NCBI RefSeq assembly: GCF_900089605.1
Contig: NZ_LT594324.1
Coordinates: 6,448,001 to 6,512,000, forward strand
Direction: 5' to 3'
DNA: 64,000 nucleotides
Source of the DNA: Micromonospora narathiwatensis
GTDB taxonomy: Bacteria; Actinomycetota; Actinomycetes; Mycobacteriales; Micromonosporaceae
A program made the position numbers and the translations under genes. The notes beneath the pieces are model-generated. The model saw nothing but the letters and a program-made list of their open reading frames with translations, was not told the DNA's origin and made no database searches. The number at the start of each line of letters is the position of its first letter. Position 1 is the stretch's first letter. This document shows positions 1 to 64,000 of this stretch, one piece after another.

Positions 1-1
1 A

Positions 2-340
2 GGCATGCGATACCGGGTCAACACTCGACCATTACCCGGCGTTCGCCGCACTGCGGACGTGGTGTTCCCTGCTGCCCGTGTGGCTGTATTCGTCGATGGC
101 TGTTTCTGGCATGGATGCCCCGACCATTATCGTCCCGCCCGAGTCAACGGCCAGTTCTGGCGAGAGAAGATCGAACGGAACCGCGCTCGTGACCGGGAGA
201 CCGATCGGCTAATCGCTGACGCCGGGTGGAGGGTGATCCGCGTTTGGGAACACGAGGACACCCAACTGGCCGCAGAGCGGGTTGCTCAGGCTGTACTCGC
301 TATGAGGTCCTCGCCTGCGACCTCGACTATTGATCCCTAA
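2..340 (+). CDS. vsr: Very short patch repair endonuclease Vsr, 5'-truncated by the window edge
   Basis: This is the C-terminal two thirds of a Vsr-family endonuclease, which nicks DNA next to T:G mismatches that arise by deamination of 5-methylcytosine. The visible part starts at the family's GLRYRV-like strand and contains the core FVDGCFWHGCPDH, then FWREKIERNRARDRETDRL and the closing GWRVIRVWEHE. These supply the catalytic Asp, the zinc-type Cys/His residues and the C-terminal Glu region. About 40-50 N-terminal residues should lie left of position 1; the internal ATG at 5 is not a credible start. The gene ends one base before a convergent restriction gene. Vsr normally travels with a cytosine-5 methyltransferase, so such a gene is expected just outside the window (inference). 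Confidence 0.92.
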   Translation, partial: GMRYRVNTRPLPGVRRTADVVFPAARVAVFVDGCFWHGCPDHYRPARVNGQFWREKIERNRARDRETDRLIADAGWRVIRVWEHEDTQLAAERVAQAVLAMRSSPATSTIDP

Positions 341-341
341 A

Positions 342-1070
342 TTACTTCTCAAGATCGAAAACCATCTCCTCCTGGTCCATCGCCTCTTGGACTTCGTCGT
401 CAATAACCGGAACTGCGTCCAGGTCGGGGATCCTGAACCTGGAAAGGTGGGCGTTTACCTCGTACCGAAGCTGGTGAGGGCTCTTCTGGGCCTCGGGGCG
501 CTGTGCCGCCCATGCCCGGCCCGGGTGCAGCATGTCCCACAGCGATCGAGCCTGCGTCGTTCGGCCCCTGCCGGGGTCGTGGTTGCCGAAGCCGTCGATG
601 AGTACGTTCCAGACCGGTCGGTAGTGCCCGATCAGCAACGCCTCCGCGAGTGGCACCCAGATGTCATCCGCGACGAGGTAGCGGCATCTGAAGTCCTCAA
701 GGCGCAGCCCTGGCTCGCCGTGCTTGACGCTGTGCTCCTCGGCCAACTGCACCGACTTGGCGTGCTGCCTGAGCCGAGTAAACAGGGCGGGCTCGTTGGT
801 GGTGCTCTGCAATCCGAGTGCTCCCTGCCTCGCGCCAGGAGCGCTGGCACGTCCGACGTAGATCGGAATTTCGCCGGCCTTGCGGGCTGGTGGTGCGATC
901 AGTCGGTACAGGTCGAGCGAACCCAGGTAGTAGATGGCGTACAAGCCGGCACCGGGAAAGGATGCCGCCGGCGGAAGTGGACTTAGCGGCCTCGCAAGCA
1001 GTGCACGTTCGACGCTCCTGCCTAGCTCGACGCGATCAAGAGGGTTATAGGGCTTTAGCGGCTCTGGCAT
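342..1070 (-). CDS. Eco29kI-family type II restriction endonuclease (GIY-YIG superfamily)
   Basis: The 242-aa product matches the Eco29kI family of GIY-YIG restriction enzymes. A GLYAIYYLG strand is followed by a Y-to-L segment and EIPIYVGRAS, which form the GIY-YIG core (residues about 40-75). A downstream RLRQH follows, then the family block WVPLAEALLIGHYRPVWN with catalytic Glu, then IDGFGNHDPG.GR and SLWDMLHPGRAWA. Eco29kI enzymes cut CCGCGG-like sites; the actual target here cannot be read. The gene is convergent with vsr, with one base between the two stops. Together they imply a type II restriction-modification locus with a C5 methyltransferase beyond the left edge. The ATG at 1070 has no clear Shine-Dalgarno. 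Alternative: a generic GIY-YIG nuclease, less likely given the C-terminal signature. Confidence 0.88.
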   Translation of the reverse strand: MPEPLKPYNPLDRVELGRSVERALLARPLSPLPPAASFPGAGLYAIYYLGSLDLYRLIAPPARKAGEIPIYVGRASAPGARQGALGLQSTTNEPALFTRLRQHAKSVQLAEEHSVKHGEPGLRLEDFRCRYLVADDIWVPLAEALLIGHYRPVWNVLIDGFGNHDPGRGRTTQARSLWDMLHPGRAWAAQRPEAQKSPHQLRYEVNAHLSRFRIPDLDAVPVIDDEVQEAMDQEEMVFDLEK

Positions 1071-1374
1071 GGATGCGAGATTAGCGTCAGGCGATCTTTC
1101 TGCAAAGCCGCAGCGCGCGTTGCAAGATCACCTCGAGTCCAAGAGTGGCCTGGCCAGGTTGCGGCTGGCCCATCGGTGGTTTCGGTGATTTCGCGGCGTC
1201 GGCCCAACCCCCGGCCACCGTCGCTGCGAGAGCCAGGACCACCGCGACGGCTGCTCCCACCCCGTGACGACGCCGTCCGAGACCCCGAACAGTAACGCCA
1301 GGAGGCCCGCACGCTCGCCCAGGACAGTAGGTTGATCTGAGGTTCGGGGGAGGGCGGAGTTTCCCGATGGCTGT
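1071..1374. other. Intergenic stretch without a supportable gene
   Basis: No frame gives a convincing full gene. On the minus strand a GTG at 1260 could open a 57-codon frame ending at 1087, whose product begins with a signal-peptide-like Ala/Val-rich segment and then PKPP-type residues. It has no good ribosome site and could equally be a decayed gene end. The stretch separates the restriction gene from the GNAT gene. Confidence 0.4.
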
Positions 1375-1938
1375 TTAGTCGGTACCGATCGGAGAGATTG
1401 CATCCAGTGCTTTGGTCAGGACCATGAATGTTGGCGCGTGGTCCCAGGCCGGCCGGAGGCTGGTCACGGACTGCCAGCCCCAAGTGTGATAGGCGTTCCG
1501 AGCTGCGGTGTTGTCGGGACGAACCAAAAGGGTGGCACGCTCCTCACCCCGGCCGCTAATCAGCTCGGCATGCAGATCGCGGGCGACTCCACGACGCTGC
1601 CACCTGCGGCGCACCACCAGCTCGCTAACCGCGAAGGTTCGCCGCCCATCTTCTTCTGTGAAGCCGGCAGGAATCGGTTCCTGGATGCCGTCCCACCATC
1701 GCGTGTCCGGTGTTAGCGAAAACCCGTAGGTGTACCCAACCAGCTTCCCGCCGACCGTCGCCGCGACCAACTCCCAGCCAGCCCGAGGCATGTGCATCGT
1801 GAGCTGTCGCCGGTACCGCTCCGCGTTGTAGAGGGACCCGTCCTCGGCGTGCGCGTCTAGATACACATCAACGAGCTGGTCTACCAGCTCCTCTGCCTGC
1901 TCCGCCGTGTAGTGCCGCAGTCGCAGGTTCTCCAACAT
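1375..1938 (-). CDS. GNAT-family N-acetyltransferase
   Basis: The 187-aa product carries the GNAT fold that moves an acetyl group from acetyl-CoA to an amine. FAVSELVVRRRWQRRGVARDLHAELI (residues about 105-130) is the acetyl-CoA pyrophosphate-binding motif A with the R/Q-x-x-G-x-G/A pattern. LLVRPDNTAARNAYHTWGW is motif B. The substrate is unknown. The start ATG at 1938 overlaps the stop of the upstream regulator by one base (TGATG), so translation is probably coupled and the two proteins may act together. Pairs of an HTH/TPR-like regulator and a GNAT are common in actinomycetes and may have a regulatory or antitoxin-like link, but this is inference. No membrane segment or signal peptide is seen. 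Confidence 0.9.
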   Translation of the reverse strand: MLENLRLRHYTAEQAEELVDQLVDVYLDAHAEDGSLYNAERYRRQLTMHMPRAGWELVAATVGGKLVGYTYGFSLTPDTRWWDGIQEPIPAGFTEEDGRRTFAVSELVVRRRWQRRGVARDLHAELISGRGEERATLLVRPDNTAARNAYHTWGWQSVTSLRPAWDHAPTFMVLTKALDAISPIGTD

Positions 1939-3368
1939 CAGACCACCGCCATGTCATAGGCCTCGACGAACTCGCGAGCCTGCGGAGTCGAGCGGCCTGC
2001 TAAGGCAAGGTGGGACCGCACATCAGCGAGCAGCCGAAACACTCGGCCCGACCGCACCCGGCCCACCTCCGGCAAGACGCTCATTCCCGCCCGTGCAGCG
2101 TCGCTGGCATCACCTTGCCGGCTCGCCGCCCGGGCGAGCTGCACTGTGTAGTAGACCTGGTTCCGCCGATGAGTGGGGGAGGGATCGGCCGTCACGGAAC
2201 GGAAGCAGCCGGCGGCGCGGTTGGCTCGGTCAAGGGCGAGGTAGGACAGCCCTTGGATGCCGGTGACCTCCTGAGCGGTCACGAACGAGATGAACGGCAA
2301 ATCATCCTCATGGCTGCCGCCCTCGAATGCCCGTCGTGCACTGGTCATCTCGCGCTCGAAGCTGAATGCGTCCCTGAGCGTGGCGTGCGCGTAGGCCGCC
2401 CGCAGATGCAGAAGCGTGCTCAACCTCGGCGTAGCCCAGCCGGCAGAGGCCCGTAGAGCGGCATCGGCGCAGTGCACTGCCTCCCCCGGGCGGTCCTCGC
2501 GCAGCAGCAACGACATGCAGGCCAAGGCACGCACCTCGACCCGCGAGTCGTCGGCGATCCGCGCCCGGGCGATCGCCTCGTTCAGATAGGGCCGTGCCTC
2601 CGTTCGGCGGTCCGCGTCGATGGTGAGCCAGGCCGCCTGGATGGCCAGATCGGCCAAAGCGCTCTGCAATGCGTCACCTACTGACCGGCTGTAGGCCGCC
2701 TTCGCAGCCCAGGTCGACAGCCGCTCATGCACCTGCATGGCGATGTCGCAGAGCCGATCGGCGCCTACCGCCGCGTCCGCCTTGCGGAACCCATCCACGA
2801 GCGAGGCCGCGTACTGCACCTGCTCCATGCCGACACTCCGTGGGGGATCGGCCTGCGGCGCCAGCAGGTTGAGGCAGCCGCTCGCCTGGATCCCTGCCAG
2901 GGCGGCAACGGCGTGGAACTGTCGCCGGTTCGTGGAGCCACCTTCTTCTTGAACGATCGTTGATGGCTCGGCCACCACGGAGGACTGCCGGGGGAGCGCG
3001 AACCAGAGCCGGAACGCCGGGATTCCCAGCATCGCTGCCCAGTGACTCAGCCTATCCAGGTGTACCAGCGGCGGCCCGTTCTCCACCCGGCTCAACTGTG
3101 CCTGCGTAATGCCCAGCCACCCCGCAACCACGGTCTGCGGCAGCGGGTTCCGCCCGTGGTACGGGTGGTACCGGTACGCCCGGATCACCCGCCCGAGATG
3201 CCGCTCGGCGAGTGCCTGGCGTACCGGCTCGTGCTCCCAGAAGCTCGCCGGCACTGCGGGCGGGCTGCTCAGGCGGTCGCGTTCGGCAGCCTGGCAGGGT
3301 GCGCAGCGTCCGCTGTCGTTGTCGCGGGCCAGGCGTCCCCCGCAGCGGGGGCAGTTCGCACGTGTCAC
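1938..3368 (-). CDS. XRE-type HTH regulator with N-terminal zinc ribbon and long helical C-terminus
   Basis: A protein of about 476 aa begins with a small zinc-ribbon (CPRCG...CAPC, residues 6-28). An XRE-like helix-turn-helix follows around residues 75-115, with TVVAGWLGITQAQLSRVENG as the recognition part. The remaining 350 residues are Ala/Arg-rich helices resembling the TPR-like sensor half of large actinobacterial XRE regulators. The GTG at 3368 is preferred because GAGG lies six bases upstream; a TTG at 3374 is the alternative. It sits divergent from the gene at 3556 and is coupled to the GNAT gene downstream. It probably binds DNA in the cytoplasm and regulates its own operon; the ligand is unknown. 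The ligand side is inferred from architecture only. Confidence 0.85.
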   Translation of the reverse strand: MTRANCPRCGGRLARDNDSGRCAPCQAAERDRLSSPPAVPASFWEHEPVRQALAERHLGRVIRAYRYHPYHGRNPLPQTVVAGWLGITQAQLSRVENGPPLVHLDRLSHWAAMLGIPAFRLWFALPRQSSVVAEPSTIVQEEGGSTNRRQFHAVAALAGIQASGCLNLLAPQADPPRSVGMEQVQYAASLVDGFRKADAAVGADRLCDIAMQVHERLSTWAAKAAYSRSVGDALQSALADLAIQAAWLTIDADRRTEARPYLNEAIARARIADDSRVEVRALACMSLLLREDRPGEAVHCADAALRASAGWATPRLSTLLHLRAAYAHATLRDAFSFEREMTSARRAFEGGSHEDDLPFISFVTAQEVTGIQGLSYLALDRANRAAGCFRSVTADPSPTHRRNQVYYTVQLARAASRQGDASDAARAGMSVLPEVGRVRSGRVFRLLADVRSHLALAGRSTPQAREFVEAYDMAVV

Positions 3369-3555
3369 CGGCAACCTCGCCGCTCGCGGGTGGCTGTGTT
3401 GATGGTGCTCAGTCGAGCCTATCCATTCAAACCGTTCTGCGGGCTCGCGGTATACGTGGCGCGCATATCGACCATTCTCGCGGCGTCATGCGATCCGCAG
3501 CCGGCCCCACGCGGCCTGTATGGAAGACAACCGCACCGCTGACGGAAGGAGCAGG

Positions 3556-4029
3556 ATGCTCACCATCGACCGGGTCAGCACCGGCCGGGCGCTCGTCCCC
3601 GACGAGCTGTTCGCCGTGCTGACCGCCCGCATCGCCCGCGACCATCCCGAGCTGGCCGCCGACCTGCCGGCCAGGATCATGGACCAGGCGCTCGCCTTCC
3701 TCGCCGCCTGCGCCACCGCCACCGAGCCGCTCGGCCCGAGTGACCTGGTGGACATCGGCTGGCACACGTTCATCCTGGACACCCGCGAATACGCCGACTT
3801 CTGCCAGCGTCTCGCCGGCCGGTTCATCCACCACCAGCCCGACCCGCCGCCCGACGAGACCAGCCCCACCGCCCCGGAACCGCTCGGCGTGCCGATATCC
3901 CGGGCGGTCGCCCTGATCCGTGCCGCTGGCTTCGCCGTCGATCAGGAGCTGTGGGGCGGGGCGACGGCGGAGTGCGAGGCCAAGTGCAACCAGCGCCACG
4001 CCGGCTGCCACGACAGCCCGACCCGCTGA
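3556..4029 (+). CDS. GRDP-like (DUF1399-type) small protein
   Basis: The product is 157 aa. Its central part, DLVDIGWHTFILDTREYADFCQRLAGRFIHH, resembles the conserved block of glycine-rich-domain-containing-protein-like families: a W-H pair, then a Y...FC...G...HH pattern that could bind a metal. The C-terminus carries a Cys/His patch (ECEAKCNQRHAGCH). The ATG at 3556 is chosen over one at 3520 because GGAAGGAG lies 4-11 bases before it. The gene is divergent from the XRE regulator across a 187-bp spacer. No signal peptide or membrane span is present. The biochemical role of this family in bacteria is not established, and the family assignment itself rests on the short motif. Confidence 0.65.
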   Translation: MLTIDRVSTGRALVPDELFAVLTARIARDHPELAADLPARIMDQALAFLAACATATEPLGPSDLVDIGWHTFILDTREYADFCQRLAGRFIHHQPDPPPDETSPTAPEPLGVPISRAVALIRAAGFAVDQELWGGATAECEAKCNQRHAGCHDSPTR

Positions 4030-4087
4030 CGCCTCCTGCGGTTCCAGGCATACGCTGTCTGGGACCGCCGCTCGGGAGGGCTCACCA

Positions 4088-4907
4088 ATGCCGCGCCGCC
4101 ATCACTGGCACGATCTCCCCCGCAGGGGTGCAGCGCGTGGTCGATCGGAACACCGGCAAGGTGGGCATGCCGAGTCGCTGCTTGACGGGGCATCCTGCGA
4201 ACTCGCCGTCACCCTCCACACCCCCACCGGGCGGGTCTTCTGCAAGGGCGGACAGACAAACGGCCCAAGTACCTGGCTCTACCGCAAGGAAGCCCGGATC
4301 AATCCATGGCTCTCCGACGCGGCAACTCGACTCCGCTGGACCGTCGAGCGCGACGGGTGGCTCCTGCTCGGATTCGAGCACGCACCCGGCCCGCACCCCC
4401 ATGCTGGAACCCGGTTCACCGGATCTGGATGCGGTCGCTGATCTACTGGCGGCGCTCGCCCAGGAGCTCACTCCCTGCCCGCCCCTCGACGTGCAGCCGT
4501 TCACCGATCGCTGGCGCGGACTCATCGCCCCCGATTTGGTCGACGGGGACACCCTCCTGCACACCGACATGACGCCCCGGAACTTCCTGCTCGGCGACCG
4601 GCTCCGGCTGGTCGACTGGTCCGCCCCCTCCCGGGGCGCCGCCTGGATCGACAGCGCGTTCATGCTGGTCCGGCTCGTCCGCGCCGGCCACAGCCCGGCC
4701 GAAGCCGAGCAGTGGGCGGCCCGCATCCCCGCCTTCGCCGAGGCCGATGGTGAGGTGGTCACCGCCTTCATCGCGGCCCTGGTCCGCCTCTGGGCGCGGA
4801 CGCAGCGCACTGCCCCGGCGCCGCACCGTGGCCCGCTCCTCGACGCCGCCCGCCAGCGGCACGCCCACCGGCTGGGCCGGCAGCACGTCTCAGTCCGTTC
4901 GTCGTAG
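4088..4907 (+). pseudogene. Aminoglycoside phosphotransferase-like kinase, broken by frameshifts
   Basis: Conserved pieces of an APH-like kinase are spread over two reading frames. Frame of 4088 gives MPRRHHWHDLP. The other frame gives PAGVQRVVDRNTGKV. The first frame resumes with AESLLDGASCELAVTL, GRVFCKGG, EARINPWL and LLLGFEHAPG. The second frame then supplies GSPDLDAVADLL, the catalytic loop HTDMTPRNF and VDWSAPSRGAAWID. Three shifts are therefore needed (about 4120, 4165 and 4395). Two coincide with runs of five C and one with a GGG run, so either homopolymer sequencing error or true decay is possible. The active-site residues themselves are intact. No single start gives a full protein. 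The original function would be small-molecule phosphorylation; the substrate is unknown. Confidence 0.75.
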
Positions 4908-5098
4908 CCGTTCGTATACGGATCGTGCATGCCGGTCACGATCATCCCGGCATACCAGCACCCCCAAGCTGAATCGACAGTGAGCGTATGGCCCGGGGCG
5001 GGTGCTGGGCTCCAGCGGCACCGCCCTCCCCCGATCGCGGATTCGCTGTCCCCGCCCGCCCCGGTGCCGCTGCACGCAAACGCTGGAGGCGCCCACCG

Positions 5099-5332
5099 AT
5101 GTCCGCCGTACTCGCCGACTTCCCCGTCCTAACCCCGGTCACCGACGAGGACCTGGCCCTCGCCGCGCGGGCCGTCCGCGTCCACACGCCGGAGAGTTGG
5201 CCGCACGGCCTGCTCTGCCGCAGCGAACGCGTCCCATACCCGTGCCGCCTGGCCCGCTGGGGCCACGCCACCCTCGAAGCCGCCGGCCTCACCGAACTGC
5301 AGGCCGGGGCGATGGTGGACGCGGCACGATGA
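5099..5332 (+). CDS. Small hypothetical protein, first gene of globin-reductase operon
   Basis: A 77-aa protein (MSAVLADFPVLTPV... to ...GAMVDAAR) with two Cys in CRSERVPYPC and no signal peptide or membrane span. The ATG at 5099 is chosen because a GGAGG-like site lies about ten bases upstream and codon use changes there. Its stop overlaps the next start by four bases (ATGA), so it is translationally coupled to the globin-reductase and may assist it, for example as a small partner or regulator. I do not recognise the family. Confidence 0.65.
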   Translation: MSAVLADFPVLTPVTDEDLALAARAVRVHTPESWPHGLLCRSERVPYPCRLARWGHATLEAAGLTELQAGAMVDAAR

Positions 5333-6528
5333 CGGTGCCGGAGGCACGTGAGGCGGTTGGCCGCTGGCTGAGCCTGGTGGCGGCGGACGTGGAGTTGTCC
5401 GCGTATCTGATCGGGGTGGACTGGGATCGGCTGAAGGCGCACCTGGCGCGGTCGCTGACCAGCGGGACCGGCGGCGAGGTCGAGATTCCGAACCTGGGCT
5501 GGTCGGAGGCGCAGCACCGGCGCGCGGTCGACTACCTGGCGGGGGTCCTGAAAACGCACCACGAACGGAGCGCCGCAAGCTTCTGGGAGGCGGTGGAGGT
5601 CCGCTGCCCGGGTCTGCTGCCGGAGCGGGAGGCCCCGTTGCTCCACGCCGCGCTGCGGCAGCTCACGGCAAAACATGACCGCCCGAACAGGTTGGCGCTG
5701 CTGGCGGTGCTCGGCCGCGCGTACCGTCGCTATGGCCTGCGCCCGGAGCACGCCGCCGTCATCGACGGCGCCCTACAGGCCGCGGTGCCCTGGCAGAAGG
5801 TTGAGCGGGCCGCCGGGCTGATGGGGGACGGCCCGGCCTGGTGGCCGGCCGAGGTGGTCGGCCACGACCGGGCCTGCGACGGGGTCGCCATCCTGACGGT
5901 ACGGCCGTGGCGGCGGCTGCCGTTCCGGCCCGGCCAGGCGGTGCCGGTGTGCACGCCGCGCCGGCCCGGGCGGTGGCGCTGGCTCTGTCCGGCGAACGCG
6001 CCGCGCCCGGACGGCACCGTCGAGCTGCACGTCCGCGCGGTCCCCGGCGGCACCGTCTCCACCAGCCTGGTCCACGAGGTACGCCCCGGAGAGCTGCTCC
6101 ACCTCGGGCCGCCCGTCGACACCGGGCTGGGTCTGGTCGGCGGTGACCTGCTGCTGGTGGCCGGCGGCACCGGGCTGGCCCCGCTGCGCGCACTGGTCGA
6201 GCAGGTCGCCGCCGACCCGGACGGCCGGCGGGTGACCCTGGTCGTCGGAGCCCGCTCGGTGGAGAGCCTGTACGACGCGGTCACCCTCGACAAGCTTCAG
6301 CAAACCCACCACTGGCTGACGATTGTGCCGGCGCTCTCGCATGATTCGTCGGCCGACCCGGGGGAGCGGGGCGACGCGCTCACCGTCGCCCTCGATCACC
6401 TGCGCCCCGACCAGGCCGTGTACGCGTGCGGACCGCCGGCGATGCGGGCCGGGTCGCGGCTGCGGCTGCTCGCCGCCGGGGTGCCCGCCGAGCGGATCCA
6501 CCTGCCGGAACGGATCCCGTGGCGATGA
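5329..6528 (+). CDS. Globin-like / FAD-NAD(P) oxidoreductase fusion (flavohemoglobin-like)
   Basis: The product is 399 aa. Residues 10-50 resemble part of a truncated haemoglobin (SLVAADVELSAYLIGVDWDRLKAHL..SLTSGTGG). Residues about 75-155 resemble the flavohaemoglobin globin (FWEAVEVRCPGLL...LLHAALRQL...LLAVLGRAYRRYGLRPEHAAVIDGAL). Then come a ferredoxin-reductase-type FAD domain (RPWRRLPFRPGQAVPV) and an NAD(P) domain with LLLVAGGTGLAPL and YACGPPAM. In flavohaemoglobins the segment is GR-x-HR-x-(Y/F)G, where His is the proximal haem ligand; here it reads GRAYRRYG, with Tyr in its place. The protein is cytoplasmic and may detoxify NO or reduce another acceptor; haem binding is uncertain. 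The start overlaps the previous stop (ATGA) and the stop overlaps the DivIVA-domain gene (ATGA). Confidence 0.85.
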   Translation: MTVPEAREAVGRWLSLVAADVELSAYLIGVDWDRLKAHLARSLTSGTGGEVEIPNLGWSEAQHRRAVDYLAGVLKTHHERSAASFWEAVEVRCPGLLPEREAPLLHAALRQLTAKHDRPNRLALLAVLGRAYRRYGLRPEHAAVIDGALQAAVPWQKVERAAGLMGDGPAWWPAEVVGHDRACDGVAILTVRPWRRLPFRPGQAVPVCTPRRPGRWRWLCPANAPRPDGTVELHVRAVPGGTVSTSLVHEVRPGELLHLGPPVDTGLGLVGGDLLLVAGGTGLAPLRALVEQVAADPDGRRVTLVVGARSVESLYDAVTLDKLQQTHHWLTIVPALSHDSSADPGERGDALTVALDHLRPDQAVYACGPPAMRAGSRLRLLAAGVPAERIHLPERIPWR

Positions 6529-6773
6529 CCGTCTACCGCAGCCGCAACGCCCTGCGCGGCCCGTTCACGCCGGACCGGATCGCCGCGCTGTCGCTCCCGG
6601 TGACCAGGCGCGGCTATCGGATCGACGAGGTGGACGCGTTGCTGCACCGGCTCGCCTTCGAGCTGGGGGAGCGGACCCGCCAGCTCACCGAGGTATGCGC
6701 CGAGAACCGGCAGATCAAGGACGCCCTGCGGAGCTGGCAGTCGGCCGAGGCGGCGCGGCGGCTCGGTGAATGA
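6525..6773 (+). CDS. DivIVA-domain mini-protein
   Basis: An 82-aa protein with a DivIVA-type N-terminal domain: VTRRGYRIDEVDALLHRLAFELGERT matches the GY-x-x-x-EVD-x-x-L signature. A short helical, probably coiled-coil, tail follows. Full DivIVA/Wag31 proteins direct polar growth and are 250 aa or more, so this is only the tethering domain plus a stub. The ATG overlaps the globin-reductase stop by four bases. It may localise that enzyme or act as a small adaptor (inference). No membrane span. Confidence 0.85.
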   Translation: MTVYRSRNALRGPFTPDRIAALSLPVTRRGYRIDEVDALLHRLAFELGERTRQLTEVCAENRQIKDALRSWQSAEAARRLGE

Positions 6774-6990
6774 CTCGCCGGCTCGCGCTTTGGGCCGGAA
6801 ACCGTCCGGTATGCCGGTGGCTTCGCCATCGTTCGCCCGATGTGGTCGCCCGCAGGGGTTAATCGGCGATCTCGACTGCTACGTTCCGCGCACTATCCGT
6901 TACTGACCGCAGAATCAAGTCTTGATCGGCGCATCTCCAGCAATCTATGTTCTGGTCGCCTCGACTGAGTGGCCGAAACGGGGAGGGCCT

Positions 6991-9900
6991 GTGCCGACGC
7001 ACCGCTGGCAGTCTCGTGTGTTCATCAATCTGGCTGGCGGAAGGTTCGCCGGTTCGGTTCGCCGGTTGGCGATCCTGTTGGCGTTGGTCCTGGTGGCGAC
7101 GTTGTCGGAGGTGCCGGCACGGCCGTCCCTCCCGGCGCAGGCGGCACCTTCTGCGGCGCCGGCGCCGAAGCCGAAGTGCCCCGATGACCGGCCGGACGAG
7201 GTGTCGGCTGCGGTGTCGGCGAAGCTGTGCGGTGCCCGGGTAGAGGTCGCGGGCCGGCGGTCGGAGACGACGCAGGTGTTCGCGAACCCCGACGGCACCC
7301 TGACCGAGGAACGGTCCCTCGCCCCGGTGCGGGTGCGTGAGGGCGACCGCTGGGTGCCGGTCGATCTGACGTTGGAGCGCCGGGCGGACGGGTCGGTCGC
7401 GCCGAAGGCGCACCCGCGCGGTCTCACCTTCTCCGGGCCCGCATCCGGTGCGGGCGAGCACGAACTCGTCGCGGTCGGTGAGGGCGACGAGCGGGCGGCC
7501 CTGGCGTGGGCGGGACCGCTGCCGGAGCCGGTGCTGGACGGCCGCACGATCACGTACCCGGACGTGCTGCCGGGTGTGGACCTGGTGTTCCACGCGCACG
7601 CGACCGGCTACGAGCAGCATTTCGTGGTGAAGGACCGGGCGGGGCTGGCGCGGGTACGCAAGCTGAGCGTGCCGATGCGGACCGGCAAGCTGAACGCGGT
7701 CGGTGACGGCATGGGCGGCCTGGTCCTGAAGGACAAGGCCGGCCGGCAGGTGGGGCGGGCGCAGACCCCGTTGATGTGGGACGCCGAGGTGGCCCCGCAG
7801 TCCCTGGAACACGTCAACCGTGGCCGGGTCGGGCTCCGTACCCTCGCCAAGGGCGCCGGTCGTACGGTCATGGAGCTGACGCCCGACGCGGCCTTCCTGG
7901 CCCGCACGGACCTGTCCTTCCCCGTGACGATCGACCCGCCGACCTCGCTGTCGCCGTCGTTCGACGCGTTCGTGCAGAACAGCTACAGCAGCGACCAGTC
8001 CGGTTCGGCGGATCTGAAGCTGGGCTATTCCGACGACGGTGGTTCGTTCACGGCGCGGTCGTACCTGCGCTTCAACACCACCGGGTTCGCGGGCAGCCGG
8101 ATCATCACCGCGAAGCTGCGGCTGTGGAACTACCACTCGTGGTCCTGCACGGCGGCGTCGTGGGAGGCGTGGCGCACCGACTACGTGGACTCGTCGGTGC
8201 GGTGGACGAACCAACCGGCCGCGCGGGCGAAGGTCGGCACGTCCACGGAGACGAAGGGCTACAACTCGTCCTGCAGCGACGGCTACGTCTACATCGAGGT
8301 CGGCGGGGCGTTGCAGTACGCCGCCGACAACAACCAGACCAGCGCCAGCGTGATGCTGCGCGGGACCAGCGAGACGAACCACCTGTCGTGGAAGCGGTTC
8401 GACTCCGCCGAGGGCACCCACCCGCCGCTGGTGTCGATCACCTACAACAGCGCGCCGGGCACCCCGTCGACACTGGCGGTCGCACCCTGCTACACGCTGT
8501 GCGGGGCAGGCGCACGCACCTCCGCTGTGCGGCCGACGCTGTCGGCGAAGCTCGCGGACGCCGATGCCGGGCAGACGCTGCAGGCCGAGTACGAGGTGCG
8601 GAACAAGACCACCCAGGCGACGGTCGCCACGTCCGGTCTGCTCTCGGGTAACCCGGCGTGGACGAACGGGTCCACCGCAAGCTGGCAGGTACCGGTCGAC
8701 CTGGTCAACGACACCGCGTACGAGTGGCGGGTACGGACCAAGGACCCCTACAGCTACGGCGCCTGGACCGGGTGGTCGACGCTGACCGTCGACACCGTCA
8801 AGCCCGGGGTGCCGTTCGTGACGGCCACCATCTACCTCAACGACGGGCAGCCGCACGGCGGCGCGGAAGCGCCCGACACGTTCACGTTCACCCCGGCGTC
8901 CGGCACCAACGACCTCGCGGCGTTCGTCTACAAGCTCGACTACGAGGCGTCGGCGACGACGGTCGCGGCCACCGGTGCGACGTTGGTGACGTTGCGCCCG
9001 CGTGACGGGCGCCGCACGCTGACGGTGCAGGCGAAGGACTCCGCCGGCAACCTGTCCAGCGCGAACCTGTACGTCTTCGACGCGGGCAACGCGGCGCTGG
9101 CGCAGCCGCTGCCGGGGGCGACGATCGTCAAGCGCACCAAGCTGCAGATCACCACCCCGGTGGCCGGCTACACCCGGGCGTACTTCGAATACCGGCGCGG
9201 CCCGGGTGGGGCGACCCTGCCAGTCCCGTCGGCGAACCTGACCTCGGCCACCGGCGCCCCGATCACCGCCACCGCCGCCAGCCCGGTCACCTTGTCCTCG
9301 CTGGGCGGGTACGCGATCTGGAACGCCACCGACACCCTCGGCCTGGTCGGCGGCGTGGTCGAGATCCGCGCGCAGATCTACACCGCCACCGGCGGCACCC
9401 CCGCCTACACCACCCCATGGGTACGGGTGTCGGTCGACTCCAGCGGTGACGGCGCGGCGAGCGACGACATCGGGCCCGGATCGGTCAACCTGCTCACCGG
9501 CGACTACGCACTGTCATCGACCGATGCGGACGAGTTGGGCCTGGCGGTGGACCGGTCGTCGTCGTCGCGCAAGCCAACGAACGGTTACCAGCCGATGGGG
9601 CAACTGCTGACCGCGAATCAGCAGCAGGTCTCCACAGATCTGACCGGGTTCACCGTGCCCTCCACCTCGTCGGCGGCCCGATCGACGGCGTTCGGCCAGG
9701 GTGAGGTGACCCCGGTCGCCTCGCTGGAGATCACCCCGGTCACCACGACCAGCAACGACACCTACGTGGCGGTCGGCGGGGACGGCGGCGGCATGCGCCT
9801 GGGCATGGTCGCGGGCAGGACGTATCGGGCGACGGGGTGGATCTACGTGCCGGCCGCGACCGGTCTGGTGCCCGAGTTCGGGGCGCGGGGTCTGCGGATC

Positions 9901-12900
9901 GTCGGCTTCTACAAGGTCGGGACCGCCTACACCGAGGTCGCCTCGCCGATGGCCGCCTACACCGACGGCTGGCAGGAGCTGTCGGTGGACATGACCGTCC
10001 CGGCGGGGGCGACCGAGGCGTTCTTCCGCCTCTACAACGGCACCCAGGGTGGATCCGGGAAGAAGGTCTACTGGGACAACCTGTCGGTCAACGAGATCGT
10101 GGCACCGTTCGGCCCGGCCTGGTCCGGCGGCGCGACCGGCGGGGCAGCGGACGTGGACTACACCACCGTAACCCTGCCCGAGCCGTCGCTGGCCCAGGTC
10201 AACACCATTGGCGGCGACTGGATCACCTTCGCCCGCAACCCCGACGGGGTCAGCTACACCCCGGAGCCGGGGTCCGAGGGCATGGTGCTGGCCAAGGTCG
10301 GCAGCGCGTACCGGCTGACCGAACTCGACGGCACAATCACCGAGTTCACCGCGCAGAGCGGGATCTGGGCGGCCACGTCGTCATGGACTCCGGAGTCCGT
10401 CAGCACGACCCGGTACCTCTACGACACCGCTGGTGGTCGGCTGCTGCTCAAGAAGGTGATCAACCCGGTCGAGCCGGGGGTCGACGACACGAACAACTGC
10501 ACCACCGCGACCCCGGCCCGTGGCTGTGAGGTCCTCGAATACGAGTACGCCACGACGACCACGTCGGGGCTGAGCCAGACCGTGTTCGGTGACTACACCG
10601 ACCGGGTCTCCGGCGTGAAGTTGTGGACCTGGGATCCGAACACCTCCGCGATGACCGCCACCCAGACCGCGAAGTACGCGTACGACAACCTGGGCCAGCT
10701 CCGCGAGGTGTGGGACCCCCGCGTCACCCCGGCCCTGAAGACCAGCTACGAATACGTCGCAGGTCGGGTCAGCAAGGTCACCCCGGCCGGTGAGCTGCCC
10801 TGGCAGTTCGACTACGGCAACGCCGACGTCGACGCCGCAGCACTGCGTTACGACCTGGACGCCGGCTCCGGCACCACCGTCACCGACTCCTCGGGCAGCG
10901 GCCGCACCGGCACCATGGCCAGCGGCGTCACCTGGGGCCAGGGCAACGACCCGGACAACCCGGCCGACAAGGCGGCGTTGTTCACCGGGACGTCGGGCCA
11001 GCAGATCACCGTGGCCGGCACCGCCCTGTCGAACACCTCCTCCTACACCGTCTCCGCGTGGGTGCGGTTGACCGACAAGTCCGTCAACCGCACCGCGGTG
11101 TCCAAGAACGGCTCGTACACCAGCGGTTTCTTCCTCAACTACGTCCAGGCCACCGACCGGTGGGCGTTCTCCCGGATGGACACCGACAGCTCCACGTCGC
11201 TGCCGATCCGCGCCTCGTCCAACACCTCCCCGGTGCTCGGCCGGTGGACCCACCTCACCGGCGTCTACGACACCGCCACCGGCAAGATGACCCTGTACGT
11301 CGACGGCGTTCCGCAGTCGACCACCGCCGCGACCGGCGGCTGGAACGCCACCGGCCCGTACGTGATCGGCCGGGCCCAGTGGAACGCTACCTTCACCAAC
11401 ACCTGGCACGGCGGCATCGACGACGTCCGCATCTACGGCAAGGCCCTCACCGCCGACCAGGTCGCCACCCTGGCCGGGGACGAGAACGCCGGCCGGCTGC
11501 TGAAGGTCCGCCGCGCCGCCTTGCAGCAGGGCTCCAAGACCGTCACCGACGGTGAGCTCGCCACCAACGTCGTCTACAACGTGCCGCTCACCCAGGCCGC
11601 CGGCGGCCCCTACAACCTCGGCGCCGCCTCCATCGCCACCTGGGGCCAGGTCGACCTGCCCACCGACGCCACCGCCGTGTTCGGGCCGGAGAACAACCCG
11701 GGCCGCAACCGGGCCACGCCGAGCGCCCCCGGCACCAGCGGCTACCCGTACGCCACCGTCCACTACCTCTCCGCGGGCGGTAAAGAGGTGAACACCGCCA
11801 CCCCAGGCGGGCACATCGACACCCAGGAGTACGACCGGTTCGGCAACGTGATCCGGAGCCTGGAGGCCACGGACCGGGCGCTCGCGTTGGGCACCCTGCC
11901 CAACGCCAGCACCTACCTGGCCGAACTCGGGTTGGCCGGCTCGGACACCGCCAGCCGGGCCCTCTCGCTGTCGACGGTGAATACGTACAGCTCCGACGGC
12001 ATCGACCTGATCGACACGCTCGGCCCGACCTCGCTCATGGTGTTGGAGAACCCGGTGGCCGACCCGGACGGGGCCGGACCGCTGGAAGCGATCTCGGCCG
12101 GCGAGACGGTGATCGGCCGGGCGCACGCGGTCAAGACCTACGACGAGGGCAAGCCGGACGGCGCCACCTACCACCTGGTGACAACCGAGAGTGAGAGCGC
12201 GCAGATCGTCGGCTACCCCGACGCCGACGTACGGGTCAGCAAGCACGGCTACGACCCGCACAACGGCGGCACCTCCGGCTGGGTCCTGAAGACCCCGACC
12301 AAGGTGATCGCGGACGCCGGGCCGGGTGGCCGGAACCTGACCGCCTACAGCGTGCACGACAGCGCGGGCCGGATCCTGAAGTCCTGGGGCATCGGATCGT
12401 CGGGCTCGGACGCGAAGGGCAGCCACACGATCTATTACACGGCCGGCCCGAACGCCAGCCAGGCATCGTGTGGGAACAAACCGGAGTGGGCGGGTCAGGC
12501 GTGCGTGACCAACGCCAACGGTTCGATCACCGGACACGACTCGGCCCGGATGCCCGGCAGCCTGCCGTGGCGCAACATCGAGCGGTACAACCGGTGGGGT
12601 GACCAGGAGAAGGTCGTCGACCACGTCGAGGGCGCCTACCGGGTCAGCGTCACCAACTACGATGCGGCCGGCCGGGTCATCTCCACCTGGGTCTCCAACG
12701 ACCTCGGCGGATCCCTGGGCTCAGTCACCACGGTCCACGACACCGCCACGGGCAACGTGGTGCAGACCCTCTTCGACGGCACCACCATCACCCGCGAGTA
12801 CGACCTGCTGGGCCGGCTCGCCGCATACACCGACGCGGACGGCGGCCGGACCGTCAACGAGTTCGACCGGTACGGCAAGCCGTCGAAGGTGTCCGACCCG

Positions 12901-15075
12901 ACCGGCTACTCCACCTTCACTTACGACCGGGCGGCCGAGCCGCGGGGCCTGCTGACCAGTGTGACCGACAGCGTGGCCGGCACGTTCAACGCCAAGTACT
13001 CACCCGACGGGCAGCTCACCGAGCTGCAGTACCCGGGCGGCCTGACCCGCACCGACCGGCTCAACGCCAACCTGCAACCGGTGGAGCGCACCTACACCCG
13101 CGACTCCGACGGCGAGACGATCTACTCCGAGTCGGTGGTGGCGAACACCGCCGGCCAGTGGGTGAACCACTCCTACACCGGCGGCGCCAAGAACTACGGC
13201 TACGACCGGCTCGGCCGCCTGCTGAAGACTCGGCATGACAGCGCCATCACCGGCGGCTGCGTCACCCGCACCTACACCTACGACGACCGCTCCAACCGCA
13301 CCCGCAAGTCCACCTACGCCCCAGGCGGGGACGGCACCTGCCAGGAGGACACGGCCGACGCGGAGGACGACCATAGCTACGACACGGCCGACCGCCTCAT
13401 CGACCCCGGCTACGTCTACGACAAGTTCGGCCGCACCACCGCCCTGCCCAGCGGGCTGGCCAACACCTACTACGCCAACGACCTGATCAAGCAACAGCAG
13501 CTCGACGACACCCGGCAGACGTGGACCCTCGACCCCGCGTACCGGTTCCGGGCTTTCAGCACCGAAACCCTGGTCGACGGGACCTGGACCAACACCACCT
13601 CCAAGCTGAACCACTACGGCGACGACTCCGATGAACCCCGCTGGATCGTCGAGGACACCAGCCTGGGCAGCCTCACCCGCAACGTCTCCGGCCCCGGCGG
13701 AGACCTCGTCGCTACCACCTCGGCCACCGGGGACGTACGCCTGCAGTTGACCAACCTGCACGGCGACATCGGGGTCACCGTCGACCCCGGCCTGACCGAA
13801 CCCGAGTTCTTCGACTACGACGAGTTCGGCGTGCCGATGGCCGGGCAGGCCAACCAGCGGTACGGCTGGCTCGGCGGCAAACAACGCTCCGCCGAAGCCC
13901 TCGGGGACGTCATCCTCATGGGCGTCCGCCTCTACAGCCCGGCCCTGGGACGGTTCCTGCAGGTCGATCCCGTCGATGGCGGTAACGCCACCGCGTACGA
14001 CTACTGCGCCGGCGACCCGGTCAACTGCACCGACCTCGACGGCAAATGGGGCTGGGGCAGCATCAAGAAGGGCCTGTCCAAGGTCGCCCAGGTCGCCTCG
14101 TACGCGTCCATGATCCCCGGCCCGATCGGCACCATCGCCGGCGTCGTCTCCGCAGTCTCCTACGCCGCCACCGGCAACTGGAAAGAAGCCGCCTGGGCCT
14201 TCGCCGGAGCCGCGGCGGCTGTCGTCGGCGCCGGGGCAGCAGTCAAGGGCGCCCGCCTCGCCGTCACCGCGATCCGCGCATCCAGCAAGGGCGGCAGACT
14301 CGCCTCCGCCGGACAGAAGGTTGCCCGCGCGTTCGGGAAATGCAACTCCTTCGCCGCTGACACACCGGTCCTGATGGCCGACGGCAGCCATGTGCCGATC
14401 GCCGCCATCGACGTCGGGGACCGGGTGGTTGCAGTTGATCCCGCCACCGGCGAGCGGTCTTCGCGGTCCGTACTCGCGATCTTCGTCGGGCAGGGAACCC
14501 GGCACCTCATCGACATCGACCTCGACGGCGACGCCCGCGACGTCCTCACCGCGACCGCCGAACACCCCATCTGGGTCGACGGCAAGGGCTGGACCAACGC
14601 CGCACACGTCGTAGTCGGAGACGTGATCATCGGCAGCCACGGCGAACGAGCCCCGGTTCAACATGTCCTCGATCGAGGCTGGTTGTCACAGCAAACCGTC
14701 TACAACCTCAACGTCGGCGACACCCACACCTACGTCGTCGGCGTGGACGGCCACGACGTGCTCGTCCACAACGCCAGCTGCAAGGTCGGCGGTGTCTACG
14801 TACTCACCGGCAAGAGCGGAAAGGTATATCGAGTCGGCCAGACCGGCAACCTGGCCAAGCGAATGTCGAAGCACAAGGCCAAGTTCCCAGAGCTAGAATT
14901 CAAGGTGGTCTACCGCAGCAATAAATACGCGACGCGTCGCGGTCTCGAGGAGATGGTGCAGCGCCGGTATACGCCGCTGCTGGACCGGCAACGTGCGATC
15001 AGCCTCAAGAACAGGAAGCGACAGCAATACCTCAAGGCGGCACGCGACTATCTGCGGCGCGGCGGGCGGGACTGA
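6991..15075 (+). CDS. Secreted RHS/YD-repeat polymorphic toxin with LamG, Hint and GIY-YIG nuclease tip
   Basis: The product is about 2694 aa. A signal peptide (RRLAILLALVLVATL, cleavage likely after AQA) is followed by a DNRLRE-type beta domain (about 314-484). Further beta domains and a LamG/concanavalin-like domain (about 1280-1495) come next, then YD repeats (about 1890-2330) and the RHS core end LGRFLQVDP. Two hydrophobic stretches (2364-2420) precede a Hint/intein-like domain that starts at CNSFAADTPVLMADG and ends at VLVHNASC (2451-2597). The last 98 residues carry GGVYVL and VYRVGQT, then Arg in NLAKRMSKH and Glu in GLEEMVQRR: the GIY-YIG nuclease catalytic set. The GTG at 6991 has GGGGAGGG just upstream. 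The role is probably contact-dependent killing, with tip release by Hint cleavage (family knowledge). The tip is AT-richer than the body, suggesting module exchange. Confidence 0.93.
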   Translation: MPTHRWQSRVFINLAGGRFAGSVRRLAILLALVLVATLSEVPARPSLPAQAAPSAAPAPKPKCPDDRPDEVSAAVSAKLCGARVEVAGRRSETTQVFANPDGTLTEERSLAPVRVREGDRWVPVDLTLERRADGSVAPKAHPRGLTFSGPASGAGEHELVAVGEGDERAALAWAGPLPEPVLDGRTITYPDVLPGVDLVFHAHATGYEQHFVVKDRAGLARVRKLSVPMRTGKLNAVGDGMGGLVLKDKAGRQVGRAQTPLMWDAEVAPQSLEHVNRGRVGLRTLAKGAGRTVMELTPDAAFLARTDLSFPVTIDPPTSLSPSFDAFVQNSYSSDQSGSADLKLGYSDDGGSFTARSYLRFNTTGFAGSRIITAKLRLWNYHSWSCTAASWEAWRTDYVDSSVRWTNQPAARAKVGTSTETKGYNSSCSDGYVYIEVGGALQYAADNNQTSASVMLRGTSETNHLSWKRFDSAEGTHPPLVSITYNSAPGTPSTLAVAPCYTLCGAGARTSAVRPTLSAKLADADAGQTLQAEYEVRNKTTQATVATSGLLSGNPAWTNGSTASWQVPVDLVNDTAYEWRVRTKDPYSYGAWTGWSTLTVDTVKPGVPFVTATIYLNDGQPHGGAEAPDTFTFTPASGTNDLAAFVYKLDYEASATTVAATGATLVTLRPRDGRRTLTVQAKDSAGNLSSANLYVFDAGNAALAQPLPGATIVKRTKLQITTPVAGYTRAYFEYRRGPGGATLPVPSANLTSATGAPITATAASPVTLSSLGGYAIWNATDTLGLVGGVVEIRAQIYTATGGTPAYTTPWVRVSVDSSGDGAASDDIGPGSVNLLTGDYALSSTDADELGLAVDRSSSSRKPTNGYQPMGQLLTANQQQVSTDLTGFTVPSTSSAARSTAFGQGEVTPVASLEITPVTTTSNDTYVAVGGDGGGMRLGMVAGRTYRATGWIYVPAATGLVPEFGARGLRIVGFYKVGTAYTEVASPMAAYTDGWQELSVDMTVPAGATEAFFRLYNGTQGGSGKKVYWDNLSVNEIVAPFGPAWSGGATGGAADVDYTTVTLPEPSLAQVNTIGGDWITFARNPDGVSYTPEPGSEGMVLAKVGSAYRLTELDGTITEFTAQSGIWAATSSWTPESVSTTRYLYDTAGGRLLLKKVINPVEPGVDDTNNCTTATPARGCEVLEYEYATTTTSGLSQTVFGDYTDRVSGVKLWTWDPNTSAMTATQTAKYAYDNLGQLREVWDPRVTPALKTSYEYVAGRVSKVTPAGELPWQFDYGNADVDAAALRYDLDAGSGTTVTDSSGSGRTGTMASGVTWGQGNDPDNPADKAALFTGTSGQQITVAGTALSNTSSYTVSAWVRLTDKSVNRTAVSKNGSYTSGFFLNYVQATDRWAFSRMDTDSSTSLPIRASSNTSPVLGRWTHLTGVYDTATGKMTLYVDGVPQSTTAATGGWNATGPYVIGRAQWNATFTNTWHGGIDDVRIYGKALTADQVATLAGDENAGRLLKVRRAALQQGSKTVTDGELATNVVYNVPLTQAAGGPYNLGAASIATWGQVDLPTDATAVFGPENNPGRNRATPSAPGTSGYPYATVHYLSAGGKEVNTATPGGHIDTQEYDRFGNVIRSLEATDRALALGTLPNASTYLAELGLAGSDTASRALSLSTVNTYSSDGIDLIDTLGPTSLMVLENPVADPDGAGPLEAISAGETVIGRAHAVKTYDEGKPDGATYHLVTTESESAQIVGYPDADVRVSKHGYDPHNGGTSGWVLKTPTKVIADAGPGGRNLTAYSVHDSAGRILKSWGIGSSGSDAKGSHTIYYTAGPNASQASCGNKPEWAGQACVTNANGSITGHDSARMPGSLPWRNIERYNRWGDQEKVVDHVEGAYRVSVTNYDAAGRVISTWVSNDLGGSLGSVTTVHDTATGNVVQTLFDGTTITREYDLLGRLAAYTDADGGRTVNEFDRYGKPSKVSDPTGYSTFTYDRAAEPRGLLTSVTDSVAGTFNAKYSPDGQLTELQYPGGLTRTDRLNANLQPVERTYTRDSDGETIYSESVVANTAGQWVNHSYTGGAKNYGYDRLGRLLKTRHDSAITGGCVTRTYTYDDRSNRTRKSTYAPGGDGTCQEDTADAEDDHSYDTADRLIDPGYVYDKFGRTTALPSGLANTYYANDLIKQQQLDDTRQTWTLDPAYRFRAFSTETLVDGTWTNTTSKLNHYGDDSDEPRWIVEDTSLGSLTRNVSGPGGDLVATTSATGDVRLQLTNLHGDIGVTVDPGLTEPEFFDYDEFGVPMAGQANQRYGWLGGKQRSAEALGDVILMGVRLYSPALGRFLQVDPVDGGNATAYDYCAGDPVNCTDLDGKWGWGSIKKGLSKVAQVASYASMIPGPIGTIAGVVSAVSYAATGNWKEAAWAFAGAAAAVVGAGAAVKGARLAVTAIRASSKGGRLASAGQKVARAFGKCNSFAADTPVLMADGSHVPIAAIDVGDRVVAVDPATGERSSRSVLAIFVGQGTRHLIDIDLDGDARDVLTATAEHPIWVDGKGWTNAAHVVVGDVIIGSHGERAPVQHVLDRGWLSQQTVYNLNVGDTHTYVVGVDGHDVLVHNASCKVGGVYVLTGKSGKVYRVGQTGNLAKRMSKHKAKFPELEFKVVYRSNKYATRRGLEEMVQRRYTPLLDRQRAISLKNRKRQQYLKAARDYLRRGGRD

Positions 15076-15082
15076 CGACGTC

Positions 15083-15131
15083 CGGCCTTCCGGGACGGGC
15101 AAACGCCCGAGCGGCCCGGCCCGGAAGGCCG
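15083..15131. terminator. Hairpin between RHS toxin and candidate immunity gene
   Basis: A perfect 12-bp inverted repeat (15083-15094 and 15120-15131) encloses a second small hairpin, CGGGC/GCCCG around 15094-15108. It begins eight bases after the toxin stop. There is no T-run, as usual in high-GC actinomycetes. It probably terminates or attenuates toxin transcription before the immunity gene. Confidence 0.7.
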
Positions 15132-15160
15132 TACGCGACGGGAACCAGCAGCCACGCCGC

Positions 15161-15166
15161 TACAGT
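15161..15166 (+). promoter_or_regulatory. Candidate -10 box for the immunity-like gene
   Basis: TACAGT fits the actinobacterial TAnnnT -10 pattern and lies 31 bases before the ATG at 15197, downstream of the hairpin. If real, the candidate immunity gene has its own promoter, independent of the toxin. No clear -35 is seen. Confidence 0.4.
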
Positions 15167-15196
15167 AGGGCCATTGCGAGCGCCAGGGAGGCCGGG

Positions 15197-16057
15197 ATGA
15201 CAGGGCCATACATGATGCCAGCCGGCCGGTATGCCGTGGACATCGCTGCCCTCAAGGCGCTCAAGTCGGTCTACTGGGGGCAGCAGGGCTGGCGCGAGGG
15301 TGCAAAACCGGACGAGGCGACGGCAGCCCTGCTCAGGGCTGCCGGCCTGTGGACCGACCTGGCACACCGAGAGTTGACCCACGACCACATCGTGACGGCT
15401 GCCGTGGAGGTTGCCGCGCGAACAACACCGGCCGACGTGCGGTCGGCGTTCGTGGGTAGTCTTCGCAGCCGTAGGCTGGATCTGCGGTCCGCGCTCGCGT
15501 CCCTGGCCTACGTGCGGCACATGCCGGCGCACCGGTTCAGTCCGCTTGCTGGCGCGGACGGGCCGTGCCGCATTTGTGGCACAGCGGATACGTTCGAGCT
15601 CGCGGAACCGAATTTGCTGAACTTTGAGCGCTTCAACTGGGGCGGCGTGCGCCGCGACGAGCTTGAGTACTGTGTGTTCGACCTGTTGCAGTTCGCGCGT
15701 GCACCGCAGGCCGCGCCGGGCGACGAGGACTACGCACTGCTCGCCGAGATCATCGACACGCTCCGGTCGCTGCCGCCCAGAACCACGGCGAACCGAGCGG
15801 CCGCTGCTCTGACGATGCTGCCGGGGAACAAGGACGAGCGGACAGGGTTCTTGGAGATCCTCGCGGTCTGCGGGATCCTGCAGACGGCGCGTTGCCCCGG
15901 CTTCGGTGCCGCGTTTGTTGCTTGGGAGCACCGTCCGCAGCCCGAGGGCAAGAACGATCTCGGTTATCCCTTGTGGTGCTGGACCGCTGGTGACGGTGTC
16001 GACAGCGAGAACCTTGCCGCGCTACTGCCTTCCCTGGCCGAACCCAGGAATGGGTAA
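15197..16057 (+). CDS. Candidate immunity protein for the GIY-YIG toxin (unknown family)
   Basis: The 286-aa protein has no signal peptide or membrane span and is predicted cytoplasmic. It is mostly helical with a CRICG half zinc-finger at about residue 122 and further isolated Cys residues. I do not recognise the family. The position directly after a Hint-nuclease tip is where RHS toxins keep their immunity gene, so the assignment is by context. The ATG at 15197 has GGGAGG five bases upstream. The proposal fails if another of the small genes downstream turns out to neutralise the toxin. Confidence 0.6.
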   Translation: MTGPYMMPAGRYAVDIAALKALKSVYWGQQGWREGAKPDEATAALLRAAGLWTDLAHRELTHDHIVTAAVEVAARTTPADVRSAFVGSLRSRRLDLRSALASLAYVRHMPAHRFSPLAGADGPCRICGTADTFELAEPNLLNFERFNWGGVRRDELEYCVFDLLQFARAPQAAPGDEDYALLAEIIDTLRSLPPRTTANRAAAALTMLPGNKDERTGFLEILAVCGILQTARCPGFGAAFVAWEHRPQPEGKNDLGYPLWCWTAGDGVDSENLAALLPSLAEPRNG

Positions 16058-16152
16058 TCGGCCCGCGAAGGTATCCGCGCTGGGGCGACCTGTCGCTACG
16101 TGAAGGGGAGCGAGCGCACGGGGTTGCTGCGTGGAGAGATCTGAGGTCGAAG

Positions 16153-16611
16153 GTGCTGGAGGACGCTGAGTTCTGGGAACTTGTAGGGCGGCTCGGTGGG
16201 CGACCGGAGCTGCAAGATGATCGGCCCTACGAGGAGCTGACGGCGGAGCTGGCTCAAGGGCCGGTGGAGCGAATTCTAGAGTTCGCCGAGACCCTGGCGT
16301 ACAAGCTGTACCAGCTTGACCGACGATCCCTTGCTGAGACCTTGATTCCCGGTGAGGACGAGTCAGGCGAGCGCCTGTCGGATGACGGGTTCCTGTACGC
16401 ACGCTGCGCGGTCATTGTGGCGGGTCCTGCTGCTTTTTCGGCGGTCCTCCGTGACGGTTCGGTGTTCCGGCACTACGTAACCGTCGAGGCCGCGCATGCC
16501 GAGTCGATCTTGGATATTCCATCGAACGCCTACGAGGTGCTCACCGGCAACAAATGGGATTACGTCGAAGAGTATGACTACGAGACGGCGTCGAACGCCG
16601 AATGGTGGTAG
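16153..16611 (+). CDS. DUF4240-like small protein, possible additional immunity gene
   Basis: The 152-aa acidic protein begins FWELVGRLGG and carries the block LSDDGFLYARCAVIVAGPAAFSAVL. This resembles DUF4240, a family often found beside toxin tips and related to immunity-type proteins. The GTG at 16153 is preferred, with GAGG six bases upstream. No signal peptide or membrane segment. It follows the presumed immunity gene by about 95 bases and may be a second or orphan immunity gene; that is inference from context and acidic character. Confidence 0.7.
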   Translation: MLEDAEFWELVGRLGGRPELQDDRPYEELTAELAQGPVERILEFAETLAYKLYQLDRRSLAETLIPGEDESGERLSDDGFLYARCAVIVAGPAAFSAVLRDGSVFRHYVTVEAAHAESILDIPSNAYEVLTGNKWDYVEEYDYETASNAEWW

Positions 16612-16992
16612 CTGGTAGGGGTTGAGGCCTAGACATTGGCCGTTCAGGTGCTGATCGCGGAGTCAGGTGTCGGTGCCGAATTGCGGGCCCTGCGCCGCGC
16701 CGGTTGCCGACGGGCCAGCACCCGACTTGGGAATCTGACTATCGATCAGTCCGCAGTTAAACGATACGACCAAGAATCAGGACGAGCGTCTCGTGTCGAC
16801 CACCAAAGGGTGGTATGCGCGTTGAGAAGTGCTTTGTTGGGCAGGCCTGCGAGCATAACTCTGGTAACCGCATTATCGGATGTGCCCTGGTGGCCGCGGA
16901 TTGTCTCGGATGTCCGCGGGCGGCTCGATGGGAACGAGTGAGTTATCGCGGCATACCCCGTTCATCAATAGAGTCGGTGTTACTGTGACCGC
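16612..16992. other. Lower-GC gap without a convincing gene
   Basis: This 381-bp stretch is noticeably less GC-rich than the rest of the window. A frame at 16636-16941 (101 codons) exists, but its product is rich in scattered Arg/Ala, has no recognisable motif, and has no clear ribosome site. It may be the remains of a deleted cassette in the toxin/immunity region. Confidence 0.4.
16981..16986 (+). promoter_or_regulatory. -10 box of a probable leaderless transcript
   Basis: TACTGT is followed after six bases by the GTG at 16993. In actinobacteria this spacing places the transcription start at the start codon, so the mRNA would lack a leader. Confidence 0.5.
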
Positions 16993-17334
16993 GTGGGAGT
17001 GGACGTCGAGTTGCGAGCGGCGAGTCAGAGGGGCATGGGCCCGAGACGCCGGAAGAGTGTGCTATTGCTCGAAGTCGGCGACCCTGATGATTCGTTCGCG
17101 AGAATCCTGAGGCGTGTCTGCCATCTTGGTCGAACTCCGATGCTTGACCGGGTGGATCCCTATGGCTCATTAGAACTCACTTCCGCAGATATGCCCCAGC
17201 TCGTTGAGGAGCTGGATTATGCAATGACTGAGAGTCGCGCTGTCGAAGAGGTGGAGCTTCTTCGCAGAATTGTTCAGCTGGCCGAAAAAGCTCGCGTTGA
17301 TCCGCAGTTGTCCATGTCCTTCATCGGTGATTAG
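16993..17334 (+). CDS. Conserved-looking small hypothetical protein
   Basis: The 113-aa protein reads MGVDVELRA...VLLLEVGDPDDSFARILRRVCHLGRTPMLDRVDPYG, then LELTSADMPQLVEELD and a helical end. The compact hydrophobic pattern and acidic sites look like a real folded cytosolic protein. I cannot name its function. The GTG start fits a leaderless promoter (TACTGT six bases before). It lies among immunity-type genes downstream of the RHS toxin and could be another immunity or orphan module. Confidence 0.65.
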   Translation: MGVDVELRAASQRGMGPRRRKSVLLLEVGDPDDSFARILRRVCHLGRTPMLDRVDPYGSLELTSADMPQLVEELDYAMTESRAVEEVELLRRIVQLAEKARVDPQLSMSFIGD

Positions 17335-17516
17335 ATCTGAGTGGCCACCGGTTCGAGGGATCCGCTGTCGGACCCGGCGATCGTCTTTTACGCCTCATGG
17401 TCGGTCCGGTTGTCTCGTTGAACCAAGCAGTATGGAGCCAAGAAGTTGCCCGCGCGGTCTTTTGAGCCAAAATCAAACGGGGAAGGTCGATCTCTTCTGC
17501 GGCAAGTGGAGGTAGG

Positions 17517-17936
17517 GTGGCGGCAGGCTCAGATGAGCTGGCGGAGCGGATTACGCGAAGGGTCCGCTCCTTGGGTCTCGCGCCGGAAGTCGAGCTCCGC
17601 CCGTACCTTGACGAACCGCGAATCGTGGACATCTGGCTGAGTGTCGGTGACGGAGATCGACCCGAAGTGTGTGTCAGCTACGTGGCTGAGCAGCCGTGGT
17701 GCCGAGTGCTCGTCGATGACTTCGTCTTCGACAGCGTAGAGATCGACTACGTGCCGGAACTCGTAGGGAAGGTTTTCGCTCAAGACATCGAGGTGCACAG
17801 CCGCCGGCGACTGTCGAAAACCGAATTACGGTTGGAGGTAGTTGTCGAAGCCGAGAAGTTCGTTGCGCAAGTGCGGCGAAGCGGAGCTCGGATAGCAGGC
17901 TGGGAAGCGAGGGCCCTGGTCGATGGTGTCTCCTGA
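17517..17936 (+). CDS. Small hypothetical protein in the toxin/immunity region
   Basis: The 139-aa protein is rich in Val and acidic residues (SVGDGDRPEVCVSYVAEQPWCRVLVDDFVFDSVEIDY) and ends in an alpha-helical, basic segment. No membrane span or signal. The GTG at 17517 has GGAGG seven bases upstream. The acidic alpha/beta pattern is typical of nuclease-neutralising immunity proteins, but no family is recognised; function is inferred from position only. Confidence 0.6.
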   Translation: MAAGSDELAERITRRVRSLGLAPEVELRPYLDEPRIVDIWLSVGDGDRPEVCVSYVAEQPWCRVLVDDFVFDSVEIDYVPELVGKVFAQDIEVHSRRRLSKTELRLEVVVEAEKFVAQVRRSGARIAGWEARALVDGVS

Positions 17937-18033
17937 ATCTCCGCGTTCGGGTCTGGCGCCTCGTCGTTCCCGATCGGCGACAGCCACGTACGTGACTCCG
18001 TGAACTGTCGGCACACCGGGCGGACGGCGGGTG

Positions 18034-18888
18034 TCACGCCGCCTGGGCATCGAGCAGTTCCGCCGTGCGCTCCCACAGGCGCGTGGCCAACTGGTCGTCC
18101 TTGGCCTGCCGATGGACGGGGCCATCGGGCTTGAGGCCGTCGTAGTAGACGCCGTTGGCCGCCTGCGGGTCGGGCATCGTGGCCAGGTGGACCAGCGGCG
18201 CGGCGCCCTGCTCGACGGTGCTCACCTTGCCCAACAGGCGATACCGGGCCAGCGTGGCCATCAGCGGGCTGTCCCGGTTGATCCCGGTGGCGGCCACCAC
18301 GCCGGGGTGGAACGCCGTCGCGGTCAGCCCGCTGCCCCGCGTACGCCGGGCCAGTTCGCGGGTGAACAGGATGCCCTGCAGTTTCGTCATCCCGTACCGG
18401 AGCATGCCGGATCGTTGGCGGGCGCCTTCGAGGTCGTCGAGGTCGACGCCGCAGGACCGGTTGGCCTTGCTGGAGGTGGTGATGACCCTCGCCGGCCCGG
18501 CGGTGGTCAGCCGATCCAGTAGCAGGTTGGTGAGCAGGAACGGGGCCAGGTAGTTGACCTGGAACATCGTGTCGTAGCCGTCCTCGGTGCGGATCCGCTT
18601 GGGCAGGACGATGCCGGCGTTGTTGGCCAGGACGTCGATGCGGGGGTAGCGGTCGAGGAGAGTTTCGGCGAGCGCGCGTACGTCCGCCAGCCGGGCGAAG
18701 TCGGCGACCAGCGGCTCGGCACCGAGCTGGTGGGCGACGGCGGCGGTCTTCTGCGGTGACCGGCCGACCACCGCCACGGTCGCGCCCCGGCCGGCCAACC
18801 GGCGGGCCGCCTCGGCGCCGAGGCCGTCGCTGGCCCCAGTGATCACGACGGTCCTACCTTGCATGATCCGATCGGTCAAGGCACTCAC
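18034..18888 (-). CDS. Short-chain dehydrogenase/reductase (SDR)
   Basis: The protein is about 284 aa and has the NAD(P)-binding TVVITGASDGLGAEAARRLAGRG near its N-terminus and NNAG in DVLANNAGIVLP. The catalytic Ser lies in VITTSSKA and the active-site Tyr-x3-Lys in YGMTKLQ. These residues mark a complete classical SDR, resembling retinol-dehydrogenase-like or WW-domain-oxidoreductase-like members. The substrate is unknown. The GTG at 18888 is used here, with an ATG at 18864 as an alternative; neither has a strong ribosome site. It is divergent from the AhpD-like gene over 188 bp and could share its control region. Confidence 0.9.
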   Translation of the reverse strand: MSALTDRIMQGRTVVITGASDGLGAEAARRLAGRGATVAVVGRSPQKTAAVAHQLGAEPLVADFARLADVRALAETLLDRYPRIDVLANNAGIVLPKRIRTEDGYDTMFQVNYLAPFLLTNLLLDRLTTAGPARVITTSSKANRSCGVDLDDLEGARQRSGMLRYGMTKLQGILFTRELARRTRGSGLTATAFHPGVVAATGINRDSPLMATLARYRLLGKVSTVEQGAAPLVHLATMPDPQAANGVYYDGLKPDGPVHRQAKDDQLATRLWERTAELLDAQAA

Positions 18889-19076
18889 CCTCGCGAATGT
18901 GACGTCGGAACATGCTAGGCGCGCGGCGTCGCCGCTGTCATGCGCGGGCCGTCCGCGGGGATGGGACACCGCAGCGAACTGCGAGGTTGGCGGGCCGCCT
19001 CACATTTTCGGCGGCGGTGTCGTCGGACTAACGGGGCCAGCCCTCAGAACACCGCCGAGATTTGGGAGGGAAACCC

Positions 19077-19583
19077 ATGTCCACGTCCGCGACGACCACG
19101 CAGAACGACCTCCAGTCGCGCCTGCCCGACCCCATGCAGTTCTTCCCCGAGATGGCGGCGATCGCCGGCGCCATGGCCAAGGCCACGCTGAACGGTTCGA
19201 TCCCGCAGAGCACCATCAGCCTGGTGCAGCTACGCGCCGGGCAGATCGTCGGCAGCACGTACCACACCGTCCGGCAAGCCGGCGGCCTCCGTCAGGCCGG
19301 GGAATCGGAGGAGCGCATCACCGCCGTGGCGTCATGGCGCGACGCCCCCTACTTCACCGACGCCGAGCGGGTCGCGCTGGCGCTCGTGGAGGCCGTCCTG
19401 ACCTCGAATCCGTTCGGGGAGCGCGTCCCCGACGAACTGTACGCCAGGGCATCCGCCCACTACGACGACAAGGCGCTGTGGACGCTCACCCTGGCGATCA
19501 GCCAGATCTGCTTCTTCATCCCCGTCGCTCTCATCGCCAAGCCGATCCCCGGTAGGGCCCTCGGGGAGAACTACAGCAAGTAA
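19077..19583 (+). CDS. Carboxymuconolactone decarboxylase / AhpD-like protein without the CxxC pair
   Basis: The 168-aa protein follows the AhpD/CMD pattern: a helical N-terminus, LVQLRAGQIVGSTYHTVRQAGGLRQAGESEERI, then AVASWRDAPYFTDAERVALALVEAV. In peroxidase-active members the motif is C-x-x-C-x-x-x-H; here the Cys positions read S-T-Y-H, so the thiol redox centre is missing. The ATG at 19077 has GGGAGGG seven bases before it. The protein is cytoplasmic. It is likely a non-redox member, perhaps a ligand-binding or lyase-type enzyme. It is divergent from the SDR gene. Confidence 0.85.
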   Translation: MSTSATTTQNDLQSRLPDPMQFFPEMAAIAGAMAKATLNGSIPQSTISLVQLRAGQIVGSTYHTVRQAGGLRQAGESEERITAVASWRDAPYFTDAERVALALVEAVLTSNPFGERVPDELYARASAHYDDKALWTLTLAISQICFFIPVALIAKPIPGRALGENYSK

Positions 19584-19681
19584 CGCCAGCGTAAAGGCCG
19601 TAGGCGCAGTCGAAGCTTCTTCGGCCGTGCCTGCGGCCACGCGCGTCAGGCCGGCGATCCCACGTGCCGTCAGCGAGACCC

Positions 19682-19687
19682 TAAGCT
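19682..19687 (+). promoter_or_regulatory. -10 box of a probable leaderless transcript
   Basis: TAAGCT lies exactly six bases before the ATG at 19694, the spacing that gives a leaderless mRNA in actinobacteria. No ribosome site is seen in front of the ATG, which agrees. Confidence 0.55.
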
Positions 19688-19693
19688 GACGCG

Positions 19694-20266
19694 ATGCCGG
19701 CAGAGGATGGCGTAATCGACCTGGACAAGCACGACGGTGCACAGGCTGGATCTGCCAGCGTCGAGCCCGGCCGACGCGCGGCAGGACACCCGACGACGCT
19801 GCGCCTGGCCGCTGCCTTCGTGGTCGGTGTCGTGCTCGGCGGCGTCGGCGTCAACGAGCTCCGAGACTCGCGTGAACACCGGGAGCGGAGGATCTCACTC
19901 GTGGCCATGCCTGCGACGACCAGTGGCATGGGCACGAACTCCTCGGGCCGGGTCCGGCTGGACGGTCAACTGGCGCTGATCAACGCCGGCCCCGCGCCGA
20001 TCACGGTCCTCACGGCCACCGGGCAGCGGCCGGACGCGCGGATCCGTTACACCGGCCAGCCCCGGCCGATACCACCCGGCAGCACCGCGCTGGTCGACGT
20101 CGAGGTGCGATTCGAGTGCTCGATCCCGATCGAGCAGGAGCCGCTGCCGGTACGGTTCTCGATCAAGACCGGCGACAACCGAAACAGGGAAGTCAACGCT
20201 CCCGTCGGCCTGTTGTTCAGCGTCTGGTACCGGGATCTGCTGCAGGCATGCGGGCGCCTGGGCTGA
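19694..20266 (+). CDS. Single-pass membrane protein of unknown function
   Basis: The 190-aa protein has a hydrophilic N-terminus of about 34 residues, one membrane helix (LRLAAAFVVGVVLGGVGV, about 36-53) and an exported beta-rich domain. That domain contains INAGPAPITVLTATGQRP and PPGSTALVDVEVRFECSIP, resembling immunoglobulin-like folds. Two Cys in the outer domain could pair. The start fits a leaderless promoter. I do not recognise a family. The acylase gene lies about 150 bases downstream but has its own translation start, so linkage is uncertain. Confidence 0.65.
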   Translation: MPAEDGVIDLDKHDGAQAGSASVEPGRRAAGHPTTLRLAAAFVVGVVLGGVGVNELRDSREHRERRISLVAMPATTSGMGTNSSGRVRLDGQLALINAGPAPITVLTATGQRPDARIRYTGQPRPIPPGSTALVDVEVRFECSIPIEQEPLPVRFSIKTGDNRNREVNAPVGLLFSVWYRDLLQACGRLG

Positions 20267-20391
20267 CGCCCGGGTGCCGTCCCCTGGGGGCCACCCCCGG
20301 GTCGAGCTGGTGGTCTTCCCCGATGTCCCGAGCGGCGGACGTCACTAGCGTCAGTCGGCAATGGACAGTCGACAGACGGGGAGGACGTCCG

Positions 20392-20427
20392 ATGTCCCAA
20401 CACCATCAACGACGGGTGCGCCGATGA
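20392..20427 (+). CDS. 11-aa leader peptide overlapping the acylase start
   Basis: A strong ribosome site (GGGGAGGA, 20379-20386) precedes an ATG at 20392 that opens MSQHHQRRVRR and stops at 20425-20427. The stop overlaps the acylase ATG at 20424 in the arrangement ATGA. The acylase ATG itself has no ribosome site, so ribosomes probably reach it by re-initiation after the leader. The His/Arg-rich peptide could in principle respond to amino-acid supply, which is speculation. Confidence 0.55.
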   Translation: MSQHHQRRVRR

Positions 20428-22796
20428 GGCCGCGCCGGCTGGCCGCCGCGGCCACCGCCGTCGGCCTGGTCGCCGCCGGCCTCACCGCCACCACCGGCCC
20501 CGCCGCCGCCCACTCCGGCGGCTACTCGGCCCTCATCCAGCGCGCCTCGTACGGCGTACCGCACATCACCGCCCAGGACTTCGCCGGCCTCGGCTACGGC
20601 GTCGGCTACGTCCAGGCCGAGGACAACATCTGCATCATCGCCGAGTCGATGGTCACCGCCCGCGCCCAACGATCCCGCTGGTTCGGTACGACCGGCGATG
20701 CCGCCGCCAACGTCACCAGTGACCTGTTCCAGCAGAAGGTCATCGACGACCGGGTCGTCGAACGGCTGCTCACCGGCCCCCGCGACGGAGTGCACTCGCC
20801 CTCGAACGAGGTACGCGACCAGATCCGCGGCTTCGCCGCCGGCTACAACGCATACCTGCGCCACACCGGGGCGGCGCACCTCACCGATCCGGCCTGCGCC
20901 GGCAAACCGTGGGTGCGGCCGATCACCGAGCTGGACCTGTGGCGGGCCCACTGGACGAACATGGCCCGAGCCGGCTCCGCCGCGCTCGCCGACGGCATCG
21001 TCGCCGCCGCACCGCCCGCCGGCACCGCCCCGGCCCGCCCCGGCGAGCTCACCGGCCAGCTCCCCGCCCCCGAGGCCGCCGCCGTGGTCGCCGCCCCCGA
21101 CGGCGCGCCGGCCGGGGTGGGCAGCAACGCGTACGGGCTCGGCCGCGACGCCACCGCCAGCGGAGCCGGCATCGTGCTGGCCAACCCGCACTTCCCGTGG
21201 GACGGCCCGGACCGGTTCTACCGGATGCACCTGAAGGTCCCCGGCCGCTACGACGTCGAGGGCGCGGCCCTGGTCGGCGACCCGCTGATCGAGATCGGCC
21301 ACAACGGCCGGGTGGCCTGGAGCCACACCGTCTCCACCGCCCGCCGCTTCGCCTTCCACCAGCTGACCCTTGCGCCCGGCGACCCGACCAGCTACGTCTA
21401 TGACGGCAAGCCCCGCAAGATGACCGCCCGCACGGTCACCGTCCAGACCCCGGGCGGGCCGGTCAGCCGTACCCTCTACGACACCCACTTCGGCCCCGTC
21501 GTCGTGGTCCCCGGCGCGTTCGACTGGACCACCGACACCGCGTACGCGATCAGTGACCCCAACGCGGCCAACAACCGCGCGCTCGACGGCTGGCTGGCCA
21601 TGGGCCGCGCCAAGTCGGTGGCCGACCTGCGCACGGTGCTGGACCGGCGGCAGTTCCTGCCCTGGGTCAACGTCATCGCCGCCGACAGCGACGGCAAGGC
21701 CCTCTACGCCGACCACTCCGTCGTGCCCCGGGTCACCGACAACCTCGCCGCCGCCTGCATCCCCGCCGCCTGGCGCGACCTGTACGCCGGCAGCGGCCAG
21801 GCCATCCTCGACGGCTCCCGCTCCGCCTGCGAGCTGGGCCGGGACCCGGACGCGGCGGTGCCCGGCATCCTCGGCCCGGCGCACCTGCCCACCCTGGTCC
21901 GCAGCGACTACGTGACCAACTCCAACGACAGCTACTGGCTGGCCAACCCGGCCCAGCCCCTGGAGGGTTTCCCCCGCATCATCGGCAACGAGCGCACCGA
22001 GCGGAGCCTGCGTACCCGGCTCGGCGTCCACCAGGTGCGGCAGCGCCTCGCCGGCACCGACGGGCTCCCCGGCACCCGGTTCACCCCCGCCAACCTGTGG
22101 TCGGTCACCCTCGGCAACCGCGCCTACGGCGGCGAGCTGGTCCGCGACGACCTGGTGAAATCGTGTACGGCCCACCCGGTCGCCACCGCCTCCGACGGCA
22201 CCCGCGTCGACCTGACCGCCGCCTGCGCCGCCCTGCGCGGCTGGGACCTGCGGGTCGACCTGGACAGCCGGGGCGCGCACCTGTTCACCGAGTTCGCCCG
22301 CGCCGGCGGGATGCGGTTCGCCGACCCGTTCGACCCGGCCGCCCCGCTCACCACGCCGGGCCGGCTCGCCGTCGACGACCCGGCGGTCCGCACCGCCCTG
22401 GCCGACGCCGTCCAACTGCTCGACGGCATCCCGCTCGACGCCCGCCTCGGCGACATCCAGACCGAGCCGCGCGGCACCGAACGCATCCCGATCCACGGCG
22501 GCTGGCCCGAGGCCGGCGTGTTCAACATGACCATCAACCTGCTGGAACCCGGCGTCGGCTACCCGAAGGTGGTGCACGGCACGTCGTTCCTGATGGCCGT
22601 CGAACTGGGCAGGAACGGGCCGTCCGGCCGGCAGATCCTCACCTACTCCCAGTCGGCCAACCCGAACTCGCCCTGGTACGCCGACCAGACCCGGCTGTAC
22701 TCGGGCAAGGGCGCGGACACCATCAAGTTCACCGAACGGCAGCTCAAGGCCGACCCGAACCTGGTCACGTACCGGGTAGGGGAGCGCCGCGACTGA
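20424..22796 (+). CDS. aac: Secreted acylase of the aculeacin A acylase / penicillin amidase family (Ntn hydrolase)
   Basis: The 790-aa precursor has a signal peptide (residues 1-30, ending in PAAAHS). Its sequence follows aculeacin A acylase of Actinoplanes utahensis closely. The N-terminal alpha chain begins ALIQRASYGVPHITAQDFAGLGYGVGYVQAEDN. A linker leads to VGSNAYGLG, where Ser234 becomes the N-terminal nucleophile after self-cleavage; the beta chain follows (VLANPHFPWDGPDRFYRMHLKVPG, AWSHTVSTARRF, VTNSNDSYWLANP). Such enzymes deacylate echinocandin-type lipopeptides, penicillin V and N-acyl-homoserine lactones. The ATG at 20424 fits the signal peptide; an ATG at 20361 would add an unlikely extension. 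Translation is probably coupled to an 11-codon leader. It ends 18 bases before a strong hairpin. Confidence 0.93.
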   Translation: MRPRRLAAAATAVGLVAAGLTATTGPAAAHSGGYSALIQRASYGVPHITAQDFAGLGYGVGYVQAEDNICIIAESMVTARAQRSRWFGTTGDAAANVTSDLFQQKVIDDRVVERLLTGPRDGVHSPSNEVRDQIRGFAAGYNAYLRHTGAAHLTDPACAGKPWVRPITELDLWRAHWTNMARAGSAALADGIVAAAPPAGTAPARPGELTGQLPAPEAAAVVAAPDGAPAGVGSNAYGLGRDATASGAGIVLANPHFPWDGPDRFYRMHLKVPGRYDVEGAALVGDPLIEIGHNGRVAWSHTVSTARRFAFHQLTLAPGDPTSYVYDGKPRKMTARTVTVQTPGGPVSRTLYDTHFGPVVVVPGAFDWTTDTAYAISDPNAANNRALDGWLAMGRAKSVADLRTVLDRRQFLPWVNVIAADSDGKALYADHSVVPRVTDNLAAACIPAAWRDLYAGSGQAILDGSRSACELGRDPDAAVPGILGPAHLPTLVRSDYVTNSNDSYWLANPAQPLEGFPRIIGNERTERSLRTRLGVHQVRQRLAGTDGLPGTRFTPANLWSVTLGNRAYGGELVRDDLVKSCTAHPVATASDGTRVDLTAACAALRGWDLRVDLDSRGAHLFTEFARAGGMRFADPFDPAAPLTTPGRLAVDDPAVRTALADAVQLLDGIPLDARLGDIQTEPRGTERIPIHGGWPEAGVFNMTINLLEPGVGYPKVVHGTSFLMAVELGRNGPSGRQILTYSQSANPNSPWYADQTRLYSGKGADTIKFTERQLKADPNLVTYRVGERRD

Positions 22797-22813
22797 CCGG
22801 CCGGGCGTGAACG

Positions 22814-22848
22814 GTGCGGGTCGGTGGCCGTGGGCCACCGGCCCGCAC
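22814..22848. terminator. Hairpin terminator after the acylase gene
   Basis: Sixteen-base arms (22814-22829 and 22833-22848) pair with only one G-T wobble around a 3-base loop. It starts 18 bases after the acylase stop. Confidence 0.75.
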
Positions 22849-22946
22849 CCCCTTGGGGCTGGCGTGCCGGACCGGCCCCGCACCGCCTCAGGTGTCCGCC
22901 CTGGCGGTGCGCGACTAGGTTGGAGCGATCACCGAGGAGGATTCAT

Positions 22947-24455
22947 ATGCGGCGCTGGGGGCCCGTCATCGCGTTGCTCGCGGCGCTGCTGGGCTCGATG
23001 GTCGCGGCCGCACCGGCCGGCCCGTCGACCGAGGCCACCCCGGCGACGCTGCGGACACTCGCCGCCGTGCGGGGCATCAAAATCGGCTCGGCCGTCAACA
23101 TCACCGCACTCGCCACCGACGACAGGTACCGGGACACGCTGCACCAGCAGTTCGACTCCGTCACGGCGGAGAACGCGATGAAATGGAGCCGGCTGGAGAC
23201 GGCCGGCGACGACGCGTACGACTGGAGCGCCGCCGACTACCTGGTGGAGACCGCCGAGTCGTTCGGCCAGAAGATACGGGGACACACCCTCGCCTGGCAC
23301 AACAGCAACCCCACCTGGACGTCGAACCTGAGCGCGGCCGAGCGCGACGCCGCCATGCTGGAGCACGTCCGGACGACGGTGTCCCGCTACGCCGGCCGCG
23401 TCGACGTCTGGGACGTCGTGAACGAGCCGATCTCCGACAAGGACGACGCCCGCCTCCGCGACTACTGGACCGACCTCGGCGGCGAGGACGCGATCGTCCG
23501 CGTGTTCGAGACCGCTCGGGCCGCGGACCCCACCGCCCGGCTCTACCTCAACGACTACAACGTCGAGCACGCCGGCGCGAAGAGCGACGCCTACTACGCG
23601 CTCGCCGCGCGCCTGAAGTCGCGGGGGCTGCTCGACGGCGTCGGTTTCCAGACGCACCTGACCACCCGGGTGAACGAGGCCACCGGATTCCGCGCCGTGC
23701 TGCAACGCTTCGCGGACCTCGGCGTCGAGGTCGCCGTCACCGAGCTTGACGTACGCGTCCCGATGGCGCCGACCGCCGAGGACAAGATCAAGCAGCGGCT
23801 GCTCTTCCGCCGGGCCACCAACGCCTGCCTGGCGGTCTCCCGCTGCGTATCGGTGACAGTGTGGGGCTTCACCGACAGCTACTCGTGGGCGAACGCCGAC
23901 GACGACCCGGAGTACGGCAACGCCACCCTCTACGACACCGCCATCGAGGCGAAGGGCACGTACTGGGCGGTGTACCGGGCGCTCGCCCGCCGTGACGTCG
24001 ACACGCAGGCGGTGGCGGGGCACTCGGGCCGCTGCCTGCACGTGGTCAACGGCAGCACCGAGCCCGGCGCGAAACTACAGCAGTACACCTGCACCGGCAG
24101 CACGTCCCAGGTGTTCCGGTTCCGGCGGCTCGCCCCGCGAACGTTCCAGATCACGAACACGGCCAACGGGCTCTGCCTCGGCATCGACGGCGCGAGCCGA
24201 GCCGACCGGGCGAAGGTCATCCAGGAGACGTGCGTCGAGGGCGCACCCGCGCAGACGTTCGTGCTGCGCCCCGCGACCGGGGACGGTGCGGGCGACGGGC
24301 GGCAGTACCAGATCGTCGCCCAGCACAGCGGAAAGTGCGTCGAGGTGCGCGGCGGGAACCTCACCAACTCCGGGCGGGTCGAGCAGTCCGCCTGCCACCG
24401 CGACCCGGCCCACACCGACAACCAGGTCTGGACCGTGCTCTGGGGGCATCTCTGA
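22947..24455 (+). CDS. Secreted endo-1,4-beta-xylanase, GH10 with C-terminal ricin-type (CBM13) domain
   Basis: The 502-aa protein has a signal peptide of about 30 residues (MRRWGPVIALLAALLGSMVAAAPA). A GH10 barrel follows (about 40-345) with TAENAMKW and GHTLAWH. The acid/base Glu is in WDVVNEP (E160) and the nucleophile Glu in VTELDV (E266). WGFTDSYSW closes the barrel. Residues about 355-500 form a beta-trefoil ricin-type carbohydrate module with repeated GRCLHVVNG, GLCLGIDG and GKCVEVRGG units and QxW-like ends. It cleaves xylan outside the cell and probably anchors to polysaccharide. The ATG at 22947 has GAGGAGG six bases upstream, and a TAGGTT box lies at 22916-22921. It is monocistronic between the acylase terminator and the helicase-like gene. 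Confidence 0.95.
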   Translation: MRRWGPVIALLAALLGSMVAAAPAGPSTEATPATLRTLAAVRGIKIGSAVNITALATDDRYRDTLHQQFDSVTAENAMKWSRLETAGDDAYDWSAADYLVETAESFGQKIRGHTLAWHNSNPTWTSNLSAAERDAAMLEHVRTTVSRYAGRVDVWDVVNEPISDKDDARLRDYWTDLGGEDAIVRVFETARAADPTARLYLNDYNVEHAGAKSDAYYALAARLKSRGLLDGVGFQTHLTTRVNEATGFRAVLQRFADLGVEVAVTELDVRVPMAPTAEDKIKQRLLFRRATNACLAVSRCVSVTVWGFTDSYSWANADDDPEYGNATLYDTAIEAKGTYWAVYRALARRDVDTQAVAGHSGRCLHVVNGSTEPGAKLQQYTCTGSTSQVFRFRRLAPRTFQITNTANGLCLGIDGASRADRAKVIQETCVEGAPAQTFVLRPATGDGAGDGRQYQIVAQHSGKCVEVRGGNLTNSGRVEQSACHRDPAHTDNQVWTVLWGHL

Positions 24456-24569
24456 GTCACCGCCACTCACCGTGTTCATGCCACCTCGACGCACGGCTGA
24501 GCGGAGCGGCGCGTGACCGGCCCGGACCGGTAGGGTGCCGGGGACGCCAGGTCGGGAGGTGAGGAGTCG

Positions 24570-25901
24570 ATGGTCGGCGGACTCGCGGTGCCGCCCGCGG
24601 TCGAGGCCGAGCGGGTCATCACCGCCGTGCTGGCCGACCTGCGCTCCGGCACGCACCGGGGCGTGGTGGTCGACTCCCCGCCCGGCGCCGGCAAGTCCAC
24701 CCTCGTGGTGCGCGCCGCCGTCGAACTGGCCGCCGCCGGCGAGCCCCTGATCATCGTGGCGCAGACCAACGAACAGGTCGACGACCTCATCGACCGCCTC
24801 GCCCGCAAGGCCCCCGAGCTGCGTATCGGCCGGCTCTCCGCCGCGGACTACCGGCCGTCGCAGCGGGTCGAGGGCCACGAGACGGTCCGGGTCGCGGCGA
24901 AGGTCGCCGACCTCGCCGCGTCGGCCGTCATCATCGGTACGGCCGCCAAGTGGGCCACCGTCGCCGAGGGCGTCTGGCCGTGGGCGATCGTGGACGAGGC
25001 GTACCAGATGCGTTCGGACGCCCTGCTGCGGGTGGCCGGCCGGTTCGAGCGGGCGCTGTTCGTCGGTGACCCCGGTCAGCTCGACCCGTTCTCCACCGTC
25101 GAGACCGCACGTTGGACCGGCCTGAGCTGGGATCCGATGCAGTCGGCCGTGGCCACGCTGCTGCGGCACAACCCGGACCTGCCGGTGCACCGGCTGCCGG
25201 TGTCCTGGCGGCTGCCCGCCAGCGCGGCGCCGGTGGTGGCGGAGGCGTTCTATCCGTTCACCGGTTTCCGGGCCGGCACCGGGCCCACCGACCGGGCACT
25301 GACGTTCACCGAACCCGGGCCCGGCGACGCCTACGACGCGACCGTGGACGTGGCCGCCGCCACCGGCTGGGGGCTGTACGAGCTGCCGGCCCGGCACACG
25401 CTGCGTACGGATGGCGAGGCCGCGGCGGCCTGCGCGGCCCTCGCCCTGCGGGTGTTGCGGCGTGGCGCGGTCGCGGTCTCCGAGCAGGCGCCCGACGGCG
25501 CGCCCGTCACGGCGGACCGGATCGCCGTCGGCGCCGCCCACCGCGACCAGGCGGCGGCGATCCGGGCCCGGCTCGGTGAGGCCGGCGCGGGCATCACCGT
25601 CGACACCGCCAACCGGCTCCAGGGCCGGGAGTACGACGTGACGATCGTGCTGCACCCGTTGTCCGGGCGGCGGGACGCCACCGCGTTCCACCTGGAGTCG
25701 GGGCGGCTGTGCGTGCTCGCCTCCCGGCACCGGCACGCGTGTGTCGTGGTGGCCCGGGCCGGGATCGCCGAGCTGCTCGACGCGCACCCGTCGACCGAGC
25801 GGGTGCACCTGGACCTGCCGGTGAAGTTCCCGGACGGCTGGGCGGCCAACCAGGCCATGCTGACCCACCTCTCCCGACGTTCGATCGGCGGGGCCTCCTG
25901 A
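24570..25901 (+). CDS. SF1 helicase-like AAA ATPase
   Basis: The 443-aa cytoplasmic protein carries a Walker A motif in VDSPPGAGKSTLVVRAA (about residues 34-50). Walker B and following motifs are AIVDEAYQM and FVGDPGQLDPF. The late helicase motifs are VDTANRLQGREYDVTIV and CVLASRHRHACVVVAR. This is the order of the DNA2/NAM7 (Upf1-like) superfamily 1 helicases, but without accessory nuclease or zinc domains and shorter than most. It likely acts on DNA or RNA; the substrate is unknown. A TAGGGT -10-like box lies at 24532-24537 and GGGAGG/GAGGAG sites precede the ATG. It seems to be transcribed alone. Confidence 0.85.
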   Translation: MVGGLAVPPAVEAERVITAVLADLRSGTHRGVVVDSPPGAGKSTLVVRAAVELAAAGEPLIIVAQTNEQVDDLIDRLARKAPELRIGRLSAADYRPSQRVEGHETVRVAAKVADLAASAVIIGTAAKWATVAEGVWPWAIVDEAYQMRSDALLRVAGRFERALFVGDPGQLDPFSTVETARWTGLSWDPMQSAVATLLRHNPDLPVHRLPVSWRLPASAAPVVAEAFYPFTGFRAGTGPTDRALTFTEPGPGDAYDATVDVAAATGWGLYELPARHTLRTDGEAAAACAALALRVLRRGAVAVSEQAPDGAPVTADRIAVGAAHRDQAAAIRARLGEAGAGITVDTANRLQGREYDVTIVLHPLSGRRDATAFHLESGRLCVLASRHRHACVVVARAGIAELLDAHPSTERVHLDLPVKFPDGWAANQAMLTHLSRRSIGGAS

Positions 25902-25938
25902 CCCGCTCCCGATGTGAATCCCGGCAAGCCTTACAGGG

Positions 25939-25952
25939 GTCGATGTATCGAC
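25939..25952. promoter_or_regulatory. Palindromic operator candidate before the thiolase operon
   Basis: GTCGATGTATCGAC has perfect 6-bp arms around GT. It sits 61 bases before the thiolase ATG in an otherwise non-coding spacer. The TetR-type regulator encoded as the last gene of the same operon is the obvious candidate to bind it (inference). Confidence 0.5.
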
Positions 25953-26012
25953 GTTTTCTGTCGTAGCCTGAGAAGAGGGATGGTAAGTGAACTCCGGATA
26001 GCAGGAGCGCCG

Positions 26013-27197
26013 ATGAGTCGACGAGTGCTCGTGGCGGGCGTGGGCATGGTCGCGTTCGCCACCCCGAGGACCAGCCAGACCTATGACGTGCTCGGCGAGC
26101 AGGCGACACGAGCCGCGCTCGCGGATGCCGGAGTCGACTACGCGCACCTGCGGCAGGCGTACGTCGGCTACGTGTACGGCGACTCGACGTGCGGGCAGGC
26201 CGCGCTCTACCGGGTCGGCCAGACCGGCATCCCGATCGTGAACGTCAACAACAACTGCTCGACCGGTTCGTCCGCGCTGTTCCTGGCCCGGCAGGCGGTC
26301 GAGTCCGGCGCGGCGGACTGCGTACTGGCGCTGGGGTTCGAGCAGATGCGGCGGGGCGCGTTGACAGCGCAGTGGTCGGACCGGCCCACCCCGTTCGACC
26401 GGTTCGACGAGGTCTCGACCCGGATCCAGGGCGGCAGCGACGCCCCGATGGCCGCCCGGTACTTCGGAGGCGCGGGTGCGGCATACGCCGCGCGGTTCGG
26501 CACCCGGCCGGAGACCTTCGCCAAGATCGCGGTCAAGGCCCGCCGGCACGCCGCGAACAACCCGTACGCGGTGTTCCGGGATCCGGTCACCGTCGAGGAG
26601 GTCCTCGCCTCGCCGCCCATCTACGGTCCACTGACCCGCCTCCAGTGCTGCCCGCCGACCTGCGGGGCGGCGGCCGCGGTGCTCTGCGACGAGGACTTCG
26701 CCCGCCGCCACGGCCTGCGTACCGACGTGGCGATCAGAGCGCAGGCGATGACCACCGACCAGCCGTCGACGTTCGACAGCGGCGACCCGCGTGCCCTCGT
26801 CGGCTACCACATGTCCCGGGCCGCCGCGAGGCAGGTGTACGAGAGCTCCGGCGTGGGCCCCGAGGACCTGCGCGTAGTGGAACTGCACGACTGCTTCACC
26901 ACCAACGAACTGCTGACCTACGAGGCGATCGGCCTGACCCCGGAGGGCACCGCCGAGAAGTTCATCGACGACGGCGACAACACCTACGGCGGTCGGGTGG
27001 TGACCAACCCCTCCGGCGGCCTGCTGTCGAAGGGGCACCCGCTGGGCGCGACCGGGCTGGCGCAGTGCGCCGAACTGGTCTGGCAACTGCGCGGCCAGGC
27101 GGGGGCGCGGCAGGTGGCCGACGCCACCGTGGCGTTGCAGCACAACATCGGCCTCGGCGGCGCCGCCGTCGTGACCCTTTACGAGAAGCTGAGCTGA
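26013..27197 (+). CDS. SCP-x type thiolase / lipid-transfer-like acetyl-CoA acetyltransferase
   Basis: The 394-aa protein has the nucleophilic Cys in VNNNCSTGSSALFLARQ (about residue 83). Other motifs are VVELHDCFTTNELLTYEA, the His motif SKGHPLGATGLAQC and the family ending LQHNIGLGGAAVVTLY. These mark SCP2/SCP-x thiolases, which cleave 3-ketoacyl-CoA in beta-oxidation of branched or sterol side chains; some relatives are retro-aldolases. The ATG at 26013 has AGGAG about six bases upstream. It leads an operon of thiolase, two MaoC-like proteins, an SDR and a TetR regulator, spaced 3 bases, 4-base overlap, 27 and 9 bases. Cytoplasmic. Confidence 0.92.
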   Translation: MSRRVLVAGVGMVAFATPRTSQTYDVLGEQATRAALADAGVDYAHLRQAYVGYVYGDSTCGQAALYRVGQTGIPIVNVNNNCSTGSSALFLARQAVESGAADCVLALGFEQMRRGALTAQWSDRPTPFDRFDEVSTRIQGGSDAPMAARYFGGAGAAYAARFGTRPETFAKIAVKARRHAANNPYAVFRDPVTVEEVLASPPIYGPLTRLQCCPPTCGAAAAVLCDEDFARRHGLRTDVAIRAQAMTTDQPSTFDSGDPRALVGYHMSRAAARQVYESSGVGPEDLRVVELHDCFTTNELLTYEAIGLTPEGTAEKFIDDGDNTYGGRVVTNPSGGLLSKGHPLGATGLAQCAELVWQLRGQAGARQVADATVALQHNIGLGGAAVVTLYEKLS

Positions 27198-27200
27198 CCG

Positions 27201-27659
27201 ATGCCCGTCGACCCGGACCAGGCCAGGGCGCTGACGTTCGCGCCGATCACCGTCACCGTGGAGCGCGGCCGGCTGCGGTCCTTCGCCAACGCCATCGGCC
27301 AGACCGACCCGGTTTACGTCGACCTGGACGCCGCCAGGCAGGCGGGCCACCCGGACCTGCCCGTACCACCCACGTTCTTCTTCAGCCTCGAAATGGAGGG
27401 GCCGGACCCGTGGGGCTACCTCGCCGAGCTGGGCGTCGACCTGCGCCGGGTCCTGCACGGCGAGCAGTCGTTCACCTACCACTCGATGATGCACGCCGGT
27501 GACACCGTCGCGCTGCGCACCCGGATCGACGACGTGTACGCCAAGCGGGGCGGCGCGCTGGAGTTCCTGGTCCGCAGGACCGACGTCATACGCGACGGCG
27601 ACCTGGTGGCCGAGGCGACCTCTGTGATCGTCGTACGCAATCCGGAGGTGCCCCGATGA
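27201..27659 (+). CDS. MaoC-like (FAS1-type N-terminal) dehydratase subunit
   Basis: The 152-aa hot-dog-fold protein resembles the N-terminal, non-catalytic half of MaoC dehydratases: RLRSFANAIGQTDPVYVD, then PVPPTFFFSLEMEG, LHGEQSFTYH and TDVIRDGDLVAEATSVIVVR. It lies three bases after the thiolase stop and overlaps the next gene by four bases (ATGA). Such halves pair with a catalytic MaoC partner to hydrate enoyl-CoA as heterodimers, as in ChsH1/ChsH2-type enzymes of actinobacterial side-chain degradation. It should therefore act with the protein encoded at 27656. Confidence 0.88.
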   Translation: MPVDPDQARALTFAPITVTVERGRLRSFANAIGQTDPVYVDLDAARQAGHPDLPVPPTFFFSLEMEGPDPWGYLAELGVDLRRVLHGEQSFTYHSMMHAGDTVALRTRIDDVYAKRGGALEFLVRRTDVIRDGDLVAEATSVIVVRNPEVPR

Positions 27660-28054
27660 GCACGGCAGACATCCGGGTCGGCACCGAGCTGCCGCCGCTG
27701 CGGATCCCGCCGGTGTCCCGGACCACGCTGGCGCTCTTCGCCGGCGCCTCCGGCGACCACAACCCGATACATATCGACATCGATGTGGCCCGCTCCGCCG
27801 GGCTCGACGACGTGTTCGCCCACGGCATGCTCTCCATGGCGTACCTCGGGCGGCTGCTGACCGGGTGGGTGCCGCAGGACCGGATCCGCTCCTACCGGGT
27901 GCGCTTCTCCGCGATCACCCCGGTGCACGGCGAACCGACCTGCACCGGCCGGGTCGTCGCCGTCACGGACGGCCTGGCCACCATCGAACTCGCCGTAACC
28001 CTCGCCGACGGCACCACCACGCTGACCGGCGAGGCGGTCATCGACGTCACCTGA
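27656..28054 (+). CDS. MaoC-like enoyl-CoA hydratase, catalytic subunit
   Basis: The 132-aa protein carries the R-hydratase signature FAGASGDHNPIHIDIDVARSAGLDDVFAHGMLSMAYLG, including catalytic Asp and His (about residues 37-42). It is a single hot-dog domain, half the usual double-domain length, consistent with pairing with the preceding subunit. The start overlaps the previous stop (ATGA), so the two are made together. It would hydrate the enoyl-CoA intermediate of the pathway. Confidence 0.9.
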   Translation: MSTADIRVGTELPPLRIPPVSRTTLALFAGASGDHNPIHIDIDVARSAGLDDVFAHGMLSMAYLGRLLTGWVPQDRIRSYRVRFSAITPVHGEPTCTGRVVAVTDGLATIELAVTLADGTTTLTGEAVIDVT

Positions 28055-28081
28055 CATCCGCGAACGAAAGGCGTGCGGCTC

Positions 28082-28912
28082 ATGGCAAAGCTCGACGGAA
28101 AGGTCGCGATCGTCTCCGGCTCCGGCCGCGGCATCGGCCGGGAGATCGCCCGCAAACTCGCCGCCGAGGGCGCCGCGGTCGTGGTCAACGACCTCGACGA
28201 GGCACCGGCCGAACAGACCGTCGCCGACATCGAGACCGCCGGCGGCCGGGCGGTCGCCTGCGTCGGCAACGTCACCGAGGACGGCTTCGCGGAACGGTTC
28301 GTCCGCAGCGCGGTGGACCGCCTCGGCGGCCTCGACATCATCGTCAACAACGCTGGCTACACCTGGGACACAGTGATTCAGAAGATGACCGACGAACAGT
28401 GGGACGCCATCCTCGACGTGCACCTCAGGGCGCCGTTCCGGATCCTGCGCGCCGCCCAGCCGGCGATCTCCGCCGCCGTCAAGCGGGCCCAGGCGGCCGG
28501 CGAACCGGTGCCCGTCCGCAAGGTCGTCAACATCTCCTCCATCGCCGGGCTCAGCGGCAACGCCGGCCAGGTCAACTACGCGGCGGCCAAGGCGGGCGTC
28601 ACCGGCCTGACCAAGGCGCTGGCCAAGGAGTGGGGCCGCTACCACGTCACCGTCAACACGGTCGCGTTCGGGCTGATCAGGACCCGGCTCACCGACACGG
28701 CCGCCGACGGCGACAGCACCATCGACGTGCAGGGCCGGCGGATCAGGGTCGGCGTCAACCCCGACCTGCTGTCGGCGGCGGAGCGCATGATCCCGCTCGG
28801 CCGCGCCGGCACGCCGGCCGACGCGGCCGGCGCGGTCTACCTGCTGACCATCCCCGAGTCCGACTACGTCACCGGTCAGACCCTGGTCTGCGGCGGCGGC
28901 CTCACCCTCTGA
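28082..28912 (+). CDS. SDR-family 3-oxoacyl reductase / hydroxyacyl-CoA dehydrogenase-like
   Basis: The 276-aa protein begins AKLDGKVAIVSGSGRGIGREIA, the dinucleotide-binding TGxxxGIG equivalent. It has NNAGYTWDTVI, catalytic Ser in VVNISSIAG and Tyr-x3-Lys in NYAAAKAGVTGLTKALAKE. A roughly 20-residue insertion before the Ser (AISAAVKRAQAAGEPVPVRK) is typical of the larger FabG-like members that work on acyl-CoA in catabolic clusters. In this operon it would oxidise the hydroxyacyl-CoA made by the MaoC pair to the ketoacyl-CoA used by the thiolase. The ATG at 28082 has GAAAGG upstream; a GTG at 28073 is less well placed. Confidence 0.92.
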   Translation: MAKLDGKVAIVSGSGRGIGREIARKLAAEGAAVVVNDLDEAPAEQTVADIETAGGRAVACVGNVTEDGFAERFVRSAVDRLGGLDIIVNNAGYTWDTVIQKMTDEQWDAILDVHLRAPFRILRAAQPAISAAVKRAQAAGEPVPVRKVVNISSIAGLSGNAGQVNYAAAKAGVTGLTKALAKEWGRYHVTVNTVAFGLIRTRLTDTAADGDSTIDVQGRRIRVGVNPDLLSAAERMIPLGRAGTPADAAGAVYLLTIPESDYVTGQTLVCGGGLTL

Positions 28913-28921
28913 CCTCCCGTC

Positions 28922-30109
28922 GTGGCACCGCAGACCGCCGCGCCCGCCCGGGGCACCCGGCCCCGCAACCGGCGGGCGCTGATCCTCGCCGCCGCCACCG
29001 ACCTGTTCCACCGGCGCGGCTACGACCGGCTCACCATGGGCGACCTGGCCGAGGCGGTCGGCATCGGCCCGTCCGCCCTGTACCGGCACTTCAGCGGCAA
29101 GCAGCACCTGCTGCGCGAGGTCCTCACCGACGGCCTCGCGCCGGTGCGGCAGGTCCTGACCGAACTCGACGTGACCGACCGGGCGGCCGCCCTGCGCCGC
29201 CTGGGCGCCCTCGCCGTCGACCACCGGCCGCTCGGCGTGCTGTGGCAGCGGGAGGCCCGGCACCTGACCCGCGAGGACCGGACTGCCTTCCGCGGCGAGC
29301 TGCACGAGATCGGCGCGCTGCTCACCGGCCACGTACGCGCCCTGCGCCCGGCACTCGACCCGGCCGGCGCCGAATTGCTCGCCTGGTCGATGATCGGCGT
29401 CCTGACCAGCATTTCCTTCCACCGGGTCGAGCTGCCCCGCCCCGACTACGACGACCTGCTGGCCCACCTGGCCGGCGCCGTGCTGGACACGCCGCTGCCG
29501 GCCGGCTTCACCGCCGCGCCTCCGCCCCGGCCCGGCCCGGCCGCCCTGGTCCCGGCGTCGCGACGCGAGGCGCTGCTCAACGAGGCCGTACGAATGTTCG
29601 CCGTCCACGGCTTCACCGAGGTCGGCATCGAGGAGATCGCCGCCGCCGTCGGCATCACCGGTCCGAGCGTCTACCACCACTTCCCCAGCAAGCTCGACCT
29701 GCTGGTCACCGCCCTCCGGCGCGGTGCCGCCGTCCTGCTCACCGACCTCTCCGCGGTCCACCGCACCGCCACCAGCGCCAGCGACGGGCTCGGCGCGCTC
29801 GTCCGCTCCTACCTCGGCTTCACCCGGGCCCACCACGAACTGGTCGACCTGCTGATCACCGAGGTCGACCACCTGCCGGACGACGAACGCCGGCACAGCC
29901 GGCAGACCCAACGCGACTACCTCGACGAATGGGTGCACCTGCTGCGCGCCGTACATCCCGGCCTCGAACCCGCCGCCGCCCGGATCCGGGTCCAAGCCGT
30001 GCTCACCGTCGCCAACGATGCCGCCCGCACCCCACGGGTACGCGCGAACCCGGCCCTCCCGGCGGCGCTGGAAGCCATCGCCACACGGCTGCTGCACCTG
30101 CCCGGGTGA
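28922..30109 (+). CDS. Double-headed TetR-family regulator
   Basis: The 395-aa protein contains two complete TetR DNA-binding domains. The first has ILAAATDLFHRRGYDRLTMGDLAEAVG and ALYRHFSGKQHLL (about 20-65); the second has LLNEAVRMFAVHGFTEVGIEEIAAAVG and SVYHHFPSKLDLL (about 220-265). Each is followed by a helical ligand domain. Normal TetR proteins are about 200 aa, so this is a tandem fusion. The GTG start lies nine bases after the SDR stop. It probably represses its own operon through the palindrome at 25939-25952, with an acyl-CoA-type inducer (inference). Confidence 0.93.
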   Translation: MAPQTAAPARGTRPRNRRALILAAATDLFHRRGYDRLTMGDLAEAVGIGPSALYRHFSGKQHLLREVLTDGLAPVRQVLTELDVTDRAAALRRLGALAVDHRPLGVLWQREARHLTREDRTAFRGELHEIGALLTGHVRALRPALDPAGAELLAWSMIGVLTSISFHRVELPRPDYDDLLAHLAGAVLDTPLPAGFTAAPPPRPGPAALVPASRREALLNEAVRMFAVHGFTEVGIEEIAAAVGITGPSVYHHFPSKLDLLVTALRRGAAVLLTDLSAVHRTATSASDGLGALVRSYLGFTRAHHELVDLLITEVDHLPDDERRHSRQTQRDYLDEWVHLLRAVHPGLEPAAARIRVQAVLTVANDAARTPRVRANPALPAALEAIATRLLHLPG

Positions 30110-30121
30110 GCGCGGACCTGC

Positions 30122-30150
30122 CCGGCCACCAGGGCGTTCCTGGTGGCCGG
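30122..30150. terminator. Bidirectional terminator between convergent catabolic operons
   Basis: Perfect 12-bp arms (30122-30133, 30139-30150) enclose a 5-base loop. It lies 12 bases after the TetR stop and 29 bases beyond the stop of the convergent MFS gene. Confidence 0.85.
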
Positions 30151-30179
30151 ACAGACGTACCCCGATCCGCCCGGCCGGG

Positions 30180-31613
30180 TCAGCGGGAGATCTCCTCCAG
30201 CGCGCGGCGGCGGGTCTCGATGCCCGCCGTCACCACGACCACGAGCGCGACCGCCGACGCGATCACGAACGACAGGAACACCGACCCGGCGCCGAGGCTG
30301 GTCCCGAGCAGCGCCCCGACCAGCACCGGCGAGAGGATGCTCGCCAGCCGGTTGATGCTGCTGCACGCCGAGGTGGCCCAGGCGCGCATCCGGGTGGGAT
30401 ACAGCTCGGCGGTGTACAGGTACAGCGTGCTCGTCGGGGCGGTGGCGCCGACGGCGAACAGCGCCGCCGCCGCGAGCAGCATCGGCCACCCGTGCACGCC
30501 CATGAGCCCGACGCCGACGAAGCCCACCAGCGCGCCCGCGGTCATGATGACGAAGCCCCAGGTCAGCAGCGGCTTACGTCCGACCCGGTCGGCCAGGAAC
30601 GCGGTCACGTAGACCATGGCCAGTTGCAGCACGCCGACCAGCACGGTCAACGCCAGCGCCTGCGTCGTCCGCAGGCCGCCGACCCGGACGTACAGCGTCG
30701 GCATCCACACGGCGTACCCGTAGCCGACGAAGAAGGTCAGGAACCAGATCGCCGCCAGCATCAGGGTGCGCCGCCGGTAGGCCGGGGCGAGGAGTTCACC
30801 GAGCCGCAGGCTGCCGCGGGCTGCCGGCGGTGCCGCCCGGGGTGGTGCCAGCTCGACCCCTCGCTCCCTGGCCTGCTGTTCCATCCGCGCCACGTACGTT
30901 TCGGCCTCGGCTCGGCGGCCCCGCTCCGCCAGCCAGCGGGCCGATTCCGGAAGCCGCAGCCAGGCGTAGACCGCGACGATGACCGGCAGGGCGCCGACCG
31001 CGAGCAGCACCCGCCAGCCGGCGTCCTCGCCGAAGCTGCGCAGCGCGATGATCCCGACGATCGGGGCCGCGAGCAGCCCCCAGTTGAAGGTGGACTGGTA
31101 GGCGACCGCGACCCGACCCCGGTTGCGGGCGCCCAGGTACTCGTTGATGAGGGTCGCCGCCACCGGCACCTCGGCGCCGAGGCCGAGGCCCTGCACCGCG
31201 CGGAGCAGGCCGAGGCTGGTGGCGCTCCAGGCGATCGCGCACACGGCGGAGAAGACGCCGAAGGTGACGAGGGACAGGATGAACGCCGGCCGTCGCCCGA
31301 ACCGGTCGGCGAGCGCGCCGATGACCAGCGCCCCGAGGAACTGCCCCAGATAGCCGGCGGCGACGAGGACGCCGGCCTCGGCGGTGCTGATGTCGAAGTA
31401 CGCGATGACGACGGTCAGGATGACCGCGATGCTGGTCGAGTCGAACCCGTCGAAGAAGGTGCCGACGCCGAGTGTGCCGGCGAGCCGGTAGTGGAAGGGA
31501 CCCACCGGGATGCGTTCGATCCGGGCGGGGATGTCGTCGGTTTCCGGGGAAGCGCTGGCTGTCGGTACGTCGGGGACCGAATCTGTCTGTCGAAGCTGAC
31601 CTCTCTGCTGCAT
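30180..31613 (-). CDS. MFS permease, aromatic-acid/sugar-type symporter
   Basis: The 477-aa protein has a cytoplasmic N-terminus of about 45 residues and twelve predicted membrane helices. TM1 holds GTFFDGFDSTSIAVI, like the DG-x-D motif of aromatic acid:proton symporters. The loop 2-3 motif is GALADRFGRRPAF, and RLPESARWLAERGR follows TM6. ADRVGRKPLL repeats the motif in the second half. It is likely to import the organic acid degraded by the neighbouring enzymes. The ATG at 31613 has AAGGAG about eight bases upstream. It is the last gene of the minus-strand operon with ligase and FAH hydrolase. Confidence 0.92.
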   Translation of the reverse strand: MQQRGQLRQTDSVPDVPTASASPETDDIPARIERIPVGPFHYRLAGTLGVGTFFDGFDSTSIAVILTVVIAYFDISTAEAGVLVAAGYLGQFLGALVIGALADRFGRRPAFILSLVTFGVFSAVCAIAWSATSLGLLRAVQGLGLGAEVPVAATLINEYLGARNRGRVAVAYQSTFNWGLLAAPIVGIIALRSFGEDAGWRVLLAVGALPVIVAVYAWLRLPESARWLAERGRRAEAETYVARMEQQARERGVELAPPRAAPPAARGSLRLGELLAPAYRRRTLMLAAIWFLTFFVGYGYAVWMPTLYVRVGGLRTTQALALTVLVGVLQLAMVYVTAFLADRVGRKPLLTWGFVIMTAGALVGFVGVGLMGVHGWPMLLAAAALFAVGATAPTSTLYLYTAELYPTRMRAWATSACSSINRLASILSPVLVGALLGTSLGAGSVFLSFVIASAVALVVVVTAGIETRRRALEEISR

Positions 31614-31641
31614 CGGGGGCTCCTTGCGCTGGGTGGTGGCG

Positions 31642-33195
31642 CTACACCCGGCGCGCCTGCCCGGCCCAGTACTCCTCGCGCAGCTCGCGCTTGAGTACCT
31701 TGCCGACGGCGGACCGGGGAAGTTGACGGAACAGGACCTCCTTCGGGGCCTTGACGCTGCCGACGCGTTGCCTGCACAGTGCGATCAGGTCCGCGGCGTC
31801 GACCTCGGCGCCGGGCTTGACCTCGACGACCGCGGTGACGCGTTCGCCCCACTTCTCGTCCGGGAGCCCGATCACGGCGCAGTCCTTGACCGCCGGATGG
31901 GCCCAGATGACCTGCTCGACCTCGCTGGGGAAGACGTTGAAGCCGCCGGAGATGATCAGGTCGCGCTTGCGGTCGACGAGGTAGACGTAGCCGTCGTCGT
32001 CCAGGTAGCCGACATCGCCGGTGGCCTGCCAGCCGCCGTCGAGCTGGACCGCGGCGGTCTGCTCCGGCTCGTGGAGGTAGCCGCTCATCCGCAGCGAGCT
32101 GCGTACGACGATCTCGCCGGGCTCCCCCGTGGGGCAGAGGCCGTCATCACCCATGACGGCGACGTCGGCGACCACGGTCTGCCGTCCGCAGCTGGCCAGC
32201 CGGCGGTGCAGGGCCGGGTCGGCCACGGCCTCGGCGTGCTCCTCCGGGCTGAGGAAGGTGCACATCATCGGCAGCTCGGTCTGCCCGTAGAACTGGGCCA
32301 TGACCGGCCCGAAAACGTCCAGCGCCTCCGCCAGCTTGGCCACCGACATCGGCGCCGCGCCGTACAGCAGGTAGCGCAGACTCGACAGGTCACGGCGGCG
32401 TACGTCGGGATCGGCGAGGAGGGCGTAGACAGCCGTCGGCGGCAGGAACAGCCGGGTGACCCGGTTGCGTTCGATCGAGTCCAGGATCTCGCCGGGCACG
32501 ACCGTGCTGTGCACGATGTTGGTGCCGCCCACGGTGAGAACCGGGAACACCACGGCGCCGGCGGCGTGCGTCATCGGCGCGGCGACCAGGTGCACCGGGT
32601 CCCGCTCCGGCATGTGGGCGTGGAACGCCGCGACCATCGTGGCGAAGGCGCGGTGGGAGATCCGCACCACTTTCGAGCGGCCGGTGGTGCCGCCGGTGCC
32701 GATCAGCGCGGCGATCGCCTCCTCGTCGAGCGGGGGCAGGGGCACCCGGCTGTCCGCCGGTGCCAGCCAGCTCTCCAGGGTGGGATCGTCGTCGACCGCC
32801 GCGTCCATCGCCACGAAGTGCTCGATGGACGGCACGGTCTGTCGTACGTGCTCCACCGCCGTGCCGGGCCCGCCCGCGTAGAGCAACGCGCGGGCCCCGA
32901 CGGTGCTCAGCAAGGTCGCGATCTCCTCGGGAGTCGACCGGGCGTTGACCGCCACCCAGGTGCAGCCCGCCCGCAGCACGCCGAGCACGCAGGGGAAGAC
33001 GATCGGGGAGTTGGGGCTGGCCACCGCGACGGGGGTGCCCGGCGCGACGCCGTCGCGGCGCAGCGCCGCCGCGACGCGGTGGGTGATGACCTCCGCCTCG
33101 GCGTACGTGACGGCGCCGGACCCGTCGGGGCGGACGAACGCGGTCCCGCCGGGATTGAGTCGTACGCCGCGGTCGAAGAACTCGATCAGGTGCAT
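31642..33195 (-). CDS. Acyl-CoA ligase (AMP-dependent synthetase)
   Basis: The 517-aa protein is an ANL-superfamily ligase. The phosphate-binding motif reads LIGTGGTTGRSKVVRISH (A3, with small changes from TSGTTGxPK). YGQTE is the A5 motif, TGDVGYLDDDGYVYLVDRKRDLIISGGFNVFP covers A7-A8, and PRSAVGKVLKRELRE is the A10 Lys motif. It activates a carboxylic acid through an acyl-AMP to the CoA thioester in the cytosol. The gene lies 28 bases upstream of the permease gene and 21 bases downstream of the FAH gene, so uptake and activation are co-expressed. The exact acid is unknown. The start ATG at 33195 has TGGAGG about eleven bases upstream. Confidence 0.93.
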   Translation of the reverse strand: MHLIEFFDRGVRLNPGGTAFVRPDGSGAVTYAEAEVITHRVAAALRRDGVAPGTPVAVASPNSPIVFPCVLGVLRAGCTWVAVNARSTPEEIATLLSTVGARALLYAGGPGTAVEHVRQTVPSIEHFVAMDAAVDDDPTLESWLAPADSRVPLPPLDEEAIAALIGTGGTTGRSKVVRISHRAFATMVAAFHAHMPERDPVHLVAAPMTHAAGAVVFPVLTVGGTNIVHSTVVPGEILDSIERNRVTRLFLPPTAVYALLADPDVRRRDLSSLRYLLYGAAPMSVAKLAEALDVFGPVMAQFYGQTELPMMCTFLSPEEHAEAVADPALHRRLASCGRQTVVADVAVMGDDGLCPTGEPGEIVVRSSLRMSGYLHEPEQTAAVQLDGGWQATGDVGYLDDDGYVYLVDRKRDLIISGGFNVFPSEVEQVIWAHPAVKDCAVIGLPDEKWGERVTAVVEVKPGAEVDAADLIALCRQRVGSVKAPKEVLFRQLPRSAVGKVLKRELREEYWAGQARRV

Positions 33196-33216
33196 CGGAT
33201 TCGAACCTCCACTTGC

Positions 33217-34053
33217 TCAGGCCGCGGTCGACCCGACGCACCGGTTGGCCTGCTCGCCGAGGCCCGCGATCGCGGTCCGCAACGTCTGGCCGGCGGAGAG
33301 GAACACCGGGGGCTTGCGGGCCGCGCCGATCCCGGCGGGCGTGCCGGTGGCGATGAGATCCCCTGGTACGAGGGTGATGATCGAGCTGACGTAGGAGATG
33401 ATCTCGCCGACCGGGAACAACATGGCGGCGGTGGTGGACTTCTGCACGACGCTGTCGTCCACCGCGCAGGTCATGTCGAGGTCGCGCGCGTGGTCGACCT
33501 CGTCCGGTGTGACCAGGAACGGACCCACCGGGGTGGACGCCTCGAAGGTCTTGCCTTGCAGGAACTGCGAGGTCCGTAGCTGCCAGTCACGCATCGTGAC
33601 GTCGTTGACGACGGTGTAGCCGGCCACGGCCGCCAGGGCCTGCTCCGCGTCGGCGTGCCGCACCGGGCTGCCGATGACCACGCCGAGTTCGACCTCCCAG
33701 TCGACGGCGTGCGACTGCGGCGGCAGCAGGATGTCGTCGTACGGGCCGATGAGGCTGCGGCTGTACTTCGCGAAGATCGTCAGGTGTTCCGGCGTCGGCA
33801 GTCCGACCTCGGCGATGTGATCGGCGTAGTTGACCCCGACGCAGATGATCTTTTCCGGGCGCGGCGTGAGGGGCGCGAACTCGACCTCCGCCAGCGATAC
33901 GGTCGGCGCGGCGGCGCCCGCTGCGCGCTCCTGCCAATCCGGTCCGGACGCGAGGAGTTCGCCGACATCCCGGAACGGCAGCAGGATGACCCGGTCGCCG
34001 GTCACCCGGCCGGCGTACGTGCCCCCGTCCAGGCGGATCGTCGTCAGTCGCAT
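33217..34053 (-). CDS. Fumarylacetoacetate hydrolase (FAH) family protein
   Basis: The 278-aa protein carries the FAH core: KIICVGVNYADHIAEVG, FAKYSRSLIGPYDDI, the metal-binding Glu pair in VDWEVELGVVIG and Asp in VVNDVTMRDWQ. QGKTFEASTPVGPFLVTPDE and SYVSSIITLVPGDLIATGTPAGIG follow. Members hydrolyse C-C bonds of acylpyruvates or isomerise and decarboxylate ring-cleavage products. It is the first gene of the minus-strand operon, and AGAAAGGA precedes the ATG. It is divergent from hyuA across 170 bp that hold an inverted repeat. Cytoplasmic; a divalent metal is expected. Confidence 0.93.
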   Translation of the reverse strand: MRLTTIRLDGGTYAGRVTGDRVILLPFRDVGELLASGPDWQERAAGAAAPTVSLAEVEFAPLTPRPEKIICVGVNYADHIAEVGLPTPEHLTIFAKYSRSLIGPYDDILLPPQSHAVDWEVELGVVIGSPVRHADAEQALAAVAGYTVVNDVTMRDWQLRTSQFLQGKTFEASTPVGPFLVTPDEVDHARDLDMTCAVDDSVVQKSTTAAMLFPVGEIISYVSSIITLVPGDLIATGTPAGIGAARKPPVFLSAGQTLRTAIAGLGEQANRCVGSTAA

Positions 34054-34137
34054 GCTCTGTCCTTTCTGGCCGCCACGGGGCGGCTACCGGTGGCGGCAGG
34101 CGGCGGATGGATCCAAGGCTGCACATGCTTGACGGTG

Positions 34138-34172
34138 AACTGTAGACGAACAATCGGGATCTGGATACAGTT
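34138..34172. promoter_or_regulatory. Inverted repeat in the divergent FAH/hyuA control region
   Basis: AACTGTA (34138-34144) and TACAGTT (34166-34172) are perfect 7-bp complements 21 bases apart. Similar TGTA/TACA arms occur before the GntR gene, so GntR is a candidate binder (inference). Confidence 0.5.
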
Positions 34173-34223
34173 GCGGCTCGATCGGATGCAAGCCTTGCTG
34201 GCGGGAGTGTCGAAGGAGACGAC

Positions 34224-36281
34224 ATGCCGATCAGAGCCGCAGTCGACATCGGAGGCACGTTCACCGACGTCGTCGCCTACCACGAACACACCGGCGAACT
34301 GCTCCTGGGAAAGGCCCTCAGCACCCCCCGCGACCTGATCCAGGGGGTGTTCGACGGGCTCACCGCCGCCGAGGTGCCGCTCGACGAACTCGCCGTCCTG
34401 ATCCACGGCAGCACCATCGTGGTGAACGCCCTGATCGAGCGCCGCGGCGCCCGTACCGCCCTGGTGACCACGGCTGGCTTCCGCGACGTCTACGAGATCG
34501 GCCGGATCAACCGCCCCGACGCCTTCAACCTCTCCTTCACCAGGCACCGACCACTCGTGCCCCGCGACCTGATCTTCGAGGTCCCGGAACGGATGGCGGC
34601 CGACGGCACGGTCCTGCGGCCGCTGGACGAGGACCAGGCCCGGGCGACCGCCCGTAGGCTGGCCCGGCTCGGCGTCGAGGCGGTCGCCGTGCTGCTCCTG
34701 CACGCATACCGCAACCCCGCGCACGAGCGCCGGCTCGGCCAGATCCTGCGCGAGGAACTGCCCGCGAGCTACGTCACGCTGTCGCACGAGGTCAGCCGCG
34801 AGTACCGCGAGTTCGAAAGGACCTCCACGGTCGTCGCCAACGCCTTCGTCGGGCCGATCGTCAGCGACTACCTCGGCCGCCTGGCCGGGCGGCTACGCCG
34901 GGAGGGCGCCCGTACCTCGCTGGCGGTCATGCAGTCCAACGGTGGGGTCACCGACGTGGCCACCGCGTCGTCGCAGTGCGTGCAGATGCTGGAGTCCGGT
35001 CCGGCCGGCGGCGTCGTCGGCACGATCGCGCTCTGCGAAGCCCTGGGCTACCGCGAGGCCATCGCGTTCGACATGGGCGGAACCACCGCCAAGTCCGCCG
35101 TCATCCGGGACCTCACCTTCCCCGTCGCCAGCGACTACTTCCTGGGCGGATACCGCACCGGGCTGCCCATCCGCATTCCCTGCCTGGACATCGTCGAGGT
35201 CGGCACCGGTGGTGGCAGCGTCGCCTGGCTCGACGACGCCGACGGGATCCACGTCGGGCCGCGCAGCGCCGGCGCCGAACCCGGCCCGGCCTGCTACGGG
35301 CGCGGCGGCACCGAACCGACCATCACCGACGCCGCCGTGGTCCTCGGCCACCTGGCACCGGACGGCCACCTCTCCGGCGGCCTGCCACTCGACGGCACTG
35401 CCGCGCACCGCGCGGTACAGGGGCTCGCCAGCAGGCTCAGCCTCGACACCACCACCACGGCCGCCGGAATCATCGCCATCGGCGCCGCGGCCATGGCCAA
35501 CTCGGTCCGGGCGGTCACCACCGAACGGGGACTGGATCCGCGCGACTTCGCCCTGTTCGCCTACGGCGGCAACGGGCCCCTGCACATCTCACTGGTGGCC
35601 CGCGAACTCGCGATCACGCGCGTCGTCATCCCGCCCATGCCGGCGCTCTTCTCCGCGCTCGGCATGCTCATGGCCGACGCCCGGCTCGACTTGGTGCAGA
35701 CCGGGGTGCGGACGCTCGACGGCACCGACGCCACCGAGATCGAGGAGGCGTACCGGAGCTTGGAGGCCGAGTGCGAGCGGACGCTGCACGCGAGCGCCAT
35801 CGACGTCGACCAACTGGACTTCCTGCGCGCCGCCGACATGCGCTACGTCGGCCAGGAACACACCGTGACCCTGCCCGCGCCGCCGCTGCTCCCCGGCGTC
35901 GACGGTGCCGACGCGCTGAAGCGGGCCTTCGACGCGGCACACGAGCAGCGCTACAGCCACAGCGCCCCCGGCGAGCCCGCCCAGGTGGTCAGCCTGCGGG
36001 TGTCGGTGGTCGGCAAACTCAGCAAACCCGACATCGCCAAGGTTGCCGCAGGGGACACCGCCCCACCCCCGCAGGCCCACAAGGGTACCCGCGACGTGGT
36101 GTTCCACCCGGGCGACGGCGCGGTGCCGACCGCCGTGTTCGACCGCGCGAAACTCCTCGCCGGCAACCGCGTCACCGGCCCGGCCGCTATCGAGGAGCCG
36201 ACGACCACCGCGCTGCTACGGCCCGGCGACCGCGCCCGCGTCGACGAGTTCGGGAACCTCCTGGTCGAGATCGGAGCCTGA
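34224..36281 (+). CDS. hyuA: Hydantoinase/oxoprolinase A family ATPase subunit
   Basis: The 685-aa protein shows the HyuA pattern: the N-terminal phosphate-binding loop AAVDIGGTFTDVV, LIHGSTIVVNALIERRGARTALVTTAGFRD and EVSREYREFERTSTVVANAFV. The second ATPase loop is AIAFDMGGTTAKSA, followed by VEVGTGGGSVAWLD, RSAGAEPGPACYGRGG and FAYGGNGPLHI. The family includes 5-oxoprolinase, N-methylhydantoinase and the ATP-binding subunits of acetone/acetophenone carboxylases. GAAGGAG precedes the ATG. It is followed after one base by hyuB, with which it should form a complex. Which reaction applies is not visible; the neighbouring ligase and FAH hydrolase favour a ketone carboxylase or ring-opening role (inference). 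Confidence 0.92.
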   Translation: MPIRAAVDIGGTFTDVVAYHEHTGELLLGKALSTPRDLIQGVFDGLTAAEVPLDELAVLIHGSTIVVNALIERRGARTALVTTAGFRDVYEIGRINRPDAFNLSFTRHRPLVPRDLIFEVPERMAADGTVLRPLDEDQARATARRLARLGVEAVAVLLLHAYRNPAHERRLGQILREELPASYVTLSHEVSREYREFERTSTVVANAFVGPIVSDYLGRLAGRLRREGARTSLAVMQSNGGVTDVATASSQCVQMLESGPAGGVVGTIALCEALGYREAIAFDMGGTTAKSAVIRDLTFPVASDYFLGGYRTGLPIRIPCLDIVEVGTGGGSVAWLDDADGIHVGPRSAGAEPGPACYGRGGTEPTITDAAVVLGHLAPDGHLSGGLPLDGTAAHRAVQGLASRLSLDTTTTAAGIIAIGAAAMANSVRAVTTERGLDPRDFALFAYGGNGPLHISLVARELAITRVVIPPMPALFSALGMLMADARLDLVQTGVRTLDGTDATEIEEAYRSLEAECERTLHASAIDVDQLDFLRAADMRYVGQEHTVTLPAPPLLPGVDGADALKRAFDAAHEQRYSHSAPGEPAQVVSLRVSVVGKLSKPDIAKVAAGDTAPPPQAHKGTRDVVFHPGDGAVPTAVFDRAKLLAGNRVTGPAAIEEPTTTALLRPGDRARVDEFGNLLVEIGA

Positions 36282-36282
36282 C

Positions 36283-38085
36283 ATGATCCCACTCGCCACC
36301 GCCACACCCGGGCCGGCCGGGGTCGACCCGATCACCGCAGAGATCATCCGGGCCGGCTTCGTCTCCATCACCGAGGAGATGAAGACGAATCTCATGCGCA
36401 CCGCCTACAACCTCATCATCTACGAGGCCCAGGACTTCACCGTCGGCCTGTTCGACGCCCAGGGCCAGCCCATCTCCATCGGGCTCGGCCTGCCGATGTT
36501 CATGGGCGGCCTGTCCGACGCGATCAAGGCGAAGCTTGCCTTCTACGGGCCCGACGGCATCAACCCCGGCGACATCCTGCTCACCAACGACGCCTACATC
36601 GTCGGCAGCCACCTCAACCACATGATCTTCACGCTGCCCGTCTTCCACGACGGCGAGCTGATCGCCTTCGCCTCCTCGATGGCGCACTGGATCGACGTGG
36701 GTGGCGTGCTCGGCGGCACGACGACGGACATCTACGCCGAGGGCCTGCAGGTCCCGATCGTGAAGATCTTCAAGGAGGGTGTCCAGGACGACGAGCTGAC
36801 CCGGCTGATCGCCACGAACGTCCGCTTCCCCGACCTCGCCATGGGCGACCTCCGGGCACAGGTCGCCGCCATCCGCACCGGCGAGACCCGCCTGCGCGCC
36901 ATGCTCGCCCGCTACGGCGCGCAGGCGGTGAAGGCGAGCATCGCGGACCTCTTCCGCCGGAGCGAGGAACTCGCACGACGGGCGGTCGCCCGCATTCCCG
37001 ACGGGATGTACGAGGCCGAGGCGTTCATGGACGACGACGGGGTCAACCCCGGACGCCGCATCCCGGTACGCGTCCGGGTGCTCGTCCGCGACGACACCCT
37101 CACCGTCGACCTCAGCGACATGAGCCCCCAGGTCGCCGGATACTTCAACTCCGGCGCCACCGCCGGGCGCTCCGCGGCCCAGGTCGCGTTCAAGTGCCTC
37201 ACCTCGCCGCTCGAATCGCCCATCAACGAGGGCTCGCTGCGCCCGCTGGAGGTGATCCTGCCGCCCGGGACCGTGGTCAGCGCCACCAAACCGGCGGCGA
37301 TGCGGTGGTGGATGACCTACCCCATGACCGTGGTCGACTGCGTCTTCCGGGCGATGGCCGACGTGCTGCCCGACATCAGCATCGCCGGCCACCACGCCGA
37401 ACTCGGCATGACCCACACCTACGGCGTCGACCGGCGGACCGGACGGTTCTTCCAGTTCGTCGGCGGACCGCAGGGCGGCGGCTGGGGCGCCACCTCGCGG
37501 GCGGACGGCCAGAACGCCACGATCTGCGTCAACGACGGCGACACCCACAACGCTCCCGTCGAAGTGGTCGAGGTCAAGTATCCGATGATCACGATCGACG
37601 AGTACGCCCTGCGCGAGGACTCCGGCGGCGCCGGACGCTACCGAGGCGGCCTGGGCACCCGACTGCGCGTACGCATGAACACGCCCGCACACGTCGACAC
37701 CTGGATCGAGCGCACCGTGTGCGCCCCCTGGGGGCTCGCCGGCGGCCGGGACGCCGCGCCGAACCGGGTGTGGATCGAGCGGGCCGACGGCGAGACGGTC
37801 GAGTTCGCCGGCGGAAAGGTCACCGCCCTGGGGCTGGCCGCCGGAGACAGCCACGTCGTGGAACTCGGTGGCGGCGGTGGCTTCGGGGTGGCGCACCAGC
37901 GCCCCGTCGAGGAGGTCCTCGCCGACGTCCGCGCCGGCTACGTGTCGGTGGACGCCGCGCGCACCGCCTACAGGGTCGCCGTCGTCGGCAACGGAGACGA
38001 CGGCTTCGACGTGGACCACGCCGCGACCGATGGCCTCCGCAGTGCCGCAAAGGCCGGCCGTGCCGAGAACCGCCGAGCGGCGTGA
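36283..38085 (+). CDS. hyuB: Hydantoinase/oxoprolinase B family subunit
   Basis: The 600-aa protein begins at the ATG at 36283, one base after the hyuA stop, where the family match starts with DPITAEIIRAGFVSITEEMK. It has the HyuB core NLIIYEAQDFTVGLFDAQGQ, LTNDAYIVGSHLNHMI, GGTTTDIYAEGLQVPIVKI and VDLSDMSPQVAGYFNSG. NEGSLRPLEVILPPGTVV, QGGGWGA and REDSGGAGRYRGGLG follow. The metal-binding and glycine-rich motifs are present, so the subunit looks functional. It acts with HyuA in an ATP-dependent amidohydrolase or carboxylase complex. A frame running into it from 36043 is only the overlap with hyuA. Confidence 0.93.
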   Translation: MIPLATATPGPAGVDPITAEIIRAGFVSITEEMKTNLMRTAYNLIIYEAQDFTVGLFDAQGQPISIGLGLPMFMGGLSDAIKAKLAFYGPDGINPGDILLTNDAYIVGSHLNHMIFTLPVFHDGELIAFASSMAHWIDVGGVLGGTTTDIYAEGLQVPIVKIFKEGVQDDELTRLIATNVRFPDLAMGDLRAQVAAIRTGETRLRAMLARYGAQAVKASIADLFRRSEELARRAVARIPDGMYEAEAFMDDDGVNPGRRIPVRVRVLVRDDTLTVDLSDMSPQVAGYFNSGATAGRSAAQVAFKCLTSPLESPINEGSLRPLEVILPPGTVVSATKPAAMRWWMTYPMTVVDCVFRAMADVLPDISIAGHHAELGMTHTYGVDRRTGRFFQFVGGPQGGGWGATSRADGQNATICVNDGDTHNAPVEVVEVKYPMITIDEYALREDSGGAGRYRGGLGTRLRVRMNTPAHVDTWIERTVCAPWGLAGGRDAAPNRVWIERADGETVEFAGGKVTALGLAAGDSHVVELGGGGGFGVAHQRPVEEVLADVRAGYVSVDAARTAYRVAVVGNGDDGFDVDHAATDGLRSAAKAGRAENRRAA

Positions 38086-38101
38086 GCAGGGGTTGCGGCT
38101 C

Positions 38102-38132
38102 TTGTATTCACGATCCACAGAGGTGCGTACAA
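38102..38132. promoter_or_regulatory. Inverted repeat before the GntR gene
   Basis: TTGTA (38102-38106) and TACAA (38128-38132) form inverted arms with further symmetric bases inside (TTCAC against GTGCG). It lies 53 bases before the preferred GntR start. FCD-type GntR proteins often bind TTGT/ACAA-like half sites, so autoregulation is likely (inference). Confidence 0.5.
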
Positions 38133-38184
38133 TTGGTCGCCGACGAGGTCCGGTCCGCTCATGGTCCAGGGAGGTACCCAGCCC

Positions 38185-38904
38185 GTGGGTACGGTGACAA
38201 GCTCAGGCGACCCCACGACCGCCGACGACAAGGCGGGATCAGGCGCCGGAACGCGCACCGTCTACGACGCGCTGCGCCGGCTCATCCTCGACGGCGAGCT
38301 TGAGCCCGGCACGGAGATCTCGCAACCAGAACTCAGCCGCCGGCTCGCGGTGAGCCGCACACCGCTGCGCGAGGCGCTGCGCCTGCTGGAACGCGAACGG
38401 CTCGTCGTCGACACCGGCCCCTACCGCTCGATCAGGGTCAGCTCGCTGAGCCCGGCCGACCTCGACGACCTCTACGCCCTCCGGGTCATGGGGGAGGGGC
38501 TGGCGATCTGGCTGACCGTGCCGATGCTCCGCGCCGCGGACATCGAACGGCTGGAGCAGGACGCCGAGCTGAGCGCCGCGGGGGACGCCGAGGCCCACCG
38601 CCGCTTCCACGCCGGCCTCCGGATCGGCGCGGGGCCCCGGCTGGCCGAGCACCTTGAGCAACTCTCCGACCACGCCGAGCGCTACCAACGCTTCTTTGTG
38701 AAGCACGAGCCCGACCGGGCGTTCGTCGCCGCCAAGCTGGCCGAGCACCGCGACATCGTGGCCGCCTGCGCGGCGGGAGACCGTCAACGCGCCCGCGAAC
38801 TGCTCGTCGACCACATCGCCGGCACCGCGATGGCGCTGCTGACCGCGGAACGGCACGCCCCGTTCACGCTGCCGTCCGCGGTGGCCATGGCCAAGGGCGC
38901 CTGA
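38185..38904 (+). CDS. GntR-family regulator (FCD type)
   Basis: The 239-aa protein has an N-terminal winged helix: TVYDALRRLILDGELEPGTEISQPELSRRLAVSRTPLREALRLLERERLV. An all-helical FCD ligand domain follows with DLYALRVMGEGLAIW, AHRRFHAGL and LAEHRDIVAACAAGDRQRARELLVDHI; His residues of the FCD metal site are seen. FCD regulators respond to small organic acids. The GTG at 38185 is preferred because GGGAGG stands about ten bases upstream; an ATG at 38161 has no ribosome site. It probably controls hyuAB and the divergent FAH-ligase-permease operon. Confidence 0.93.
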   Translation: MGTVTSSGDPTTADDKAGSGAGTRTVYDALRRLILDGELEPGTEISQPELSRRLAVSRTPLREALRLLERERLVVDTGPYRSIRVSSLSPADLDDLYALRVMGEGLAIWLTVPMLRAADIERLEQDAELSAAGDAEAHRRFHAGLRIGAGPRLAEHLEQLSDHAERYQRFFVKHEPDRAFVAAKLAEHRDIVAACAAGDRQRARELLVDHIAGTAMALLTAERHAPFTLPSAVAMAKGA

Positions 38905-38967
38905 CCCGATCCGAGCCCGCGGGCGACCCGACCGGGCGCGGCGGCGGCATCAACTGATTTCGCGAGC

Positions 38968-39006
38968 CCGACGCCCCGGTGCGGCCATCGCGCACCGGGG
39001 CGTCGG
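38968..39006. terminator. Strong bidirectional terminator between GntR and protease genes
   Basis: Perfect 16-bp arms (38968-38983, 38991-39006) surround a 7-base loop between two convergent genes; it ends eight bases from the protease stop. Confidence 0.9.
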
Positions 39007-39013
39007 TGGATCC

Positions 39014-42000
39014 TCAGCCGGCCCGGTAGGCCCGGATGATCGTCTGCTCGATCCCGCTGCCGCCGTCGGCGCTCACCTTGACCCGCAGCGACACCGCCTG
39101 CCCGGCACCCGGCGTCGGCAACGTCGCGGTGAAACCGCCGTCGCCGCCGGCCCGTACGGGGACCGGCCGCCAGGTGCCGCCGTCATCGGTGGAGGTCCAC
39201 AGCTCGAACCCCGTCACCCGCTGCTTCGCCACGCCGTACGACTGGTGCACGGTGAAGCCGGCCGTGCCGCCGGTCGGGTGGTTGGCGGCGTCCAGCGGCA
39301 GCGCGTAGTCGACCGACAGCAGCGGCACCGGGATGCTGCTGTGGTCGGACGGCCCGGTGGACCGGAACGTCCAGGCGGTGCTCACCTTGCTCGACACGGG
39401 CAGCAGCCCGTTGGTGTCCAGGTCGTAGCTGAGCCGGTAGTCACCCGCCTGCTGCGGGATGGTGAAGTCGCCGGACGATCCCGCGTATTCGCCGACCAGG
39501 CGCCCGTCGCGGTGCAGGGTCAGCTTCCGCTTCGCCAGTTCCTCGAACTCGTCATAGCCGAGGCAGTCGAAACGCTGGTGCTGGTCGGCCAGCTCGACCA
39601 GGTCGACGCGCAGATTGCCCCGGGTACGACGGATCGGCTGCGGCTTGCAATCGCTGTACGACGTCGCGGGATCGTCGTACCAGTCCGGGCGCAGCGGCTG
39701 GCGCACCCAGGTCTTGGTGTGCCGGCTGCCCGGCGCGTACTGCCGATGCGCCTCCTGCGTGACCGCCTCGTAGTCGCTGTTCGGACCGGAGTAGAACGCC
39801 TCGTCGTCGTAGAAGAAGCCCGGCGGGAGGTAGTCCACCCGGTTGACCGGCACGTTCTCGGTGTAGGCGTCGAGGAGGTTCAGGCCGTCGGCGGTCCAGG
39901 CGTACCGCTTGTGGCTGGTGGTCGAGCCCGGCTTGTCCAGCTGATGGAAACGCTGGTTGATCCGGGCGAACGTCGCCAGCTCGCTGGCGGTCACCCGGTG
40001 TGTCAGATTCGCGGGAATGCCGCCGGGCAGCGCCCGGATCACCTCGTAGACGAACGGGCTGGGCCGCTCACCGGGCGCCCGCAGGCTGGCCGTCGTGTAC
40101 GCCTCGAACCTGCCGACCTTCGGTTGGGCCATCGGCACCGCGTACACGCCCCAGTCGCGGGCCTCGGCACCCCAGGCGTACGCGAAGTCCTCGCTGACCA
40201 GGGTGCCGTTCGGCGCGTACTGCTGGTAGGTGACGCCCACCTGGCTGGCCTCGGTCGACACCCCGTCGACGCTCGCCCGCACCTGCTCGGCCCGCCCGGC
40301 GTCGGCCACCAACGCGATGTCGCGGTCGACCAGCACCTCCGGGTCGCCGACCAGCGCCATCCGGCTCGCCCAGGTGTCCCAGTCGATCTCCATCTGGGCG
40401 CCCACGACGGTGTACCGGCCGGCCGGCACCCGTACGGTCGCCGGCTCGCCCGGCGCCACGTTGGTGAACTCGGCGAAGAGCGTCGGGTCGTCGAGGTTCA
40501 CCACCTGCACTCCGCCGAACTGGTCGACACCGTCAGCCGCGTCGGGCAGCGTCGTCGCGCTCAGCGTCAGGTCGTAGCTCCGCGGTTCCACGTAGAACGT
40601 GACCGGGGTGACGGCCGTGAACCCGCCGGCGGCCCGGGCGGTGACGACCGCGGTGTACAGCCCCGGCTTCGTGGCGAGCCGGGCCCGGTCGATCCGCAGG
40701 GTGACCCGCGCGGTGCCGCGCGCGGAGACCGTCACCTGACTGGCCGACAGCGCCCCGGCGGCGGCCGGCGCGGTCGTGCCGTCGCGGTGCCGGATGGTCA
40801 GCCCCAGGTCCAGGCGCAGCGCCCGCCCCTCGGTGTTGCGCCAGGCCAGCGCCGTCGACGCGGTGCCGGACTGCGGGTAGTCGAAGGTGCCGAGGTTGAC
40901 CACGTCCTGCCCGGCGACCACACCGGTCAGCGCCCGCGCGGCGTTGAGCCGACCGGCGCCGACCGCGTAGCTGTCCGCGCCGGGCAGCGGGTCGGCCGCA
41001 CCGACCAGGGCCGCCTTGAGCTGGTCGGCCCGCCAGTCCGGGTGCCGTTGCCGGAGCAGCGCCGCCGCCCCGGCGACGTGCGGGGTGGCCATCGAGGTGC
41101 CCGAGGCGCTGGTGTACCGGGCGTCGAGCGCGCGGCCCATCAGGGTGCCCGCGGCCCGCGCGGCCACGATGTCCACGCCCGGAGCCACCAGTTCCGGCTT
41201 GGCCGCACGGGTGTTGACCAGCGGCCCACGGCCGGAGAAGTAGGCCAGCGTGTCGTTGCGGTCCACCGCGCCCACCGTGAGGGCGGTGCTCGCCGCGGCG
41301 GGTGCGCCGATCCAGCCGTCGGTCGGTCCGTCGTTGCCGGCGGCCACGACGAACAGCGTGCCGTGCTGCCGGGTCAACTCGTCGACGGTGAGGGACATCG
41401 GGTCGCTGCCGTCGCTGGGCCGGTCGCCGCCCAGGCTCAGGTTCACCACGTCGGCCCGCGTCGCCGCCCATTCCATCCCGGCGATGACCTGGGACTCGGT
41501 GCCGTACCCGTCGTCGTCGAGGACCTTGCCGATCAGGAGCTTCGCGCCGGGAGCGACACCGCGGCGCTCGCCGCCGGCCGCCGCGCCGGTGCCGGCGATC
41601 GTCGCCGCGACGTGCGTGCCGTGCCCCATGCGGTCCACGGCGTCCCCGCCCGGCGTGCCGAAGTCCGCCCGCTCCACCACCTGGCCCACCAGGTCCGGAT
41701 GGGTGAAGTCGGCGCCGGTGTCCAGCACCGCCACCCGGGCACCCGTCCCGGTGACCCCGGCCTGCCACGCCGTCGGGGCGGCGATCTGGGTCAGGTTGCG
41801 GTCCAGGCCACCGGTTGTCGGCGTCCCGGTGACCGGTGCGGTGGCGAGCGGCGGGGCCGCGACGGTCACCCCGGTCGCGCGTACCCGTCGGTCCAGCCAC
41901 ACCCGGGGGCCCGCCTGCGCGGCCCGCGCGGCGTGCTGCCCCGCCGTCCGCGACCTCAGGGTACGGATGAGCGTCGCCCCGCCCTGCTTCGGCTGCCGCC

Positions 42001-42532
42001 CGGCCACCGCGCCGATGCTCGGCAACGCCCGACGCCGGCCCATGCCGGCGGTCAACGGATCCGCGGCGAGCGTGCCCGTCCCGGCGTCGCCCGACCGCAC
42101 GATCAGGGGCAGTTCCCGGCTGTGCGCGTCGTCGTAGCCGTTCATGATCAGCGCCGTCACGTCGAACAGCGACTCGTCGAGCACCGAACCGAGCAGCCCG
42201 GCGACCTCCGCGGGCACGACCCGCAGGTGGCCGTCCGGCCCGCAGCCGCGATACTGCACCCCGCGCGGTTTCGCCGGCCGTACGGTGACCGCTGGGCAGG
42301 CCGAGCCCCGCCCGGAGACGGTCACGACGTCACCGGTCAGCAAGGTCAGCTTGTACGTCCTGCCGACCGGCAGCACCGGCCCGTCCCGATCGGTGCCGGC
42401 CTGCGGCCGCGTCGGGGGCTGCGTCGGGGGCTGCGCCACCACGCCGCCACCGCCGACACCGAGACTCAACACGACCGCGCCCGCGACGACCCCGAGACGC
42501 CGCGGGAACATCCGTCTACGTCCTGTCAGCAA
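39014..42532 (-). CDS. Large secreted subtilisin-like serine protease (S8)
   Basis: The protein is about 1172 aa. After a signal peptide (RRLGVVAGAVVLSLGVGGGGVVA) comes a propeptide of about 200 residues. The subtilase domain has Asp271 in VAVLDTGADFTHPDL, His304 in GHGTHVAATIAG and Ser480 in GTSMATPHVAGAAALL, so the triad is complete. The remaining 600 residues are beta-rich domains, with extracellular substrate or wall contacts likely. The TTG at 42532 has GGAGGA five bases upstream; an ATG at 42511 is the alternative. It ends at a strong terminator. It is the last of a minus-strand row that begins with the kinase. It may process wall-associated or secreted proteins, possibly those encoded nearby (inference). 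Confidence 0.93.
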   Translation of the reverse strand: MLTGRRRMFPRRLGVVAGAVVLSLGVGGGGVVAQPPTQPPTRPQAGTDRDGPVLPVGRTYKLTLLTGDVVTVSGRGSACPAVTVRPAKPRGVQYRGCGPDGHLRVVPAEVAGLLGSVLDESLFDVTALIMNGYDDAHSRELPLIVRSGDAGTGTLAADPLTAGMGRRRALPSIGAVAGRQPKQGGATLIRTLRSRTAGQHAARAAQAGPRVWLDRRVRATGVTVAAPPLATAPVTGTPTTGGLDRNLTQIAAPTAWQAGVTGTGARVAVLDTGADFTHPDLVGQVVERADFGTPGGDAVDRMGHGTHVAATIAGTGAAAGGERRGVAPGAKLLIGKVLDDDGYGTESQVIAGMEWAATRADVVNLSLGGDRPSDGSDPMSLTVDELTRQHGTLFVVAAGNDGPTDGWIGAPAAASTALTVGAVDRNDTLAYFSGRGPLVNTRAAKPELVAPGVDIVAARAAGTLMGRALDARYTSASGTSMATPHVAGAAALLRQRHPDWRADQLKAALVGAADPLPGADSYAVGAGRLNAARALTGVVAGQDVVNLGTFDYPQSGTASTALAWRNTEGRALRLDLGLTIRHRDGTTAPAAAGALSASQVTVSARGTARVTLRIDRARLATKPGLYTAVVTARAAGGFTAVTPVTFYVEPRSYDLTLSATTLPDAADGVDQFGGVQVVNLDDPTLFAEFTNVAPGEPATVRVPAGRYTVVGAQMEIDWDTWASRMALVGDPEVLVDRDIALVADAGRAEQVRASVDGVSTEASQVGVTYQQYAPNGTLVSEDFAYAWGAEARDWGVYAVPMAQPKVGRFEAYTTASLRAPGERPSPFVYEVIRALPGGIPANLTHRVTASELATFARINQRFHQLDKPGSTTSHKRYAWTADGLNLLDAYTENVPVNRVDYLPPGFFYDDEAFYSGPNSDYEAVTQEAHRQYAPGSRHTKTWVRQPLRPDWYDDPATSYSDCKPQPIRRTRGNLRVDLVELADQHQRFDCLGYDEFEELAKRKLTLHRDGRLVGEYAGSSGDFTIPQQAGDYRLSYDLDTNGLLPVSSKVSTAWTFRSTGPSDHSSIPVPLLSVDYALPLDAANHPTGGTAGFTVHQSYGVAKQRVTGFELWTSTDDGGTWRPVPVRAGGDGGFTATLPTPGAGQAVSLRVKVSADGGSGIEQTIIRAYRAG

Positions 42533-42631
42533 AGCTTCCTCCGCATCTGCCACTCCTGGGTGGAGACTCCACATAGGAGACGTGGCCCGCGCTCGATCGG
42601 TTGTACGACCCGATCGTGCGTACGCGGAAGC

Positions 42632-43240
42632 TCAGGTCGCCGTACCTACGCCGGGCGGGCCCGCCACGCCCCGGCGAACGGCCTCGGCGGCCAACTGCGA
42701 CCGACGCCGGTCATCGTTCGTGACCAGGCCGAACTTGTCGTAGAGGCGGGTCAGGTGCTTCTTGACCGCGCTCTCGCTCACGCCCAGCGTGGTCGCCAGG
42801 AAACGCACGGCCGGCGGCTCGGGGAAAGCGCTGCCGCCGGCCACGTACGGGCGGCAGAGCACGTCCAACAACTCCCGCTCCCGTCTGGTCAGCGCCGGCG
42901 GCGCGGGCGGCGGCTCGACGCCCACCGTCCGGGTGCCGGCCAACCGCCCGGGAGCGTGGAACACCAGCCGGGCCGGGCCGATCTCCACCCGGTCACCGTC
43001 GTGCAGCGTGCGTGCCTCCCGCAACGGCACCCCGTTGAGCGTCGTGCCGTTGGTGCTGCCCAGGTCCCGGATGATCCAGCCGGACGGGAAACGCTCGACC
43101 AGCGCGTGCAGGCGGGACACCGTCTGGCTGCCGATCGGCACCTCGTTGCCGGGCGCCCGGCCGATGGTCAGCGTGTCCGCGCTGAGCGGCACGAGCCGTA
43201 CCGCACCCGTCCCGTGGACCTCGAAGTAGCCACCCGTCAC
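42632..43240 (-). CDS. FHA-domain protein with C-terminal HTH
   Basis: The 202-aa protein has an FHA domain (about 15-85): TLTIGRAPGNEVPIG, VSRLHALVERFPSGWIIRDLGSTNGTTLNG and LHDGDRVEIGPARLVF, with the Arg, Ser, His and Asn residues that bind phosphothreonine. A C-terminal winged or LuxR-like helix follows (LTRRERELLDVLC, FLATTLGVSESAVKKHLTRLYDKFGL). Its GTG start overlaps the kinase stop by four bases (GTGA). The likely role is reading phosphorylation by that kinase and passing it to DNA as a one-protein output. No membrane span. Confidence 0.9.
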   Translation of the reverse strand: MTGGYFEVHGTGAVRLVPLSADTLTIGRAPGNEVPIGSQTVSRLHALVERFPSGWIIRDLGSTNGTTLNGVPLREARTLHDGDRVEIGPARLVFHAPGRLAGTRTVGVEPPPAPPALTRRERELLDVLCRPYVAGGSAFPEPPAVRFLATTLGVSESAVKKHLTRLYDKFGLVTNDDRRRSQLAAEAVRRGVAGPPGVGTAT

Positions 43241-45054
43241 CGATCGCACCACGGCTCGGTGGTCGCGCTGGTCACGGCACCCGAGCGGGCCGCGGTCACC
43301 GTCGCCGACGCGGTCACGCACCGCCCCGCCGACGGGTACGGCTCCGTCCACAGCTCGAACGGCTGCCCGGCCGCCCGCTGCCGGACGCCGGGCCCGCCGG
43401 CCTGAACCGACAGGTCGATCGCCCAGGTGTCGCCGCCGGTCGCCACGTTGTCCCGGTACTGCTTCCACACCCACACGTACGCCATCGTGGCGCGGCAACT
43501 CGGTGACCAGAACTGCTTGACCGAGATGGCCCGCAGGCCGCCCGCGTATCCGTAGGCCGAGGCGCCGATCTGGTAGGCGTCGCCGTAGCAGGGGCCGGGC
43601 GGGGCGTCGTCCTGGCTGGCTCTGCGGGGCACCGCCGTGCCGATGATCGCGGTGTCGAGCCGCCGGCCGGCCACGGTCAGCTCCAGCAGGCCCCGGACCG
43701 GCCCGGTCGTCCTTGGCACGACCACCAGCCGCACCTCACACCGCGCGCCCGGACCGAGCCGGTGCGACCCGCACCCGTCCGCGACGATCCGCAGGTCGTC
43801 CCGGGACGGCCCGCCCACCGTCACCCTGCCCACCGAGACCGGGTGGTCGGCGCGGTTGCGCACGGTCACCACCCGCACCGCCGACTCGGAGTTCAGCGTC
43901 AGGTCACCGAGCGCCAACCGATCAGGCAACGTGACGGGAGCGGGCGCCGGCGGGGCCTGCGAGTATCCGGTGGTGAGCACCGCCACCCCGGCGGCGAGCA
44001 GGCCGACCGACCGGCGCAGCGCGTGTCGACGTACGCCGGACGGTTGCTCGACGGTCGCGGACAGCGCGAGGGCCGCGCGCCGCCGCGCGGACAGCGACGG
44101 CGCCGGCGTGAGCCCCGGGGCCGTCGCCGCCGCGACGTCCTTGGGCGCGGCCACGTCGCCGAGCACGAACGGGGTCTCCGGCACCCCGGCCGCCGCCTGC
44201 GCCGCCCGCAGCTCCGCGGCGAACCCGGCGGCCGAACCAGGGCGGCACGCCGGGTCCTTGGCCATCGCGCGCTCCAGCGCGGCACACACCTCGTCGGGTA
44301 CGCCGAGCGGGCGCAGGTCGGGCACCGGGTCGGTGGCGATCCGGCGCAGCAGCGACGTCGGCTCCTCGTCCGTGGGGGCGAAGGCCGGTGCGCCGCGGAT
44401 CCAGTGCAGCACGGTCGAGGCCAGCGCGTAGACGTCAGCGGCCACCGAGGCCGGCTCGCCCCGCAGCACCTCCGGTGCCGCGTGCAGCACGCTCGCGGTG
44501 ACCGAGGCCCGTACCCCGGGCCGCTGGGTCCGTGCCCGGGCCTGGCCGAAGTCGGCCAGCTTCACCTCCCCGTACCCGGAGACGAGGACGTTCTCCGGCT
44601 TCACGTCGCGGTGCAGGATGCCCGCCCGGTGGGCGGTCTCCAGGGCGCCGGCCACGGCGATCCCCCCGGCGACGGCCTCCCGCCAGTCACCCGCCGTGCC
44701 GTCACGCAGTCGATCGCCGAGCGACCCGCCCTCCTCGTACGCCATCAGCAGGTACGGGTTGCCTGCGGCGGTACGGCCGGCCTGGTGCAGGGTGACGATG
44801 TGCGGGTGGTCGGAGAGCCGCCCCAGCGTCTGCAACTCCCGTTCGAAGCGGGCGCGGGACGGGCCCGCCCAGTCGGCGGCGAGCACCTTGACCGCGACCC
44901 AGCGGGAGTAGTCGGTCTGCCAGGCCCGGTAGACCACGCCGAACCCGCCCCGCCCGACCTCGACCGCGTCGGTGCACCCGTCGATCCCAAGGGCGACATC
45001 CGGGTCGGAGCCGAACTCCGGGCGTCGTGTCACGAACCGCTCACTGTGGACCAT
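43237..45054 (-). CDS. Transmembrane Ser/Thr protein kinase with Cys-containing ectodomain
   Basis: The 605-aa protein has a Hanks-type kinase domain with GRGGFGVVY (34-42), Lys56, HRDVKPEN (148-155), DFG (168-170) and APE (193-195). A juxtamembrane stretch and one membrane helix (about 347-365) follow. Residues 374-475 resemble an ASH/choice-of-anchor beta domain (GPGARCEVRLVVVPRTTGP). Residues 489-603 form a Cys-containing domain with QIGA, GGLRAISVKQFW, AYVWVWKQYRDN, FELW and a final TTEPWC. The last domain is also found alone in the secreted protein at 45808. The kinase thus looks like a receptor signalling through the overlapping FHA-HTH gene. A leaderless-type -10 box lies just before the ATG. 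Confidence 0.93.
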   Translation of the reverse strand: MVHSERFVTRRPEFGSDPDVALGIDGCTDAVEVGRGGFGVVYRAWQTDYSRWVAVKVLAADWAGPSRARFERELQTLGRLSDHPHIVTLHQAGRTAAGNPYLLMAYEEGGSLGDRLRDGTAGDWREAVAGGIAVAGALETAHRAGILHRDVKPENVLVSGYGEVKLADFGQARARTQRPGVRASVTASVLHAAPEVLRGEPASVAADVYALASTVLHWIRGAPAFAPTDEEPTSLLRRIATDPVPDLRPLGVPDEVCAALERAMAKDPACRPGSAAGFAAELRAAQAAAGVPETPFVLGDVAAPKDVAAATAPGLTPAPSLSARRRAALALSATVEQPSGVRRHALRRSVGLLAAGVAVLTTGYSQAPPAPAPVTLPDRLALGDLTLNSESAVRVVTVRNRADHPVSVGRVTVGGPSRDDLRIVADGCGSHRLGPGARCEVRLVVVPRTTGPVRGLLELTVAGRRLDTAIIGTAVPRRASQDDAPPGPCYGDAYQIGASAYGYAGGLRAISVKQFWSPSCRATMAYVWVWKQYRDNVATGGDTWAIDLSVQAGGPGVRQRAAGQPFELWTEPYPSAGRCVTASATVTAARSGAVTSATTEPWCDR

Positions 45055-45063
45055 CGCCGTCGA

Positions 45064-45069
45064 ATGCTA
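45064..45069 (-). promoter_or_regulatory. -10 box for the kinase operon
   Basis: On the minus strand TAGCAT ends nine bases before the kinase ATG at 45054, leaving at most a 2-4 base leader. This implies a near-leaderless transcript for kinase and FHA gene. Confidence 0.45.
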
Positions 45070-45133
45070 CCGATAGGCCGCGACGCGCTCATGTCCCGTT
45101 CCCGCCTCCGTCACCCGCCGTCACCCGGAACGC

Positions 45134-45169
45134 CGACGGTCCGCGCCCTGAGCAGGGCACGGACCGTCG
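45134..45169. terminator. Hairpin terminator downstream of the SapA-like gene
   Basis: Arms of 10 and 5 bp (45134-45143 plus 45145-45149 against 45154-45158 plus 45160-45169), with one mismatched pair, enclose a 4-base loop. It separates the SapA-like gene from the kinase operon. Confidence 0.8.
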
Positions 45170-45210
45170 ATATCAGTTCCGGCAGGGACTGCGCCGTCCC
45201 CGTTGTCAGG

Positions 45211-45687
45211 TCAGCCGCAGTGGACGCCGGTGTAGCCCTGACCCGAGCCTCCGCCGGACGTGTCGAAGCCGCCGACGATGTCGATGCAGTTGTGCGGGGC
45301 GTAGACGTAGACCGGCCCGGCGTACTGGGTGAAGTGCTGGCCCGCCTTGTCGCCGTCCCGCACCCAGGTGCCGCCGCTCGGGCGGGCCCCGACGTAGATG
45401 TCCCAGGCGCTCTTGATGACGCTGTCGTTCGTGCGGGCGATGACGCAGTTGTAGCCGTTCGAGCTGTTGTAATAGACGTCGATGTAGCCCCCGGGCAGGG
45501 TCCGCCATTCGATGGTCCAGGACTTCAGGAACCCGTAGGAGCTGCCGCAGTAGTTGGTCCGGGGGATGGCGTTGGCCGGACCGGCCGAGAGACCCACCAG
45601 GCCGCTGGTGGCCAGCGCGACAGCGCTGAGCATGGCGGCGGCGCGGGTACGCAGGGTGCCGGCAGAGGCGCGGCGCGAGTTCGACAT
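45211..45687 (-). CDS. Secreted SapA-like (spore-associated protein A family) protein
   Basis: The 158-aa precursor has a signal peptide (to about residue 40, ending GPANA). A mature beta-rich domain follows with NYCGSSYGFLKSW, GGYIDVYYNSSNGYNCVIART, FTQYAGPVYVYAPHNCIDIVGGF and GVHCG. This pattern of paired Cys and NSSNG-x-NCV matches spore-associated protein A-like proteins of actinomycetes, whose role is not established. AGGAAGGA precedes the ATG. It is transcribed on its own between two hairpins, so it is a separate unit beside the kinase operon. Confidence 0.85.
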   Translation of the reverse strand: MSNSRRASAGTLRTRAAAMLSAVALATSGLVGLSAGPANAIPRTNYCGSSYGFLKSWTIEWRTLPGGYIDVYYNSSNGYNCVIARTNDSVIKSAWDIYVGARPSGGTWVRDGDKAGQHFTQYAGPVYVYAPHNCIDIVGGFDTSGGGSGQGYTGVHCG

Positions 45688-45762
45688 GGACGTCCTTCCT
45701 GGTTGGGACGGTTGACGTGGACGTGACCGCGGTGACGGCCAGCACGGCGGCTGACGCCGTCT

Positions 45763-45794
45763 CGGGGCCGACCGGGTCGACCCGGCCGGCCCCG
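45763..45794. terminator. Hairpin terminator after the small secreted protein gene
   Basis: Arms of 8 bp (45763-45770, 45787-45794) and an inner 14-base palindrome (45772-45785) form a long GC hairpin, 14 bases beyond the stop at 45808. Confidence 0.75.
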
Positions 45795-45807
45795 CCCCCT
45801 TAGACGG

Positions 45808-46236
45808 TCAGCAGACGGTGCTGGTCGAACCGCCCGTCCCGTTCAGGTAGCCGGTGACGTGGGTGCAGTGCATCCAGGTCGGGGCCGGGGCGCCCCACAG
45901 CTCGGAGCGGGTGGTCTTGGTCGCCTGACCCACCCCGTAGTCCGTGCCGCTGTCGGAGTGATCGATGACGTGGACGTAGAGGTCCCAGTTCGAGTGGGTG
46001 TTGCGGTACTGCTCCCACACGTAGATGTAGGCGTAGTTGGCGCTGCAGCCGTAGTACTGCTTGACCGAGGCCGCCTCCATCCCGCCGACCGTCAGCACCC
46101 GGGTCGTGCCGATCTGGCGGACGCTGGAGCAACTGGCCGGCGTGCTGGCCAGCGCCGGGGACGCGTTGACCAGCACGGCGGCGCCGGCGGCGAGGACGGC
46201 GGTGGTGGTGGCGAGGGTACGGCGGAGCGTCGACAT
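45808..46236 (-). CDS. Small secreted protein sharing the ectodomain of the adjacent kinase
   Basis: The 142-aa precursor has a signal peptide (STLRRTLATTTAVLAAGAAVLVNASPALA). The mature domain of about 110 residues runs CSSVRQIG, GGMEAASVKQYYGCSANYAYIYVWEQYRNT, WDLYVHV, SELW, CTHVTGYL and TSTVC. Motif for motif it follows the last 115 residues of the kinase (SVKQFW, AYVWVWKQYRDN, FELW, final Cys). The role is unknown. As a free copy of a receptor domain it could compete with the receptor, associate with it, or be a related structural protein. The ATG at 46236 is chosen to fit the signal peptide; an upstream frame start at 46278 is unlikely. Confidence 0.8.
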   Translation of the reverse strand: MSTLRRTLATTTAVLAAGAAVLVNASPALASTPASCSSVRQIGTTRVLTVGGMEAASVKQYYGCSANYAYIYVWEQYRNTHSNWDLYVHVIDHSDSGTDYGVGQATKTTRSELWGAPAPTWMHCTHVTGYLNGTGGSTSTVC

Positions 46237-46309
46237 CAGGCCCTGCTTTCTCTGGTGATCCCGTCGCCAGAGAGACAACCAGGGGCGGGACGCGGCCGAC
46301 AGGTGACGA

Positions 46310-46333
46310 AACGGGGAGGGTTTGCTCCCCGTT
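46310..46333. terminator. Hairpin terminator after the 4-TM protein gene
   Basis: Nine-bp perfect arms (46310-46318, 46325-46333) with a 6-base loop, touching the stop codon of the minus-strand gene. Confidence 0.7.
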
Positions 46334-46743
46334 CACCCGTTCTTGCGAAGACCGGCGAACTGCAGGCCGGTGAAGCCGGCGACCACGACCGCCTGCACGA
46401 TCACCAGCGCGGTGCCGAGGCCGGACAACGGGAACCAACCGGCGATGGGCAGTTCGACGCTCACCACCACCCAGGCGGCGTTGACCGCCATCACGGCGCC
46501 CACCGCGGCCCTGCTCACCCTCGGCCGGGCGGCGATGATGAGCAGGGCGGCGGCCCAGGCGACCAGGAACACCCCGACCGGATAGAGGAGGACGGAGGGC
46601 AGGCCGAACATCTCACCGACGACCGCCGCGACGACGACGCAGACGACTCCGATGGCACCGGAGCCGATCGCATCCTGCTTCAGGGCGAAGCGCAGCAGTT
46701 TGGCGTCGGTGGCAGGGTGGACGTTGCTGGCGACGGTGGCCAT
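46333..46743 (-). CDS. Four-helix integral membrane protein of unknown function
   Basis: The 136-aa protein has four membrane helices: IGSGAIGVVCVVVAAVVG, VLLYPVGVFLVAWAAALLIIA, AAVGAVMAVNAAWVVVSVEL and LVIVQAVVVAGFTGLQFAGL. Short charged loops and a basic C-terminus (LRKNG) suggest both ends inside. GAAGGGA precedes the ATG. No family function can be assigned. It is divergent from the LuxR regulator gene. Confidence 0.75.
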   Translation of the reverse strand: MATVASNVHPATDAKLLRFALKQDAIGSGAIGVVCVVVAAVVGEMFGLPSVLLYPVGVFLVAWAAALLIIAARPRVSRAAVGAVMAVNAAWVVVSVELPIAGWFPLSGLGTALVIVQAVVVAGFTGLQFAGLRKNG

Positions 46744-46828
46744 CTCGATGGTCCCTTCGTAGTGCTGGCGTGCGGTTGATCACGAAGCTACGGAGGAGCG
46801 CGTCAGGCCGAATCAGTCACGATGACGG

Positions 46829-46834
46829 TAGGTT
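46829..46834 (+). promoter_or_regulatory. -10 box of a probable leaderless LuxR transcript
   Basis: TAGGTT ends six bases before the GTG at 46841, matching the leaderless spacing seen elsewhere in the window. Confidence 0.45.
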
Positions 46835-46840
46835 CCGGAC

Positions 46841-49516
46841 GTGTTGTACGGACGAGCCGGGGAGCAAGCGAAGGTCGAGCGACTCCTGGCGGAGGCCAGG
46901 GCTGGCCGGAGCGGAACCCTGGTTGTCCGAGGCCCGGCGGGGATCGGTAAGTCCGCGATCCTGAACCATGCCGCCGAGCGGGCGGAGGACATGCGCGTGT
47001 TACGCGGCGTCGGTGTCGAGTCCGAGGCCACGTTGCCCTTCGCCGCACTCCACCTGCTCCTGCGTACCGGTCTCGGCCGGATCCACCTGCTGCCCGACGC
47101 GCAGGCCGCCGCCCTCAACGGCGCCCTCGGGTTGGGCGACATCGCTCCGCGCAGCCGGTTCCTGGTCGGGCTGGCCACGCTGAGCCTGCTCGCCGACCTC
47201 GCCGGAGATGGCGCGCTGCTCTGCCTCATCGACGACGCACAGTGGTTCGACCAGGCGTCCCTCGACGCGCTGATGTTCGCCGCCCGCCGCCTCGAGGCCG
47301 AAGGCGTCGTCATGATCTTCACCGCCCGCGAGGGTTTCCCTGCCGTCGGGCTGCCCGAGCTCCGGCTCAGCGGGCTGGACGGCGCAGCCGCCGCCGCCCT
47401 GCTCCCCGCCGACCTTCCACCCCAGGTGCGAGAGCGCCTCATCGAGGAATCGGACGGCAACCCGCTGGCGCTCATCGAACTGCCCGCCGCGCTCAGCGCC
47501 GAGCAGCGGGCGGGACGACTGTCACCGGTTGGTGCGATGCCCGTCGCCGCCCGGGTCCAGGACGCGTTCCAAGCACAGATAGCCGCGCTTGCCGAGCCCG
47601 CACGAACCGCGCTGCTGATCGCGGCGGCGGACGGCTCCGGTGAGCTGGAGACGCTGGTAGCCGCAGGAGCCACCCTCGACGGGCTGGGAGCGGCTGAGCA
47701 GAACCGGCTGATCGAGATCGCCGGAGACGCGGTCGGCTTCCGGCACCCCCTCATCAGGGCTGCCGCCTACCAGAGCGCGCCGACCGCCCGGCGCCTTGCC
47801 GTACACCGGGCCCTCGCCGACGCGCTCACCCGCTCGTCGGCCATCGACGCGGCCGACCGGCGAGCGTGGCACCTGGCCGCCGCCGTGCTCGGTCCCGACG
47901 AGGGCATCGCCCGGGAGTTGGCGCAAGCGGCGGAGCGGGCCCGTAGCCGTGGGGGCCACACCGCGATCGCGGCCGCCTACGAGCGGGCCGCCGAGCTAAG
48001 TGTTGACCCGATCCGACGATCCGGACGACTGGCTGCGGCCGCGCTGGCCGCAAGCGACGCCGGGCTGATGGATCGGGCTGCCCGGCTCGCCGACCGCGCC
48101 ACACCCGATGTGGACGACCCGGAGATCACCGCCGCGCTGGTCCAGGTACGCGCCCATCGCGAATTCGAACTGGGCACACCACTCGCGGCGGGCCGGATCA
48201 TCATGGACGGCGTCCCCCGCGTGGCCGCCCGCTCCGCCGAGCGAGCCACCTGGCTGCTCGTGGAGGCCATCCGCTGCGCCTGGTTCGCCGGGGACACAAC
48301 GCTGGCGGAGGAGGCCGCCGCCGGACTCCGTGCGCTCCCCGCGATCGAATCGCCGCTGGTCACCGGGGCGCTCGGGCTGGCCCGCCTGTTGGCCGGGGAC
48401 ATCGACGGTGGAGTCCCGCTCATGAGCGAGGCGGTGGACGAACACCGGCGGGCCGGGCTGGGGGTGCCCGGACTGACCTTCACCGCCGCGCTGTCATTCG
48501 CGCTGGGCCGCGCCGCCCTCGCCGCGGAGATCACCGGCGGCGTCGTGACGGACTGCCAGCAGAGCGGGATGATCGGCTGGCTCGCCCACGCGCTGCAGGA
48601 TCACGGGCTGGCCCTGGGCCGGCTCGGCCGCTACGGCGAGGCCACCGCAACGCTCAACGCAGGGCTGCGACTGGCGACGGACCTGGGCCACGAGCACCGG
48701 GTGAGCTACCTGACGTGCACCCTCGCCTGGGTCCTCGCACACCTCGGGGATCGGCAGGGATGCCGCGCGAGGGCCGAAGAAGGCGTGGCGAACGCCGACA
48801 AGCAGGGCATGATTCTCGCGGCGTCCACCGGGCGCTGGGCACTGGGCGTGCTGGAACTCGGCCTGGGCCGGCCGGACGCAGCCCTCCGGCAGTTGCAGGC
48901 CATCCCGGTCACCAGCATCGCCGTCCTGTCCGCCCCGGACCAGGTCGAGGCCGCGATTCGCAGCGGCCAGCCGGAACTGGCACAGGAGCCGCTCGCCCGC
49001 TACGTCGCCTGGGCGCGGCAGGTCCGTCAACCGCCGTCGGACGCGATCGCCCTGCGCTGCCGCGCTCTCGTCCAGGAGGACGAAGCGCATTTCGCGCAGG
49101 CCGTACACCTGCACGGCGACGCTCAGCCGTACGAGCTGGCGAGGACGCGGCTCGCCTACGGTGAGTGGCTGCGGCGGGCACGACGGCGGGCAGATGCCCG
49201 CGTGCAGTTGCGGGGCGCACTGGAGATCTTCGATCGACTCGGTGCGCAGCTGTGGGCCGAACGCGCCCGCGCGGAGCTGCGCGCCACCGGAGACGTGCCG
49301 GCGGCGCCGCGCCAGGCCGGTGACCCGCTCAGCGTGCTCACCCCGCAGGAACGCCAGGTCGTACGGCTGGCGGCTGGCGGCGCGTCCAACCGCGACATCG
49401 CCGCGCGGCTCTTTCTCAGCCCGCGGACCGTGGGCTACCACCTCTACAAGGCGTTTCCCAAACTCGGGGTCACATCCCGAGCCCAACTGGCGGCGATCGC
49501 ACACCTTCCCGACTGA
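46841..49516 (+). CDS. LAL-type LuxR regulator with N-terminal AAA ATPase
   Basis: The 891-aa protein belongs to the large ATP-binding LuxR regulators. The Walker A motif GPAGIGKSAIL lies near residue 31 and Walker B in LCLIDDAQWFDQASLDAL. A long helical TPR-like region follows. A C-terminal LuxR HTH (about 826-885) has LTPQERQVVRLAAGGASNRDIAARLFLSPRTVGYHL. Such proteins commonly control antibiotic, sugar or morphogenesis genes after ATP and ligand binding. The GTG start fits a leaderless promoter (TAGGTT six bases upstream). The adjacent ECF sigma gene begins 85 bases downstream. Confidence 0.93.
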   Translation: MLYGRAGEQAKVERLLAEARAGRSGTLVVRGPAGIGKSAILNHAAERAEDMRVLRGVGVESEATLPFAALHLLLRTGLGRIHLLPDAQAAALNGALGLGDIAPRSRFLVGLATLSLLADLAGDGALLCLIDDAQWFDQASLDALMFAARRLEAEGVVMIFTAREGFPAVGLPELRLSGLDGAAAAALLPADLPPQVRERLIEESDGNPLALIELPAALSAEQRAGRLSPVGAMPVAARVQDAFQAQIAALAEPARTALLIAAADGSGELETLVAAGATLDGLGAAEQNRLIEIAGDAVGFRHPLIRAAAYQSAPTARRLAVHRALADALTRSSAIDAADRRAWHLAAAVLGPDEGIARELAQAAERARSRGGHTAIAAAYERAAELSVDPIRRSGRLAAAALAASDAGLMDRAARLADRATPDVDDPEITAALVQVRAHREFELGTPLAAGRIIMDGVPRVAARSAERATWLLVEAIRCAWFAGDTTLAEEAAAGLRALPAIESPLVTGALGLARLLAGDIDGGVPLMSEAVDEHRRAGLGVPGLTFTAALSFALGRAALAAEITGGVVTDCQQSGMIGWLAHALQDHGLALGRLGRYGEATATLNAGLRLATDLGHEHRVSYLTCTLAWVLAHLGDRQGCRARAEEGVANADKQGMILAASTGRWALGVLELGLGRPDAALRQLQAIPVTSIAVLSAPDQVEAAIRSGQPELAQEPLARYVAWARQVRQPPSDAIALRCRALVQEDEAHFAQAVHLHGDAQPYELARTRLAYGEWLRRARRRADARVQLRGALEIFDRLGAQLWAERARAELRATGDVPAAPRQAGDPLSVLTPQERQVVRLAAGGASNRDIAARLFLSPRTVGYHLYKAFPKLGVTSRAQLAAIAHLPD

Positions 49517-49600
49517 CGCCATCCTCGGCGGAGCATGCTGGCCCGTACAACCGTTTCCGACCGGCGGCCGTCTGTAGGGGGGACCGACGGAGGTAACCGG

Positions 49601-50110
49601 ATGCCCGACGCTTCGGAACAGGAATACGTCGAGTACATCAGCGCGCGGCTGCCGATGCTGCACCGGCTGGCGTACTCGCTGTGCGGCGACAGCGACCAGG
49701 CCGACGATCTGGTGCAGGAGACAGCGGTCCGGCTCTTCGAGCGCTGGTCCCGGGCGTCACGTGCCGACCAGATCGACGCGTACGTCAGGACGATCCTGGT
49801 GCGGCTGTTCCTGGACAGCCAGCGCAAGGGCTGGTGGCGGATCCGGCTCTTCGCCGCGCCTCCGGACGTACGCCGCACCGAGGACCACGGCACCGAGGAT
49901 CGGACGGTGCTGCGCGACGCGTTGGCGAAGGTGCCGCCGCGTCAGCGGGCCGTCCTGGTCCTGCGATTCCTGCACGACCTGTCGGTGGACGAGGCGGCCC
50001 GCGTCCTGGGCTGCTCGGCCGGCACGGTGAAGAGCCAGACCGCGCACGGCGTTGCCGCGATGCGCCGACTGCTCGGCGACCGGGATTTGATGGAGACGGG
50101 AGCGCTGTGA
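49601..50110 (+). CDS. ECF-type (SigE-like family) RNA polymerase sigma factor
   Basis: The 169-aa protein has region 2 with LPMLHRLAYSLCGDSDQADDLVQETAVRLFERW and region 4 with ALAKVPPRQRAVLVLRFLHDLSVDEAARVLGCSAGTVKSQTAHGVAAMR. This is the two-domain layout of ECF factors, near the actinobacterial SigE-family group. The ATG at 49601 has CGGAGG about six bases upstream. Its stop overlaps the start of the next gene (TGATG), which encodes a membrane-anchored protein likely to be its anti-sigma partner. Confidence 0.93.
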   Translation: MPDASEQEYVEYISARLPMLHRLAYSLCGDSDQADDLVQETAVRLFERWSRASRADQIDAYVRTILVRLFLDSQRKGWWRIRLFAAPPDVRRTEDHGTEDRTVLRDALAKVPPRQRAVLVLRFLHDLSVDEAARVLGCSAGTVKSQTAHGVAAMRRLLGDRDLMETGAL

Positions 50111-51366
50111 TGACATCAGATGAGAAGCATTTCGCCGAACTGCTGCGCCAGCTCGACGACGGACCCGACCGCCCGGCTCGCGTGGACCTGGCCACGGCGG
50201 TACGCGAGGCACGCCGCCGCCGTCGCAACCGCCGTACGCTGACCGCTTCGGTCGCCGGGTTGGCGACGCTGGCGGCGGTGGCGGTGCCGCTGGCCGTACG
50301 GGCCGGTCAGCCGGCCGAGCAGGGGCCGCCGATGGCGGCGGGTACGCCGACCAGCGCCAGCACTCCGCCGCCGGCCGGGCCAACCACCTGCACGGTCGAG
50401 TTGCTGCCCATCCCCGGCGGGTACGGCAAGAGCGTGGTCACCGGCGGCGACCCGACCGGCCGGTACCTGCTCGGCCGCTCGTACCCGAACGACGGCTTCT
50501 CGCACCCGGTGATCATTTGGGACGGCGACCATGCCCAGGAGGTGCGGCTGCCCGGTACCGACCAGCAGTTGGTCGACGTCAGCCCGTCCGGCATCGCCGT
50601 CGGTGCCGCCTGGACCGGCGGCCGGCCGCAGCCGTACGTGGTGCGGTCCGGCAGGGCCACCCGGCTGCCCGGGGTGACGGCGGGCGAGGCGAGGGCGATC
50701 AGTGACGACGGCCGGATCGTCGGGGCCCGGCAGGACGGCGACCGGCAGCTGCCGGTGCTGTGGTCCGGGCCGGACAGCCCGGCCGTCGACCTGCCGGTGC
50801 CCGGCCCGACGTGGCAGGGGAGCGCCGTCGGCGTCGACTCGGACGGCACGGTCGTCGGCAAGGTCCAGAACGGTCCACACGGCAGGTTCCAGGCGGCCGT
50901 CTGGCGCTCCGGCGGGAAACCCGAGCTGCTACCGCTACCGCAGGTCACCGGCGGCACGGCGACCGACTTCGTGCCCAGATCGTTCAAGGGTGGGTGGATC
51001 ACCGGCACGACACTCGGAGGCGAGGGCGGCGCAGACCGCAAGGATCCAGCAGCGCATGGCCCGGGGCAGTCGCATGCTGTCCGCTACCACCTGGCCCGCG
51101 GCGAGTACGTGCCCTTGCCGGCCGAACTCATCGTGGACTCAGGCAACGGCCAGGGCTGGGTGGTCGGCTCAATCAACTTCACCGACGCCGCATTCGTGAC
51201 CGACGCCGGGCTCGTGCGGCTGCCGGACCTCGACGGGCGCACCGGCCGGTACGGCGCGATCGCGGTGAGCCTGAGCGATGACGGGCGGGTGATCGGCGGC
51301 CAGCTCGACACGAGGCCGGGCGGGCGGGACGCCGTTATGCGCGCGGTCCGCTGGCGCTGCCACTGA
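50110..51366 (+). CDS. Membrane-anchored repeat protein, candidate anti-sigma factor
   Basis: The 418-aa protein has a cytoplasmic N-terminus of about 40 residues (MTSDEKHFAELLRQLDDG and a run of Arg). One membrane helix follows (TLTASVAGLATLAAVAVPLAV, about 42-62), then an exported domain of about 340 residues. That domain repeats motifs like VSPSGIAVGAAW, ISDDGRIVGARQ, VDSDGTVVGKV and LSDDGRVIGGQL, the HAF-type beta-propeller repeat. The N-terminal part is the size of a sigma-binding segment but lacks the HxxxCxxC of zinc anti-sigma factors. Coupled to the sigma gene (TGATG), so a signal-sensing anti-sigma role is likely (inference). Confidence 0.78.
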   Translation: MTSDEKHFAELLRQLDDGPDRPARVDLATAVREARRRRRNRRTLTASVAGLATLAAVAVPLAVRAGQPAEQGPPMAAGTPTSASTPPPAGPTTCTVELLPIPGGYGKSVVTGGDPTGRYLLGRSYPNDGFSHPVIIWDGDHAQEVRLPGTDQQLVDVSPSGIAVGAAWTGGRPQPYVVRSGRATRLPGVTAGEARAISDDGRIVGARQDGDRQLPVLWSGPDSPAVDLPVPGPTWQGSAVGVDSDGTVVGKVQNGPHGRFQAAVWRSGGKPELLPLPQVTGGTATDFVPRSFKGGWITGTTLGGEGGADRKDPAAHGPGQSHAVRYHLARGEYVPLPAELIVDSGNGQGWVVGSINFTDAAFVTDAGLVRLPDLDGRTGRYGAIAVSLSDDGRVIGGQLDTRPGGRDAVMRAVRWRCH

Positions 51367-51372
51367 CCGGCC

Positions 51373-51407
51373 CTCCGGCGCCCGGGGGAAGCACCCGGGC
51401 GCCGGAG
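51373..51407. terminator. Strong hairpin terminator after the sigma/anti-sigma operon
   Basis: Perfect 14-bp arms (51373-51386, 51394-51407) with a 7-base loop, starting seven bases after the stop. Confidence 0.9.
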
Positions 51408-51595
51408 CCGTCCTACGAGCACCAGCCGACACCGCTGACTAGGGCCTCCTCGTGTACTGGTTCACCTTCCGGCTCCCCTTCCATGACGCCGTCAAGGAGC
51501 ATCCCGGTGTGGTGGACCTTTATCAATACGTGGTAGGCGGATCCACGCCGTGACCGCGTCCACCGCGTTGACCCCGCCGCGCGGACAGCATGACC

Positions 51596-51632
51596 TGGCG
51601 GGTTGTGGCCGGTGACCGACCACAACCCGCCA
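51596..51632. terminator. Hairpin terminator of the ABC export operon
   Basis: Perfect 13-bp arms (51596-51608, 51620-51632) with an 11-base loop, 18 bases beyond the permease stop on the minus strand. The 180 bases between this and the preceding hairpin hold no supportable gene. Confidence 0.85.
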
Positions 51633-51649
51633 AGCCGCCGAACGCCCGG

Positions 51650-52858
51650 TCAGGGCGTGGCGAGCGCCTCGGTCGGGGCGAGGCGGGAGGCCCGGATCGC
51701 CGGGTACAGCCCGGCGAGGGCACCGATCAGCAGGGTCGCACCGACCCCGCCGCCCACCGCCCACGCCGGCACCACCGTCGGCCACGACTGCGAGAACGCG
51801 TAGCCGGCGGTCACCCCGCTGCCCAGCAGCACCCCACCGAGCCCGCCGAGGGCGGACAGCAGCAACGACTCGGCCAGGAACTGGGTGCGTACCTGGCCGC
51901 GGGTCGCGCCGAGCGAACGGCGCAGGCCGATCTCCGGCCGCCGTTCCAGCACCGAGATGACCATCGTGTTCGCCACCCCGACGCCGCCGACCAGGAGGGC
52001 GACCGCGCCGAGACCGAGCAGCAGCCCGGTGAACGCCTCGTCGGTGGCCTGCTTCGCGGCGAGCGCGTCGGAGGGCCGGGACACCTTCACCTCGTTCGGC
52101 GCCTCCGGGTTCGCCGTCGCGCCGAGCACCGCCCGGACCGCCTCGACCGCCGTGTCCGCCGTCCGGGCGTACACCGTGGTCGGATGCCCGTCGAAGCCCA
52201 GGTACGACGCGGCCGCGTCCCAGCCGACCAGCGCGGACAGGTCCAGCTCCGGGGCCAGCGGCGCGGGAGCCAGGATCCCCACGACGGTGAACCAACGCCC
52301 GCCGAGCTGCACCTGCACGTCCGGCCCGGCGGCGCCGACCCCGAGCCGCCGCGCCGTGGTGGCGCCGAGCACCACCGCCGGGTAGCGGGCGGTCGCCGCG
52401 TTCAGCCAGGTGCCGCTGACCACCTCCAGCCCCACCGTGTCCCGCAGCTCCAGGCTGACCGCCCGGGCGGCGATCCCACCGCTCTCACCCCGGGCGATCA
52501 AATCCGACCGGTACACCCTCGAATCGGAGAGCAGCCCGGTGGCGGCGACCGTACGCACCGGCCCGATCCGCCCGATCATCGCCACCGACTCCGTCGGCAA
52601 CTGGGCGTCGCCGCCGAAGAGCCCGCTGCCCGGGGCGACGGTGAGCAGGTTGGTGCCGAGCTGCGCGAGCGTACGGTCCAGGTCCGCCCGCGACGACGCG
52701 GAGATCCCGACGACCGAGACCATGGCGGCGATCCCGATCGCGATGCCCAGCGCGGACAGGACGGCCCGCAGCGGCCGGGTACGCAACCCGACGCCGCCGA
52801 CCCGCACGATGTCCCGCGGCCGCATCCGGGCGGGCACCAGCCTGACCCGCTCGCTCAT
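51650..52858 (-). CDS. MacB-like ABC transporter permease
   Basis: The 402-aa protein has an N-terminal membrane helix ([23 protein letters not shown]) and a large external domain (about 50-270). Three C-terminal helices follow: [44 protein letters not shown] and [47 protein letters not shown] is the coupling segment of MacB/FtsX-type permeases. It overlaps the ATPase gene (ATGA). With the adaptor and ATPase it should form a mechanotransmission-type exporter, not a classic translocating channel; the substrate is unknown. Confidence 0.93.
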
Positions 52859-53550
52859 GCCGGCACCCCCACGGAACGCTGGTCGGCCACGATCCGGCCG
52901 TCCCGCATCTGCACCCGCCGGGGCAGCTCGGCCGCGATCTCCAGATCGTGGGTGATCACCACGATGGTGGTCCCGGCCTCGTGCAGCTCGCGCAGCAGCG
53001 CCAGCACCCCGGCACCCGACGCGGAGTCCAGGTTGCCGGTCGGCTCGTCGGCCAGCAGCAGCGCGGGCGCACCCACCACGGCGCGGGCGATCGCCACCCG
53101 CTGCCGTTCGCCGCCGGACAGCTCGTGCGGCCGGTGGTCGAGCCGGTGCCCCAGCCCGACCCGGACCAGCGCGGCCTCCGCGCGCCGCCGCCGCTCCCGC
53201 AGGGGTACGCCCGAGTAGAGCAGCCCGTCGGCCACGTTGTCCCGCACCGGCACGTTCGCGGCGAGGTGGAACTGCTGGAAGACGAAGCCGATCCGGGACG
53301 ACCGGAGCGCGGAGAGCTGTCGATCGGCGAGGCCCGCCACGTCGTACCCGTCGATGCGTACCTGGCCCGAGGAGGGCCGGTCCAGGGTGCCGATCAGGTG
53401 CAGCATGGTCGACTTGCCTGACCCGGAAGGGCCGACGATGGCGACCAACTCGCCGTACCGGACGGTCAGCGAGACCCCGTCGAGGGCTCGTACCCCGCCG
53501 GGGTAGACCTTGCTCACCTCGGCCAGCTCGACAACCGCGCCGCCGGTCAC
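52855..53550 (-). CDS. ABC transporter ATPase (MacB/LolD-type)
   Basis: The 231-aa protein has Walker [14 protein letters not shown] and the Q-loop region GFVFQQFHL. The signature is [14 protein letters not shown], Walker B and D-loop [12 protein letters not shown], and the H-loop VVITHD. All ATP-hydrolysis residues are present. Its GTG start overlaps the adaptor stop (GTGA) and its stop overlaps the permease start (ATGA). It powers the exporter at the inner face of the membrane. Confidence 0.95.
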
Positions 53551-54827
53551 GTCGGCATCCCCACCGTCGCGCCCTCGGCCAGCTCGGCACCGGAGACCTC
53601 CACCCGGCCGGACGCGAACAGCCCGGTCTCGACCGCGACGATCCGGGTGCTGGCGCCCTCGACCAACTGCACGCCGTACCCGCCCTCGGCCAGTGCCAGC
53701 AGCGCGGCGACCGGCACGGTCAGCACGTCCGGACGCTCGGCGGCGGTGAACGCCACCTTGGCCGAGGCCTGCTCGAAGCCGGTCAGCGCCTTCGGATCGG
53801 CCACGGTCACGGTGACCTCGATCTTGGTCTCCGGTTCGCTGGAGCCACCCGCCCCGCCGCTGCCGGTCTCGATCACCGTCTCGGTGCCGGTGATCGTTCC
53901 GGGAACCTCCTTGCCGTTGGGGAGCGAGACGCTCACCTTGGCGCCCCGCTTCGCCAGCCGCTCGTCGTCGACGGCCAGGGAGACCGTGACCACCCGGGCG
54001 GTGCCCGTGTAGCTGAGCACCGCCTGGCCGGGCTGCGCCGGGTCGCCGAGTTCCGCCTTGTGGCTGTCCACCCGGACCGCCCCGTCGGCGTAGACCACCC
54101 GGCCCAGCTCGACCCGGCCGGTCTCGGGCAGGCCCAGGTCCTCCTGCCAGTGCCGCACCGCGTCCGCCGTGGCCGAGGTGTAGTCGTCGTCCACGGTGAA
54201 CCCGGTGTAGCCCAGCGCCTTCAGGTTCTGTTCGAACTGCCGCACGTCGGCGCCGGACATGCCGGGCCCCAGCGTCCGGTACGCCGGCAGCGAGCCGTAC
54301 AGCAGCACCACCTTGGCGTCGTCGACCGCGAACAGCGGCTTGCCCCGGGTCACCTGGCTGCCGGTGGCGGCCAGCGAGGTGAGGGTGCCGGCCGTGCGCA
54401 GCGTCGCGCTGTGCGTGGCACCGTAGCCGAGTTCCCCGTCGAAGCTCTCCGAGTCGACCAGGGTCTGCCGGGTGACCTGGGCGGTCGCCGGCGGCAGCCC
54501 GCCGCTGGCCGCCGTACCCCCGGTGCGCCCGTCGGCCCCGACCGCGACCGCGGCCCCCGCGGCGGCGGCGACCACCACCGCGGAGGCGATCACCAACGGG
54601 GTACGCGCGCGGCGGCGGCGACGTTTCCGCCCGCCGCCCACCAGCGCCGTTCCGGCCGGCGCGGTCGTGGCCGGTGCCAGCTCGGCCGGCATGGTGGTGC
54701 CGGCGCTCACTGAGCCCTCGGTTCGCGACTGCGGGGCTCGCAGACCCGGCTCACTCCTCGCGCTCGCGGTGTCGGTCTCCGTTCCCGACTGCGGGGCTCG
54801 CAGACCCGGCTCACTCCTCGCGCTCAC
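53547..54827 (-). CDS. Periplasmic-adaptor-like (HlyD/MacA-type) protein with peptidoglycan-binding domain
   Basis: The product is 426 aa from the GTG at 54827, or 387 aa from a GTG at 54710. One membrane helix ([22 protein letters not shown]) is followed by a beta domain and a PG_binding_1-like domain ([47 protein letters not shown]). Further beta-barrel parts follow ([34 protein letters not shown]). It is the actinobacterial counterpart of MacA and links the ABC permease to the cell wall. A 60-bp-period repeat lies at its start and encodes two copies of [12 protein letters not shown]. Both starts have GAGG-type sites; 54827 overlaps the lipoprotein stop (GTGA), whereas 54710 would skip the repeat. 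Confidence 0.87.
54721..54825. repeat. 60-bp-period tandem repeat at the adaptor gene start
   Basis: Two 45-bp copies (54721-54765 and 54781-54825) differ by one base and are exactly 60 bp apart. On the coding strand each encodes [13 protein letters not shown] in frame, beginning with the GTGAGCGC that also forms the start codon region at 54827 and, nearly, at 54710. From memory, similar [20 protein letters not shown] repeats are dispersed in Micromonospora genomes; this should be verified. Confidence 0.8.
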
Positions 54828-55378
54828 TGGGTCCTCTTCATCATCAGCGGCGTGTCGCCCTGCCGGCACTTCTCCAGCGCGGCCTTCGCCGTCGGGCTCT
54901 CCGGGTCGAAGCCGGCGTCGCCCTTGATTTCGAGGGCGCCGTCGGGACCCGGGTCCGGGAAGTTCGGCACCCCGTTCTCCCGCATGCACCGGGCGAGCTG
55001 GCGCACCCGCTCCACCTGCTCCGGGTCGAGCTTGACCGCCTTGCCCCCGTTGGGCATCAGGTCGCGGCACTTCTCCACGGCCGCCTGCGCCTTCTCCCGG
55101 TCCTGTCCGGCCGGAATGCGGATGCGGAATCCGCCGCCCTCGCCGGGCTCCGGGTCCGGGAAGTCGGGCATCCCGTTCTCCCGCATGCACTTGGCGAACT
55201 CGCGCTGCCGGTCCTCGTCGCTGACCTGCACCACGCTCGCGCTGGGCGAGGCAGTGGCGGTGCCGCCGCCGGCCGTGGCCACCTGCTCCCGGTCCTGATC
55301 GGTACCCGCGCAGCCGGTGACCGAGAGCCCGAGCAGCAGGGGCAGGACGAGCAGTGATCTTGACGCCCGTAGGCGCAT
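54824..55378 (-). CDS. Lipoprotein with duplicated CMRENG motif
   Basis: The 184-aa precursor has a lipoprotein signal with the lipobox SVTGCAG (Cys23). The mature part contains two similar blocks: REFAKCMRENGMPDFPDPEPGEGGGFRI (about 59-86) and RQLARCMRENGVPNFPDPGPDGALEIKG. Each is followed by a helix ending in AVEKCR or ALEKCR. The four Cys could form two disulfides. It is the first gene of the export operon and overlaps the adaptor gene by GTGA, so it probably is a surface partner or substrate-binding part of the exporter (inference). Confidence 0.85.
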   Translation of the reverse strand: MRLRASRSLLVLPLLLGLSVTGCAGTDQDREQVATAGGGTATASPSASVVQVSDEDRQREFAKCMRENGMPDFPDPEPGEGGGFRIRIPAGQDREKAQAAVEKCRDLMPNGGKAVKLDPEQVERVRQLARCMRENGVPNFPDPGPDGALEIKGDAGFDPESPTAKAALEKCRQGDTPLMMKRTQ

Positions 55379-55509
55379 GGCACAACTCCTTCCTCGCGGT
55401 CGGCGCGGATCGCCGGCCGGTAGGGACGAGTTGACCGCAGCGGCGGTATCCGGGGCGTAACCGTCGGCGTTAACGGCGGTGTTATCCAGGACCGGGGCAC
55501 CATGGGACG

Positions 55510-56166
55510 GTGCGAGTGCTTGTGGTCGAGGACGAGACGCTGCTGGCCGACTCCATCGCCGAGTGGCTGCGCCGGGAGTCGTTCGCGGTGGACATCGCGT
55601 ACGACGGTGACGCCGCCCTGGAACGGCTCGGCGTCACCGACTACGACGTCGTGGTGCTCGACCGGGACCTGCCGGTGGTGCACGGCGACGACGTCTGTCG
55701 GGCGGTGGTGGACAGCGGCGTCGAGACGCGGGTGCTGATGCTGACCGCCGCCGCCGCGGTACGCGACCGGGTGGCCGGCCTGGCCCTGGGCGCCGACGAC
55801 TACCTGGTCAAACCGTTCGCGCTGGTCGAACTGTCGGCCCGGGTGCACGCGCTGAGCCGCCGGGCCCGGCCGGCGGTCCCCCCGAAGCTGAGCCGGGCCG
55901 GCATCGTGGTCGACCCGGCCCGGCGGGAGGTCCACCGCGACGGCCGGTACGTCGCGCTGTCCCGCAAGGAGTTCGCGGTGCTGGCGGAGCTGGTACGGGC
56001 CGGCGGTGCGGTGGTCTCCGCAGAGCAGTTGCTGGAGCGGGCCTGGGACGAGCACATCGACCCGTTCACCAACGTGGTGCGGGTGACCGTGATGAAGCTG
56101 CGCCGCAAACTCGGCGACCCGCAGGTGGTCGAGACGGTGCCGGGAGTGGGGTATCAGATCCGGTGA
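55510..56166 (+). CDS. OmpR/PhoB-type response regulator
   Basis: The 218-aa protein has a receiver domain with the acidic pocket VEDE, phospho-acceptor Asp51 in VVLDRDLP, Thr79 region MLTA and Lys101 in YLVKPF. The OmpR-type winged helix includes LSRKEFAVLAELVRAGGAVVSAEQLLERAW and TNVVRVTVMKLRRKLGDP. It is divergent from the export operon (131-bp spacer) and overlaps the kinase gene (GTGA), so it likely controls that operon. The GTG start has no strong ribosome site. Confidence 0.95.
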   Translation: MRVLVVEDETLLADSIAEWLRRESFAVDIAYDGDAALERLGVTDYDVVVLDRDLPVVHGDDVCRAVVDSGVETRVLMLTAAAAVRDRVAGLALGADDYLVKPFALVELSARVHALSRRARPAVPPKLSRAGIVVDPARREVHRDGRYVALSRKEFAVLAELVRAGGAVVSAEQLLERAWDEHIDPFTNVVRVTVMKLRRKLGDPQVVETVPGVGYQIR

Positions 56167-57431
56167 AGCGACTGACCATCCGCGCGCGCCTGACCCTGGT
56201 CCACGGCGGCCTCCTGCTGCTCGCCGGCACCATTCTGCTCGGCGTCACGTACGTTCTGGTCGACCAGCGGCTACGGCAGCCGTTGAACGGTGTCTTCGCC
56301 CGGGCCCAGGTCGTCCAGACGAACCCGCTCGGCAAGCTGCCCAACCCGAGCGGCGCGGCCGAACAGGTGCGGATCCTGCTCCAGGAGGCCCAGGACGAGG
56401 CCAAGCGGACGGCCCTGGAGTCGCTGCTCACCCAGGGTGGCGTCGCGTTGCTGCTGATCTCTGCGGTCGCCCTCGGCTTCGGCTGGTTGATCGCCGGGCG
56501 GGCGCTGCAACCGCTGCACCAGATCACCGGCACCGCCCGGCGGATCGCCGATGCCGGCGCGGCCGGGCGGGGCCTGCACGAGCGGATCGCGCTGCACGGC
56601 CCCCGGGACGAGGTGAAGGAGCTGGCCGACACGTTCGACCTGATGCTGGAGCGGCTCGACCGGTCCTTCGACGGCCAGCGGCGGTTCGTGGCGAACGCGT
56701 CGCACGAACTGCGTACGCCGCTGGCGCTCAACCGGTCGCTGCTGGAGGTGGCGATGTCCCGGCCGGGCGCCCCGGCCGAGCTGCGGCAGCTCGGTGAGAC
56801 CCTGCTGGCGATTAACGAACGTCACGAGCGGCTCATCGACGGGCTGCTCACCCTCGCCGACTCCGAGCAGCAGGTGGTCGACCGTAACCCGGTGGACCTC
56901 GCCGAGATCGCCGGACACGTCCTCGACCAGGCGGCCGGTGCGCCGGAGCTGACCGTACGCCGGCGGCTCGCGCCCGCCCCCACGGTCGGTGACCCGGTGC
57001 TGCTGGAGCGGCTGACGCAGAACCTGGTGGAGAACGCGGTCCGGCACAACCTGCCGGCCGGCGGCGAGATCGAGGTCAGCACCGGCCTTGTCGACGGTCG
57101 CGCCACCCTGGTGGTCGCGAACACCGGCCCCGTGGTGCCCAGCTACGACATCGAGACGATCTTCCAACCGTTCCGGCGGCTACGCCACGAGCGCGTGGCC
57201 GGCCCTCGGTCGAACGCCGACCGCGGCCGCGCCGACGACCGGGCCGGTGCCGGACGCGGTTTCGGGCTCGGCCTGTCGATCGTGCGGGCGGTGGCCCAGG
57301 CGCACGGCGGCACCGTGCACGCCTACCCCCGTAACGGCGGTGGACTCGTCGTGACCGCGATCCTGCCACCGCCGAACGCGAGCGTTCCCGCGCAACCGGC
57401 GCGACCGCTGCCCGCCGTGACCCACGGCTGA
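56163..57431 (+). CDS. Sensor histidine kinase
   Basis: The 422-aa membrane protein has two helices (LVHGGLLLLAGTILLGVTYVLV and GVALLLISAVALGFGWLIAG) around a short external loop of about 55 residues. A HAMP-like segment follows (LQPLHQITGTARRIA). HisKA holds phospho-acceptor His181 in NASHELRTPLAL. The ATPase part has N-box QNLVENAVRHN and G-box GFGLGLSIVRAVAQAHGG. Its start overlaps the response regulator stop. The signal could be an envelope stress handled by the adjacent exporter. Confidence 0.95.
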   Translation: MKRLTIRARLTLVHGGLLLLAGTILLGVTYVLVDQRLRQPLNGVFARAQVVQTNPLGKLPNPSGAAEQVRILLQEAQDEAKRTALESLLTQGGVALLLISAVALGFGWLIAGRALQPLHQITGTARRIADAGAAGRGLHERIALHGPRDEVKELADTFDLMLERLDRSFDGQRRFVANASHELRTPLALNRSLLEVAMSRPGAPAELRQLGETLLAINERHERLIDGLLTLADSEQQVVDRNPVDLAEIAGHVLDQAAGAPELTVRRRLAPAPTVGDPVLLERLTQNLVENAVRHNLPAGGEIEVSTGLVDGRATLVVANTGPVVPSYDIETIFQPFRRLRHERVAGPRSNADRGRADDRAGAGRGFGLGLSIVRAVAQAHGGTVHAYPRNGGGLVVTAILPPPNASVPAQPARPLPAVTHG

Positions 57432-57586
57432 CGGCCGCCACCCGCACCGACCGGTGCCGCCCATCCTGGACCGGCGCGGTGGTGTGCCGGCCGGACCACA
57501 GGCAGGGCGGCGGACCCGAACCGGATCCATGTAACGGACTTATCCGTAAGGTCCACCTTGACTGGCGTAAATCGGGCCACCGTTGC

Positions 57587-57592
57587 TAGCCT
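57587..57592 (+). promoter_or_regulatory. Candidate -10 box in the spacer
   Basis: TAGCCT is followed by five bases and ATG (57598). The spacing agrees with a leaderless transcript. A TTGACT at 57558-57563 is too far upstream (23 bp) to be a matching -35. Confidence 0.4.
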
Positions 57593-57643
57593 GACGCATG
57601 GACCGGCGACGTTGCCATGTGGTCGCGACGGCAGGAGACAAGC

Positions 57644-57751
57644 ATGGCGAGACGATGGAAACCGCATCCCGCTGCCACCATCGGCCGGCCACTCGGCCGC
57701 CGGCCGCTGAGGTCGGATCCGGTGCCCCCGTGGTCACCGGACGCCGCCTGA
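57644..57751 (+). CDS. Small basic peptide ORF (35 aa)
   Basis: AGGAGA stands seven bases before an ATG that opens a 35-aa, Arg/Pro-rich peptide (MARRWKPHPAATIGRPL...). It contains no Cys, no membrane span and no recognisable motif. It is supported only by the ribosome site and the nearby -10 box, and may be a leader peptide or spurious. Confidence 0.3.
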   Translation: MARRWKPHPAATIGRPLGRRPLRSDPVPPWSPDAA

Positions 57752-58090
57752 CCGACACCTGATCCGGGCGTCGCCCCGGCCGGCATCGACGTCGGCTGAC
57801 TGCCTCCACCGGGCTTCGGGCACCGCGACCGCAGGTGCTCCGGTCGGCCGCCGGTACGCCCGCAGCGTCGTGGGTCCCGGTGACGCCATCTCAACGTTCA
57901 CCGGCGGGTCGAGCGGCCGTAGCCCGGCCGGGTGCCATCCAACTGGGCCGGGCACATCCGCCCGTGATCCCGGCTCGCATCTTGCTCGTCCGTATCCGGC
58001 TCGCTTTTCGCGGGTGGCTGTCGCCGTCTTCCGGTGACCCTCCACTGGCAGAAGAAGCGGGCCGGGCACACCCAGAGAGGGGAAGGAACC

Positions 58091-58840
58091 ATGACCGGTC
58101 AACTTGCCGGCAGGAACGTCATCGTCACCGGAGGAACCCGGGGCATCGGTCGGCAACTCACCCTCGGCCTGGCCGCCGCCGGAGCGAATGTGGTCGCCTG
58201 CTACCGGACCGAGGGTGGGCACATCGAAGCGCTCGCCCAGCAACTGAAGGAGACGCCCGGCGGCCATCGGCTGATCCGGGCCGACGTGACCGACGCGGAG
58301 GACGTCGACCGGCTCGCCGACGAGGCGCGGAGCACCTACCGGACGATCCACGGTGTGGTGCACAACGCAGGGGTGATCAGCCAGGTGCCGTTCGGCGAAC
58401 TGACCTCCCAGGAGTGGCGTCGGGTGGTGGACACCAGCCTCACCGCGGCCTACCTCGTTGTCAACAAGGTGCTGCCGCTGATGACCGCGGGCTCCTCGGT
58501 GGTGGTCATCGGCTCCCGGGCGGCCATGGTCGGGATCCCGCGGCGGGCGCACTACACGGCGGCGAAGGCCGGCCTCGTCGGGCTGATGCGCTCGCTGGCC
58601 AAGGAACTGGGCCCGCGGGGCATCCGGGTCAACGTGGTCTCCCCGGGCACGATCGAAACCGAGGAGGCGGCGCGGGACTCCTCGGAGCAGCGCCGGGCGC
58701 AGGTCGAACGCCACACCCAGATGATCGCGTTGCGGCGCTACGGACGGCCGGAGGAGGTGGCCAACGCGGTGATCTTCCTGCTCGGCGACCAGTCCTCGTA
58801 CGTCGCCGGAGAGACCCTGCACGTCGACGGCGGCATCTGA
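58091..58840 (+). CDS. SDR-family oxidoreductase (FabG-like)
   Basis: The 249-aa protein has RNVIVTGGTRGIGRQLTLGLAAAGANVV, HNAG in VVHNAGVIS, catalytic Ser in VVIGSRAAMVG, Tyr-x3-Lys in HYTAAKAGLVGLMRSLAKELG and the C-terminal SSYVAGETLHVDGG. All classical SDR residues are present, and the length is typical of 3-oxoacyl-ACP reductase-like enzymes. The substrate is unknown. GGGAAGGA precedes the ATG at 58091; an upstream start at 58034 would add an unlikely 19 residues. Confidence 0.92.
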   Translation: MTGQLAGRNVIVTGGTRGIGRQLTLGLAAAGANVVACYRTEGGHIEALAQQLKETPGGHRLIRADVTDAEDVDRLADEARSTYRTIHGVVHNAGVISQVPFGELTSQEWRRVVDTSLTAAYLVVNKVLPLMTAGSSVVVIGSRAAMVGIPRRAHYTAAKAGLVGLMRSLAKELGPRGIRVNVVSPGTIETEEAARDSSEQRRAQVERHTQMIALRRYGRPEEVANAVIFLLGDQSSYVAGETLHVDGGI

Positions 58841-58921
58841 GCGGGCCGCGCTGGCGCCGAAAACCGGTTCACGCCGCCGCCAATCATCGACACTTCTGTC
58901 AACCTGCCGTCACGCAACGCA

Positions 58922-58950
58922 TTGAACTGATCAGTCTCGATCGATAGCAT
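58922..58950 (+). promoter_or_regulatory. Sigma-70-like promoter for the 73-aa peptide unit
   Basis: TTGAAC (58922-58927) and TAGCAT (58945-58950) are separated by exactly 17 bp. The predicted transcription start near 58957 gives a leader of about 138 bases before the ATG at 59095. Confidence 0.65.
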
Positions 58951-59094
58951 TCGGACCCCTGCGTCACCTCGATGATTCGCGCTGACCGGAACCGGACGCC
59001 CCACGGCCGCCGCCGGGCCGCCTTCCACAGCGCTTCCACAGCCTGCCGGCACAGTTGGCGTCAGTCGCTCTCAATCCCGGCTGGGGAAGGACGG

Positions 59095-59316
59095 ATGTTC
59101 AACGTCACCACCGTGCGCCAGGGCACCCGGTCGACCCTCGCCACGGGCGGCCACAACCTCGCCTACCGGCCGCTGCACCAGCACGACGACAGCGTCCGGG
59201 CGCGGCGCGACCAACTGCTCAGCGGGCCGTTCCAGCAGCGGTTCGACGCCGGCGCGGGCACGCGGGCGGGCGTCGCGGCGACATCCGACGAGGTCGACAA
59301 GGAGGCCACCGACTGA
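59095..59316 (+). CDS. 73-aa hypothetical peptide in its own transcription unit
   Basis: The protein starts MFNVTTVRQGTRSTLATGG and is hydrophilic, with a His-rich middle (YRPLHQHDDSV), a basic stretch and an acidic end (TSDEVDKEATD). It has no Cys, no membrane span and no signal peptide. A good ribosome site (GGGGAAGGA) precedes the ATG, a 17-bp-spaced promoter lies 145 bases upstream and a hairpin follows the stop. I do not recognise the family. It is convergent with the AfsR-type gene, a position reminiscent of small AfsR-linked proteins, without sequence support. Confidence 0.6.
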   Translation: MFNVTTVRQGTRSTLATGGHNLAYRPLHQHDDSVRARRDQLLSGPFQQRFDAGAGTRAGVAATSDEVDKEATD

Positions 59317-59344
59317 ACACTCCCGACGACCTCGTCCACCCGAC

Positions 59345-59378
59345 GGTGCCGCACCTGGGGACGGGGGGGTGCGGCACC
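59345..59378. terminator. Bidirectional terminator between the 73-aa peptide and AfsR-type genes
   Basis: Perfect 11-bp arms (59345-59355, 59368-59378) around a 12-base loop, between two convergent stops. Confidence 0.75.
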
Positions 59379-59391
59379 TCACGGACGGCCC

Positions 59392-62169
59392 TCACAACTC
59401 CTCGGTGAGCAGCGCGCGGACCCGCGCGGCATCCGGATGCTCGATCTCGGTGAGGATGTCCAACGATCGCCGCCAGGATCGCCGGGCGGCAGCACGGTCA
59501 CCGGACGCGTGCTGGGTCTCACCCAGATAGCGGAGGGTGATCGCCTCGTTGGGGCGGTCGCCGAGCCGCTCATAGAGCGCGAGCGCCTCCCGGTAGCAGG
59601 CGATCGCCTGCTCGATGTCGAGGTGCCGGTAGGCGTACCCGAGGCTGTCCCACGCGCCGGCCATGCCGACCGGGTCGCCGACGCGCTCCAGCAGGGTCAA
59701 CGACCGCCGGCAGTGCACGATCGCCTGTTCGTGCTCGCCGAGCAGCGCGTGGCACCAACCCACCGAGTTGAGCGTGCTCGCCACCCCCCGCTCGTGGCCG
59801 GCGCGCTGGAACAGCTCCAGCGCCCGCCGGTCCTGGCGCAACGCCTCGCCGATGTCGCCCCGCTGCTCGTACAGCCAGCCCAGGCTGCGGTGGGTGAACC
59901 CCTGCCCGACCAGATCGTCGAGCCCCGCGAACAACTCCAGCGCCTGCCGGTAGTGCTCCCGCGCGGCGTCGAACCGGTGCAACCGGACGTAGGCGCCACC
60001 CACGGTCCGATGCGCCTCCGCCTCGGCGGCCCGGTCACCCTGCCGCCGCGCGGCGGCCACCCCGGCCTGCCCGGCCCGTACCCAGTCCGACCAGTGGCCG
60101 CGCCGGGCGAAGAAGTTGGTGGACGCCCACGCCAGCGGCCACACGTACCGGTCGAGCCCGTGGCGCGCCGCCTGCTCCAGCCCGGCGAGCAGCGCCGCGT
60201 GCTCCGCGTCGAACCACGCGAGCGCCGCGGGCTGGTCCGCGAACCCCTCGACGGCCACCCCGGCGGCGACCGGCGGCACCTCCAGCGGGTCGCGGTGCGG
60301 CCAGAGCAACCGGTCGGCGGCGAGCGCGGCGGCCAGGTAGTGCTCCACCGCCCGCTGCCGCGCCGCCGGCAACTCGGGGTCGTCGCGGCCCAACTCGGCG
60401 GCGTACATCCGGAGCAGGTCGTGCAGCAGCAGCCGGCCCGGAACATGCTCCACCACCAGGTGCGCCGCCGCCAACTCCCGCAGCGCCGGCCGTACCTCGT
60501 CGGCGGCCTGACCGGCGAGGCTGGCCACGGCGGCAACCGCGAAGTCCGGGCCGGGGTGCGCGGCCAGCAGCCGGAACAGCCGGGCCGCGCCCCGGGTGAG
60601 ACCGTGGTACGACCAGGAGAAGACGGCCCGTACGTCGGTGGTGGTGTCGCCACCGGTGAACGCGTCGAGTCCACCGCCTGGCGGCAGCTCCGCGGCGAGC
60701 GCCGCGAGCGTGAACTCAGGGTGGGCGGCGGCCCGGGCGGCCACGATCGCCAACGCCAGCGGCAGCCGCCCGCACGCGTCGATGATCGCCTCCACCGCCG
60801 CCGGCTCCCCGGCCAGCCGCGTGGCACCCAACCGGCGGGCCATCAGCTCCCGGCACTCGTGCGTGGGCAGCGGCGCCAGGCGCAGCGGCCGGGCACCCTC
60901 GGCGACCACCAGATTGGAGAGCTGGTTGCGGCTGACGACCACCGCCGCGCAGCCGGCCGCGCCGGGCAGCAGCGGACGGACCTGCTCGGCGTCGCGGACA
61001 TTGTCCAGCACCACCAGCACCCGCCGGTCGGCCAGCAGGCTGCGGTAGAGCCCGGCCTGCGCCTCGATCGTGGCCGGCACCCGATCGGGCGGCACACCGA
61101 GCGCGTCGAGGAAGCCGCGCAGTGCCTCACCGGCCGTGACCGGCGTCCCGGTCGGATCGAACCCGCGCATGGTGACGAACAACTGCCCGTCCGGAAAGTC
61201 GTCCAGGACCGTGTGCGCCAGCCGTACCGCGAAGAGGGTCTTGCCGACGCCGGCCGGTCCACCGACGAGCACCACGGGGGAGCCGTCCGGCGCGGAACGC
61301 AGCAGCTTCCGACCCTGGGCGAGGTCGTCGGCGCGGCCCACGAACTGCGGCGGGTCGGGCGGCAGCAGGCAGGGCCGCAGCGGCTTGCCACGGTCGGCCG
61401 GCGGCGGTCGCGGCGGCAGCCGCCGGTGCAGGATGTCCCGCTGAAGCTCGTGCAGCTCCGGCGCGTCGAGTCCACGCTCCTGCAGCAGCACCAGGCCCTC
61501 GCGGCAGACCTCGGCCGCCTCGTCCACCCGCTGCTCGGCATAGAGCGCCAGGGCGAGCAGCCGCCGCACGGCCTCGTCGTACGGGTCGTCGACCAGCGCG
61601 CCGGAGAGTTGCGCGATCGCCTCGGCGTGCCGGCCGAGCGCGCTGAGCGCCTCCGCGTACCCGCGCCGCGCGGTCCGGCGTGTCGCGTCGAGCCGGGCGA
61701 CCTCCGGCAGCACGAACGAGCGGTCCGCCACGTCGGCGAAGGCCGGGCCACGCCACAACGCCAGCGCGCGATCGAGCAGCGCGGCGGCGCGTTCGGTCAG
61801 ATCCGGCTCGCCCGTGTCGAGCAGCCGGCGGCCCTCCGCGCACCAGCGCTCGAACCGGCGGTGGTCGACCGAGTCCGCCGGCACGTCGAGCCGGTACGCC
61901 GCACTGGCGCCCGAGCCGACCGTCACCACGACCGGCCCGTCCGCGTCGCCCAGCGCACGGCGCAGGTGGGACACGTGGCTACGGAGCGTGGCCCGCGCGC
62001 CGGGCGGTGGCGTGGTGCCCCACAGCAGCTCGACCACCCGGGACGCCGGCACCGCCGAGCCCGCCTCGACCAGCAGGATCGCCAGCAGTTCCACCAGTTT
62101 CGGGCCGAGCCGGACGGGCCGCTGCCCGAGCGTCACGCGCACGGGACCGAGCACGCCGATGCGCAACAC
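59392..62169 (-). CDS. AfsR/SARP-type regulator (HTH-BTAD-NB-ARC-TPR)
   Basis: The 925-aa protein begins with an OmpR-like winged helix (RIGVLGPVRVTLGQRPVRLGPKLVELLAILLVEAG, SHVSHLRRALGD). A BTAD domain follows (to about residue 250). The NB-ARC ATPase has GGPAGVGKTLFAVRLAH near residues 300-315 and VLVVLDNVRDAEQVRPLLPG. A long C-terminal TPR region carries repeated GDIGEALRQDRRALELFQRAG-like units. This is the full AfsR architecture; such regulators usually switch on specialised metabolism, and AfsR itself is activated by Ser/Thr kinases. A start at 62169 is used. It could receive input from the kinase at 43 kb (speculation). Confidence 0.94.
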   Translation of the reverse strand: MLRIGVLGPVRVTLGQRPVRLGPKLVELLAILLVEAGSAVPASRVVELLWGTTPPPGARATLRSHVSHLRRALGDADGPVVVTVGSGASAAYRLDVPADSVDHRRFERWCAEGRRLLDTGEPDLTERAAALLDRALALWRGPAFADVADRSFVLPEVARLDATRRTARRGYAEALSALGRHAEAIAQLSGALVDDPYDEAVRRLLALALYAEQRVDEAAEVCREGLVLLQERGLDAPELHELQRDILHRRLPPRPPPADRGKPLRPCLLPPDPPQFVGRADDLAQGRKLLRSAPDGSPVVLVGGPAGVGKTLFAVRLAHTVLDDFPDGQLFVTMRGFDPTGTPVTAGEALRGFLDALGVPPDRVPATIEAQAGLYRSLLADRRVLVVLDNVRDAEQVRPLLPGAAGCAAVVVSRNQLSNLVVAEGARPLRLAPLPTHECRELMARRLGATRLAGEPAAVEAIIDACGRLPLALAIVAARAAAHPEFTLAALAAELPPGGGLDAFTGGDTTTDVRAVFSWSYHGLTRGAARLFRLLAAHPGPDFAVAAVASLAGQAADEVRPALRELAAAHLVVEHVPGRLLLHDLLRMYAAELGRDDPELPAARQRAVEHYLAAALAADRLLWPHRDPLEVPPVAAGVAVEGFADQPAALAWFDAEHAALLAGLEQAARHGLDRYVWPLAWASTNFFARRGHWSDWVRAGQAGVAAARRQGDRAAEAEAHRTVGGAYVRLHRFDAAREHYRQALELFAGLDDLVGQGFTHRSLGWLYEQRGDIGEALRQDRRALELFQRAGHERGVASTLNSVGWCHALLGEHEQAIVHCRRSLTLLERVGDPVGMAGAWDSLGYAYRHLDIEQAIACYREALALYERLGDRPNEAITLRYLGETQHASGDRAAARRSWRRSLDILTEIEHPDAARVRALLTEEL

Positions 62170-62293
62170 CCAGGCTCACGCTCCCCACTCGGTCAGCCGT
62201 CCGAACCACCGTAGTGGATCGTCGGCTGTCCATGAGTGGGCCGAGCGTGGCCATCCCGGATGGCGGGTCGGTCGCCGCGATCGATCTCCCGGA

Positions 62294-62614
62294 TCAACCG
62301 CCGGGGGCCTGGTATGGCGGCTTCGTCCGGGTCGCCTCGTCGACCTCCTCGGGCGTCAGCACCGGGACGATCCGGGTGTCCACCCCGCCCGCCGCCCGGA
62401 TGGCGATGACCAGCGCCGCCGCGGCCTTGTGGTCCGGCAGGTCACACACCACGTAGGTGTCGTACTTGCCGAACGAGAAGTACAGGGATTCGATCCGCCC
62501 GCCGCTGCCCTCGATCGCCTTCCGAGCAATCTCGGCCCGCTTGGTACCACCGTCGGCGACCAGCCCTTTGACTCCGTCGGTGGTGTAGGTCGACTCCAAC
62601 AGAAATTTCGGCAC
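62294..62614 (-). CDS. GYD-domain protein
   Basis: The protein is about 106 aa and starts PKFLLESTYTTDGVKGLVADGG. It carries the GYD-type core IESLYFSFGKYDTYVVCDLPDHKAAAALVIAIRAAGG. GYD proteins are small ferredoxin-like-fold proteins of unknown function. The GTG at 62614 is preferred because GTGAGG lies eight bases upstream and family members begin at this PKF position; a GTG at 62623 is the alternative. Single gene. Confidence 0.88.
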   Translation of the reverse strand: MPKFLLESTYTTDGVKGLVADGGTKRAEIARKAIEGSGGRIESLYFSFGKYDTYVVCDLPDHKAAAALVIAIRAAGGVDTRIVPVLTPEEVDEATRTKPPYQAPGG

Positions 62615-62663
62615 CTCGATCACCTCACCCGTCTACTGGCGTTTTGGATCAGCCGCGACGCGC

Positions 62664-62885
62664 TCAGCGCGTTCCCTGGCGTTGGATCCGCTCGCCGCGC
62701 TCGACCTTGGCCCGGCCGTGGTCGCGTTCGGAACCCGAGGTCCCGGTCGCGGCCCGCAGGTGCCGCCGCTCCGGCGAGCGTTCGACCTCCGAGCCCTGCC
62801 GACCCCGGGCACCGCTGCCGGGATTCCGCCCCGCACGTGCCGATTCGCCGCCGGGGTCGTGCTTGTTCGGCTTGTGACTACCCAT
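62664..62885 (-). CDS. Small highly charged hypothetical protein
   Basis: A 73-aa protein, MGSHKPNKHDPGGESARAG..., dominated by Arg, Gly, Glu and Ser and probably disordered. Low complexity makes a coding call uncertain, but the ordered start and the lack of any competing frame support it weakly. No function can be offered. Confidence 0.4.
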   Translation of the reverse strand: MGSHKPNKHDPGGESARAGRNPGSGARGRQGSEVERSPERRHLRAATGTSGSERDHGRAKVERGERIQRQGTR

Positions 62886-63040
62886 GCGCCCGGCGTACCC
62901 GCTGCGCCGGCCGCTAGTCCCGCGGGAAGCGGTCAACCCGCCGTAACGCGTAGAGATGAGGAGGAGCGCGCCAACGACTGGCGGATCGACCTCACCGGCG
63001 GGGCCGGGATGTGACAGGGCTCGGCGGCTCAGGGGCGGCC

Positions 63041-63077
63041 GGCCCCGGCGGCGGGTCGTCGCGCCGCCGCCGGGGCC
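63041..63077. terminator. Terminator after the LALTG peptide gene
   Basis: Perfect 14-bp arms (63041-63054, 63064-63077) with a 9-base loop, 30 bases beyond the stop at 63107. Confidence 0.85.
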
Positions 63078-63106
63078 AGCCTGGAGAACGACGGTCCTCC
63101 GGTCTC

Positions 63107-63271
63107 TTACCGAGACCGGCGAACCTTCGGGACGATGCGCATCAGAGCCGACCCGGCAGCCACCATCGCGAACCCCGCGAGGACGATCCAGAGGGTGCTG
63201 GCCCCGGTGAGGGCCAGGCTGCCGGAGGTAGCCGCACCGGCAGCCGCAGGGGCGGTCACATTGTTGTACAT
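63107..63271 (-). CDS. 54-aa membrane peptide with LALTG motif
   Basis: The peptide reads MYNNVTAPAAAGAATSGS, then LALTG (19-23), a hydrophobic helix (STLWIVLAGFAMVAAGSALM) and a basic tail (RIVPKVRRSR). This is the layout of an LPxTG-type sorting signal: motif, membrane helix, positive end, with only an 18-residue exported part and no N-terminal signal peptide. The ATG lies four bases after the glycosyltransferase stop, and the ribosome site (AAAGGAA) sits inside the end of that gene. It probably is a small membrane partner of the glycosyltransferase. Confidence 0.75.
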   Translation of the reverse strand: MYNNVTAPAAAGAATSGSLALTGASTLWIVLAGFAMVAAGSALMRIVPKVRRSR

Positions 63272-63275
63272 TTTG

Positions 63276-64000
63276 TTACCAGTTCCTTTCTCGGCGAAAA
63301 ACAGAATCCGCGTATGCCTTCGCATGGACAAATTGAAGGAAGATGTCGAGGACCAACTCGTACATCGTCGCCGAAGCGAGCATGTACTTCCAGCCGCGAT
63401 AGCGAATGGTCACCACCCGTTCAACAACGAAGATGCCGGTAACCGCCATCCAGAACGGCTGGATGTGGATCCCCCCGAGTACGGCCACGCTGTACACAAG
63501 AGATCCGAGGTACGCGAACGTGGTGAGTACGCCGAGCAGCGTTACCAACTGCCTGCCCCAGTACGGCCATGTCACCCGCGTGAGCCCGTACTGCAGGCAG
63601 TTCTCCACGGCGCCGCGCTTCCAGCGGAGGCGCTGCCTCCAGAGATCGCCCCACGTGGTCATCACCTCGGTGACCAGGGAGCATTCCTTGGGCGAGAGCA
63701 CCGTGTAGCCGAGATGACGCAGGGCGAAGGTCATCTCGTTGTCCTCGGTCAGCACCGTGGTGTCGTAGACGCCGCCGACTCCGTCGCCTGCGGGAAGCTG
63801 GCCGCTGAGTCTCGCCGCCGACACCTCCATCAGCGTGCCGGCCCTGAACACCGCCGCCGTGCCGGTGACCACCAGGCACTTCCCGTTCAGCCGTGCGACG
63901 TCCCGGGCGTACCGCATGTACTCGTTGCGTTGCAGGTGACCGACGAAACCGCTGCCGCTGCTGCCTCGGAACACACCCCCGACGGCACCCAGCCGCCGGT
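63276..64000 (-). CDS. Processive glycosyltransferase family 2 (right-edge partial)
   Basis: The visible C-terminal 240 residues begin in the conserved GGVFRG segment. They contain VVTGTAAVFRAG, the TEDNEMTFAL acid motif, LSPKECSLVTEVMTTWGDLWRQRLRWKRG (the Q-x-x-RW motif) and at least three C-terminal membrane helices. This is the pattern of hyaluronan/poly-N-acetylglucosamine/cellulose-type synthases, which extend and export a polysaccharide. The N-terminal nucleotide-sugar half lies right of the window. It is coupled to the LALTG peptide gene. Confidence 0.93.
   Translation of the reverse strand, partial: RRLGAVGGVFRGSSGSGFVGHLQRNEYMRYARDVARLNGKCLVVTGTAAVFRAGTLMEVSAARLSGQLPAGDGVGGVYDTTVLTEDNEMTFALRHLGYTVLSPKECSLVTEVMTTWGDLWRQRLRWKRGAVENCLQYGLTRVTWPYWGRQLVTLLGVLTTFAYLGSLVYSVAVLGGIHIQPFWMAVTGIFVVERVVTIRYRGWKYMLASATMYELVLDIFLQFVHAKAYADSVFRRERNW

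Follow-up and report, generated by a model that had tools for sequence, protein, structure and literature searches.

Why would a bacterium encode the outer domain of a receptor kinase a second time, close by, as a free secreted protein? For many receptor Ser/Thr kinases of bacteria, neither the ligand nor the direct output is known, and a locus in Micromonospora narathiwatensis poses this question for one such kinase. Within the window, by which we mean the entire 64,000-nucleotide stretch of DNA that was analyzed, a kinase, an FHA-bearing protein (FHA-HTH) and two small secreted proteins (sec1 and sec2) are encoded side by side (Table 1). The initial annotation had noted the likeness between the kinase outer domain and sec1, which it placed on the same strand as the FHA gene, and had read the layout as pointing to a secreted decoy, partner or signal for the kinase. 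The kinase, sec1 and FHA-HTH genes are indeed all on the reverse strand, and the GTG start codon of FHA-HTH shares bases with the stop codon of the kinase gene (GTGA). The spacing of 2.5 kb that had been given for the two domain copies needs correction, as the gap between them is approximately 2.2 kb. Two features are additions to the earlier description: sec2 and a conserved 33-bp element upstream of sec1.

Table 1. Features of the kinase-sec1 locus, with positions counted from the first nucleotide of the window
Feature	Position	Strand	Evidence or remarks
Ser/Thr kinase, 605 aa	43237-45054	(-)	Pkinase E 1.5e-37; 129.9 bits
Kinase catalytic domain (residues ~31-272)	44239-44964	(-)	Domain search
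Putative membrane span of kinase (residues 349-365)	43960-44010	(-)	Kyte-Doolittle; short, modest hydrophobicity
ASH/SPD-2/Hydin-type Ig-like domain of kinase (residues ~372-475)	43630-43941	(-)	
sec1-homologous C-terminal domain of kinase (residues 485-605)	43240-43602	(-)	BLASTP, alignment, model
FHA-HTH, FHA and C-terminal helix-turn-helix protein, 202 aa	42632-43240	(-)	
sec1, secreted protein with signal peptide, 142 aa	45808-46236	(-)	Signal peptide judged by eye
sec2, secreted protein, 158 aa	45211-45687	(-)	Between kinase and sec1
33-bp conserved element GGGGASNNAANNNTNNCCNNNYCGNCACCTNTC	46298-46330	(-)	Candidate operator or promoter, 61 bp ahead of sec1

The kinase carries the catalytic motifs GRGGFG, VAVK, HRDVKPEN and DFG. 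Its highest 17-residue Kyte-Doolittle mean is 1.41, at residue 349, which is weak evidence of a membrane span, and the membrane topology that we assume below is predicted from this weakly hydrophobic putative span. FHA-HTH has a clear FHA match (E 9.7e-19), with the motifs GR, SRLH and STNGT, and a C-terminal helix-turn-helix that scores weakly (LexA_DNA_bind, 20.3 bits; GerE, 17.8 bits; both below the Pfam cut-off). The second secreted protein, sec2, resembles what we take to be spore-associated protein A.

We used BLASTP to compare the C-terminal 120 residues of the kinase with sec1. The two sequences are 38% identical over 87 amino acids (E 3e-13), and sec1 also matches the whole kinase (E 7e-12). 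When the M. narathiwatensis genome was searched with sec1, the query itself was recovered at E 4e-93, the kinase end at E 1.1e-9 and the next match at E 0.15, leaving these two as the only significant copies of the shared domain. In an alignment of 53 members, nine sec1 columns are invariant (C36, Q41, G52, V73, W74, Q76, Y77, C124, and C142). Three of these are cysteines, and the invariant columns fall within the motifs that the initial annotation had listed. The protein sec1 is a single shared domain, and the ASH Ig-like domain belongs to the kinase only. AlphaFold2 gave confident models of sec1 (mean pLDDT 83, with a value of at least 90 for 89 of its 142 residues) and of the kinase ectodomain (mean pLDDT 92). 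The elements of the shared domain, whose superposition had been suggested as a check, match one-to-one by order (strand, strand, strand, helix, strand, strand, short strand, strand, strand), in models that are not independent because their input alignments have members in common. Judging from the sequences, we conclude that the kinase C-terminal domain and sec1 are homologues.

Searches of Pfam and NCBIfam returned no relevant family for sec1, sequence searches returned no solved relative, and Foldseek gave no match at E 0.001 or better. DUF2690 (PF10901) was considered for the shared domain and rejected: it weakly matched 3 of the 53 members (best E 0.011), never above the cut-off, and a profile comparison with hhalign gave a probability of 10.5% over 41 columns. 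A resemblance of sec1 to the MspA porin rim-domain fold was also considered, and it may not exceed the level that is common among beta-sandwiches.

We examined how the kinase and sec1 are distributed among related genomes. The shared domain was present in 36 of 151 genomes of the genus, 50 of 300 of the family and 7 of 394 of the class, the last being two genomes of the same genus and five of one other genus. Among the 36 genus genomes, 14 contain a sec1 orthologue (75-100% identity), eight have the domain on the kinase only, 13 have only a paralogue of the 142-residue type (approximately 40% identity) and one (G133) gave a partial match. A kinase with the shared domain was found in 21 of the 151 genus genomes, including 13 of the 14 with sec1; the kinase gene has an in-frame stop in G026 and is split over contigs in G009 and G070. 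In the 14th, G124, a truncated kinase remnant adjoins sec1, and a transposase gene (DDE_Tnp_IS240, 70 bits) lies beside the remnant.

Together with eight genomes from the family sample (G349, G255, G268, G304, G287, G204, G340, and G302), these 14 make up 22 sec1 genomes. The kinase adjoins sec1 in 18 of them, a count that includes three loci cut by contig ends (G070, G287, and G009), the truncated remnant of G124 and the interrupted gene of G026. It lies elsewhere in the genome in three (G011, G071, and G340), and no domain-bearing kinase was found in the remaining one, G302. The two genes are co-directional in the 13 adjacent genomes within Micromonospora and divergent in the five outside it, indicating that they do not form one frozen operon. 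Linked inheritance accounts for part of this co-occurrence and inflates the counts. The lack of co-occurrence in other genomes, which the initial annotation had named as a possible refutation, was not seen. The functional tie between kinase and sec1 that had been suggested from a single genome is well supported by adjacency in two orientations, by co-occurrence and, as described below, by an element nearly confined to genomes with the system.

The FHA-HTH gene is strictly co-inherited with the kinase. At E values up to 1e-30, the genus genomes with FHA-HTH (21 of 151) were identical to those with the domain-bearing kinase, and its gene was 3′ of the kinase gene in all 23 loci in which the kinase gene could be followed to its 3′ end. 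Other matches to FHA-HTH in the M. narathiwatensis genome span the FHA part only. FHA-HTH is also the sole DNA-binding protein that we recognized in the conserved cluster. We conclude that the kinase and FHA-HTH are one dedicated unit.

When we compared 20 loci with the window, the sequence upstream of sec1 diverged nearly throughout except for one block, the 33-bp element. Of the 22 genomes with sec1, 21 carry it upstream of that gene, including all three in which the kinase is elsewhere; the exception, which is without the block (locus L049), is G302, the genome in which no kinase was found. In the 20 genes measured, the element is 32-69 bp from the sec1 start codon. Allowing up to two mismatches, the M. 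narathiwatensis genome contains a single site, and shuffles of the window gave an expectation of 0.01 sites at up to three mismatches. With up to two mismatches, the pattern was found in 22 of 151 genus genomes and 26 of 300 family genomes, compared to one and three genomes, respectively, for a backward control. Kinase and element were both present in 18 genus genomes, with three containing the kinase only, four the element only and 126 neither (Fisher p 1e-16, phylogeny ignored).

Other sites lie outside the usual arrangement of kinase, element and intact sec1. Where the kinase is present but intact sec1 is not, the element can lie ahead of the kinase gene, at approximately 200 bp from its start in G005, G077, G089, and G159 (with two copies in G077) and at 574 bp in G135. 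In G149, it lies ahead of a decayed sec1. The four genus genomes with the element only are G124, with its kinase remnant; G066, where the element is beside a gene that, by eye, resembles the one flanking FHA-HTH in other species; G092, where it is at a contig edge; and G085, where the site scores 11.9 bits, inside the chance range. Overall, the element is nearly confined to genomes with the system or to apparent loss sites, with five two-mismatch exceptions of 9.7-16.4 bits. A matrix scan of 955 kb of fetched loci, many of them selected for carrying the system, yielded 67 matches that scored above 12 bits, counting duplicates. All those of at least 19.7 bits were at element sites identified in this analysis. 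The three weaker ones (14.3 bits twice and 12.4 bits) are accounted for by the G071 site read in reverse and by a weak copy on the far side of the FHA gene in L042.

The element also precedes genes other than sec1. Orthologues of sec2 (at least 68% identity) were found in four of 38 genomes searched, all four of which contain sec1 and the kinase. In the window, sec2 follows sec1 and has no element of its own, while each of three unlinked orthologues has the element upstream (G071, 78% identity, 50.6 bits; G304, 70%, 44.1 bits; G204, 68%, 37.0 bits). In G268, the element lies before a gene for a secreted protein with a weak, below cut-off match to PG_binding_1.

The best explanation of these data would be a dedicated membrane-kinase circuit that runs from the kinase through FHA-HTH and the element to sec1 and sec2, with sec1 feeding back on the sensor; as a whole, we give it an even chance of being correct. 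The kinase would sense an extracellular factor through its ASH and sec1-like ectodomain and would then act on FHA-HTH, translated from the overlapping start codon, by what we infer to be phosphorylation. FHA-HTH, which probably binds the 33-bp element, would control sec1 together with the sec2 gene that follows it, as well as further targets in some species: an unlinked sec2 orthologue, the PG_binding_1-like secreted protein or the kinase itself. Secreted sec1 could feed back on the kinase by taking up a common ligand or by pairing with the ectodomain. Since the outer domain of the sensor recurs in soluble form as sec1, such feedback would be the simplest consequence, and we put forward this last step tentatively. 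The genomes with an unlinked kinase, and the absence of the element from G302, fit the proposed circuit. In a more speculative version, the circuit would be self-contained and its main output would be sec1 itself, a soluble and diffusible form of the domain with which the receptor binds its ligand. Released in this way, sec1 would tune or report how far the receptor is occupied within the colony, a role that we consider doubtful.

The feedback step has to be weighed against another history, in which the kinase and sec1 have a domain in common only via an actinobacterial secreted-protein family and sec1 is a target or neighbor of the kinase that exerts no feedback. Free copies of the domain exist apart from the kinase in the 13 genus genomes with only the paralogue, which have no domain-bearing kinase, and in six Terrabacter/Terracoccus loci of approximately 12 kb, where no kinase was recognized; the domain was therefore not invented for this circuit. 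Further free copies form a four-gene tandem in G210 and occur in the five class-sample genomes of one other genus, where no kinase was among the recognized ORFs in the approximately 3.4 kb seen for each (about 1.5 kb of flank). Eight of the 21 genus genomes that encode the kinase, moreover, lack intact sec1. In addition, the kinase-borne domains form their own clade, apart from the sec1 clade, with moderate support (93/87), and the tree has no sign of recent exchange between them; this separation speaks neither for nor against a direct interaction between kinase and sec1. However, it is sec1 orthologues, not just any copy of the domain, that track the kinase (13 of 14 in the genus, the 14th with a remnant), and in only one of the 22 sec1 genomes was a kinase not found. 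We regard a shared history without feedback as a possibility to be taken seriously, although not a likely one.

The link between FHA-HTH and the element faces a rival of its own, that the element is the promoter or operator of another regulator or a sigma factor and that FHA-HTH acts elsewhere. The weak score of the helix-turn-helix would agree with this, as would the limited symmetry of the element, which falls short of one clean palindrome (across 21 sites, the best centre gives 52% complementary pairs). Moreover, three genomes with FHA-HTH and the kinase (G051, G068, and G096) have no match to the element pattern; G051 and G096 contain weak sites only, downstream of the FHA gene, and G068 has none within 13 kb around the kinase. 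Yet a pathway-specific regulator is favored by the single site in the M. narathiwatensis genome and by the near-confinement of sites to genomes that have FHA-HTH or apparent scars or remnants of the system. As the element is retained in genomes where sec1 and the kinase are not linked, that factor would act in trans. Control by another factor is, in our view, rather unlikely.

A further possibility is that sec1 is an agonist, in which case the cell would secrete it as an autocrine signal and the kinase ectodomain would sense it through homotypic pairing. The common order of structural elements in the two models is compatible with such pairing. In addition, no other part of the cluster is as well conserved as sec1. 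Across 13 genomes, out of the 21 others that contain sec1, mean identity to the window is 84.5% for sec1, 76.7% for the helix-turn-helix, 75.6% for FHA, 72.9% for the catalytic domain, 66.8% for the kinase-borne copy of the shared domain and 49.0% for the Ig domain. However, strong conservation of sec1 fits any partner or ligand, and the retention of the kinase without intact sec1 in eight of 21 genomes means that sec1 cannot be its obligatory ligand. We consider an agonist role improbable. Least probable, in our view, is that the element has no regulatory role and marks the end (as a repeat) or the insertion (as a scar) of a mobile sec1/kinase/FHA-HTH cassette. In favor of this, there are weaker, inward-facing copies beyond the FHA gene in L104, L098, L103, and L047, the element remains where the cluster seems gone (G066 and G092), the cluster sits in differing gene neighborhoods, and a transposase gene adjoins the truncated kinase of G124. 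Against it, the element keeps its place before the start codons of 20 sec1 genes, also precedes single unlinked sec2 genes and has no second copy in the window. The transposase of G124 seems to have inserted into the kinase gene in a separate event, and no other transposase or integrase was recognized by eye in the neighborhood gene listings.

Our preferred reading, the circuit with sec1 feedback, has the advantage of being accessible. The locus supplies an ectodomain family, a strictly co-inherited FHA-HTH protein, a candidate operator and target genes, and since all of these are in the sequence, the whole path is open to testing. If the proposal is true, a secreted copy of the sensor domain under the control of its own pathway would be a clear case of feedback through a bacterial receptor domain.

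How does this system compare to known receptor kinases? The catalytic domain is related to those of the PknB/Stk1 PASTA kinases (NF033483, E 4.5e-46), but we rejected that identity: the score of 158 bits is below the NCBIfam cut-off of 450, and no PASTA domain was listed. The ASPM/SPD-2/Hydin (ASH) Ig-like domain is one module of the kinase, and sec1 is a different kind of domain. The closest parallel is M. tuberculosis PknH. According to the available portion of one publication, the PknH sensor domain is also found in Rv3705c, a culture-filtrate protein, and in the lipoproteins LpqQ, LprH, LppH, and LpqA (PMC4118811). Thus, as far as that text describes it, in both systems the ectodomain of a Ser/Thr kinase is also encoded as a free exported protein, export of sec1 being predicted from its N terminus. 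Here, the free copy adjoins the kinase and has a conserved upstream element. Unlike PknH, neither the kinase nor sec1 matches a PknH-type Pfam family at E values up to 1, and the PknH-type sensor domain is not among the 12 families listed for the 53 domain members at E values up to 10.

The outputs of the two systems can be compared in the same way. In the accessible part of a second publication, PknH phosphorylates EmbR and stimulates its promoter binding, and EmbR consists of an OmpR-type DNA-binding domain, a BTA domain and a C-terminal FHA domain (PMC4601284). To the extent covered by that text, both kinases are paired with an FHA-bearing protein that is a transcription factor or, in our case, a putative one. 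The order of domains differs, since in FHA-HTH the FHA domain comes first and the weakly scored helix-turn-helix last. Domain searches of FHA-HTH found no OmpR-type DNA-binding or BTA domain, only weak matches to LexA/GerE-type and other helix-turn-helix families, and its gene overlaps the kinase translationally, a further difference from the PknH-EmbR pair. By analogy, M. tuberculosis PknH is a precedent: the locus would work like the PknH-EmbR pair yet is not a member of it, because both the sensor domain and the architecture of the regulator differ.

Just past the gene for the FHA-HTH regulator, on the opposite strand, diverged copies of the 33-bp element found upstream of the small secreted gene sec1 face inward in L104, L098, L103 and L047 and, more weakly, in L042 and L045. 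The copy is followed by a conserved CTGGTGTGAT in L104, L103, L047, L045 and L042. These inward-facing copies may be the sign of a small RNA, of a gene since lost or of an end repeat.

Decayed or interrupted versions of the cluster were also found. The decayed sec1 of G149 adjoins the kinase and another, different small secreted gene. In G124, the transposase beside the truncated kinase matches DDE_Tnp_IS240 (70 bits), and sec1 with its element is still present upstream. The in-frame stop in the G026 kinase falls within the C-terminal domain.

Coordinates of element copies, altered cluster genes and related genes
Feature	Location	Strand	Remark
Diverged element copy	L104:4452-4484	+	beyond FHA gene
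Diverged element copy	L098:7809-7841	-	beyond FHA gene
Diverged element copy	L103:4982-5014	+	beyond FHA gene
Diverged element copy	L047:9203-9235	-	beyond FHA gene
Decayed sec1 (G149)	L104:7800-7990	-	element upstream still intact
Truncated kinase, next to a transposase (G124)	L106:7472-8533		
Kinase reading frame with in-frame stop (G026)	L116:6560-8365		
Four tandem genes, each with a sec1-type domain (G210)	L111:4607-6536		
Tandem pair, distant sec2 relatives (own genome)	G000:C1:3929853-3930711		
Large regulator gene	window:46841-49516	+	

No kinase was recognised near the G210 tandem in the 11 kb fetched. Pairs similar to the own-genome tandem of relatives of sec2, the second small secreted gene, occur in G090, G126, G089, G076, G268, G255 and G340.

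Upstream of sec1 in the window lies a gene for a small membrane protein; none of the other loci compared with the window showed this protein. Divergent from it is a gene whose product we take to be a large ATPase/LuxR-type regulator.

In three loci from genomes that have the kinase without sec1 (L097, L100 and L101), a divergent gene upstream of the kinase encodes a secreted protein with a Tat-like signal. The one scanned, that of L101, matched alginate lyase, a possible hint to a polysaccharide ligand.
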